Assembly (NCBI GenBank): GCA_024680915.1
Contig: JAILBN010000026.1
Coordinates: forward strand, 1 to 35,152
Source: Treponemataceae bacterium
Lineage (GTDB): Bacteria; Spirochaetota; Spirochaetia; Treponematales; Treponemataceae
Direction: 5' to 3'
DNA length: 35,152 nt
Below, piece by piece: positions 1 through 35,152 of the stretch. Numbering within the stretch: the stretch's first letter is position 1; the number at the start of each line of letters is the position of its first letter. A program made the translations under genes and the position numbers. The notes under the pieces were generated by a model. The model did no database searches. It was not told the DNA's origin and was given only the letters and a program-made list of their open reading frames with translations.

Positions 1-1
1 T

Positions 2-304
2 ATTTTAGACGAACAAGTTTTACAAATGATTAAACGTTGCCTAAGAGATGATTGCGAAGAAACATTAGCCATGGATTTCCTTAACAAACCAATGCGAGGA
101 TGTCAAACTGAAGACATCAGCCTTGCATGGAATTATGAAAAATATTCAAAATATCTTTCAGAAGAAGAAAAGAATTTTAAGTTTTCTCCTTATATGCGTC
201 GGGATTTAATTGACGGTAACATCTTCTCTTTTGAAGATATTGTACGAATGCAAGAAAAAGATTTTTGTATCCGTTGGGAATTTTGTTTTATTGAAGACCT
301 ATAA
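2..304 (+). CDS. Hypothetical protein, 5'-truncated by window edge
   Basis: The reading frame is open from the first bases of the window to a stop at 302-304, so the gene very probably begins to the left. The first in-frame ATG is at 26 but has no Shine-Dalgarno sequence before it. About 100 residues are visible. They are acidic and rich in aromatic residues (it ends in a WEFCFIEDL-type tail), with no signal peptide or membrane segment. I do not recognise the family. It is followed after 20 bp by another small gene in the same orientation and probably shares a transcript with it. Confidence 0.55.
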   Translation: MLDEQVLQMIKRCLRDDCEETLAMDFLNKPMRGCQTEDISLAWNYEKYSKYLSEEEKNFKFSPYMRRDLIDGNIFSFEDIVRMQEKDFCIRWEFCFIEDL

Positions 305-324
305 ATTAAGAGGAACAAGAATAA

Positions 325-588
325 ATGACACCAGAAGCACAATTCCAGATATCAGAAGAAGAAAAGATTATTGCAGAAGAGAGATTTCAATCCATGGTAT
401 TCAGCCTTTTCGGAAAGAAAGACCATTGTTTTGGCCATTATGAATATCATATCGAAATAGAAATAACTATTTCTGAGAACAAAAAATACACTATAGCTGT
501 TATGTATAAACAAATATTAGAAAACAGTGAACAAGTTTACAATTTGCTAAAATCATTAAAATATACGCAAGAAATTATCACGGTATGA
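325..588 (+). CDS. Small hypothetical protein (87 aa)
   Basis: An ATG at 325 is preceded by an AGAGGAA ribosome-binding site about eight bases upstream. The 87-residue product is acidic and soluble, with a short predicted beta-rich centre (around HIEIEITI) and a helical end. There is no signal peptide and no motif I recognise. It lies 20 bp after the truncated gene and 39 bp before the exonuclease gene, so the group looks like one operon. The region is visibly more AT-rich than the division cluster, which fits accessory or acquired DNA. Function unknown. Confidence 0.55.
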   Translation: MTPEAQFQISEEEKIIAEERFQSMVFSLFGKKDHCFGHYEYHIEIEITISENKKYTIAVMYKQILENSEQVYNLLKSLKYTQEIITV

Positions 589-627
589 TAGTCCATCCAT
601 GTTATTCTATAATCACGAGGTTAGTAA

Positions 628-1209
628 ATGGAATACTTTGCAATTGATTTTGAAACCGCTAATGGTTACCACAACAGCGCATGTTCGGTTGGCATTGTTC
701 GTTTTGTGGACGGAAAGGAAAAAGACAGCGTTTACTCACTTATAAAGCCTGCGAAAATGTATTTTAAGCCGGAATTCATAGACATTCATCATATAAGCTA
801 CGACGACGTGCGTGATAAGCCCCAATTCCCGGAAGTGTGGCAAACAATCATCGAGCCGTTTCTTGGCACGTCTGAAAATGAGAAAAAGCAAATCAATTTC
901 ATAGCGCACAATGCCCGTTTTGACATGGACGTTATCCGCTCATGTTGTAATTATTATGGAATGCCGCTTCCCAACGCGAATTACGCTTGTACGCTCCAGA
1001 TTGCCCGAAGGACATGGAAAGATTTTAATTGCCACGCGCTCACCTTTCTGGCAGAACAATTCGGAATTGTCTACGATGCGCACAATGCTCTTGATGATGC
1101 CCGGACATGTGGCAAAATTTTCGCAATGGCAGCAGAGAAAAATGGCCTGTCACAGGATGAAATGTTCTTTCAGAAAGATATTTGCAAAAGACTGTTGGAC
1201 AGGATATGA
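628..1209 (+). CDS. DEDDh 3'-5' exonuclease (DnaQ/epsilon-like)
   Basis: A 193-residue protein of the DnaQ-like RNase T/exonuclease superfamily. All motifs are visible: ExoI with Asp7 and Glu9 (AIDFETA), ExoII with Asp99 (AHNARFD), and ExoIII with His152 and Asp157 (AHNALDDA), the DEDDh pattern that binds two metal ions. There is no BRCT, GIY-YIG or polymerase domain, so it is a stand-alone exonuclease. It could serve as a proofreading subunit, a repair nuclease or an RNase T-like enzyme. The ATG at 628 follows a GAGGT site. The substrate cannot be told from sequence. It sits among uncharacterised small genes, so it need not be the replicative epsilon subunit. Confidence 0.88.
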   Translation: MEYFAIDFETANGYHNSACSVGIVRFVDGKEKDSVYSLIKPAKMYFKPEFIDIHHISYDDVRDKPQFPEVWQTIIEPFLGTSENEKKQINFIAHNARFDMDVIRSCCNYYGMPLPNANYACTLQIARRTWKDFNCHALTFLAEQFGIVYDAHNALDDARTCGKIFAMAAEKNGLSQDEMFFQKDICKRLLDRI

Positions 1210-1213
1210 AGCA

Positions 1214-1606
1214 ATGAATAACGAAGAACCTTTCATCGGGATTTTCTGGTTCTATAACGGGAGTGTTATGTTTTCACACGCAGTTCCGCTTTCCAAAGGA
1301 ATACACTACGGCAACGCTATCACCGGAACAAAAGACCATGCAGACTATTGGGAAGAATTGAAGAAGGGCTCTTTATCTATTTTGCCCGCCCATTTGAGAA
1401 CTGAATACTTTTCTATTCCACGCGGGCGTGTCGTTTATCATTCCGATTCAGACCAATTCTTTGTATATCATGGCAATAACCTAAAAAAGAAAGATTTACA
1501 ACAGGTTGCAAAACTGTTCCACCTTCCTAAAGAGAAAACTATATTCGAACAGGATTTGCATTACTGTGACTATTCTGACGAAGATTGGAGCACAATTTTT
1601 GGATAA
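1214..1606 (+). CDS. Hypothetical protein (130 aa) downstream of exonuclease
   Basis: The ATG at 1214 lies four bases after the exonuclease stop codon, so translation is probably coupled. A longer reading of the same frame, back to 911, would lie entirely inside the exonuclease gene and is rejected. The 130-residue product is rich in aromatic residues and histidine (FWFYNG, an H-Y-G-N stretch, a C-terminal acidic DYSDEDW segment). It has no signal peptide or membrane span. It resembles small uncharacterised proteins often found beside defence or toxin-type genes, but I cannot name a family. A hairpin terminator follows directly. Confidence 0.6.
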   Translation: MNNEEPFIGIFWFYNGSVMFSHAVPLSKGIHYGNAITGTKDHADYWEELKKGSLSILPAHLRTEYFSIPRGRVVYHSDSDQFFVYHGNNLKKKDLQQVAKLFHLPKEKTIFEQDLHYCDYSDEDWSTIFG

Positions 1607-1650
1607 AAAAAGACCGCCCGGACAATGCAGCTCGGACGGTCTAATTTTTT
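1604..1650. terminator. Bidirectional rho-independent terminator
   Basis: A hairpin spans 1611-1642: left arm AGACCGCCCGG, right arm beginning TCGGACGGTCT, with one internal mismatch and a loop of about ten bases. It has an A-run on the left (1605-1610) and a T-run on the right (1644-1650), so it can end both the plus-strand exonuclease operon and the minus-strand ATPase gene that converges on it. Its arms are almost identical to those of the hairpin at 3191-3217. Confidence 0.85.
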
Positions 1651-1715
1651 GTATCACGAAATATGACTGAAAAGTCTTATGCGGCAAATGGGATTTCTGT
1701 TATTTCATAAAAAAA

Positions 1716-3053
1716 TCATTCTATCACATTGAACACATTCTTAATTGCATACAATGGATAGACTTTTATATCATCATACTCACAAAAATTCTCTAGCGAT
1801 GTACGTATGCCGTAAGGCTTTTCCTTTAGTGTCAGAAACTGACGCAAACTTTGCATCGAACCTTTTTTGCTTGCCTTCACCTCAACAGGAATAATCTCAC
1901 TCCCTCTTTGAATTACGTAATCAACTTCTGCATTGCTACCAGGCTCTTCCTTGTGCCAACAATACAATTCATTCTTTTCATAAAACGAAGCAGCTTTCAT
2001 CAGTTCGTTTCCTATAAAAGTCTCTGCAATCGCACCTTTGTTGATGACATCAAAATCTTCTGAAACCAGAATATCTTCTGCTTTTAAATTTAGCTGCCTT
2101 TGTAGTAGTCCTGTGTCAAAATAAATCATTCGCTTATAATCTTCCCTAAGTTCCGCTCCAAGAGGAATTCCGTTTGCAGCAGTATGAGTAACAGGATATA
2201 CAAGCCCCGCAAGAATCAACACTTCAAGGGCGGCTTTTATCTGCTCTGTTCGAAGATCAGGATTTGCTCTTTTGTAGACGAACTTTCCTTGTCCTTGCTC
2301 TGCAACAGAACGGAAAACATCCTGTATTCTTGAAACTGGTACACGCTTACGATATTTTGAAAAATCATCTTGATATGAAATCAAAAGGTCATTCTGAATT
2401 TGCCGACATATAAGGAAATCATGCGTTTTGCACCAATTAGAAACGACTTCTGGCATTCCACCAAGAATCAAAAAATTGCGAAGTTCCTGCAGAAGTTTCT
2501 TATGAAATATTTCATCAAGAGGCTTCCCTGGGGAGGCTTTGTTCATTTCATCACATAGTGCATTCAAATTTTGAAAAGTTAAAAACTCCTCAAACGAAAG
2601 CGGATACATAAAAATAGATCGAATTCGCCCGACACCAAAAGACGGCAACTCTTCAAGAGAAAACTCTAAAAGAGAACCTGCGGCAATTACATGAAGATTA
2701 GGAATCTGCTCGTAAAAATACCGTCGTTTTTCTATTGTCTCCGGGCAAGCCTGAATTTCGTCAAAAAAAAGAAGTGTTTTTCCTTCTTCTATCGGGATGT
2801 TCTTTATAACCGCAATTTTCTGACACAATTCTTTTATAGGAATATTCTGAGAAAATAGAGCAAAAATATCAGCGTTTTCAGAATTCAAAAAATCGATTTC
2901 GACATAATGCTTAAACGATTTGGCAAGCTGACGAACTGTAGAGGTTTTCCCAACTTGTCTGGCACCGCGTAACAACAAGGGTTTTCTATCCTGTTCGTTT
3001 TTCCATTCGAGTAAAGCTTTATCGATTTTGCGCACGGCATATTCCGATTTCAT
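1716..3053 (-). CDS. AAA-type ATPase with DUF4143 domain
   Basis: 445 residues, typical length for this family of AAA_14 plus DUF4143 ATPases. The Walker A motif GARQVGKT is at residues 30-37 and the Walker B motif LLFFDEI at 94-100. The middle (about 200-320) is the DUF4143 region. Near the C-terminus a VDYVIQRG...IPVEVKASKKG stretch has the D-x(n)-E-x-K spacing of a PD-(D/E)XK nuclease fold. These proteins occur in many copies in some gut bacteria and spirochaetes; their role is not settled. The start ATG (3051-3053) follows TTAGGT, a weak ribosome-binding site. It stands alone between two matching terminators, with tandem repeats just upstream, and looks like an independent cassette. Confidence 0.88.
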   Translation of the reverse strand: MKSEYAVRKIDKALLEWKNEQDRKPLLLRGARQVGKTSTVRQLAKSFKHYVEIDFLNSENADIFALFSQNIPIKELCQKIAVIKNIPIEEGKTLLFFDEIQACPETIEKRRYFYEQIPNLHVIAAGSLLEFSLEELPSFGVGRIRSIFMYPLSFEEFLTFQNLNALCDEMNKASPGKPLDEIFHKKLLQELRNFLILGGMPEVVSNWCKTHDFLICRQIQNDLLISYQDDFSKYRKRVPVSRIQDVFRSVAEQGQGKFVYKRANPDLRTEQIKAALEVLILAGLVYPVTHTAANGIPLGAELREDYKRMIYFDTGLLQRQLNLKAEDILVSEDFDVINKGAIAETFIGNELMKAASFYEKNELYCWHKEEPGSNAEVDYVIQRGSEIIPVEVKASKKGSMQSLRQFLTLKEKPYGIRTSLENFCEYDDIKVYPLYAIKNVFNVIE

Positions 3054-3065
3054 ACCTAAAGTGTA

Positions 3066-3183
3066 TCAAAATGGCACCGAAAATGCAAGCAAAACCGTTC
3101 AAAATGGCACCGAAAATTCAACTAAAACCGTTCAAAATGGCACCGAAAATACAAGCAAAACCGTTCAAAATGGCACCGAAAAC
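3066..3183. repeat. 33-bp tandem repeat, 3.6 units
   Basis: Three full units (3066-3098, 3099-3131, 3132-3164) and a partial fourth (3165-3183). Each begins TCAAAATGGCACCGAAAA and ends AAAACCGT, with differences only in the middle eight bases. The repeat starts 13 bp upstream of the ATPase start codon, so it lies in that gene's promoter or 5' leader. The period is a multiple of three, so two plus-strand frames stay open and would encode 11-residue repeats, one containing QNGTEN. No plausible ribosome-binding site supports translation. Confidence 0.9.
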
Positions 3184-3222
3184 AAAAAAAAGACCGCCCG
3201 AAAGGTCCGGACGGTCTTTGGT
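3181..3222 (-). terminator. Rho-independent terminator of the ABC importer operon
   Basis: A hairpin at 3191-3217 (arms AGACCGCCCG and CGGACGGTCT, one mismatch, loop about seven bases) is followed on the minus strand by a run of eight T (3183-3190 read in reverse). It lies 50 bp after the stop codon of the solute-binding protein. It is nearly the same hairpin as the one at 1611-1642. Confidence 0.85.
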
Positions 3223-3267
3223 CAGATGCAACCGCTATAAGCGGCTGCAAACATCGTACACTGAAGC

Positions 3268-4971
3268 TTAGTTATCACGTTTGTAGATTTCGTTTGTAAG
3301 GTCAACGATAGCTTTGCTGTTGAGTGTGTCACAAGACTTGATGTAAGCATCCCAGTCTTTGTTGAGGTCTCTCTGTCCTGTGATGAACTGGAGTGACCAT
3401 GCTGCGATGTTGTCCTTGAGTGGTGTTCCCCAAAGGTTAAGCTGCTCGCTCTCGTCTTCTGTAGCTTTTACAGCAGGTGAAAGGAGTTTTGCTGTTCTGT
3501 ACTTTGACAGACGAGCATAGAAGCTCTGGAGGTAAGGAGCGAAGTTGTCGGAAACCTCAGCCAATGTATGAGCATACCAGAAGTTACCACCAGCATAACC
3601 CCACTTGAGACGGATATCAACATCATCCTCAGCACCAGCGATTCCGAGACCACCGCACTTGAAGCCAGGAAGAAGTTTCTTAACTTTTACACCTGTCTCA
3701 GCATCTGTCTCCCAGTGCCATGTCTTTCCTTCAGGACCCCATTTGTAGAGGCTGTAAGCTTCTGATGAATACCAGAACCAGTCTACGAAACGAAGCATCT
3801 TGATGAATTCTGCTTCCCCAAGCTCGTCAAGAGCACGTGTAGCAATCATAACACCGTTCTCAAGGCGTGAAGACTCAGCTGTGTATGTATAAAGTCCTAC
3901 TGGAGTCATTGCATAGTAAAGCTCGTAGTTTCCTGCGCCGATACCTGCATCAAGACCAGAACGGAATGTCTCATACTGACCGCGGTTAACGGAGATGATA
4001 GCTGTCTTACCATTGTAGAATTTACCTGTAGCTGTCTGATCATCCTGTGTGAAGGTCTCTGGATCAAGGATTCCACCCTTTACATACTTGTTAACGAGAG
4101 CAAGGAATTTCTTCATGTTCTCGCTGCCAGCTGCGAAGTACCACTCATTCTTGTCGTGGTCGAACTGAACACCGTTTCCAAGAGCCCATCCGGCGTTGAT
4201 TCCGTATGAGTTACCGATGATCTTAAGAAGGTTACCACCTGTGCCCTGTCCTGACTCAGAACCGCACCAGAGGTCTGACCATACATAGTCTTTATCTGTG
4301 ATCAAGCCCTGCTTAACCATGTATGCCTTAACTTTGATAAGGTCATCATAGAGGTCATCCCAATTCCATGTCTTCTCGCGCTCTTCAAGGTTGATACCAG
4401 CAGCTTCGAAGAGGTCCTTGCGGAGAAGGATTGTATAGTCCTGCATAGCTGCTTCATGCATACCAGGCAGGCGGTAGAATTTACCATCTTCCTTAACGAT
4501 TGTATCAACATCTGTTTTCATGTTGTACTTGTTATAGAATGCTGTGAAGTTAGGCATATATTTTGTCCACTCAGAAACAGCGACAACAGCGCCACCGTTA
4601 ACGAACTTGGACTCATCATATACCTTAGGGATGATGTAAGCAGAATCACCAGCATTGATAGCGAGAGTAATCTTGTCTGTGTATACAGATGAATCATAAG
4701 ATGTGATATCAAGATGAACGTTTGTAAGTTCCTCGATATCCTTGAACAAACCTTCAGTCTTCCATGTATCAACCATTGGATACCAAGAAGCATCACTGAA
4801 GAACATTGTATATGTTACAGGCTCGTCAGAGTGGAATGTAACACCTTCGCCATAGGTATAACCTTTGGCTTCACCAGTTGCAGCAGCAGTTGTGTTGGCT
4901 TCTTTTCTTCCACCAGCGACAAGAGCTACAACCATCAAAAGAGCAACAAGAATCATTGCTAACTTTTTCAT
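3268..4971 (-). CDS. Extracellular solute-binding protein of ABC importer (LplA-like)
   Basis: 567 residues, the size of the long family 1 solute-binding proteins that pair with LplB/LplC permeases and usually bind oligosaccharides. The N-terminus (MKKLAMILVALLMVVALVAGG) is a clear Sec signal peptide: a lysine pair, a hydrophobic core, then polar residues. At the place where a lipoprotein would have cysteine there is Gly-Gly, so it may be processed by signal peptidase I and be free in the periplasm. An AGGAGG site lies seven bases before the ATG. It is the last gene of the operon, about 100 bp after the LplC-like permease, and ends at a terminator. The ligand cannot be deduced. Confidence 0.9.
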   Translation of the reverse strand: MKKLAMILVALLMVVALVAGGRKEANTTAAATGEAKGYTYGEGVTFHSDEPVTYTMFFSDASWYPMVDTWKTEGLFKDIEELTNVHLDITSYDSSVYTDKITLAINAGDSAYIIPKVYDESKFVNGGAVVAVSEWTKYMPNFTAFYNKYNMKTDVDTIVKEDGKFYRLPGMHEAAMQDYTILLRKDLFEAAGINLEEREKTWNWDDLYDDLIKVKAYMVKQGLITDKDYVWSDLWCGSESGQGTGGNLLKIIGNSYGINAGWALGNGVQFDHDKNEWYFAAGSENMKKFLALVNKYVKGGILDPETFTQDDQTATGKFYNGKTAIISVNRGQYETFRSGLDAGIGAGNYELYYAMTPVGLYTYTAESSRLENGVMIATRALDELGEAEFIKMLRFVDWFWYSSEAYSLYKWGPEGKTWHWETDAETGVKVKKLLPGFKCGGLGIAGAEDDVDIRLKWGYAGGNFWYAHTLAEVSDNFAPYLQSFYARLSKYRTAKLLSPAVKATEDESEQLNLWGTPLKDNIAAWSLQFITGQRDLNKDWDAYIKSCDTLNSKAIVDLTNEIYKRDN

Positions 4972-5075
4972 AGTCTTTCCTCCTAAGATTTATAATTAAC
5001 CGGTGTCTCAGCAGCAAAGCACCTGCACCGGATAATATATTGACTAAAGTCCGTATTACTGACGGACAGACAGAA

Positions 5076-5993
5076 CTACTCTTTCACACCACCAAGCATC
5101 ATACCCTGGACGTAATACTTCTGGACGAAGGGGTAGACACAGATGATAGGCAGGGCCATCAAAAGCATGGAACAAGCCTTGATATTGGATGCAATCTGCA
5201 TCTTTTCCGCCGTGACTTCACCTGGATCAGCAGAAGTGGAGGCACCGGATATAATAGTCTTCAAATAGAAGGCTACAGGCCACTTGTCCTTGGAATCCAG
5301 ATAGAGGAAGGCGGTGAACCAGTTATTCCAATAACCTACAGCATAGAAAAGAACCATGGTCGCTATGATAGGCTTTGAAAGAGGAAGAACGATACGGAAG
5401 AAGATTCCTATCTTCGAAAGACCGTCAAGCTCACCTGCTTCCTCCAACTCATGGGGAGTACCAGAGAAGAAGGACTTCATAAGCAGAACGTAATAGGTGC
5501 TGATCATACCCGGAAGGATGAATGCCGCGACAGTATCACGTAAGCCCAGCCTGATCATAAGCACATAATTAGGTATAAGTCCTCCGCCGAAGTACATGGT
5601 GAAGATAATAAAAGGCGTAAAGAACTTATTAAGCCGCAGAGCAGGCTTTGAAAGCGGATAAGCAAGGCAGGAGCTGAAGAATATGGCACATACGGTTCCG
5701 ATGACAGAATAGATGATAGTGTTCTTATAGAAGTTCAAGAAATCACCCTTCTGAATAACAGAAATATATGTGGTTATATTGAAATCTACAGGTATTATAC
5801 TTACCTTGCCCTGCATAATCGCGGCCTCAGACGAGAAGGACTGAGCCACCAAATATAAGAACGGATATAAGGTCGCGACACAAATAAGAATCATAATTAT
5901 CGTATTGAACACAGTGAAAACACGATATCCCTGAGATTCCCTTCTATACATCGCATTTCTTTTTTTCTTAATGGAAACTGCTAAATCAGACAT
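5076..5993 (-). CDS. ABC importer permease, LplC/CarB-like
   Basis: 305 residues with six likely membrane helices, the usual size for the second permease of carbohydrate importers of the MalG superfamily. The cytoplasmic EAA loop that docks the ATPase is seen as EEAGELDGLSKIGIFFRIVLP. The N-terminus is basic (KKKRNAMYRRES) before the first helix. A GGAGAG site precedes the ATG by four bases. The gene starts 12 bp after the LplB-like gene stop, so the two are co-transcribed and probably translationally coupled. The product would form a heterodimeric channel with that permease in the inner membrane. No ATPase gene is present nearby, so a shared MsmX-type ATPase elsewhere in the genome is expected. 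Confidence 0.92.
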   Translation of the reverse strand: MSDLAVSIKKKRNAMYRRESQGYRVFTVFNTIIMILICVATLYPFLYLVAQSFSSEAAIMQGKVSIIPVDFNITTYISVIQKGDFLNFYKNTIIYSVIGTVCAIFFSSCLAYPLSKPALRLNKFFTPFIIFTMYFGGGLIPNYVLMIRLGLRDTVAAFILPGMISTYYVLLMKSFFSGTPHELEEAGELDGLSKIGIFFRIVLPLSKPIIATMVLFYAVGYWNNWFTAFLYLDSKDKWPVAFYLKTIISGASTSADPGEVTAEKMQIASNIKACSMLLMALPIICVYPFVQKYYVQGMMLGGVKE

Positions 5994-6005
5994 TGCTCTC
6001 TCCTA

Positions 6006-6944
6006 TTACCAAAGGCTGCTTTCCGTCGTTCTCTTTGAGATGAAGTTCGCTATAGTAAGGAGAACGAAGTTGATAATACCTTCGAACAAACCAACAGCCG
6101 TTGCATAGCTATAGTTGGCCGAACCAAGACCCATACGGAAAACATATGTCGAAACGATATCTGACGTCTCGTATGTCATAGGATTATAAAGCAGGAAGAC
6201 CTTCTCGAAGGAACCACCAGAACCTACAAGACCACCGATATCAAGAATAAGCAAAGTTGTAATGGTAGGCATGATACAGGGTATGGTGATATTGATGACT
6301 CGCTGGAAATGCCCCGCACCGTCAACCTCCGCAGCCTCATAAAGAGAAGGATTTATATTCGACATTGCCGCAAGATAAAGGATGGTTCCCCAGCCTAAGC
6401 TTTGCCAAATACCGGACGCAACGAATATGGTGGTGAACCATTCAGGAAGAGCAATAAAAGAAATAGTCTCTCCTCCGAAATACTCTATCAAGTGGTTTAT
6501 AGGTCCGTTGGTGGAAAGAAGCTCACGGATCATACCGGCAACGATAACCATTGATATGAAGTGAGGCAGATAAGAAACAGTCTGCACGAATTTCTTCCAG
6601 TGGATATTCCGGATCTCGTTCAAAAGAAGGGCAAAAATAAGGGTAAGAGGGAAACGGAATATGAGATATACGATATTCAGCACGAGAGTGTTACGGAAAG
6701 CACGCCAGAAACTGGGGTCACGAATGAACTGCTTGAAATATTTGACACCGCTCCACTCTACACCGAAGATACTTCCACCAGCCCGGTATTTTCGAAAGGC
6801 AATGATATTTCCAGCCATTGGAATGTATCTGAATATGATATAATAGACTATAGGCACAAGCATAAGAGCATATAGCTGCCAGTACTGGGAAAAATGCTTT
6901 CCCCAGCCAACCTTAAGCTGTGGCCCGTCCAGTTTCTTTGACAT
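6006..6944 (-). CDS. ABC importer permease, LplB-like
   Basis: 312 residues, six predicted membrane helices, and an EAA loop seen as YEAAEVDGAGHFQRVINI. The family is the LplB/MalF-type permease for sugars or related solutes. The frame stays open upstream to 7016, but the ATG at 6944 has a perfect AGGAGG six bases away, and the extra 24 residues (MQVCKYDS...) do not look like part of the family, so 6944 is chosen. It is the first gene of the importer operon; the promoter at 7037-7066 and an 8-bp tandem repeat lie upstream. It is divergent from the small membrane protein and FCD regulator genes. Confidence 0.92.
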   Translation of the reverse strand: MSKKLDGPQLKVGWGKHFSQYWQLYALMLVPIVYYIIFRYIPMAGNIIAFRKYRAGGSIFGVEWSGVKYFKQFIRDPSFWRAFRNTLVLNIVYLIFRFPLTLIFALLLNEIRNIHWKKFVQTVSYLPHFISMVIVAGMIRELLSTNGPINHLIEYFGGETISFIALPEWFTTIFVASGIWQSLGWGTILYLAAMSNINPSLYEAAEVDGAGHFQRVINITIPCIMPTITTLLILDIGGLVGSGGSFEKVFLLYNPMTYETSDIVSTYVFRMGLGSANYSYATAVGLFEGIINFVLLTIANFISKRTTESSLW

Positions 6945-6997
6945 GCCATCCTCCTGTTTTACATATCTATATTTACTTTTTTCTCTGAGTAAGCTAT

Positions 6998-7021
6998 CAT
7001 ACTTGCATACTTGCATACTAG
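6998..7021. repeat. 8-bp direct repeat (CATACTTG) in importer leader, possible operator
   Basis: CATACTTG occurs twice head to tail (6998-7005, 7006-7013) and is followed by CATACTAG (7014-7021). The stretch lies between the predicted importer promoter and the LplB-like start codon, about 10-30 bases into the transcript. A regulator of the FCD family is encoded divergently 450 bp away. An operator role is inference only. Confidence 0.55.
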
Positions 7022-7036
7022 TTACTCACTATAGAT

Positions 7037-7066
7037 AGTTTACAATCGAAAAAAATCAACTGTCAA
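7037..7066 (-). promoter_or_regulatory. Sigma-70-type promoter of the ABC importer operon
   Basis: On the minus strand: TTGACA (7061-7066), an 18-base spacer, then TAAACT (7037-7042). The -35 box is perfect; the -10 box matches four of six consensus bases. The expected transcript start is near 7030, leaving a leader of about 85 bases before the AGGAGG of the first permease gene. Confidence 0.6.
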
Positions 7067-7101
7067 TAGTACAATTTCCCTATAGTTAAAGTAGGAACAT
7101 C

Positions 7102-7131
7102 TTGGTTTAATTGTATTATTAAGGGTATAAT
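7102..7131 (+). promoter_or_regulatory. Sigma-70-type promoter, apparently leaderless
   Basis: TTGGTT (7102-7107), an 18-base spacer, then a perfect TATAAT (7126-7131). The first transcribed base is expected near 7138, which is the A of the next gene's ATG. There is no ribosome-binding site between, so a leaderless transcript is suggested. Confidence 0.6.
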
Positions 7132-7137
7132 GTAGAT

Positions 7138-7473
7138 ATGTCTTATATTTTGGTTTTCAATATACTGGCGATAGCTTCCTTTATTGCCGCAGCTGTTCTG
7201 TTTTTCATCGGACTTAAAGTAATGGTCAATTACATGAAGAAAGAAGGTGACGAGGCTGTTTCCTTAAAGAATAAAAGTATCAGGTTTCTTGCCATAGCCT
7301 GCGCTTGCTACGCATTAGGTAAATTTTGCACTAATTTTGTTCCAATGAGTAATAGTGATTACAATGTTGCGGAAATACTACTTCAATCTGTGGTTGAAGC
7401 TGTCATCCAGACAGGCTTTCTTATCCTGTTGCCTGTTGTTATAAAAGGAAGAAGGAAGAAAGGGGGCCGATAA
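7138..7473 (+). CDS. Small membrane protein (111 aa), unknown
   Basis: The 111-residue product has three hydrophobic stretches, about residues 3-30, 47-65 and 80-102, and ends in a basic KGRRKKGGR tail that would face the cytoplasm. I do not recognise a family. No Shine-Dalgarno sequence precedes the ATG; instead a TATAAT box ends six bases before it, so translation may begin at the very 5' end of the message. The stop codon is immediately followed by the UUG start of the FCD regulator, so the two are co-expressed. A link with the divergent importer is possible but not shown by the sequence. Confidence 0.7.
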   Translation: MSYILVFNILAIASFIAAAVLFFIGLKVMVNYMKKEGDEAVSLKNKSIRFLAIACACYALGKFCTNFVPMSNSDYNVAEILLQSVVEAVIQTGFLILLPVVIKGRRKKGGR

Positions 7474-8151
7474 TTGAAAGTTTTACAAAAATATTCCAAT
7501 GAATCCAGCAGGGAATATGCCTACAGGACAATACGCGAAAATATAGTCGAGCTTGAGATTAAACCAGGCAGCATGATAAGCGAGCAGGATATAGCCCAAG
7601 AACTGAATGTATCACGGACTCCTGTTCACGAAGCCCTGCTTGAACTTTCCCGTTCAAAAATCGTCGACATCCTGCCTCAAAGAGGCTGTTCTGTATCCAG
7701 AATTAATCTGGAGCTTGTGGAAGAAGCTGTTTTCGTAAGAAGAACGATAGAATGTGCCGTAATCGAGGAAGCATGCAGAATCGCAACGGAGCAGGATCTT
7801 GCTGAAATGCGAGACAACATAAGACTTCAGGACTTCTACCTTGCCAGCAAGACCATCGAGAAAATAATGGAGCTCGACAACAAATTCCATGAGGCTCTTT
7901 ACAGAATAAGCAACAAGATGCAGTGCTATTATATGGTCCAGCTTATGAACGTTCATTTCGACCGATTACGGTCTATGAGCTTGTACTCGGTAAAAGAGAT
8001 AAAAATCGTGGATGATCACAGGGCCATTGTAAAGGCAATGACAGACAAAGACCCGGCCCTGGCCAAACAGATTCTTGAGAAGCACCTGTCAAGACTGCAT
8101 GTGGATGTAGAAGATATAAAGGCTCATTATCCTGAGTATTTCCCCGAATAA
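7474..8151 (+). CDS. GntR-family transcriptional regulator, FCD (FadR-like) subfamily
   Basis: 225 residues. The N-terminal 75 residues form a winged helix with the typical helix-turn-helix IAQELNVSRTPVHEALLELS and a wing ending in QRGCSVSRI. The C-terminal all-helical FCD domain keeps the metal-binding pattern: Asp in LDNKFHEAL with His four residues on, then DDHRAI and HLSRLH histidines. Such proteins respond to sugar acids, carboxylates or amino acids and bind short palindromes. The start is UUG at 7474, directly after the previous stop codon, with an AAAGGGGG site seven bases upstream. Position next to the divergent importer suggests it controls that operon; the effector is unknown. Confidence 0.9.
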   Translation: MKVLQKYSNESSREYAYRTIRENIVELEIKPGSMISEQDIAQELNVSRTPVHEALLELSRSKIVDILPQRGCSVSRINLELVEEAVFVRRTIECAVIEEACRIATEQDLAEMRDNIRLQDFYLASKTIEKIMELDNKFHEALYRISNKMQCYYMVQLMNVHFDRLRSMSLYSVKEIKIVDDHRAIVKAMTDKDPALAKQILEKHLSRLHVDVEDIKAHYPEYFPE

Positions 8152-8210
8152 ATAAAGACCCGGGCGGTTTTCTAAAAGCAGGGACTTTTATCAAGACCAA
8201 CAGCAGAAAA

Positions 8211-8274
8211 AAAACTCCGGATACCAAAGCTCTCCACCTTACAGGTCATATGAGCAGGATACCGGAGTTTTTTT
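8211..8274. terminator. Bidirectional terminator with long loop
   Basis: Arms AAAAAACTCCGG (about 8213-8224) and CCGGAGTTTTTT (8262-8273) pair over 12 bases around a loop of nearly 40 bases. A-runs and T-runs on both outer sides allow it to end both the plus-strand regulator transcript and the minus-strand hslU transcript. The loop contains a possible small inner stem. Confidence 0.75.
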
Positions 8275-8289
8275 ATTGGCGGCAAAAAC

Positions 8290-9795
8290 TTAAAGGATGT
8301 ACTTTGAAAGATCCTGATCCTGGACGACACCCTTAAGACGCTCGTCCACATAGTCTGCCGTTATATCGATAGTCTCGCCCTTATGCTCATCAGCCTCAAA
8401 GGAAAGATCCTCCAAAAGAGTCTCCATTATGGTATGGAGCCGGCGGGCACCTATGTTTTCCACACGGGCATTCACATCAGCAGCAAGAGAGCTCATTCTG
8501 TCTATTGCTTCCTCTGTGAAATTCACGGAGACACCCTCCGTCCCCAAAAGACTTATATACTGCTTGGTAAGAGCATTCCTTGGTTCAGTGAGTATTTTCT
8601 TGAAATCCTCAGCGTTCAGGGAATCCAGCTCCACACGGAGAGGGAACCTACCCTGCAGCTCCGGAATAAGGTCACTCGGCTTGGAGACATTGAAAGCGCC
8701 GGCGGCTATAAACAAGATATGGGTCGTGTCTATCACGCCGAATTTCGTGTTGACGTTTGAACCTTCAACTATAGGGAGTATATCCCTCTGCACTCCCTCC
8801 CGGGAAACATCCTGCCCACTTCTGGACGATCCACCACCCGTGGCGATCTTATCGATTTCGTCAATAAATACTATACCCATCTGCTGAACTCGGTTACGAG
8901 CCTCATCCGCAACCTTGTCGGGATCTGTCATCCTGTCCAGCTGATCTTCCATAAGGATCTCCCGAGCTTCCTTTACAGTTACGGAACGTCTTTTAGCCCC
9001 ACCGGAAGGACCTGAAATCATCGCTGCGATCCCCTGCATGGCAGACTCCATCTCTTCCATGTTTCCACCAGCAAAAATCTCGAAAGAGGGAATACGAGCC
9101 TGACGTCTCTGGCTTACCTCCACCTGCCGGTCCTCAAGCCTTCCCTCTCTGAGCATGGCACGGAATTTCTCCCTGGTCTCACTCATATTACCAGCAGCCG
9201 CTGAATCAGAGCTTTTTTCTTCTGCCGCAACATCCTCTGCCTGCTGCTTCTCAGCATTCTCAAAGATATTACCAAGGGAAACAGAGAAATCGGATATCTG
9301 CTTGACTCCATTATCAGGATTCTTTTTCGCGGGCTTTTTTTGTCCGCTTCCAGGAAGCAAAAGATCCAGCAAGGCTTCCTCAACCTTCTCAGCGGCTTTA
9401 GCCCTCAGGTTCTCCTGGAATTCTGCCTTGACCATGTTATAACCTACAGCCATAAGATCACGAATCATGGATTCGACGTCACGGCCGACATAACCAACCT
9501 CAGTATATTTCGTGGCTTCAACCTTGAGGAAGGGAGCCCCGCACAACTTCGCCAGCCGCCGGGCTATCTCTGTCTTACCCACGCCTGTCGGTCCTATCAT
9601 CAGAATATTCTTAGGAGCTATCTCATCCCTTATATCTTCAGGCAGCTTAAGTCGACGGGTTCTGTTTCTAAGTGCGATCGCCACCGATTTTTTTGCCTTC
9701 TGCTGTCCGATGATATATGTATCAAGCTGCTTTACAATCTCCTTAGGAGTAAGCTCTTCCAGAGGTGTTTTTTTTGTGTCTTCTGTATTTTCCAT
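8290..9795 (-). CDS. hslU: HslU (ClpY), ATPase subunit of HslUV protease
   Basis: AAA+ unfoldase that feeds proteins to the HslV peptidase in the cytoplasm. Visible: the N-terminal LTPKEIVKQLDTYIIGQQKAKK signature, Walker A GPTGVGKT near residue 70, Walker B VFIDEID, the sensor stretch GAFNVSKPSDLIPELQGRFP, and the C-terminal LSKYIL that inserts into HslV. At 501 residues it is about 60 longer than the E. coli protein. The excess lies in the I domain, in an Ala/Glu/Lys-rich stretch around residues 130-215. It starts 4 bp after the hslV stop and is the last gene of the block; a terminator follows. Confidence 0.97.
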   Translation of the reverse strand: MENTEDTKKTPLEELTPKEIVKQLDTYIIGQQKAKKSVAIALRNRTRRLKLPEDIRDEIAPKNILMIGPTGVGKTEIARRLAKLCGAPFLKVEATKYTEVGYVGRDVESMIRDLMAVGYNMVKAEFQENLRAKAAEKVEEALLDLLLPGSGQKKPAKKNPDNGVKQISDFSVSLGNIFENAEKQQAEDVAAEEKSSDSAAAGNMSETREKFRAMLREGRLEDRQVEVSQRRQARIPSFEIFAGGNMEEMESAMQGIAAMISGPSGGAKRRSVTVKEAREILMEDQLDRMTDPDKVADEARNRVQQMGIVFIDEIDKIATGGGSSRSGQDVSREGVQRDILPIVEGSNVNTKFGVIDTTHILFIAAGAFNVSKPSDLIPELQGRFPLRVELDSLNAEDFKKILTEPRNALTKQYISLLGTEGVSVNFTEEAIDRMSSLAADVNARVENIGARRLHTIMETLLEDLSFEADEHKGETIDITADYVDERLKGVVQDQDLSKYIL

Positions 9796-9799
9796 AATC

Positions 9800-10339
9800 C
9801 TAGAGTTCCTCTACCGTAATATGATTATTTGTATAGATGCAGATACTGCCGGCAATCTTAAGACTCTTCTCGGCAATTTCCCTTGCGCTTAAATCCGAAG
9901 ATTCGGTATAGGCCAAGGCAGCCGCATAGGCATAGTTTCCACCGGACCCTATCGCCAGGATATCGTTCTCAGGCTCTATGACATCACCATTACCAGAGAT
10001 AAGAAGTATCTTTTCCTTGTTGGCGACAAGCAGAAGGGCCTCCAGATTACGCAGAGCCTTGTCTGTACGCCACATCTTGGCTAGCTCCACCGCTGCCCTC
10101 GTTATATCACCATTATATTCTCCAAGCTTGGCTTCAAACTTATCAAACAAATTGAAAGCATCGGCTGTAGCTCCTGCAAAACCTGTAAGTACTTTCCCAT
10201 CATACATTCGTCTGACTTTACGGGCGTTACCTTTCATAACTGTCTCGCCCATTGTCACCTGTCCATCACCAGCCATAGCGACATGACCATCTTTTTTAAC
10301 CGCAATAACAGTAGTACTGCGAACCTGTGGATAACTCAT
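9800..10339 (-). CDS. hslV: HslV (ClpQ), peptidase subunit of HslUV protease
   Basis: 179 residues of the proteasome-beta-like Ntn hydrolase family. The catalytic threonine should be Thr9 in VRS-TTVIAV, so an eight-residue propeptide (MSYPQVRS) must be removed. Conserved blocks are [43 protein letters not shown] and IGSGGNYA. It forms a double hexamer capped by HslU. The ATG directly abuts the stop codon of the upstream Xer recombinase gene (stop 10340-10342, start 10339), which implies translational coupling, and hslU follows by 4 bp. Confidence 0.97.
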
Positions 10340-11299
10340 CTATCTTTCCTTTCCGTGCGGGTGGGCACGGTTGTATATATCTACCAATCTGGCAGTTGAA
10401 ACATGGGTATAACGCTGGGTCGTAGAAATACTAGAATGCCCAAGCATCTCCTGCACTATCCGGATATCCGCACCCGCATTAAGCATACTGGTCGCGAACG
10501 AATGACGAAAGGAGTGAGGCGACACATGCCGATTCGTTCCTTCGACAGATGAATAACGATCAACTATTCCGTATATACCGCGGACAGAAAGAGCCTTTCC
10601 CCGTTGAGAGACAAAAACAGAAGACACCGGCGAGGTTTTCTTCAGCAGGACTTTCCTCTCCTGAAGATATACTCTCAAAGCATCCACTGCATCATCGGAA
10701 AAAAACACATTCCTTTCCTTGTTTCCCTTTCCCCTCACTATAGCGGATCGGTAATCAGACCTGAAATCAGACAATCTCAAACCAGCAATCTCAGAGACAC
10801 GGCACCCTGACGAATACAACATCTTGAAAAGAGCCTTGTCTCTTGCCGGCCAAAGAAGAGCTTTCTTCTCTGGCATACCGCAAAGTTCATCCGCCTCACT
10901 CTCAGTCATAAAATTGGGAACAGACACAGGCATTCTTACTGTCCTCAGTTCCAGAGCAGGATTATTATAAATATAATCAAGACGGCGGCAATAGGCAAAT
11001 AAACTTCTTACGGCAGCCACAAACCGGTTTATACTGGCAGGAGCGGCATTTCTGCGGACAAGACACCCAAGACAAGTTCTTAGATGAGCAAGCTCCACAG
11101 AAGACAAGGAAATTCCCTGACTACCATCCAAACGACAGGGAGAGGGAGGAAGCTGGGAGGCAAGAAGCTCCACAAGCTTCTCATAATCATTCCTATACCC
11201 TTTTACAGTATGAGGAGAAAGACTTCTTACGCCTCCAAGATACACAAGGAATTCTTCTGCCGCATCCTCTACAGAAAAAAGCTTTTCCCTCTCATCCAT
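10340..11299 (-). CDS. xerC: Tyrosine recombinase XerC/CodV-like
   Basis: 319 residues with an N-terminal SAM-like core-binding domain (about 10-110) and a C-terminal catalytic domain. The active-site set is complete: Arg167 (SSGCRVSE), Lys191 (GKGNKE), His262 and Arg265 (HSFRHSFAT), His288 (LGHSS) and the nucleophile Tyr297 (TQRYTH). Xer enzymes resolve chromosome dimers at dif. Placement between topA and hslV matches the Bacillus subtilis codV position, which favours the XerC name, but XerC and XerD cannot be separated firmly by eye. The ATG is two bases after the topA stop with a GGAG site. A second Xer gene lies at 15362-16267. Confidence 0.9.
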   Translation of the reverse strand: MDEREKLFSVEDAAEEFLVYLGGVRSLSPHTVKGYRNDYEKLVELLASQLPPSPCRLDGSQGISLSSVELAHLRTCLGCLVRRNAAPASINRFVAAVRSLFAYCRRLDYIYNNPALELRTVRMPVSVPNFMTESEADELCGMPEKKALLWPARDKALFKMLYSSGCRVSEIAGLRLSDFRSDYRSAIVRGKGNKERNVFFSDDAVDALRVYLQERKVLLKKTSPVSSVFVSQRGKALSVRGIYGIVDRYSSVEGTNRHVSPHSFRHSFATSMLNAGADIRIVQEMLGHSSISTTQRYTHVSTARLVDIYNRAHPHGKER

Positions 11300-11301
11300 G
11301 G

Positions 11302-13533
11302 CTAAAGCTCCGTTTCTCCAGGATCGTCATCATCAGCAGTATGGAGATAATTACAAGCAGGATTTATACAGGATTTGAAGGATCCATGTTTTTTGTCATA
11401 TTTCTCGACCATAAACTGACCGCATTTAGGGCACAAGGAATTCGTAGGTTTGAAATATGTTATAAAATCACAAGCAGGATAATTCGTACAGCCGTAGAAT
11501 TCTTTGTTGCTTCCTTTAGATTTTCTTGCGACGATCTTTCCATTACATCCCGGGCGAGGACATTTTGCGAGAGGAACAGACTTGGTGTTGTGACAGGCAG
11601 GAAAGCCTGAGCATGCCAGGAAATAGCCGAAACGCCCCAATTTCTTCAGCATGGGTTTTCCACATAGCTCACAGATCTCCCCTGTCTGCTCGTCCATAGA
11701 CCCCTTCACGCTTTCAAGGGTAGCCATAAGGCTATCAAGTCTTTCTTTGAAGGGGAAGAAGAAATCCTTCATCATTGAAGGCCACTCCCTTTTCCCTTCC
11801 TCTACGTCATCAAGCTGAGTCTCCACATCAGCCGTAAAATTCTCGTTTATCACGTCTGGAAAGGACTCCACAAGGATATCGTTTATCATCCTGCCGAGAG
11901 GGGTCGGAACCAGCTGTTTGTTGCTTCTGTTAACATAATATCTCTCAAGAAGGACGGAGATTATAGGAGCATAAGTAGACGGCCGGCCTATTCCTTTTTC
12001 TTCAAGTATCTTGACGATGGATGCATCCGTATAGCGGGAGGGGCCCTGAGTGAAATGCTGCTCCGGGACAAATTTCTCTGTCTTCAGAAGATCGCCTGTA
12101 CTGACGTCGGGGATATAACCGCCGGTCTCTTCTTTTGGCGAGAGGAGCTTGATTACGCTATAAAAGCCTTTATCGATAATCTTCCCGGCTGTCATACGGA
12201 AAAGAGCATCTCCAGCTTTTATATCAATACTGGTAGTACGGCTCTTTGCGTTCTTCATCTGACTGGACACGAAGGCTTCCCAAATTATTGTGTAAAGCCT
12301 GTGTTGGTCACGGGTAAGGAATTCCTTTACATAATCAGGAGTATATTTAGTATAGGTGGGACGTATGGCCTCATGGGCGTCCTGAGCTTTATTACCCACA
12401 GCATACTCAACAGGAGATTCCGGAAGCTCAGAAGGATAGTTGGAAGAAAGCCAATCACGCACATCCTCAATCGCTGTCTTAGAGATACGCACAGAATCTG
12501 TACGCATGTAAGTTATAAGACCTACCCGGCTGGAGCCGATATTGATACCTTCGTAAAGCTGCTGGGCCAGCTGCATCGTCTTCTTGGAAGTAAATCCCAG
12601 TCTGGTAGCGGCAGCCTGCTGAAGCTTTGACGTAGTAAAGGGAGCCTTGGGCTTTACAGTCCTGTCCGTCTCTTTTATGTCAGTTATAACAAAAGATTCA
12701 TTTTTTATAGCTTCAATTATTTTGTTTACATCGCCCTCATTCTTAAGATCAGGCTTTTTATTCTTGTAAAGAGCAAGCTGGGCTTCTATTTTCTGCTTGC
12801 CATTCGAAAACTCAGCGTTAAGAGTCCAATACTCCTCAGGTATGAAATTCTCAACCTCACGCTCCCTCTGGCATATCATCCTAAGGGCGACAGACTGAAC
12901 CCGTCCTGCAGAAAGCCCGTTCTTGACTTTTTTCCAAAGCAGGGGCGAAAGATTATAACCCACAAGCCTGTCAAGTACTCGGCGGGCTTTCTGAGCATTC
13001 ACCTTATTCTCGTCTATGTCAGAGGGATGCTTTACAGCATCTTTAATGGCAACAGGGGTTATCTCATTGAACACGATACGTCGTACGGCAGCATTTGTTT
13101 TCTGCTCGAAATCATTGTAGAGATGCCACGCTATCGCCTCTCCCTCGCGGTCATTATCACTTGCCAGAAGAACAAGGGATGCTTTTTTAGCTTCTTTCTC
13201 CAGATCCTTAAGGATTGCAGCCCTGCCACGAACGGTAATATATTCAGGCTGGAAATTATTATCGATTTCTATAGCTAATCGCGATTTGGGAAGATCTATC
13301 AAATGCCCCATGGATGCTTTCACTACATAGCCCTTCCCAAGATACTTCTCGATTGTCTTTGCCTTGGCAGGAGACTCAACGACAACAAGAGTCGTTTTTT
13401 TATCTCCCTTAGCAGAAGCTTTTTTTGACACTGTTTTTTTCTTTGTGGCAGCTACTCTTGAAGATTTCGCAGCTTTTTCTCCTGCTTTCTCTGTTGTTTT
13501 CTCTGCCTTTTTCTTTACGGATGAAGAAGCCAT
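11302..13533 (-). CDS. topA: DNA topoisomerase I with lysine-rich N-terminal tail
   Basis: Type IA topoisomerase that relaxes negative supercoils. From the chosen start it has 743 residues. Residues 1-46 are a Lys/Ala/Ser-rich tail resembling histone H1-type sequence. The Toprim domain begins LVVVESPAKAK (about 49) with the acidic ASDNDREGE motif near 125-133. The catalytic tyrosine is about residue 342 in LITYMRTDS. Three C4 zinc ribbons follow at the C-terminus, each with paired CxxC-type cysteines. The frame is open upstream to 13629, but ATG 13533 has a GAGGTAAT site and begins the tail cleanly, while the upstream 32 residues are Cys-rich and look non-coding. It follows dprA by 34 bp. Confidence 0.96.
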   Translation of the reverse strand: MASSSVKKKAEKTTEKAGEKAAKSSRVAATKKKTVSKKASAKGDKKTTLVVVESPAKAKTIEKYLGKGYVVKASMGHLIDLPKSRLAIEIDNNFQPEYITVRGRAAILKDLEKEAKKASLVLLASDNDREGEAIAWHLYNDFEQKTNAAVRRIVFNEITPVAIKDAVKHPSDIDENKVNAQKARRVLDRLVGYNLSPLLWKKVKNGLSAGRVQSVALRMICQREREVENFIPEEYWTLNAEFSNGKQKIEAQLALYKNKKPDLKNEGDVNKIIEAIKNESFVITDIKETDRTVKPKAPFTTSKLQQAAATRLGFTSKKTMQLAQQLYEGINIGSSRVGLITYMRTDSVRISKTAIEDVRDWLSSNYPSELPESPVEYAVGNKAQDAHEAIRPTYTKYTPDYVKEFLTRDQHRLYTIIWEAFVSSQMKNAKSRTTSIDIKAGDALFRMTAGKIIDKGFYSVIKLLSPKEETGGYIPDVSTGDLLKTEKFVPEQHFTQGPSRYTDASIVKILEEKGIGRPSTYAPIISVLLERYYVNRSNKQLVPTPLGRMINDILVESFPDVINENFTADVETQLDDVEEGKREWPSMMKDFFFPFKERLDSLMATLESVKGSMDEQTGEICELCGKPMLKKLGRFGYFLACSGFPACHNTKSVPLAKCPRPGCNGKIVARKSKGSNKEFYGCTNYPACDFITYFKPTNSLCPKCGQFMVEKYDKKHGSFKSCINPACNYLHTADDDDPGETEL

Positions 13534-13567
13534 ATTACCTCTTATATTATGAAAATATATTAAACAC

Positions 13568-14575
13568 TTAGTTTTTCTCGTCTGGCGGCAACAAATCAAG
13601 CTGCCCCTGATAAATTCTGCCAGAGACAAGCTCTTTTGCCTCCTGGAAGGAAGATATTACTGGAGCGCCCTCCTCCACAAGGCGAAGAACTCCGGATGGA
13701 CAAGAAAAGACATCCGATACCTCTTTCACAGACTTGGAACCTCCAGTTTTTTTGACGGAAGCCCTCTGTCTTTCTGCAAATGAAATTGCAGCGGGATGAA
13801 CACACAGATCCCGCCCCTGCTCAAGGGCAAAATCAGCTGTTATAAGAGCACCCGATTTCTCAGGAGCCTGTATCACCATAGTCGCGCAAGAAAGACCTGA
13901 AATAATACGGTTACGCTCAGGGAACTGCCATTTCCTGACAGGTTCCTCCGGTGGATATTCGCTGACGATACAACCAGAACTTCGTATTATTTCGGCCGCA
14001 AGGCTTTTGTTCGCCGCAGGGTAAATCGTATCAATACCGCATCCAAGGACTGCGATCGTCCTGCCACAATCTGCTGCCAAAGCACCCTTATGGGCGGCAG
14101 AATCTATTCCGAATGCCAGCCCTGAAACCACAGTCATTCCATGGGAGGCACAATCCCTTGAAAAGGTGAAAGCAGCTTTCAGACCTTCGCCATCAGGATG
14201 TCTTGTTCCTACGACTCCTATAGATTCTGAAGAGAGAATCTCCGGACAGCCCCTGCAGTAAAGAGCGAAGGGTGACTGGGAAATCTCATAAAGCTTCTCA
14301 GGATACAGAGAATCTCCAGGCAAAAGCATAGAAATACCATACTGCTCCATCACAAGAACATCCCTTTCTGCCCGGAGAACAATCTCAGACATACTTGGAA
14401 TTTTCTTTTTGATCTTTCTGGAAACAATTCCACAAAGATCATCTATAGAAAGTAATGCGAGAGCAGACACATTGTCAAGTTTTTTTAAAAGAGAAAGACG
14501 TTCACCATGGGTAAGAAAGGACAAACGGGCAACAGCAGCCCTCAGCACCAACTCATCATTCTGAGTACAACGCAT
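13568..14575 (-). CDS. dprA: DprA/Smf DNA-processing protein
   Basis: 335 residues. DprA loads RecA on incoming single-stranded DNA during natural transformation and is also found in bacteria not known to be competent. The Rossmann-like domain is visible with GVVGTRHPDGEG, VVSGLAFGIDSAAHKGAL and the later GCGIDTIYPAAN and EYPPEEPVRKWQFPERNRIISGLS blocks. An N-terminal helical region resembles the SAM-type domain of the family. The ATG at 14575 sits inside the end of the upstream TPR gene, giving a 20-bp overlap, with AAAGGTAG upstream. Order dprA-topA-xerC-hslV-hslU matches Bacillus. Confidence 0.95.
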   Translation of the reverse strand: MRCTQNDELVLRAAVARLSFLTHGERLSLLKKLDNVSALALLSIDDLCGIVSRKIKKKIPSMSEIVLRAERDVLVMEQYGISMLLPGDSLYPEKLYEISQSPFALYCRGCPEILSSESIGVVGTRHPDGEGLKAAFTFSRDCASHGMTVVSGLAFGIDSAAHKGALAADCGRTIAVLGCGIDTIYPAANKSLAAEIIRSSGCIVSEYPPEEPVRKWQFPERNRIISGLSCATMVIQAPEKSGALITADFALEQGRDLCVHPAAISFAERQRASVKKTGGSKSVKEVSDVFSCPSGVLRLVEEGAPVISSFQEAKELVSGRIYQGQLDLLPPDEKN

Positions 14576-15299
14576 TGAGTACTACCTTTTTGTTAGTCTC
14601 AGCCTCCGCACGACTGGCATCCGATGAGGAAACCCTTATAATTTCATCGTACATATCGATGGCAGCCTGGAAATCATAATTCATATAGTATGCACGGGCA
14701 AGAACGAACATACCATCGATATTTTTAGTATCAATTGTCAGAAGCTTCTGAAGAAGAGGTATGGCCTTGTCGCTCTGATCAAGCTCGAAGGTATAAAGCA
14801 CTCCTAAGCCATAGAGGGCCCTGGCATAGGTCGGCTCAAGCTCCAGAGCCCGTTTATAGGCAGACTCTGAAAGAGAAAGATATTCGGTCTGTTTAGAGTT
14901 TGTCCCGGTCGCATCAAAATCAAGGGAAGCCTTCGACATATATCCGGCACAAACTCCAATCCAGTAATAAAGGTTCTGATTGGCCGGATAATAGGAGACG
15001 GCGTTTCTGAAAGCATCCAGGGCTTCCCCATACATCTCCTTGTCCATATATCTTGTCGCAAGGATTTTCCACCAGATTCCAGTCTGGGCATCAGCCTGAA
15101 TTATGTCCTCAACCCGCTCTTCATATTTTTGTATAGCCTCTTTCAGCTCATCAATAGTCGTAGGACTGGAAACATCCTCCTCCAGAGACTGCACCCGTTT
15201 TATATAATTCACGTTCGGCCCGCAAGAAACAAAGAGGAAAGCACAAAGAACAGAAAGGGCACAAAAAATACCGCACCAGTAGACATATTTTTTTTTCAT
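14556..15299 (-). CDS. TPR-repeat lipoprotein
   Basis: 247 residues. The start at 15299 (MKKKYVYWCG) is chosen because GGAGGT lies just upstream; the frame is open nine codons further, to 15326, without a good site. The N-terminus is a lipoprotein signal: basic residues, a hydrophobic core and the lipobox FVSC with cysteine followed by GPN. The remainder is helical with TPR-like units (for example the GEALDAFRNAVSYYPANQNLYYWIGV and SAYKRALELEPTYARALYGLG regions, cited in part). It is probably anchored to a membrane facing the periplasm. Placement between a Xer recombinase and dprA agrees with the T. pallidum order as I recall it. Function not known; a scaffold for division or wall proteins is one possibility. 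Confidence 0.85.
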   Translation of the reverse strand: MKKKYVYWCGIFCALSVLCAFLFVSCGPNVNYIKRVQSLEEDVSSPTTIDELKEAIQKYEERVEDIIQADAQTGIWWKILATRYMDKEMYGEALDAFRNAVSYYPANQNLYYWIGVCAGYMSKASLDFDATGTNSKQTEYLSLSESAYKRALELEPTYARALYGLGVLYTFELDQSDKAIPLLQKLLTIDTKNIDGMFVLARAYYMNYDFQAAIDMYDEIIRVSSSDASRAEAETNKKVVLNALYSE

Positions 15300-15361
15300 A
15301 ACAGGACCTCCGCTAACTTTTTTCATTATCGCTAATATCGGTTGTTTACCTTAATCGGTTC

Positions 15362-16267
15362 TCAGTTTTTTTTATTCCGGGGGAAAAACTCCGAGTGATA
15401 GGCCTGAAGTTCATCAGCCGAAACATGGGTGTATATCTGTGTCGTTGAAAGATCTGAATGTCCTAGCAGTTCCTGTACAGACCTGAGATCCGCACCTCCC
15501 GCAAGAAGATGAGTCGCAAAGGAATGACGAAGAGTATGCACTTTTGCATCAAGTCCGACCATAGCTTCCAATTCCTTGAAACGCTTCCATATTCCTTTGC
15601 GTGAAAACTGCTTCCCCTGATAATTGACGAAAACCCAAGGAACCGTACGGGACCCGACGATAAGGGGGCGGGCTTCATCAAGCCAAGAAGAAACCCATTT
15701 CAAAGCCTCTCCTCCGAAGGGCACCAGCCGCTCCTTGTCCCCTTTTCCATGAACCCAGAGAAGCTGTTCTTCAAGATGCACATTTTTAAGCAGAAGAGCA
15801 GAAGCTTCGCTGATCCTAAGTCCAGAAGAATATATCAGCTCGAAAAGTGCCCTGTCCCGTATTCCAAGAGGGGTGGAAAGATCAATGGCAGAAAGAATCT
15901 GCTCTATCTGCTCAACAGAAAGAACACGGGGAAGGGAACGATGAGTTTTGGGACGCTCGAGAAGAAGACTGACATTTTTCTCCCATATTCCGTTCCTTAC
16001 AAGATAAGCACCAAAAGAACGCACGGCAGAAATATCTCTTGCGACAGTCAATTCATCGGCCTGCAGTCTGCGTGCAGCAAAATACGCAGTAAGATGGCGG
16101 ACAGAAATACTATTCAGTGGCACCTTGTTCTCCACACACCACTTCTCAAGAATCTCCACAGAAGAACGATAGGTCTCCGCCGTTAAAAGCGATTTTCGCT
16201 CCGTAGTTACAAGCTCATCATAGAAACCGGTAATTATGGAACTGAAGCCTCTATTACCGTCTTCCAT
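15362..16267 (-). CDS. Tyrosine recombinase, XerC/XerD family
   Basis: 301 residues, usual Xer length. The catalytic set is complete: Arg151 (SSGLRISE), Lys175 (GKGDKE), His244 and Arg247 (HTLRHSFATH), His270 (LGHSD) and Tyr279 (TQIYTH). The C-terminal LRHSFATHLL and LGHSDLSTTQIYTHV blocks are those of the dimer-resolution recombinases, not phage integrases. The ATG is three bases after the ftsZ stop codon and the ribosome-binding site (GGAAAG) lies in the last ftsZ codons, so expression is tied to ftsZ. With the other Xer gene at 10340 it could form the XerC-XerD heterotetramer acting at dif; which one is XerD is not resolved here. Confidence 0.9.
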   Translation of the reverse strand: MEDGNRGFSSIITGFYDELVTTERKSLLTAETYRSSVEILEKWCVENKVPLNSISVRHLTAYFAARRLQADELTVARDISAVRSFGAYLVRNGIWEKNVSLLLERPKTHRSLPRVLSVEQIEQILSAIDLSTPLGIRDRALFELIYSSGLRISEASALLLKNVHLEEQLLWVHGKGDKERLVPFGGEALKWVSSWLDEARPLIVGSRTVPWVFVNYQGKQFSRKGIWKRFKELEAMVGLDAKVHTLRHSFATHLLAGGADLRSVQELLGHSDLSTTQIYTHVSADELQAYHSEFFPRNKKN

Positions 16268-16270
16268 AAC

Positions 16271-17458
16271 TTATTTCTTTCCTAAGTTTATCCGATTCGC
16301 ACGCATAGCCGTGGGGATTTCGAAATCATCACGATGAGATCCGCTGCCGGCACCGGAGAAAAGATTGTTTGAATAATCCTTACCACCAATATTCTTGAAA
16401 TCAGAAAGAGAAACATAATTACCATCAGAAGAAGCATCTTTCCTATCTCCCTCCGCAGGGTTCCCGAGATGATCCGCAGCACTGGCAATAGTCGCCTCCG
16501 TAGGGAAACCTGTCGCGATTACGGTAACTTTTATCTGGTCCTCGAATCCTGGATCGATGACTGTTCCATACTTAAGCTTGACGTCAGGATCCGCGGCTGC
16601 AGTAATAGTGCTTATTATATCTGCTGTCTCAGAAAGGGTAAGATCTTCTCCGCCTGTAATATTGATAAGGATATTCTTTGCGCCGTCAATGTGGGAATCC
16701 TCAAGAAGAGGATTATCTATAGCCTGAGAGGCTGCATCAATAGCACGATTGTCTCCGCTGCCCTCTCCTATACCCAGGATTGCATCCCCCTTGTCCTCCA
16801 TGCAGGAACGGACATCGGCAAAGTCACAGTTAACTTCTCCGGCTGTGGTGATGACATCAGATATACCTTGAACACCTTGGCGAAGGATATCGTCAGCAAT
16901 CATGAAAGCTTTTTTTATAGGGGTCTTTTTATCAACGATCTTAAGAAGATGCTCGTTAGGAATTATAATAAGAGTATCAACCTGCTCCCTAAGCTTCGCG
17001 ATTCCTTCCTCGGCACGCTGCATCTTTACCTTGCCCTCGAAATTGAAAGGCTTGGTCACGACACCGACGGTAAGAGCTCCCTGTTCTTTGGCGATTTTTG
17101 CGATTACAGGAGCCGCACCTGTACCGGTACCTCCTCCCATTCCAGCGGTAATGAAGACCATGTCCGCTCCCTTCAGGACGTTCGCAAGAGTCTCGGTATC
17201 TTCCTGAGCGGCCTTCTCACCTACTTCCGGCTTTCCGCCTGCGCCAAGTCCTCCAGTAAGCTTAGAACCAATGCCCAACTTCACAGTAGCGTTAGAACCA
17301 TTCAGAGCCTGAAGGTCAGTATTAACGACTATAAATTCCACAGAACTTACACCAGCGGAAATCATGCGGTTCACAGCATTAGAACCACCGCCACCGGCAC
17401 CAATGACTTTTATCACAGTCGGACTTGCTGTTTTGTCTCCAACTAATGAAAACTCCAT
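16271..17458 (-). CDS. ftsZ: Cell division protein FtsZ
   Basis: 395 residues; the tubulin-like GTPase that forms the division ring. Residues 16-32 carry [17 protein letters not shown], and the tubulin signature [12 protein letters not shown] is at 106-117. The T7 loop ([11 protein letters not shown] region) supplies the catalytic aspartates. A short linker of about 50 residues leads to the C-terminal peptide [10 protein letters not shown], the docking site for FtsA and other partners, followed by a basic RINLGKK end. The ATG follows GGAGG by six bases. It lies 63 bp after ftsA and is followed at once by a Xer gene. Confidence 0.98.
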
Positions 17459-17521
17459 ATATATCCTCCACCCATTTTATATATGTTAACCCATGCACAA
17501 AAAAAAGAAAAGTAGCCTATC

Positions 17522-18766
17522 CTAAAAAAACTCTTTGAACCAGTCTCCTATCGATGAAAAAACACCTTTTTTCTTTCCACCATTTTTTTCGCTTTTTTGG
17601 ACTTCTGTCCCATGAATTTTATCAAGATTACTTACAATAAGACCGACGGCCGTAGCATACTCCGGTCTTCTGTACTCATCCTGAAGCCCGCCGAAATTGC
17701 CAGGAGAACCAATTCGCACAGCCTTGGTATCAAAAACATTGCAGGCTACATCGACTATTCCAGGTAAGAGAGCTCCGCCTCCTGTAAGAATCACGTTTCC
17801 AGAAAGCTGTCTGTCTTTGACCATGCTCCCTATTTTATCACGGAGCATCACCAAAGTTTCCTCTACTCTCGGCTGAATTATACGGCAGATTTTAATTCTA
17901 GGGACTTCCTCAGGTGGTCTGCCTCCGACCCCAGGAATCGTTACCATCTCACCACTTTCCAGCAAAGGCTCCCAGCAGCAACCCGAGGTTTTCTTTATTC
18001 TTTCTGCTATATCAAAAGAAATCGAGCGCATAATAGAAATATCATTAGTAATATGATTGCCGCTCAAAGGAACGGAAGCAGTGCATATGGGGGAGCCATC
18101 AACTATCACAAGGGCATCCGTCGAACCGCCACCAAGATCTATAACCACAGAGCCTAATTCTCTTTCTTCTTCTGTCGTTATAGCCTGAGCAGCTGCAAGA
18201 GTCTTGAGCATGACAGAATCGACTTCGTAACCAGCCCTTCCTATACACCGGAGTATATTCTGCATAGAAGTAAAAGCAGCGGTAACTATATGAACCTCAG
18301 CCTCAAGCCTTACCCCCAGCATGTTCACAGGCTTCTTAATTCCACCCTGACCGTCCACGATATATGTCTGTGGCACGATATGCAGTATTTTTCTGTCCAA
18401 AGGCCATTTTACGGCACTGGCGGCCTCTATAACCCGGTCGACATCTTCCTGTGTAATCTCATGAGTGTTGCGACCATGATCTGCGACGGCAACGACACCA
18501 CGGGAGTTGACGCCCTCGACCTGTGAACCTCCAATTCCTGTTATTACGGAAGAAACTTCCCTGCCTGACATGAATTCCGCGCCATCAATGGCAGTGGTAA
18601 TAGTACTCATCGTTGCCTGGATATTTACGATAACACCGTTCCTCAGTCCGGTTGACGGTGCTTTACCGACACCGATTATCTGGAGCGAACCGTTCTCATC
18701 AAGCTCGCCGATGACAGCTCTTATAACAGAAGTTCCTATATCAAGACCAACTATCACATCACTCAC
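17522..18766 (-). CDS. ftsA: Cell division protein FtsA
   Basis: 414 residues; actin-like ATPase that tethers FtsZ filaments to the membrane. The N-terminal phosphate loop VGLDIGTSVIRAVIGE and the later VIDLGGGSTDALV and LTGGGALLPG motifs are the actin-fold nucleotide site. The C-terminus (VFSSIGDWFKEFF) is an amphipathic helix, the membrane-targeting sequence. The frame is open upstream to 18871, but a GTG at 18766 has GGAGG seven bases away and gives the canonical short N-terminus (MSDVIVGLDIG). This start overlaps the ftsQ stop by eight bases (GTGAGTGA). Confidence 0.96.
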   Translation of the reverse strand: MSDVIVGLDIGTSVIRAVIGELDENGSLQIIGVGKAPSTGLRNGVIVNIQATMSTITTAIDGAEFMSGREVSSVITGIGGSQVEGVNSRGVVAVADHGRNTHEITQEDVDRVIEAASAVKWPLDRKILHIVPQTYIVDGQGGIKKPVNMLGVRLEAEVHIVTAAFTSMQNILRCIGRAGYEVDSVMLKTLAAAQAITTEEERELGSVVIDLGGGSTDALVIVDGSPICTASVPLSGNHITNDISIMRSISFDIAERIKKTSGCCWEPLLESGEMVTIPGVGGRPPEEVPRIKICRIIQPRVEETLVMLRDKIGSMVKDRQLSGNVILTGGGALLPGIVDVACNVFDTKAVRIGSPGNFGGLQDEYRRPEYATAVGLIVSNLDKIHGTEVQKSEKNGGKKKGVFSSIGDWFKEFF

Positions 18767-19616
18767 GAATATCCTCCGGATTACTGTTTCTTCCAGCTTT
18801 CTTATACGATATTGACCCGTAGCGCATATCAATTTCGGTGACATCCGGGTCAAAAGAATCAACAATGTCAAGAACGACCAGCATATACCTCAGAGTTTCC
18901 TCCGACAAGGAATGGTCAGTAATGACACGTACACGGGAATGTATAGGATACATGATCAGCTCATAACCACCAGAAGCAAGGGGCTGTACATGAATCTCCG
19001 ACAAGGCGGAAAAATACACAGGATTCGACGCTGATATGGTGGCTACCCTATCAAGAAGAGCTTTGTACTCAGAAGAAATATGGAAACCCTCTGACACTCT
19101 CTCAAGCTCAAGGCCTGTTATCAAGGGAACCTGACCTAAGCCATAAGCACCCGCAGAGGAAAATACTACACCATTTTTATCTATTTGAACAGTACGAGTC
19201 CTACCATCAATATTCATAAGAGAGACAATGACAGGAATACGTTCGGAAACCTGTACAAGAACCTGATCCGGGAATTTTTTCTCTACCTTTATGCTTTCTG
19301 AATCCAAGGCAGGGTTAGAGGCAAGACGGGCTTCGAATTCTTTTTTATCAAAGCTCATCCATGGCACAGCAAGGTCCATACCGCTCTGCTTAAGCACATC
19401 GTTGGCCTCAAGTTTTTCAAGACCAGAAAAAACAACATGTGCCGGTGAAAAACAGGGAAAAACTACAGCATAAAGAACAACGTTAACAATCAAAAATGCT
19501 GAAAGAGCCAGCACAAGTATTTTCAAAACCTTGAATTTCTTATCAGCAGCCTTCTGCTTCTTCTCTTCCTGCTCAAAATATCGTCCATATTCAGTATAAA
19601 CGAAACCATCACTCAT
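18759..19616 (-). CDS. ftsQ: Cell division protein FtsQ/DivIB
   Basis: 285 residues. A short cytoplasmic basic region (EEKKQKAADKKFK) precedes a single membrane helix (about residues 37-58) and a periplasmic POTRA-like domain beginning FSPAHVVFSGLEKLEANDVL, then the FtsQ region with KKFPDQVLVQVSERIPV. This is the bitopic organisation of FtsQ, which links early and late septal proteins. ATG 19616 is chosen over the frame's earlier start at 19640 because GGAGA lies six bases away. It overlaps the ftsW stop by eight bases (ATGAGTGA), the same junction as with ftsA. Confidence 0.93.
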   Translation of the reverse strand: MSDGFVYTEYGRYFEQEEKKQKAADKKFKVLKILVLALSAFLIVNVVLYAVVFPCFSPAHVVFSGLEKLEANDVLKQSGMDLAVPWMSFDKKEFEARLASNPALDSESIKVEKKFPDQVLVQVSERIPVIVSLMNIDGRTRTVQIDKNGVVFSSAGAYGLGQVPLITGLELERVSEGFHISSEYKALLDRVATISASNPVYFSALSEIHVQPLASGGYELIMYPIHSRVRVITDHSLSEETLRYMLVVLDIVDSFDPDVTEIDMRYGSISYKKAGRNSNPEDIRE

Positions 19617-20760
19617 ATAAATTCTCCGAAACAATTTCAAATTCTTTTCTTGATATATTTATCAACAGCCCGCAGGCAATCATCATGACCAAAACAGAGG
19701 AACCTCCCGATGAAAAGAAAGGAAGGTTAATTCCCGTAGAAGGGAGAGCGCCGCATACGACACCGCAATTGATAAGCGACTGAAGAAGAATAGTTGATCC
19801 GCAGCCGACAGCGACCAGAGCCTCGAAACGGTTTCTTGCATGTTTTACGATATATAAGATTCTGGATCCGAAATAAAGCAATATACAAAAATAAAGAAGA
19901 ACTCCGAAGAATCCCATGGATTCGCACCATCCGGCAAAGACGAAATCAGCCTGAGCCTCAGGTATATTTCTCACATAACGAAGGCCGGTCCCGAAGCCAG
20001 AGCCCCAGAAGCCTCCTGCAGTAATAGCCCTGCGAGAGGCTGCCAGCTGGAAGTTCATTCCGTGTATATCATAATCGGGCCTTAAGAAGGCGATAAGTCT
20101 GTTAACACGATACTCCTCGCTAAAAACAAAAAGAAGAGCTATCGGAACTGCGAATATACAGAAGGCTACAAACCAACGGAGATAAACTCCCGCCACGAAA
20201 AATATTATAAAACCGATCATAAGTATAAAGAAGGCTGTAGAAAAATCATCCTGAAGGAATACTACAATAACGAAAGCGAAAAGTCCAAAAGCCGCAGGAT
20301 AGACAGAAACGGCAGGATTATCCAGCCTGTCACTTTTTTTGTCAAAAAGATTGGCTAAAAACAAGATTACAGCGATTTTTGCAAGCTCGGAAGGCTGGAA
20401 GGTTCCAATAAAGGGTATGGCTATCCAACGCCGGGCACCGTTTTTCTCGACTCCCAATCCTGGAATGAAGGGAAGGAAGCACAACACAAAGCCAACCACT
20501 ACAAACAGGGGAAGGAATTTCCGAATGAAATTCATGCTTATGCAGGAGGCTGCGATCAGAAGCACCAGACCGCCACCCACATATTGAAGCTGCCTGTAAA
20601 GAAAATAAAATTCACTATCCTGGGAACGGCTGGCATAGCTTGCAGAACTTATATAAAGAGTTATAAGTCCCAGACCTATAAGAAGAATAATCGAAACTAT
20701 AAGCCCTATGTCACTTTTTTTCTGAATGACAGGCCTTTCTGCGAATATCCCTGTACTCAT
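19609..20760 (-). CDS. ftsW: FtsW/RodA/SpoVE-family septal peptidoglycan polymerase
   Basis: 383 residues with about ten membrane helices. SEDS glycosyltransferase motifs are clear: NGARRWI and FQPSELAKIA in the first half and LPSTGINLPFFSSGGSSVL near the end. Within this cluster it is best called FtsW, the septal polymerase; RodA has the same fold and the two are hard to split by eye. The ATG overlaps the murF stop by four bases (ATGA), and ftsQ begins within its own end. No cognate penicillin-binding protein gene (ftsI) lies in the cluster, so its partner must be elsewhere. Confidence 0.94.
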   Translation of the reverse strand: MSTGIFAERPVIQKKSDIGLIVSIILLIGLGLITLYISSASYASRSQDSEFYFLYRQLQYVGGGLVLLIAASCISMNFIRKFLPLFVVVGFVLCFLPFIPGLGVEKNGARRWIAIPFIGTFQPSELAKIAVILFLANLFDKKSDRLDNPAVSVYPAAFGLFAFVIVVFLQDDFSTAFFILMIGFIIFFVAGVYLRWFVAFCIFAVPIALLFVFSEEYRVNRLIAFLRPDYDIHGMNFQLAASRRAITAGGFWGSGFGTGLRYVRNIPEAQADFVFAGWCESMGFFGVLLYFCILLYFGSRILYIVKHARNRFEALVAVGCGSTILLQSLINCGVVCGALPSTGINLPFFSSGGSSVLVMMIACGLLINISRKEFEIVSENLYE

Positions 20761-22202
20761 ACCGACAAACCCGCCTTATCACACAAGACCGAGACTACTC
20801 TCTCAAGTCTCACTCCCCTGGAGCCTTTTACCAGAACCAGGTCACCGTCAGAAAGGAGCTCCGCGGCTTTCTCCGCAACCTTAATAACAGAAGCATCTTC
20901 TATATTTTCCTCAGAGAAGAGATTCATTTCCAGCTGTTTTTCTCTACAATAAAGGCAAGCCGCCTCATAGGCAGCGACCATCTCAGAACCGACAAAGAAA
21001 ACAGCGAAAGGTCTCTGGGAAGCAGCAAGCGCTCCTATTCCTTTATGAACATCGGCAGAAACACTCCCAAGCTCACGCATATCTCCAATAATGAATATTT
21101 TTTTCCCTTTTACTTTGCTCTGCCCATAAAATCTTATAGACTCTGCCATAGACTCAGCATTCGCATTGTAACAGTCCTGAACTATAGAGAAAGTACCGGA
21201 GAGAAGCCGACTTCTACCAAAAAGAGGTTTTACACTCTCAAGACCAGCCCTTATTTTCTCCGAAGGAATGGAAAGAGCCTCGGCCAAGGCAATCACAGCA
21301 AGCATATTAGAGAAATTATATGCTCCCGGAAGAGGAAAATTCACCGTCTCTCCGCAATAATTGAACCTAGTCCCCTCAATATCACCTTCGCTTATATCCT
21401 TGACATTATCCTGATAATCCCGCCCGAAATACCTGACATGCCCCACAGGTATATCCGCAAGGAAGGCAGCATACTCGTCCGCCCCAGGGACAAAAGCCAT
21501 GCAAGAATCGTCATGGAACTGCGAAAAAATCTTTTTCTTTTCCTCAGCAATATTGTCTTTTGAGCCGAGAATTCCGATATGGGCAGTCCCGATGTTTGTA
21601 ATTATCGCATAAGAAGGACAAAGGACCTCAGCCAATTCACCTATCTCGTTCACACGATTCATCCCCATCTCAAAGATTCCAGCCTCATGCTCCTTTCTTA
21701 TTTTAAAAACAGAAAGAGGGAGCCCTGTCTCTGAATTGAGATTTCCTTCCGTAGCCACGACTTTGTACTTCTGAGAAAGAACGGCCAAAGCAATTTCCTT
21801 TGTGGTAGTCTTCCCGTTCGATCCTGTGATTCCAACCCTTATAAGATCCGGGAATTTCTTGACATAACGGGCAGCGGCGGCCTGAAGAGCATATAGTGTA
21901 TTCTCAACGACAACTACAGCAGCCCTTCCTAAAATATTCCTCCTTTCAAGTTCAGGAAGCTTCTCCCAATTTTTTCCAACCGCAAGTATAACAGAGGCAC
22001 CTTTATCGACAGCACTTGAGATATAGACATGGCCATCCTGCTTCTCGCCGACCAGTGCTACAAAAAGACTGCCGGGCTCCGCATTCCTGCTATCCGTCAC
22101 AACCGAGGAAAAACTTATATTCTTATCGCCAAGAGAGACTCCCTTGACAGCAGAGACAAGTTCATCTGCAGTCAAAAGAGATTCTGCATATTCACCATTC
22201 AT
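20757..22202 (-). CDS. murF: MurF, UDP-MurNAc-tripeptide--D-Ala-D-Ala ligase
   Basis: 481 residues. It adds D-alanyl-D-alanine to the UDP-MurNAc tripeptide, the last cytoplasmic step building the stem peptide. The Mur ligase N-domain (about 20-100), the ATP-binding loop GITGSNGKTTTKE and the central block IFEMGMNRVNEIGELAEVLCP are visible. Further on are the YNANAESM stretch typical of MurF (substrate-binding DxYNANP-like motif, here DCYNANAES) and the C-terminal domain with LVKGSRGVRLE. The start ATG overlaps the ftsL-like stop by four bases. It is the only Mur ligase in the cluster. Confidence 0.96.
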   Translation of the reverse strand: MNGEYAESLLTADELVSAVKGVSLGDKNISFSSVVTDSRNAEPGSLFVALVGEKQDGHVYISSAVDKGASVILAVGKNWEKLPELERRNILGRAAVVVVENTLYALQAAAARYVKKFPDLIRVGITGSNGKTTTKEIALAVLSQKYKVVATEGNLNSETGLPLSVFKIRKEHEAGIFEMGMNRVNEIGELAEVLCPSYAIITNIGTAHIGILGSKDNIAEEKKKIFSQFHDDSCMAFVPGADEYAAFLADIPVGHVRYFGRDYQDNVKDISEGDIEGTRFNYCGETVNFPLPGAYNFSNMLAVIALAEALSIPSEKIRAGLESVKPLFGRSRLLSGTFSIVQDCYNANAESMAESIRFYGQSKVKGKKIFIIGDMRELGSVSADVHKGIGALAASQRPFAVFFVGSEMVAAYEAACLYCREKQLEMNLFSEENIEDASVIKVAEKAAELLSDGDLVLVKGSRGVRLERVVSVLCDKAGLSV

Positions 22203-22492
22203 TTTGATCCAACTTTTATTCTTATTATATCTTCACTTTCAGATTCTTTCATTCCATATTCTTCGACAGCGGTCTCTTCTATCCTATCCGCTCCAGCAAG
22301 CAGGCTCACCTCTCCCACAAGCCGTCTGTTCCCGTCTATTACAGAATATTGCTTCTCATCAAGCTCATCGACCTCTGCCTGAAGCACTTTAAAGCGATGA
22401 ACCTGAAAAAGTCCCATCACCAGAAGCAGAGGGACTAAAAAAGCAAGCATGCATAAAATAAAGTTTTTTTTGATTCTGTTCACTTTTTTCAT
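22199..22492 (-). CDS. ftsL: FtsL-like bitopic septum protein
   Basis: 97 residues: a basic start (KKVNRIKK), one membrane helix (about residues 10-28), then a predicted coiled coil (FKVLQAEVDELDEKQYSV, continuing) and a short acidic end. This is FtsL architecture, and the place between rsmH and the Mur genes is the ftsL place of the dcw cluster; sequence of FtsL is too variable for motif proof. ATG 22492 has an AAGGAAG site; the frame also allows a GTG at 22510 that would overlap the rsmH stop. It would form a complex with FtsQ and a FtsB-like protein. Confidence 0.8.
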   Translation of the reverse strand: MKKVNRIKKNFILCMLAFLVPLLLVMGLFQVHRFKVLQAEVDELDEKQYSVIDGNRRLVGEVSLLAGADRIEETAVEEYGMKESESEDIIRIKVGSK

Positions 22493-22506
22493 ACCATCTT
22501 CCTTAT

Positions 22507-23469
22507 TCACGGTTTATCTGCATCCCTCAGCTTCCTGATCACACGCAGCTTTGCGCTTCGGGATGGAGAATTATCAGCAATTTCGTCCTCCCCGGGACAA
22601 ACCGGTTTTTTCGTTATCAGGGCTGCCCTGGGCTTTCCACCACAAGTGCAAACAGCCTGTTCTGGCGGGCAAATACATGCTTTTGCCAGATCACGAAAGA
22701 TATTCTTCACAATCCTGTCTTCCAGGGAATGAAAAGTAATAACGCCCATTTTCCCTCCCACCTCCAGGACGGAAAAGGCTGTCTCCAAGGCCGGCGGAAT
22801 ATTATCAAGCTCATGATTCACTGCAATCCGGAAAGCCTGAAAACTCTTCGTAGCCGGATGGATAGCTCCATGTCTATAAGGTGCAGGAACAGCCCTGTAT
22901 ATGATATCGGCGAGAACCTTCGAAGAAACGATTCTGGACATTTTTCTCGCTTCACATATAGCGGCCGCGATACGTCTGCTGTACCGTTCCTCACCATACT
23001 TAAATATTATGTCCGCCAAATCCTTCTCATTCTTGCTATTCACAAGGAACTCCACGGATTCTCCTGCATCAGGATTCAGCCGCATATCAAGGGGCTCATC
23101 ATACCTGAAGGAGAACCCCCTGCCGGAGCATTCATAATGAAAGACCGAAATCCCAAGGTCAAAAAGAATGAGATCAGGCTTCGGCAGACTATTCGGATAA
23201 TTTGCATAAAAATCGTTGAACCAGCCCTGATGAAAACTCATCCGGTCAGCGAAAGGCATAAGCCTCTCCTTTGCCCGTGCCTGAATCTTCGGATCTGCGT
23301 CCAATCCGATTATACGCAAATTCTTGAACCTAGTTAAAAAAGCCTCAGAGTGTCCACCCTCCCCCAGCGTTGAATCAACCATAAATGCATTGTTCTCAAA
23401 AGCTTCGCCTTCAGGAGACAACAAATCCAGAGTCTCACGCAACAAAACAGGCGTATGGACTATTTCCAT
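22507..23469 (-). CDS. rsmH: RsmH (MraW), 16S rRNA m4C1402 methyltransferase
   Basis: 320 residues, standard length. It methylates N4 of C1402 in 16S rRNA using S-adenosylmethionine. Visible blocks: HTPVLLRETLDLL at the N-terminus, the SAM loop VDSTLGEGGHSEAFL, LFDLGISVFH, the helical insertion beginning RGFSFRYDEPLDMR, then FQAFRIAVNHELD and VITFHSLEDRIVKN. A GGAGT site precedes the ATG. It is the second gene of the division cluster, 50 bp after mraZ, with an inverted repeat in the gap. Confidence 0.97.
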   Translation of the reverse strand: MEIVHTPVLLRETLDLLSPEGEAFENNAFMVDSTLGEGGHSEAFLTRFKNLRIIGLDADPKIQARAKERLMPFADRMSFHQGWFNDFYANYPNSLPKPDLILFDLGISVFHYECSGRGFSFRYDEPLDMRLNPDAGESVEFLVNSKNEKDLADIIFKYGEERYSRRIAAAICEARKMSRIVSSKVLADIIYRAVPAPYRHGAIHPATKSFQAFRIAVNHELDNIPPALETAFSVLEVGGKMGVITFHSLEDRIVKNIFRDLAKACICPPEQAVCTCGGKPRAALITKKPVCPGEDEIADNSPSRSAKLRVIRKLRDADKP

Positions 23470-23483
23470 ATAACACTCCGAAA

Positions 23484-23520
23484 ATGATGAGCAGAAAAAA
23501 AAATAATCTACCTGCTCATC
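23484..23520 (-). promoter_or_regulatory. Inverted repeat between mraZ and rsmH
   Basis: GATGAGCAG (23486-23494) and CTGCTCATC (23512-23520) form a perfect 9-bp stem around a 17-base loop. In the transcript the loop holds a run of U, so it is not a normal terminator. It begins at the mraZ stop codon and ends about 17 bases before rsmH. It may be an RNA processing or attenuation element. Confidence 0.6.
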
Positions 23521-23963
23521 TAGAAGTGGATATCTGTCAGACTTGAAGCGGCATCAGCAAGAGCAGACGCATTCTGCTCATTATAAGACTGATATACAGC
23601 CGCATCCCACAACTCCATGTACCTGCTAATGCCAAGTATCACGCAGTCCTTTGAAAGTCCGGCATATTCCCGTAAACTTTGAGGAATAGAAAGACGACCC
23701 GATTTATCAAACTCGACCTCTTGAGCAGGCGCTATCAAATGCCTGACGACGAGTTTTGATTTTGGATCAAAAGGCGAGGAAGACCCCATGATTTTGTCCG
23801 ACAGGGTCTTCCACTCTTCTGGAGTATAAAGCCATAAGCAGCTGTCTATTGCTTTCGTAACGACGAGGACATTTCCTGTTATTGATGACCGCAGCTTAGA
23901 CGGGAAAAGTATTCTTCCTTTCTCATCCAAAGTGTTACGATACTCACCTGTAAGCAATTCCAT
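23520..23963 (-). CDS. mraZ: MraZ, division-cluster transcriptional regulator
   Basis: 147 residues with two SpoVT/AbrB-like swapped-hairpin halves: TGEYRNTLDEKGRILFPSKLR near the N-terminus (cited in part: NTLDEKGRILFP) and EFDKSGRLSIPQSLREYAG near residue 80. MraZ forms rings and binds repeats upstream of its own gene, controlling the division cluster. A GTG at 23978 would add five residues and has GGAG nearby; ATG 23963 is preferred because it gives the family's usual MELLTGEY-type start and leaves more of the operator outside the gene. It is the first gene of the block; both promoter and operator lie directly upstream. Confidence 0.95.
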   Translation of the reverse strand: MELLTGEYRNTLDEKGRILFPSKLRSSITGNVLVVTKAIDSCLWLYTPEEWKTLSDKIMGSSSPFDPKSKLVVRHLIAPAQEVEFDKSGRLSIPQSLREYAGLSKDCVILGISRYMELWDAAVYQSYNEQNASALADAASSLTDIHF

Positions 23964-23964
23964 A

Positions 23965-23998
23965 CCACAAATTTCCACTAATCTCCACTATTTCCCAC
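23965..23998 (-). promoter_or_regulatory. MraZ operator: four TGG repeats with 10-bp period
   Basis: On the minus strand GTGG occurs four times at exactly ten-base steps (plus-strand CCAC at 23965, 23975, 23985 and 23995). The units read TGGGA, TGGAG, TGGAA and TGGTA, separated by five-base spacers. The known E. coli MraZ site is TGGGN repeats separated by five bases. The array lies between the predicted promoter and the mraZ start codon, so bound MraZ would block its own transcription and that of the division genes. Confidence 0.88.
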
Positions 23999-24007
23999 TT
24001 AGATACC

Positions 24008-24035
24008 ATTTTATTCGAAAAAAACTGATTGTCAA
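24008..24035 (-). promoter_or_regulatory. Sigma-70-type promoter of mraZ/division block
   Basis: On the minus strand TTGACA (24030-24035), a 16-base spacer, then TAAAAT (24008-24013). The transcript would start near 24001, just ahead of the MraZ operator. No other equally good promoter was seen in the tightly packed genes down to hslU, so this may drive much of the block. Confidence 0.7.
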
Positions 24036-24074
24036 TTAAAAACAGGGGGATAATCTCACAAAGGGAAGGATATA

Positions 24075-24103
24075 TTTACTTTAAAAGTACACGCATGTAT
24101 AGT
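24075..24103 (+). promoter_or_regulatory. Sigma-70-type promoter, apparently leaderless
   Basis: TTTACT (24075-24080), a 17-base spacer, then TATAGT (24098-24103). The -10 box ends seven bases before the GTG at 24111, so the message would begin at or next to the start codon. Confidence 0.5.
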
Positions 24104-24110
24104 TGTAAGA

Positions 24111-24845
24111 GTGATCAACACCTATAACGAGACATCTCTTCACAAAGAACTGAAAGAACTTTATGCAGAAAAATACGGTGGAAAGACCGAGATTCCAGAG
24201 GGGGACATGATATGTGACGTACTTTGCGGCGACCCCGAAAAAACTGTCATAGAGATACAGACGAAGGGATTACACAAGCTTCTCCCGAAAATTCTAAAAT
24301 TAAAGGAGAATCACGCCATACACGTAGTCCATCCTCTTATAAAGGAATTTATAATTGAGTTTTATGACGAGGAGGACAATTTCATATCCAGAAGGAAAAG
24401 CCCAAAGCATCTTTCCCTCCTCGATCTTTTTGACGAACTTATGGGCATCTACCCCATACTGGCAGAGCCTTGGTTTACCTTGGAAATAATTCCCGTCAGC
24501 TGCATAGAAAAAAGAATAAGAACTAAAGAACCTGTTCAGCTAAGGAATAAAAGCAGGCATTTCAAAAAGAACTGGTACAAAAAAGACCGCAGGATAGCTT
24601 CTATGGAAAAAAGCATTATTCTGAACGGACTTCCTTCCTACGTAGATTTACTTCCGGAAGAAACCCAAAAGCTACGCAAGGGGACAATTTTCTGTGCGAA
24701 AGACTTAGAAAAAACCGGATGCGGGAAACAAAACTATAAAATACTATGGTTACTTAAAAAGACAGAAGCTGTAGAAGGGGTATACAAAAAAGGAAGGACA
24801 AGCTTTTACAAGTTCACACCCGAATTACAAGAAAAAACAAGATAA
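24111..24845 (+). CDS. Putative PD-(D/E)XK-like nuclease with C-terminal winged helix
   Basis: 244 residues, starting at GTG with no ribosome-binding site. The N-terminal part reads EGDMICDVLCGD followed by KTVIEIQTKG, an acidic residue then Glu-x-Gln(-x-Lys) in two predicted beta strands after a helix. This is the layout of the PD-(D/E)XK nuclease core in its E-x-Q form. HAIHVVHPLIKEFIIEFYD would be the next core strands. The C-terminal 60 residues (KGTIFCAKDLEKTGCGKQ onward, ending GRTSFYKF) look like a winged helix. A conserved protein beside mraZ in Treponema is remembered but not verified. Enzyme activity is an inference from pattern only; it may be a non-catalytic DNA-binding relative. 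Confidence 0.6.
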   Translation: MINTYNETSLHKELKELYAEKYGGKTEIPEGDMICDVLCGDPEKTVIEIQTKGLHKLLPKILKLKENHAIHVVHPLIKEFIIEFYDEEDNFISRRKSPKHLSLLDLFDELMGIYPILAEPWFTLEIIPVSCIEKRIRTKEPVQLRNKSRHFKKNWYKKDRRIASMEKSIILNGLPSYVDLLPEETQKLRKGTIFCAKDLEKTGCGKQNYKILWLLKKTEAVEGVYKKGRTSFYKFTPELQEKTR

Positions 24846-24878
24846 CAAAAGGAGGACAGATAGAAGCAGTCCTCTTGA

Positions 24879-24946
24879 AAAAAAGAAAACCTGCGCAAGG
24901 AAGGAGCCACAAAACTTGGTTTTACACAGCTCCAAAACTGCACAGG
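24879..24946 (-). terminator. Long nested hairpin with U-tract, terminator or small structured RNA
   Basis: Three nested pairs are visible on the plus strand: CCTGCGCA (24890-24897) with TGCACAGG (24939-24946), GGAGC with GCTCC, and AAAAC with GTTTT. Read on the minus strand the structure is followed by TTTTCTTTTTTT (24878-24889), as in a rho-independent terminator. It lies about 155 bp after the second FlaA-like gene, further than usual. The rest of 24947-25100 contains a small CCCCG/CGGGG hairpin at about 25074-25091 and no gene I can support. Confidence 0.6.
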
Positions 24947-25100
24947 CTATCTTTTATTCCAGCATTTGATACACCCGAAGGAAGCTTTCCATTCCCCGGG
25001 TCTGAAAGCAGCTTTGCATCAGGTTAGAAACAAAGCACAAAACCCATCTGCAAGTCGACAAAGAAAGCTGTATCCCCGTTTTTTCACGGGGCACACAGAA

Positions 25101-25838
25101 TTACCAGTTATCGACAGGATCGTCGGCATCCAAATTCTCTACAGCATAGAGATCCGTTACAGCGCGAAGATCATCCAGATACATAAAATACTGACCGAAA
25201 GCTGTCTCTGGATCACAGTCCACTCTGAAACCTACGATCCTCAGACCAGGACGTTCACCCCAGAAAGGACTCTGCTGGACGATGCCACGTTTACCATCAG
25301 GAGAAACAGGAACTGTAACCGTCAGCTTCCTCCAACCGGAGAATGCCAGGGAGCCCATAAAAAGCTCGAAGCTGTTTCCGAAATAATCCTGAACAAGAAG
25401 AGTAAGGGAATGAGCCTGATTACGGCCTGCAACCCATACAGAAACAGTCTTTGCTATGCCTTCTATCGGAATAGGACGAGCAGCTGTAATAAAGAAGGAA
25501 TTAACTCCTCTATGGAAGAATTCAACCTTCACACCATACATATGCTCATTAGGAGTATCTTTGACTTCTTCAGGAAGCTTTGTCTCTTCAGCTCTGCCTT
25601 CCGGCTCGAGATCAGAAAAAGGACCCCCATCGAAAAGTCTGCCGGTTATAATACCAGCGTCCGGAGAAATATGACAGTTCCAGGAACCCTCTCTCTCAAA
25701 AAGGTCAAGAGAAATCTCACGCAAAGACTGCTGTGCAGAATCAGCATCCGTGGACGGATCGTTTGAGTATGTGCTCTGCTGCGCAAAAGCAGCTGTAAAA
25801 ACAGCAAGAATGGTAAACAATGCAACAATTTTCTTCAT
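25101..25838 (-). CDS. flaA: FlaA-type flagellar filament sheath protein (second copy)
   Basis: 245 residues. A classic signal peptide (MKKIVALFTILAVFTAAFA, cut before QQS) directs it to the periplasm, where spirochaete flagella lie. The body has FlaA features: ISLDLFEREGSWNCHISPDAG, a VWVAGRNQAHSLTLLVQDYFG strand pair, GWRKLTVTVP, and a late FRVDCDPETAFGQYFMYLDDLRA segment, shared in order with the adjacent upstream gene. FlaA proteins coat or bind the FlaB core of the periplasmic filament and influence cell helicity and motility. The ATG follows GGGAGGT, which is formed by the last codons of the upstream gene. Matches the T. pallidum flaA2/flaA3 pair in position, from memory. Confidence 0.85.
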   Translation of the reverse strand: MKKIVALFTILAVFTAAFAQQSTYSNDPSTDADSAQQSLREISLDLFEREGSWNCHISPDAGIITGRLFDGGPFSDLEPEGRAEETKLPEEVKDTPNEHMYGVKVEFFHRGVNSFFITAARPIPIEGIAKTVSVWVAGRNQAHSLTLLVQDYFGNSFELFMGSLAFSGWRKLTVTVPVSPDGKRGIVQQSPFWGERPGLRIVGFRVDCDPETAFGQYFMYLDDLRAVTDLYAVENLDADDPVDNW

Positions 25839-25842
25839 TCAG

Positions 25843-26577
25843 CTACCTCCCCTGACTCTCAAAACCCGCATTCCGCAAATCATAACCATCATAGATAGTA
25901 TTAAGAGTATTCGTAGTATATCTTATACGATCGAAATAAACCGCAAAGTCATTGGCATATTCGTTAGGATCGGCAGTAATCCTGAAGCCCAGGAATTTCA
26001 TATTATCCTGTATAGAACGTAAGCGGGACTGCTGTTTGAGCCATGTGGGAATCTGAACGACGATATTCTTCCATCCGTTGAAAGAAAGCACAGTCGCAGG
26101 AAGCACATGCACAGAACCATTACAATCTCTGACTATCATATCAAGAGAATAGAGGTAATTAGCACCCCATACCCAGAAATCAATCTGTGTGACATTTCCA
26201 GAGAGAACAATCTCATGAAGCTCACCTGTCTCTTTATCTGCAGGGAATATCTCCATCCAGTTGTCCCCCTTGCGGTCATACCAGACCTGAACACCGAAAA
26301 CCAAAGGCTCCGTTTCATCCTCAGGATCACGATAAGCTCTCAAGGAATTCGGGATTCCTTCCACAAAACCGTATTTGGGATACTGGTCACTCTCAACATC
26401 ACCAACATGAACATACTTGCTCGCTAATACGGACCAAGTCCAATCCATCTCATCCTGCCTGTCAAAATCATCAATAAGAATAGTTTCGACACTCTTATCG
26501 CTGGGCTGTGCAAAAACAGGTAGACAGAAGAACAACACCAGCATAAGACATAAGCAGACCCTACCGCTCTGTTTCAT
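25843..26577 (-). CDS. flaA: FlaA-type flagellar filament sheath protein (first copy)
   Basis: 244 residues with a signal peptide (basic MKQSGR, hydrophobic core, cut after VFA before QPS). The body is related to the next gene: ILIDDFDRQDEMDWTW, FWVWGANYLYSLDMIVRDCNG, FNGWKNIVVQIPTW and FLGFRITADPNEYANDF, the FlaA pattern of an outer-layer filament protein. It is the first gene of a two-gene unit, with only four bases to the next start. ATG 26577 follows AAAGGAGTG; a UUG just upstream is rejected. Upstream lie apparent overlapping sigma-28 and sigma-70 promoters. Expected location: periplasm, on the flagellar filament. Confidence 0.85.
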   Translation of the reverse strand: MKQSGRVCLCLMLVLFFCLPVFAQPSDKSVETILIDDFDRQDEMDWTWSVLASKYVHVGDVESDQYPKYGFVEGIPNSLRAYRDPEDETEPLVFGVQVWYDRKGDNWMEIFPADKETGELHEIVLSGNVTQIDFWVWGANYLYSLDMIVRDCNGSVHVLPATVLSFNGWKNIVVQIPTWLKQQSRLRSIQDNMKFLGFRITADPNEYANDFAVYFDRIRYTTNTLNTIYDGYDLRNAGFESQGR

Positions 26578-26681
26578 CAAACACTCCTTTCAGTATAAAA
26601 ACCGAATGAAATAGCAATTATCCTATGATAAGCAGGCTTAATCCTATAAAGGACGACAATACAGCCCCTGCTATTTCTCTA

Positions 26682-26710
26682 ATTATATGTGTAAGCAAAT
26701 TCTTTGTCAA
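26682..26710 (-). promoter_or_regulatory. Consensus sigma-70 promoter of flaA pair
   Basis: On the minus strand a perfect TTGACA (26705-26710), a 17-base spacer, and a perfect TATAAT (26682-26687). The transcript would start near 26675, giving a leader of about 100 bases before the first FlaA-like gene. Confidence 0.8.
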
Positions 26711-26715
26711 ACTGA

Positions 26716-26743
26716 TTATCGGCATCTGCCAGTTTTCTCTTGA
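26716..26743 (-). promoter_or_regulatory. Sigma-28 (FliA)-type promoter of flaA pair
   Basis: On the minus strand GCCGATAA (26716-26723) is a perfect copy of the FliA -10 element. Twelve bases upstream is TCAAGAGA (26736-26743), five of eight matches to the -35 element TAAAGTTT, with a spacer one base longer than the usual eleven. The predicted start falls at the -35 box of the adjacent sigma-70 promoter. Confidence 0.6.
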
Positions 26744-26768
26744 TTATTTTCAATCAATTACTTAGAAT
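26740..26768 (+). promoter_or_regulatory. Possible sigma-70 promoter of fba
   Basis: TTGATT (26740-26745), a 17-base spacer, then TAGAAT (26763-26768). The transcript would begin near 26775, about 35 bases before the aldolase ATG. It overlaps the far end of the divergent sigma-28-type promoter. Confidence 0.45.
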
Positions 26769-26809
26769 CATTTTGTAAATTATTTGATTAAGTACATAGG
26801 AGGTTTTAA

Positions 26810-27814
26810 ATGACTAGCTATAAAGAACTTGGCCTCGTGAACACCACAGAAATGTTCGCCAAGGCAGTAAAAGGCGGATATGCAATTCCTGCATACAATT
26901 TCAACAACATGGAGCAGCTTCAGGCTATTATCCAGGCATGCGTAGAGACAAAATCACCTGTTATCCTTCAGGTATCTTCAGGTGCCCGTAAATACGCAAA
27001 TCAGACTCTGCTCCGCTACATGGCACAGGGTGCCGTAGAGTACGCGAAGGAACTGGGATGTCCTAACCCGCAGATCGTGCTTCATCTTGACCACGGTGAT
27101 TCCTTTGAGCTTTGCAAATCATGCATCGAGATGGGATTCTCTTCTGTAATGATCGATGGTTCTTCTCTTCCTTATGATGAGAATGTTGCCCTCACAAAGA
27201 AAGTTTGTGAATACGCCCACAGCCAGAAAGACTACGTAACAGTAGAAGGTGAGCTTGGCGTTCTCGCCGGTGTCGAGGATGACGTTTCCGCAGAAGAGAG
27301 CCACTACACAAAACCAGAGGAAGTTCAGGACTTCGTTTCCAAGACAGGTGTTGACTCTCTCGCAATCTCCATCGGAACAAGCCATGGTCGTTGCAAATTC
27401 AAGCCAGAGCAGTGCACACGCAATGCTGACGGAATTCTCGTTCCTCCGCCACTTGCTTTCGACGTTCTCGCTGAAATCGAGAAGAAACTCCCCGGATTCC
27501 CGATCGTTCTTCACGGATCATCATCAGTTCCTGTTGAGTACGTCAAGCAGATCGAGCAGTACGGCGGAAAGCTTGCTGACTCCGTAGGTATTCCTGAGGA
27601 GCAGCTCCGCAAGGCTGCAAAATCAGCTGTTTGCAAAATCAACATCGACTCAGACGGCCGCTTGGCTATGACAGCTGCAATACGCAAGGTATTCGTAGAG
27701 AAACCAAGCGAATTCGACCCACGCAAATACCTGGGACCTGCTCGTGACGAACTCAAGAAAATGTACATGCACAAGAACATCGAAGTTCTTGGTTCAGCAG
27801 GACATCTTGACTAA
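26810..27814 (+). CDS. fba: Class II fructose-1,6-bisphosphate aldolase
   Basis: 334 residues. The enzyme splits fructose-1,6-bisphosphate to glyceraldehyde-3-phosphate and dihydroxyacetone phosphate in glycolysis, using zinc. Class II features: PAYNFNNMEQLQAI near residue 27, the HLDHGD motif at 92-97 (catalytic Asp94, zinc ligand His95), VEGELGVLAGVEDD with the metal-site glutamate, the SIGTSHGRCKF histidine, and VLHGSSS, where the third zinc histidine lies. A perfect AGGAGG precedes the ATG. Codon choice is markedly biased (for example many CTC, GTT, CGC), as expected for high expression. It stands alone with a strong terminator. In T. pallidum the same gene lies beside the flaA2/flaA3 pair, from memory. 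Confidence 0.96.
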   Translation: MTSYKELGLVNTTEMFAKAVKGGYAIPAYNFNNMEQLQAIIQACVETKSPVILQVSSGARKYANQTLLRYMAQGAVEYAKELGCPNPQIVLHLDHGDSFELCKSCIEMGFSSVMIDGSSLPYDENVALTKKVCEYAHSQKDYVTVEGELGVLAGVEDDVSAEESHYTKPEEVQDFVSKTGVDSLAISIGTSHGRCKFKPEQCTRNADGILVPPPLAFDVLAEIEKKLPGFPIVLHGSSSVPVEYVKQIEQYGGKLADSVGIPEEQLRKAAKSAVCKINIDSDGRLAMTAAIRKVFVEKPSEFDPRKYLGPARDELKKMYMHKNIEVLGSAGHLD

Positions 27815-27828
27815 TCTACGGTATAGCT

Positions 27829-27889
27829 GAAAAAAAGGGTTGCCCGGAAGTCAAAAGGACTTCACAAGTGGGCAACCCTTTTTTTTTCT
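27829..27889 (+). terminator. Strong rho-independent terminator of fba
   Basis: AAAAAAGGGTTGCCC (from 27831) pairs with GGGCAACCCTTTTTT (ending about 27886), with an inner stem GAAGTC/GACTTC. A T-run follows. It starts about 17 bases after the fba stop codon. Confidence 0.93.
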
Positions 27890-27898
27890 AAAACGGCA

Positions 27899-27933
27899 AG
27901 AAAAGCCAGAAGCCACTAAGGCTTATGGCTTAT
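27899..27933 (-). terminator. Probable terminator of the minus-strand membrane protein gene
   Basis: AAGCC (27903-27907) pairs with GGCTT (27927-27931) and AGCC (27911-27914) with GGCT (27920-27923). On the minus strand the hairpin is followed by TTTTCTTG. It lies 15 bases after the stop codon of the gene ending at 27947. Confidence 0.55.
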
Positions 27934-27946
27934 TTCATGACATCTG

Positions 27947-28906
27947 CTATCTCTTTTTTTTCGTGTTCTTTTTTCCCTTCTTACGGGTTGAATTCTCACT
28001 CCCTGACCTAGCAGCTGCTGCTATTTTCTTTTCTGGGCTACTCTCTTTAACAAGTGTTTCATTTCTGGACGGTTCATCAGGAGCAGGCTTTTCATCAATT
28101 TTCTTCTCATGAACCTCAGGCTCTGGATTCTCGACATCTTCAAGCACAGAGGGATCAGATGAAGGCTCAACCTTTTTATCTTTGACTTTCTCAACTTTTG
28201 TTTTCTTCTGCTTTTTCTCAGGCTGCACGATGCGAAGAGTCATAATATTTTCTATTCGCTCTGCAGCACAGGATACATCCCCCCTGAAAAGGAAAACAGA
28301 AGCCACAGCAAAAAGGAAGAGACCAATCTCAACCACACAACGTAACCAAAGGGGTGCAGCTATGAAGTACAGGGTTTCAGCTATCGCAGGAACTATCAGG
28401 CACACTAAGCTGGTAAAGATTCCGAAAAGAATTTTTTTCCAGAGCACAGCTTTTTCCAATATGATATAAGAAAAGACTTTCCTGGTAAGAAAAAAACAAC
28501 ATATAAAAAGAGAAGGCAGGATGAACAAAGTAAAATGATCATGGATCTCATATGAAGAAATAACCCTGAAGGGGATAAATACTGTATAAAAAGACGGAAT
28601 TACATCACTGAGCATAAGGGTTTTGAAGGACCAGCTGTTTTTTCCAAGGAGAAAAAACAGAATAAGGCAGCAGAGGACAGGGAAAACAGTCCCATAAAGT
28701 AAAAAATATATGAAGTTGCTGCTGAAATTGAATTCAGGCAGGCGGTATGGTGTCGCGACAAGAAATCCGATGAAACAATAAAATACGGATGTTACGGAAC
28801 CGCAAAAGAAATTATATCCAAAACCTTTTATAAGATACCTTCTTTTTTCTATTTCATGAAACAAAAAATAATACAGAGGAATCGCAGTGAATAAAAACAA
28901 ATACAT
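27947..28906 (-). CDS. Multi-pass membrane protein with charged C-terminal tail
   Basis: 319 residues, family not recognised. The first 210 residues contain about seven hydrophobic, Phe/Leu-rich segments. The last 105 residues are very different: alternating Lys/Glu/Pro-rich stretches (EKKQKKTKVEKVKDKKVE and similar) ending in a strongly basic GKKNTKKKR, probably disordered and cytoplasmic. The gene is alone between the aldolase and infC, with a likely terminator after it. The basic tail might bind nucleic acid or acidic lipid, but nothing in the sequence proves it. Confidence 0.7.
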   Translation of the reverse strand: MYLFLFTAIPLYYFLFHEIEKRRYLIKGFGYNFFCGSVTSVFYCFIGFLVATPYRLPEFNFSSNFIYFLLYGTVFPVLCCLILFFLLGKNSWSFKTLMLSDVIPSFYTVFIPFRVISSYEIHDHFTLFILPSLFICCFFLTRKVFSYIILEKAVLWKKILFGIFTSLVCLIVPAIAETLYFIAAPLWLRCVVEIGLFLFAVASVFLFRGDVSCAAERIENIMTLRIVQPEKKQKKTKVEKVKDKKVEPSSDPSVLEDVENPEPEVHEKKIDEKPAPDEPSRNETLVKESSPEKKIAAAARSGSENSTRKKGKKNTKKKR

Positions 28907-28984
28907 AAAAGAAAAATATCATAAAACAAAGAGAAAATACAAGTATGCAAAAAAAAGCGAAAGGTACAAAGCTCTTTATACCAC

Positions 28985-29014
28985 TAGACATTATTACTTT
29001 TTTTTTGTTATTAT
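28985..29014 (+). promoter_or_regulatory. Possible promoter of infC operon
   Basis: TAGACA (28985-28990), an 18-base spacer, then TATTAT (29009-29014), in a very AT-rich stretch. The transcript would start near 29021 and carry a leader of about 55 bases. Other AT-rich boxes nearby are possible. Confidence 0.4.
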
Positions 29015-29077
29015 ATTATAAAATGCTTAACTAAATTGTGTTTTGTACGTCCGCTACGGCGGAAGGAAGGAGGATCG

Positions 29078-29605
29078 TTGGCAGACAATAAGGAAAAGGG
29101 TTTGCGTATTAATGAGCAAATCCGCGTTCGGGAAATCAGACTTATAGACAGTGAGGGCGAACAGAAAGGTATTGTCCCTACCATAGAAGCCCTTAAAATG
29201 GCTAGAGAGCATGAGCTCGACCTTGTTGAAGTAGCGCCTACGGCAAATCCCCCGGTATGCAAAATACTGGATTACGGCAAGTATCGGTTTGAACAGGAGA
29301 AAAAGCTCCGTGACTCCAAGAAAAGCCAAAAACTGCTGAAACTCAAGGAAATCCGAATGCAACCCAAAATCGGTGCCGGTGACCTTGATTTTAAGTCAAA
29401 GCATGTGCAAGAATTCCTGAACGAAGGAAACAAAGTCAAAGTGACAGTTCGTTTCCGTGGTCGAGAGCTTGCACACACAGAACTCGGTTTAGTAGTTCTT
29501 CAAGAAGTTCTTAAAAGGCTCGGCGATGAGTATTCTATGGAAAAGCCACCTGCTATGGAAGGAAGGTTTATGTCCATGGTACTTAATCCGAAAGCTAAAA
29601 AATGA
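29078..29605 (+). CDS. infC: Translation initiation factor IF-3
   Basis: 175 residues from a UUG start at 29078. The N-domain begins [21 protein letters not shown] and contains [23 protein letters not shown] basic linker ([14 protein letters not shown]) leads to the C-domain with [18 protein letters not shown] and [14 protein letters not shown], ending MVLNPKAKK. It binds the 30S subunit and checks start codons. A strong AAGGAGG lies four bases before the UUG; reading further upstream to 29036 adds residues not found in the family. A rare non-AUG start is typical of infC and allows IF-3 to limit its own synthesis. It is the first gene of the operon. Confidence 0.96.
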
Positions 29606-29620
29606 TGAGGTAACAGTAAG

Positions 29621-29821
29621 ATGCCCAAGATGAAATCAAAACGCAGTGCCGCGAAGAAATTCTCTCTTACAGGTACTGGAAAAATTAAGTACAAGAAGAT
29701 GAATCTTCGTCATATCCTGACGAAAAAGGCTTCAAAAAGGAAGAGAAACCTTAGAGCTTCTGGTATTCTGAGCGAAGCTGATGCAGCACGTGTAAGAAAG
29801 CAGCTTTTACCCTATGGTTGA
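29621..29821 (+). CDS. rpmI: Ribosomal protein bL35
   Basis: 66 residues, standard length for bL35, a very basic protein of the 50S subunit. It starts MPKMKSKRSAAKKFSLTGTG and has the typical RHILTKKASKRKRNLR block. It follows infC by 15 bp and precedes rplT by 24 bp, the near-universal infC-rpmI-rplT order. A GAGGTAACAG site precedes the ATG. Confidence 0.97.
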   Translation: MPKMKSKRSAAKKFSLTGTGKIKYKKMNLRHILTKKASKRKRNLRASGILSEADAARVRKQLLPYG

Positions 29822-29845
29822 TTAAGGGATTTTTAGGAGTTTTAT

Positions 29846-30205
29846 ATGTCAAGAGCAATAGATGGTACAAAACGTCATAACCGCCGCAGCAAGATTCTTA
29901 AGCTTGCTAAAGGTTTCCGCGGAAGAAGAGGAACAAACTATAAAGCCGCAAAAGATGCTGTAGTACAGGCACTTAGCGACTCATACGTAGGACGCCGTGA
30001 TAAAAAAGGTGATATGAGATCACTTTGGATCGCACGTCTTAACGCAGCTTGCCGAGCACAGGATATTACATACTCACGCTTTATCGAGGGTCTCAATAAG
30101 GCAGGTATTATAATCAATCGTAAAGCCCTTTCCAACATGGCTGTTGAAGATCCCGCAGCTTTTACAGCTGTAGTGGACTCAGCGAAAAAAGCATTGGGAG
30201 CATAA
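29846..30205 (+). CDS. rplT: Ribosomal protein bL20
   Basis: 119 residues, standard for bL20. The N-terminal tail is highly basic (GTKRHNRRSKILKLAKGFRGRRGTNY, cited in part: RHNRRSKILKLAKGFRGRR) and the globular end contains RLNAACRAQDITYSRFIEGL and the final KALGA. It binds 23S rRNA early in 50S assembly. In E. coli and Bacillus the operon is repressed by L20; no obvious L20-binding mimic was found upstream here by eye. A TTAGGAG site precedes the ATG. Confidence 0.97.
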   Translation: MSRAIDGTKRHNRRSKILKLAKGFRGRRGTNYKAAKDAVVQALSDSYVGRRDKKGDMRSLWIARLNAACRAQDITYSRFIEGLNKAGIIINRKALSNMAVEDPAAFTAVVDSAKKALGA

Positions 30206-30208
30206 AAA

Positions 30209-30649
30209 ATGATTTCTCTTGACCAGGTTCATATCCTAGAAAAAAAAGTAGAAAGTGCTGTGACTAAAATCATTGAGCTTAAAAATGAAAATGCAGCATT
30301 GAAAAATAGAATTAATCTTCTCGAAAAAGATAACGCCGAGCTTGGCAGCAAGGTTTCTGTATTCGAGAAAGAACAGAACCGGGTTGAAGAAGGAATACTG
30401 AGTGTACTAAACCGCCTTGATGAGGTTGAGGACACAGTCAGCACTTCTGTCTTGACGACTAACAATTCATCTGAAATCAACGATGATACAGCTAAGACAG
30501 AAGTAGCTGAGATGGATATCAGAATACCCGAAGAGAACGCTGCGGCTGAAAATACGGATACAGTATCCGAGGACTCAGATACAGACAATGCAGCGGATGG
30601 CAGTTTCTCACCGAAACCTGGTGAAAACGGTCAATTTGATATCTTCTAA
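30209..30649 (+). CDS. ZapB-like coiled-coil protein
   Basis: 146 residues. Residues 5-75 are a long coiled coil with clear heptads (VHILEKKVESAVTKIIELK and following leucines). The last 70 residues are acidic and rich in Asn, Ser, Thr and Asp, probably disordered, ending FSPKPGENGQFDIF. The start lies three bases after the rplT stop and uses GGGAG inside the end of rplT. The next gene is zapA. In other bacteria ZapB is a coiled coil that binds ZapA and stabilises the FtsZ ring, so this is a plausible ZapB-like partner, though the acidic tail is not part of classical ZapB. Confidence 0.7.
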   Translation: MISLDQVHILEKKVESAVTKIIELKNENAALKNRINLLEKDNAELGSKVSVFEKEQNRVEEGILSVLNRLDEVEDTVSTSVLTTNNSSEINDDTAKTEVAEMDIRIPEENAAAENTDTVSEDSDTDNAADGSFSPKPGENGQFDIF

Positions 30650-30654
30650 CACCT

Positions 30655-30954
30655 ATGGGTACGCTTCAGATTGATATACTTGGTACCTCTTTTGCTATTC
30701 AAGCAAAAGAGGATACTGCGTATCTAGAGAATCTCCTTGCCTACTACAGACAGGTTTCTGAACAAATCGAAAAAAGTACAGGTCTGACAGATCCAATAAA
30801 GCAGTCGATTTTAACTGGTATAATGCTTTGCGACGAGCTCTACAAAGAAAAAAAGAAAAATTCTAACACTTTGGGAAAACCGACTAATGACGATTTATTT
30901 GAGGCCGAAAAACTGACGCTGAAAATGATTGAGAAAATAAGCACCGTACTGTAA
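30655..30954 (+). CDS. zapA: Cell division protein ZapA
   Basis: 99 residues, the usual ZapA length. The N-terminal beta unit LQIDILGTSFAIQAKEDTAYLENL resembles the ZapA start (cited in part: IDILGTSFAIQA), with helices after it and a C-terminal coiled coil. The LTGIMLCDELYKEKKK segment fits the ILTALNIADEL-like region of the family. ZapA cross-links FtsZ filaments. It follows the ZapB-like gene by five bases, and its stop overlaps the next start by one base (TAATG). Location behind ribosomal genes resembles other genomes, where zapA follows pheT. Confidence 0.85.
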   Translation: MGTLQIDILGTSFAIQAKEDTAYLENLLAYYRQVSEQIEKSTGLTDPIKQSILTGIMLCDELYKEKKKNSNTLGKPTNDDLFEAEKLTLKMIEKISTVL

Positions 30955-31451
30955 TGACTTCTTCATCTATGAATTCTTCTTTCAATATATGGGTTGATGC
31001 TGATTCCTGTCCTGTCGATGCAAGAAACATAATAATAAGATTCACCAAAAGACTTCAGATAAAAACTTTCTTTGTCGCAAACAGAGATATCTCTATTCCC
31101 AAATCTGTTTTTTTTGAAATGATCGTCACAGACGCAACACCTGACGCTGCCGACAATATAATAGTAGAGAGAATTCAGCAAAATGACATCGCTATAACAA
31201 GGGATATTCCTCTTGCGAGCAGGTTAGTAGAAAAACAGATCACAACAATTAATGACAGAGGAACTCTTTTTACGCCAGAGAACATACACGAGAAGCTTTC
31301 GATAAGGAATTTCAACAAAGTCTTGTACGATAACGGACTTATCTCTGAAAAAAGCTCGACCTTCGGAAAAAAGGAAGTGAATCTATTCGCAAACTGCCTA
31401 GACAGAGAGATACAAAAGAAATTGAGAAGACTCTCTATGCATCAGGCATAG
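30954..31451 (+). CDS. UPF0178/YaiI (DUF188) family protein
   Basis: 165 residues with the family's hallmarks: the acidic N-terminal WVDADSCPVDARN, a VANRDISIP stretch, the D-x-A-D-N-x-I-V block (DAADNIIVERI), the ITRDIPLASRLVEK segment and the NDRGTLFTPENI and NFNKVL blocks. The fold is PIN-like and a nuclease role has been proposed for the family, but no function is established. It shares a transcript with zapA (one-base overlap). Its last 17 bases overlap the end of the convergent HD-GYP gene. Confidence 0.92.
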   Translation: MTSSSMNSSFNIWVDADSCPVDARNIIIRFTKRLQIKTFFVANRDISIPKSVFFEMIVTDATPDAADNIIVERIQQNDIAITRDIPLASRLVEKQITTINDRGTLFTPENIHEKLSIRNFNKVLYDNGLISEKSSTFGKKEVNLFANCLDREIQKKLRRLSMHQA

Positions 31452-32670
31452 AAGCTTGAATTTCCTTAATTCTTGAAAAAACTTCAAAAAAATCATCAAC
31501 TATCTCAGGATCAAACTGCCTGCCGGAATTCTTTCTTATCTCAGACAGGACGTGCTCTTCGGTCCAGGCATCTTTATATACTCGTTTTGACGACAAGGCA
31601 TCAAACACGTCTGCCAAAGCGACGATTCGAGCAGATAAGGGTATCTCCTCCCCTTTCAGACCTTCTTTCTGATTTTTCAAAGGTTTATATATATCAATCT
31701 TGTTTATATCTATTTTTCCTGGATAACCGCTGCCATCCCACCATTCATGATGGTGCAGGGCCACATCGAAAGCCATGCAATCCAAGGGAGACTGCTTGTT
31801 TTTGAACAGACTGGCACCTATAAAGGTATGGCCTTTTATAACCGAATACTCATCTTCTGTAAACCTACCAGGTTTCCGGAGAATAACATCAGAAATACCG
31901 ACCTTTCCTACATCATGAAGCATAGCAGCTATTTTTAATGAGTCACGGAATTGGTTAAATTCTTCAGACGGAATATTATGATTATAGGCCCATTTGTCAT
32001 ATATTTCCACAGCATAGCTTGCGACCCTGTTTACATGATGTCCTGTTTCCTTAGGATCCCTGAATCCAGCCATATCGACCATTCTGAAAACCATCTCCCT
32101 GGTCAAATAGGTTCGTTCCAAGGCTTGGGCCGCACTTGATGCGAAATGCTTAAGATATAACTCCGCATCATCATCAAAGCTTATTATGTTATCATTCTCA
32201 TCCTGAGCATTTATTATCTGGAGCACCCCAAGAACATTACCAGAGGAGCTGATCAAGGGGATTGTCATAACAGACTGAGTTCTGTATCCAGACAGAATAT
32301 CAGGCTGCCTATTGAAGGAATACTTTTTGTCTGGAGGAATTGAATATGCATCGGCTACATTAACTATTTGCTTTTCAATGGCACAGGACCCGCACATGGA
32401 TTTTTCATCAATTGGGAAAGAAAAATATTTATAAGGTAGTTTCTGACCTGAGGCAAGCTTTTTCTGCTTTGTATCATTTTGCGCATATCTTATCTTCAGA
32501 AGATTGTCTTCTATAATAAATATGGAACCAGCGTCTGCATGGACTATTCCTCTCGCTTCAGTAAGAACACGTTCAAGAAGAACATCCATATCCTGTATTT
32601 CATTCAATATTTTTTCTGATTCAATGATACGCTGTAACTTTTTCTCTTTGGTGCTTAAAATATCAGCCAT
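31435..32670 (-). CDS. GAF and HD-GYP domain cyclic-di-GMP phosphodiesterase
   Basis: 411 residues. A short coiled-coil start leads to a GAF sensor domain (about 25-185), which contains GSIFIIED and the VMTIPLISSSGNVLGVLQII stretch. The HD-GYP domain occupies about 190-400, with HD at 252-253 (AAMLHDVGKVGISD), the histidine cluster HHHEWWDGSGYPG at 306-318 (GYP 315-317), and IVALADVFDALSSKRVYK. HD-GYP enzymes hydrolyse cyclic-di-GMP, so the protein likely adjusts motility or attachment in response to a small ligand bound by GAF. Cys93 and Cys96 in the GAF domain (SMCGSCAIEK) are notable. No membrane span. GAGGTT precedes the ATG. Confidence 0.93.
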   Translation of the reverse strand: MADILSTKEKKLQRIIESEKILNEIQDMDVLLERVLTEARGIVHADAGSIFIIEDNLLKIRYAQNDTKQKKLASGQKLPYKYFSFPIDEKSMCGSCAIEKQIVNVADAYSIPPDKKYSFNRQPDILSGYRTQSVMTIPLISSSGNVLGVLQIINAQDENDNIISFDDDAELYLKHFASSAAQALERTYLTREMVFRMVDMAGFRDPKETGHHVNRVASYAVEIYDKWAYNHNIPSEEFNQFRDSLKIAAMLHDVGKVGISDVILRKPGRFTEDEYSVIKGHTFIGASLFKNKQSPLDCMAFDVALHHHEWWDGSGYPGKIDINKIDIYKPLKNQKEGLKGEEIPLSARIVALADVFDALSSKRVYKDAWTEEHVLSEIRKNSGRQFDPEIVDDFFEVFSRIKEIQASMPDA

Positions 32671-32713
32671 ATAAACCTCATAACCAATATTATATTAAAA
32701 AAAACATTTTAGT

Positions 32714-33556
32714 CTATATTTTTTTTATCAGACAGAAATAAATGGGTCCCGCTCCATCTGAAATATCAGGAAGAACTCTGTATCCATATTCTGTACGCTC
32801 CGCATCAGGAAGGGATGAGGATGACAAACCAGGAATCAATTCTACCAATTCCGACTTTCTATCATCGATATCAATGCTCAAAACTGATGCATTCTCATAC
32901 TTCTTCACAAGACGATGTATTATACCGTCATTCTCTTCTTCAGCTAGTGCACATGTAGAATATAATATATACCCACCATTTTTTACCATGAGAAAAGCCG
33001 AAGACATCAAAGCCCACTGCGACATTGAGAGACTTTTTATCCTGTTTGCCGTCCATTGATCCAGATATTTTTTATCATTAAAAACATGACGCTCAGAGGA
33101 ACAAGGTGCATCAAGCAAAATACTGTCGTATCGGTTACGATTATTCATATTTTTGCATAAAAGTGAGCCATCTGCACAAGAACAAGTTATTCTTTCAGAA
33201 ACATCCTCAGTAAGAAAGCTTTTCAAGACCTTTGATAATCTACAATACCTATCTTTCGATCTCTCGTTGGCGTGCAAATTAGCGGAAGCTGACATTCTCC
33301 TGGCAAGAATTAGACTTTTACCTCCCGGGGCTGCACACATATCAAGGATTGAACCGGCCTCCTTTACTGGGAGACAGCCTGCGCAAAGAACACTTGCAGA
33401 ATCCATGAAATATTGTTCACCAGAAACAGGGCTGCTAATAGAACAATAAGATGGTTCACAATCAAAAGCTTCCTTTAACTGCTGCCACCTGTCAGAGAAT
33501 TTCTCTGAATAATACTGTTCGAAAAGAATCTCCCCTGAAACTTTATTTTTTTTCAT
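32714..33556 (-). CDS. RsmB/NSUN-family RNA m5C methyltransferase
   Basis: 280 residues; shorter than RsmB (about 430) because the N-terminal NusB-like RNA-binding part is missing. The SAM site ILDMCAAPGGKSLILA is at 70-85. The two cysteines used by RNA m5C methyltransferases are Cys152 in DAPCSSERHV and Cys202 in YSTCALAEEEND. A likely target is rRNA or tRNA cytosine; which one is not visible. ATG 33556 is preferred to a UUG six bases upstream. It is downstream of the GH3 gene by eight bases and thus co-transcribed. Confidence 0.9.
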   Translation of the reverse strand: MKKNKVSGEILFEQYYSEKFSDRWQQLKEAFDCEPSYCSISSPVSGEQYFMDSASVLCAGCLPVKEAGSILDMCAAPGGKSLILARRMSASANLHANERSKDRYCRLSKVLKSFLTEDVSERITCSCADGSLLCKNMNNRNRYDSILLDAPCSSERHVFNDKKYLDQWTANRIKSLSMSQWALMSSAFLMVKNGGYILYSTCALAEEENDGIIHRLVKKYENASVLSIDIDDRKSELVELIPGLSSSSLPDAERTEYGYRVLPDISDGAGPIYFCLIKKI

Positions 33557-33564
33557 AATCAAAC

Positions 33565-34863
33565 CTAATTATTATTCCGGACATTCTCAAGAAGTTTGTC
33601 TGCAAGTTCATGATACTTCCAAAAGCTATTTTCCTCTTCTTCCGAATATGCGAATTCAATATCATATGAAAGCTTTGGAATATCGGAAAATAGATTTAAT
33701 TTTATAAGACCGCAGTCAATTTTCCAATTAAGGATTTTTTCTACAGCCTTGTCGATTTTTTTTATGAGCTCTTCTTTTCCTTCAATCTCATTGATTATAT
33801 TATCTACAATTCTAATATAATTCGTTATTGATAACATAATAACATCAACACCAGCATCGATTGCTTCAAGCATAGCTTTTTTTAGTGGGTATCCACTTTC
33901 TGAGAGAGCTTCCATAGTCAGATCATCTGTAAAAAGAAGCCCGTCAAAGCCCGTGTTTTCCTTAAAAAGATTTACAGTTTTTTCTGAAATACAGGAAGGC
34001 TTTGAATCTAAAGCATCTAAAATTGTATGTGACATCATAACTGCAGATGAATTTTTGTTCCGCATATTCTGAAAAGGACCTATATATAGTTTCTTTATTG
34101 TATCCATATCACTATATATTACTGATTTGCCTGTGTGTGTATCATCATTTGTATTCCCGGGGAAATGCTTTTGAACAGGAAGAATATTACTCTGGCAGAT
34201 ACCCCATAAAGCTGAATTACAATATTCATAAACATTTTTTCTATTACCGAAGGATCTGTCTACAAGAAATTTTTTATTTTCTACGGTTTTTATCTCTGTA
34301 ATCGGTGCTAGGTTAATATTCAGACCGATTTTCTCCAGCATTTTTGAATGGTAATAATAGATTTTCTCAGCATCAGAAAGCGAAAATACAGAAGCAATAT
34401 ATTCTTGTGAAGGAAGCTCCGGGAAAATTTTTTTTAAACGATTAACATCACCTCCTTCATGGTCAATTGAAATATATGGAGCTATTTGATTTTTTGATGT
34501 GTATGTATTTTTTAAATCATCAGCGAAAGATTTTATTTCTTTATATTCAGAACTATCGACATTGAATTTGAAAAGAAGGAAACCTCCTGGTGGATAATCA
34601 CCTGTATATAATGAAATATTTTCTGTATTACAAGCTCCATCCACTGACACTAAGAGCATCTGTGCTATTTTACTTTTAAGAGACATATTCTCAATTGCAT
34701 TACTAATCAAATTGTTTTTTATTTCTGAATAATCAATAATTTCTTTTGAGCTTGAAGAATTAAAAAGAAAGTTTTCAGTATTCAAAGGCATTATTTTATT
34801 ACAACTAATGAATAAAAAAAGGGTATTAAGTAAAGTAATAAAATTAACAATGATCTTTTTCAT
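33565..34863 (-). CDS. GH3-family glycosidase lipoprotein (NagZ-like)
   Basis: 432 residues. The N-terminus is a lipoprotein signal with lipobox FISC (Cys21). The rest is a single GH3 barrel: PPGGFLLF, the YISIDHEGGDVNRL substrate loop, LGLNI-type GLNINLAPITE, RSFGNRKNV, KHFPGNTNDDTHTGKS (232-247, with the Asp241/His243 acid-base pair) and FTDDLTMEAL with nucleophile Asp313. This arrangement is that of beta-N-acetylhexosaminidases. NagZ is cytoplasmic, whereas this copy should be membrane-anchored outside the cytoplasm, so it may act on peptidoglycan fragments or imported glycans. Its coding sequence is very AT-rich compared with the division cluster. A GGGAAA site precedes the ATG. Confidence 0.88.
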   Translation of the reverse strand: MKKIIVNFITLLNTLFLFISCNKIMPLNTENFLFNSSSSKEIIDYSEIKNNLISNAIENMSLKSKIAQMLLVSVDGACNTENISLYTGDYPPGGFLLFKFNVDSSEYKEIKSFADDLKNTYTSKNQIAPYISIDHEGGDVNRLKKIFPELPSQEYIASVFSLSDAEKIYYYHSKMLEKIGLNINLAPITEIKTVENKKFLVDRSFGNRKNVYEYCNSALWGICQSNILPVQKHFPGNTNDDTHTGKSVIYSDMDTIKKLYIGPFQNMRNKNSSAVMMSHTILDALDSKPSCISEKTVNLFKENTGFDGLLFTDDLTMEALSESGYPLKKAMLEAIDAGVDVIMLSITNYIRIVDNIINEIEGKEELIKKIDKAVEKILNWKIDCGLIKLNLFSDIPKLSYDIEFAYSEEEENSFWKYHELADKLLENVRNNN

Positions 34864-34903
34864 TTATGTTTCCCATTTATATAATAAAGAAGGATTGAAA
34901 AAT

Positions 34904-34950
34904 AAAAAAGCTGTGAAGCCATTTACTTCGCTCGAACCTCCGAGCTCAGT
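34904..34950 (-). terminator. Possible terminator downstream of 5S rRNA
   Basis: On the minus strand GCTCG/CGAGC and GAAG/CTTC stems stand close together and are followed by GCTTTTTTATTTTT. The region is 90-135 bases after the 3' end of 5S rRNA and 40 bases before the GH3 gene. The T-rich sequence immediately after 5S (35025-35039) may also act. No gene is supported in 34864-35039. Confidence 0.35.
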
Positions 34951-35039
34951 ACATATTACCAATTTCCACACATTACGGAAAAAAAGAAATCTTACAAACA
35001 ATTTCTTTTAATTATAAAAAAGTGTTTAAAAATAAAAAA

Positions 35040-35150
35040 GCCTGGCAGCTACCTACTTTCCCGCGAAAAGCAGTATCATCGGCGCAAGAGAGCTTGACTT
35101 CCGTGTTCGGGATGGGAACGGGTATTACCTCTCCGCTATGGCCACCAGGC
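35040..35150 (-). rRNA. rrf: 5S ribosomal RNA
   Basis: The reverse complement has the universal 5S elements: CCATAGCGGAG after the first helix, CCCGTTCCCATCCCGAACACGG (positions about 35100-35124, cited in part: CCCATCCCGAACACGG), and GGGAAAGTAGGT near the 3' end. The ends GCCTGG (35145-35150) and CCAGGC (35040-35045) pair as helix I. The length of about 111 bases suits a bacterial 5S. A T-rich stretch follows the 3' end. The 23S gene should lie just right of the window. Confidence 0.96.
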
Positions 35151-35152
35151 AA

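Follow-up and report, generated by a model that had tools for sequence, protein, structure and literature searches.

The locus and its question

What is the function of a short tandem repeat that lies immediately before the start codon of an ATPase gene? The stretch of DNA analysed here (the window) comprises 35,152 nucleotides of a Treponemataceae genome, and it contains one such array, for which the first-pass annotation had put forward three roles: an operator through which the ATPase regulates itself, an addiction or phase-variation element, or a coding repeat of 11 residues. From sequence comparisons and structural models, we favour a form of the first: at a probability of roughly 60%, the array serves as an operator for the ATPase gene, and the ATPase would bind it through a winged helix and thereby repress its own promoter.

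A 33-bp array over the predicted promoter

Tandem Repeats Finder (TRF) reports a single array in the window (3066–3182; period 33, 3.5 copies, 92% matches, score 206). This bears out the three and a half near-perfect 33-bp units that had been noted just upstream of the ATPase start; the boundary placed at 3066 is correct, and that placed at 3183 lies one base too far. The first 26 bases (TTTTCGGTGCCATTTTGAACGGTTTT) are the same in all three full units, with differences confined to the last seven (GCTTGTA, AGTTGAA and GCTTGCA), and a 23-base core occurs three times in the window versus zero expected from shuffles. The locus is made up as follows:

1716–3053, minus strand: AAA_14-DUF4143 ATPase gene, 445 amino acids, PDC-S01 family (Pfam PF13173 and PF13635; PADLOC)
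3060–3065, minus strand: probable -10 box TACACT, 17 bp past the -35 box and 6 nt before the ATG (read from the sequence and L056–L059)
3066–3083, minus strand: partial repeat unit 4 (18 bases), TTTTCGGTGCCATTTTGA, between the probable -35 and -10 boxes (sequence; likewise arranged in L056–L059)
3083–3088, minus strand: probable -35 box TTGCAT, weak alone (read from the sequence and orthologue comparison)
3084–3116, minus strand: repeat unit 3, TTTTCGGTGCCATTTTGAACGGTTTTGCTTGCA, the end of which gives most of the probable -35 box (sequence, TRF, core match)
3117–3149, minus strand: repeat unit 2, TTTTCGGTGCCATTTTGAACGGTTTTAGTTGAA (sequence, TRF, core match)
3150–3182, minus strand: repeat unit 1 (promoter-distal), TTTTCGGTGCCATTTTGAACGGTTTTGCTTGTA (sequence, TRF, core match)
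3189–3219, minus strand: terminator of the upstream solute-binding-protein gene, the outer boundary of the array region

Since the ATPase gene is on the minus strand, the array immediately precedes its start; and because it is enclosed between the terminator of the upstream gene and the ATPase start codon, the array constitutes the entire promoter region. The adjoining genes encode a solute-binding protein and an exonuclease, and the contig is chromosomal, with a division gene cluster; there is no replication-initiator gene or origin beside the array, as there would be for plasmid iterons or a replication origin. When up to three mismatches are allowed, the 26-mer has no further site in the 3.15-Mb genome, which rules out a regulon that shares this site elsewhere in the genome. 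Chance or an assembly artefact as the origin of the array is ruled out by the TRF result, the core count, the orthologues and the arrays of other relatives (see below).

Two further observations concern the surroundings. In the window, a stretch that resembles a terminator and contains GACTGAAAAGTCTTATGCGGC follows the ATPase gene (1606–1700), whereas in a congener (genome G001; L048, about 800–880) it is found on the side of the solute-binding protein; the difference hints that the region around the insert has been duplicated or rearranged. In the window's genome, the start of another DUF4143 gene (L007) is preceded by three direct repeats spaced at 23 bp (GCCAAAnnCTGTATT).

The predicted promoter rests on a comparison with four orthologues, L056 to L059. 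In the window, the partial last copy of the repeat leads straight into TACACT (3065–3060); the corresponding boxes, as read from the orthologue sequences, are TTGCAT-17-TACACT (L056), TTGATT-17-TACACT (L057), TTGATT-17-TAGACT (L058) and TTGACT-17-TACAGT (L059), a layout that places repeat core inside the -35/-10 spacer. A consensus scan of the window did not report this promoter because its -35 box is weak. The ATPase transcript is probably leaderless or nearly so, with a start at the ATG or a few bases off.

TAnnTTTG is the -7 box of Bacteroidota. It is present in the last 120 bp upstream of 38 of the 54 loci with good arrays (the four Treponema/Spirochaetales orthologues being left out of this count), as compared with about 12% in shuffles, and 35 of these 38 boxes are either inside the array or no more than 40 bp from its end. 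Overlap of array and predicted promoter, which is expected of an autoregulatory operator array, is found in the window, and the Bacteroidota boxes lie in or near their arrays. The register of the repeats relative to the -10 or -7 box varies among lineages; one geometry of occlusion therefore does not fit them all, a point against the operator reading.

The ATPase and its nuclease-like domain

The gene product scores well above the Pfam gathering cut-offs for both AAA_14 (91.5 bits versus 27) and DUF4143 (98.7 bits versus 28.1), and it matches three PDC-S01 models in PADLOC, of which the best (PDLC04786, E=2.6e-139) extends over residues 7–441, that is, over the whole protein. By its sequence it belongs to PDC-S01, a candidate phage-defence family; the fusion of an ATPase to a PD-(D/E)XK domain that goes with this assignment is evident from the domains, from the invariant residues D378, E391 and K393, and from fold matches. 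In an AlphaFold2 model (pLDDT 89.6, pTM 0.90), an AAA+ core is followed by a winged helix (about residues 239–312) and a C-terminal alpha/beta domain, which are encoded as follows:

2118–2339, minus strand: codons of the winged helix (about residues 239–312), the proposed DNA reader (AlphaFold2 model, fold matches, covariation)
1731–2090, minus strand: codons of the PD-(D/E)XK nuclease-like domain (about residues 322–441; invariant columns, fold matches)

The top structural matches of the ATPase are archaeal proteins, 2qen (Z 16.9, rmsd 4.7, 280 aligned) and 2fna (Z 16.2); next come NLR/CED-4 cores and Orc1/Cdc6-type proteins. In a model from which the AAA+ part was left out, the C-terminal domain resembles Can2/Card1-type DNA nucleases (a moderate Z of up to 8.5) as well as McrC, VRR_NUC and Hjc; the winged helix there resembles 2qen (Z 7.7, also moderate), MarR-like regulators and ORC. 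The likeness to 2qen and 2fna, to Orc1/Cdc6 on origin DNA and to winged-helix regulators counts in favour of the operator reading. E344, D378, E391 and K393 are unchanged in all of 46 sequences, as are the Walker residues, and for that reason the ATPase–nuclease looks to be an active enzyme. The fold similarity of the AAA+ core and winged helix to STAND/MNS ATPases is high, a statement about structure comparison as distinct from clade motifs. This similarity supplies a point against the operator reading: the fold family includes NLR/CED-4-like STAND ATPases, in which the winged helix is a switch, not a DNA reader.

Array and gene travel together

The orthologue with 95% protein identity to the window ATPase (L056) has about six copies of the repeat versus 3.5 in the window; the two at 85% identity (L057 and L058) and the one at 81% (L059) have three copies each. 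L057/L058 and L059 sit in genomic surroundings other than the window's, and the DNA similarity of the window to these three loci runs from -95/-96, inside the array, to just short of the stop codon: the common, co-inherited unit is exactly array plus gene.

This bears on the idea that a separate host (or global) regulator acts on the ATPase gene by binding to the array; a precedent is RptR, a small regulator on the direct-repeat operators of a defence island (PMC12255303). The differing surroundings have no regulator gene in common, just array plus gene; the array is found nowhere else in the genome; and the cores, as described below, differ among the paralogues of one genome and agree across phyla for similar proteins. 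We regard a separate regulator as distinctly unlikely.

The six copies in the 95%-identical orthologue could also be taken as a sign of a contingency element, in which expression is tuned or switched as 33-bp units are gained or lost. Against this, the divergence of the last seven bases and the retention of period and position over phyla argue for binding sites, and many relatives have just two or three imperfect copies. Unit number does differ in near relatives, yet switching is not indicated, and the phase variation raised in the first-pass annotation is to our minds very unlikely.

Two loci show remnants or duplicates of the repeat. At the syntenic site in the congener G001 (L048, about 735–800), which has no ATPase gene, two repeat units remain and abut the neighbouring gene, apparently as the result of an ATPase gene loss that spared part of the array. 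In L058, a further repeat-like copy and a tag, GAGAACTGAGAGTT, recur past the end of the ATPase gene (3325–3360) in addition to standing before it, so that short direct repeats border the gene on both sides.

The spacing is kept across the family

Relatives were drawn from a scan of one genome per species plus 99 genomes of the order, and direct repeats with periods of 15 to 60 were scored in the 220 bp upstream against dinucleotide shuffles. The best upstream period was 33 in 72 of 106 loci and 32 in another 16; in those same 106 loci, the preference for 32–33 bp is absent from the gene body (no case) and from the downstream sequence (two cases). With start codons refined, significant 32–33-bp repeats were found upstream of 60 of the 78 close relatives (47–95% identity; a Bacteroidota-rich set picked by similarity to the window protein, which also includes Spirochaetota, Omnitrophota and Lentisphaerota) and of 14 of the 27 remote relatives (42% identity or less), as compared with 2 of 158 upstream regions of other ORFs at the same loci. 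Approximately one-fifth of the close relatives and one-half of the remote ones are without a significant array in this test, which tells against the operator reading. Arrays of 32 bp also accompany plasmid-borne relatives in Segatella, Criblamydia (Chlamydiota) and Fusobacterium, and some relatives on viral contigs have 33-bp arrays.

The spacing is therefore kept in most of the related loci for which the first-pass annotation had proposed this comparison, and it is the core sequence that varies. The outcome is the opposite of the one that this annotation had named as refuting, in which related ATPase loci would have no repeats. Its argument that units three helical turns apart face the same side of the DNA fits a spacing of 32–33 bp that is held while the letters change, and its suggestion of self-regulation is both supported and widened by arrays of the same spacing upstream of most relatives.

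The same comparison speaks against a translated repeat encoding an 11-residue peptide repeat. Two plus-strand frames are indeed open across the array, because 33 is divisible by 3; the period of 32 in many relatives breaks the frame, and the cores are not kept as codons, with neither a maintained frame nor conserved residues. We give this reading practically no credence.

We record two other results here. In some of the remote relatives (L146 and L149), each unit of the 32-bp-spaced array is a palindrome (TGTGAGTATAATCACA and AAAAGTCATAGGACTTTT), unlike the unit in the window. A search of 2.9 million viral contigs for phage targets carrying the core gave one exact 18-mer; being a single copy, apparently within a coding region, on a GC-rich contig, it is attributed to chance.

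The core follows the protein subfamily

While spacing is constant, cores differ by subfamily: GGTGCCATTTT, TTGCCTTGACTTTTTG, GGTTTGGATTTTTGT, GGGTACTAAAAATG and GCCCTGATATTCCGACAG, among others. Loci with two or more copies of a GGTGCC-type core occur only among the nine whose proteins are closest to that of the window, a set that spans Treponema and Bacteroidales; the GGTGCC-carrying Bacteroidales loci L060 and L063 encode proteins with about 58% identity to that of the window. Paralogues within a genome illustrate the point: in G005, two that the genome carries in addition to the window orthologue have CCCTCATAAAAATGTAA at 32 bp (L159) and ATTATAAAACTTGTAAA at 33 bp (L161), and in G035 the paralogues L149, L152 and L153 have differing cores at a spacing of 32–33 bp.

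Across the family, motif similarity correlates with protein identity (Mantel r=0.32, a value reached by none of 2000 permutations), a correlation that is partly due to common descent of array and gene. With overall identity regressed out, residue identity in the winged helix tracks motif similarity (mean 0.035 versus about 0 elsewhere), and it is in the winged helix alone that co-varying residues are enriched (circular-shift rank 4 of 445). The covariation is moderate, with column correlations of up to about 0.3; the top columns include positions of the recognition helix (274, 278) and of the wing (306, 308), and some are outside the winged helix (58, 54 and 405). These data are suggestive, not proof, that the winged helix reads the array. 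The first-pass annotation had pointed to the ATPase as the DNA binder, which we retain, by way of its nuclease-like C terminus, in place of which the model and the covariation make the winged helix the likelier contact. The retained spacing and the subfamily-specific letters together suggest that each protein may read its own array to control itself.

Promoter elements of sister ATPase families

The array is not a general feature of all related ATPases: arrays of 32–33 bp are present in 0 of 28 loci of a DUF4143 subfamily of about 390 residues and in 0 of 26 ATPase_2 (PF01637) loci. The promoters of the 390-residue subfamily have significant inverted repeats in 18 of 28 loci versus 10 of 135 controls; ATPase_2 promoters have 15-bp repeats (9 of 26) or palindromes (12 of 21). 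In the former group (L199–L227, e.g., L203, L210, L216 and L220), the inverted repeats often span a TTGACA box, as in GGTACAATTTGTAAATTGAATTGACAATTTGTACC; in the latter (L169–L198, e.g., L179, L176 and L173), L179 has several copies of TCTAGTAGAGAGCAC. The whole group of ATPases thus appears to favour operator-like elements in its promoters, with a geometry particular to each family, and the 32–33-bp direct-repeat array is the form found in the window's subfamily. The elements of the sister families support, at the level of sequence, self-regulation as a common theme.

A proposed mechanism

We propose that these iteron-like direct repeats, placed three helical turns apart over the ATPase gene's own promoter, serve as docking sites on which ATPase molecules would assemble side by side through their winged helices. 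At three turns apart, all units face the same side of the helix, as a cooperative row of AAA+ subunits would require; the bound form would probably be an AAA+ oligomer, with one bound unit per three turns. By covering the -35/-10 region, the bound ATPase would repress its own transcription, and a candidate defence nuclease would be kept at a low level until a change of nucleotide state, a phage signal or loss of the protein released it.

A different use of the same binding is conceivable: the array might chiefly be where the ATPase does its work, a platform for loading or storage on which the AAA+ protein assembles and the nuclease is kept inactive, with promoter overlap a secondary matter. 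Such a platform, likened to Orc1/Cdc6 or DnaA on their boxes, would agree with the fold matches to Orc1/Cdc6 on origin DNA, with the intact ATPase and nuclease residues, and with a three-turn spacing that suits oligomer assembly. It accounts less well for an array that is upstream, near the promoter, and not downstream of or within the gene, and the single palindromes and short promoter repeats of the other ATPase families suit repression better than assembly. We judge a platform of this kind to be rather unlikely.

To the operator reading may be added a more speculative step, to which we attach a small weight: the array would be part of the defence itself, in that the ATPase–nuclease would be held as an inactive oligomer on its private array, and losing the bound state would both switch the gene on and free the nuclease. 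If so, release could come through a phage-induced change of DNA or of nucleotide state, and each PDC-S01 subfamily would be a self-contained module of array plus enzyme, many of which could coexist in one genome without cross-talk.

Relation to known systems

A conserved, subfamily-specific promoter array would be the first handle on the mechanism of PDC-S01. It would serve as a DNA ligand for gel shifts and structures and as a reporter for the trigger; it would give a specificity code, winged helix versus repeat core, that can be tested by swaps; and as a cis mark it would identify functional modules in genomes. The literature searched, outside which most subscription journals fall, contains no description of PDC-S01 promoter arrays.

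Over residues 1–322, the best structural matches of the window protein are SSO1545 (2fna) and PABY2304 (2qen), which we take to belong to another Pfam family, ATPase_2; in relatives of the window's genome, the ATPase_2 genes have palindromes or 15-bp repeats instead of 33-bp arrays. That initiators regulate their own expression is well established. Orc1/Cdc6, DnaA and plasmid iterons resemble the present case in the combination of AAA+ core and winged helix, like that of Orc1/Cdc6 on DNA, and in their tandem direct repeats; they differ in that the window has no sign of a replication origin, the array is on the chromosomal promoter of one gene, and the protein carries a nuclease domain.

Within PDC-S01, the protein shows the joining of an ATPase to a PD-(D/E)XK domain that PMC12988326 describes for the family. 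The same paper reports PDC-S01 to be fourth in frequency among prokaryotic defence families and says that most PDC systems still await experimental validation; PMC13356809 reports PDC-S01 to be the most frequent individual locus in rumen genomes. In so far as their text is accessible, the published accounts differ from ours in presenting a single gene of unvalidated function, with no mention of a promoter array.

The closest regulatory parallel may be drawn with RptR, for which three direct repeats at a defence-island promoter are bound cooperatively by the repressor (PMC12255303). In both cases direct repeats overlap the -10 region of a promoter for defence genes, a predicted promoter and a candidate defence gene in ours; binding is cooperative and represses in the case of RptR (PMC12255303), and both properties are proposed here. 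RptR is a separate, small, dimeric regulator of 9-bp repeats around TAGCTA (PMC12255303), a motif absent from the window's 33-bp unit. The arrays described here have units of 32–33 bp and unrelated cores, and we propose that the defence ATPase binds them itself.
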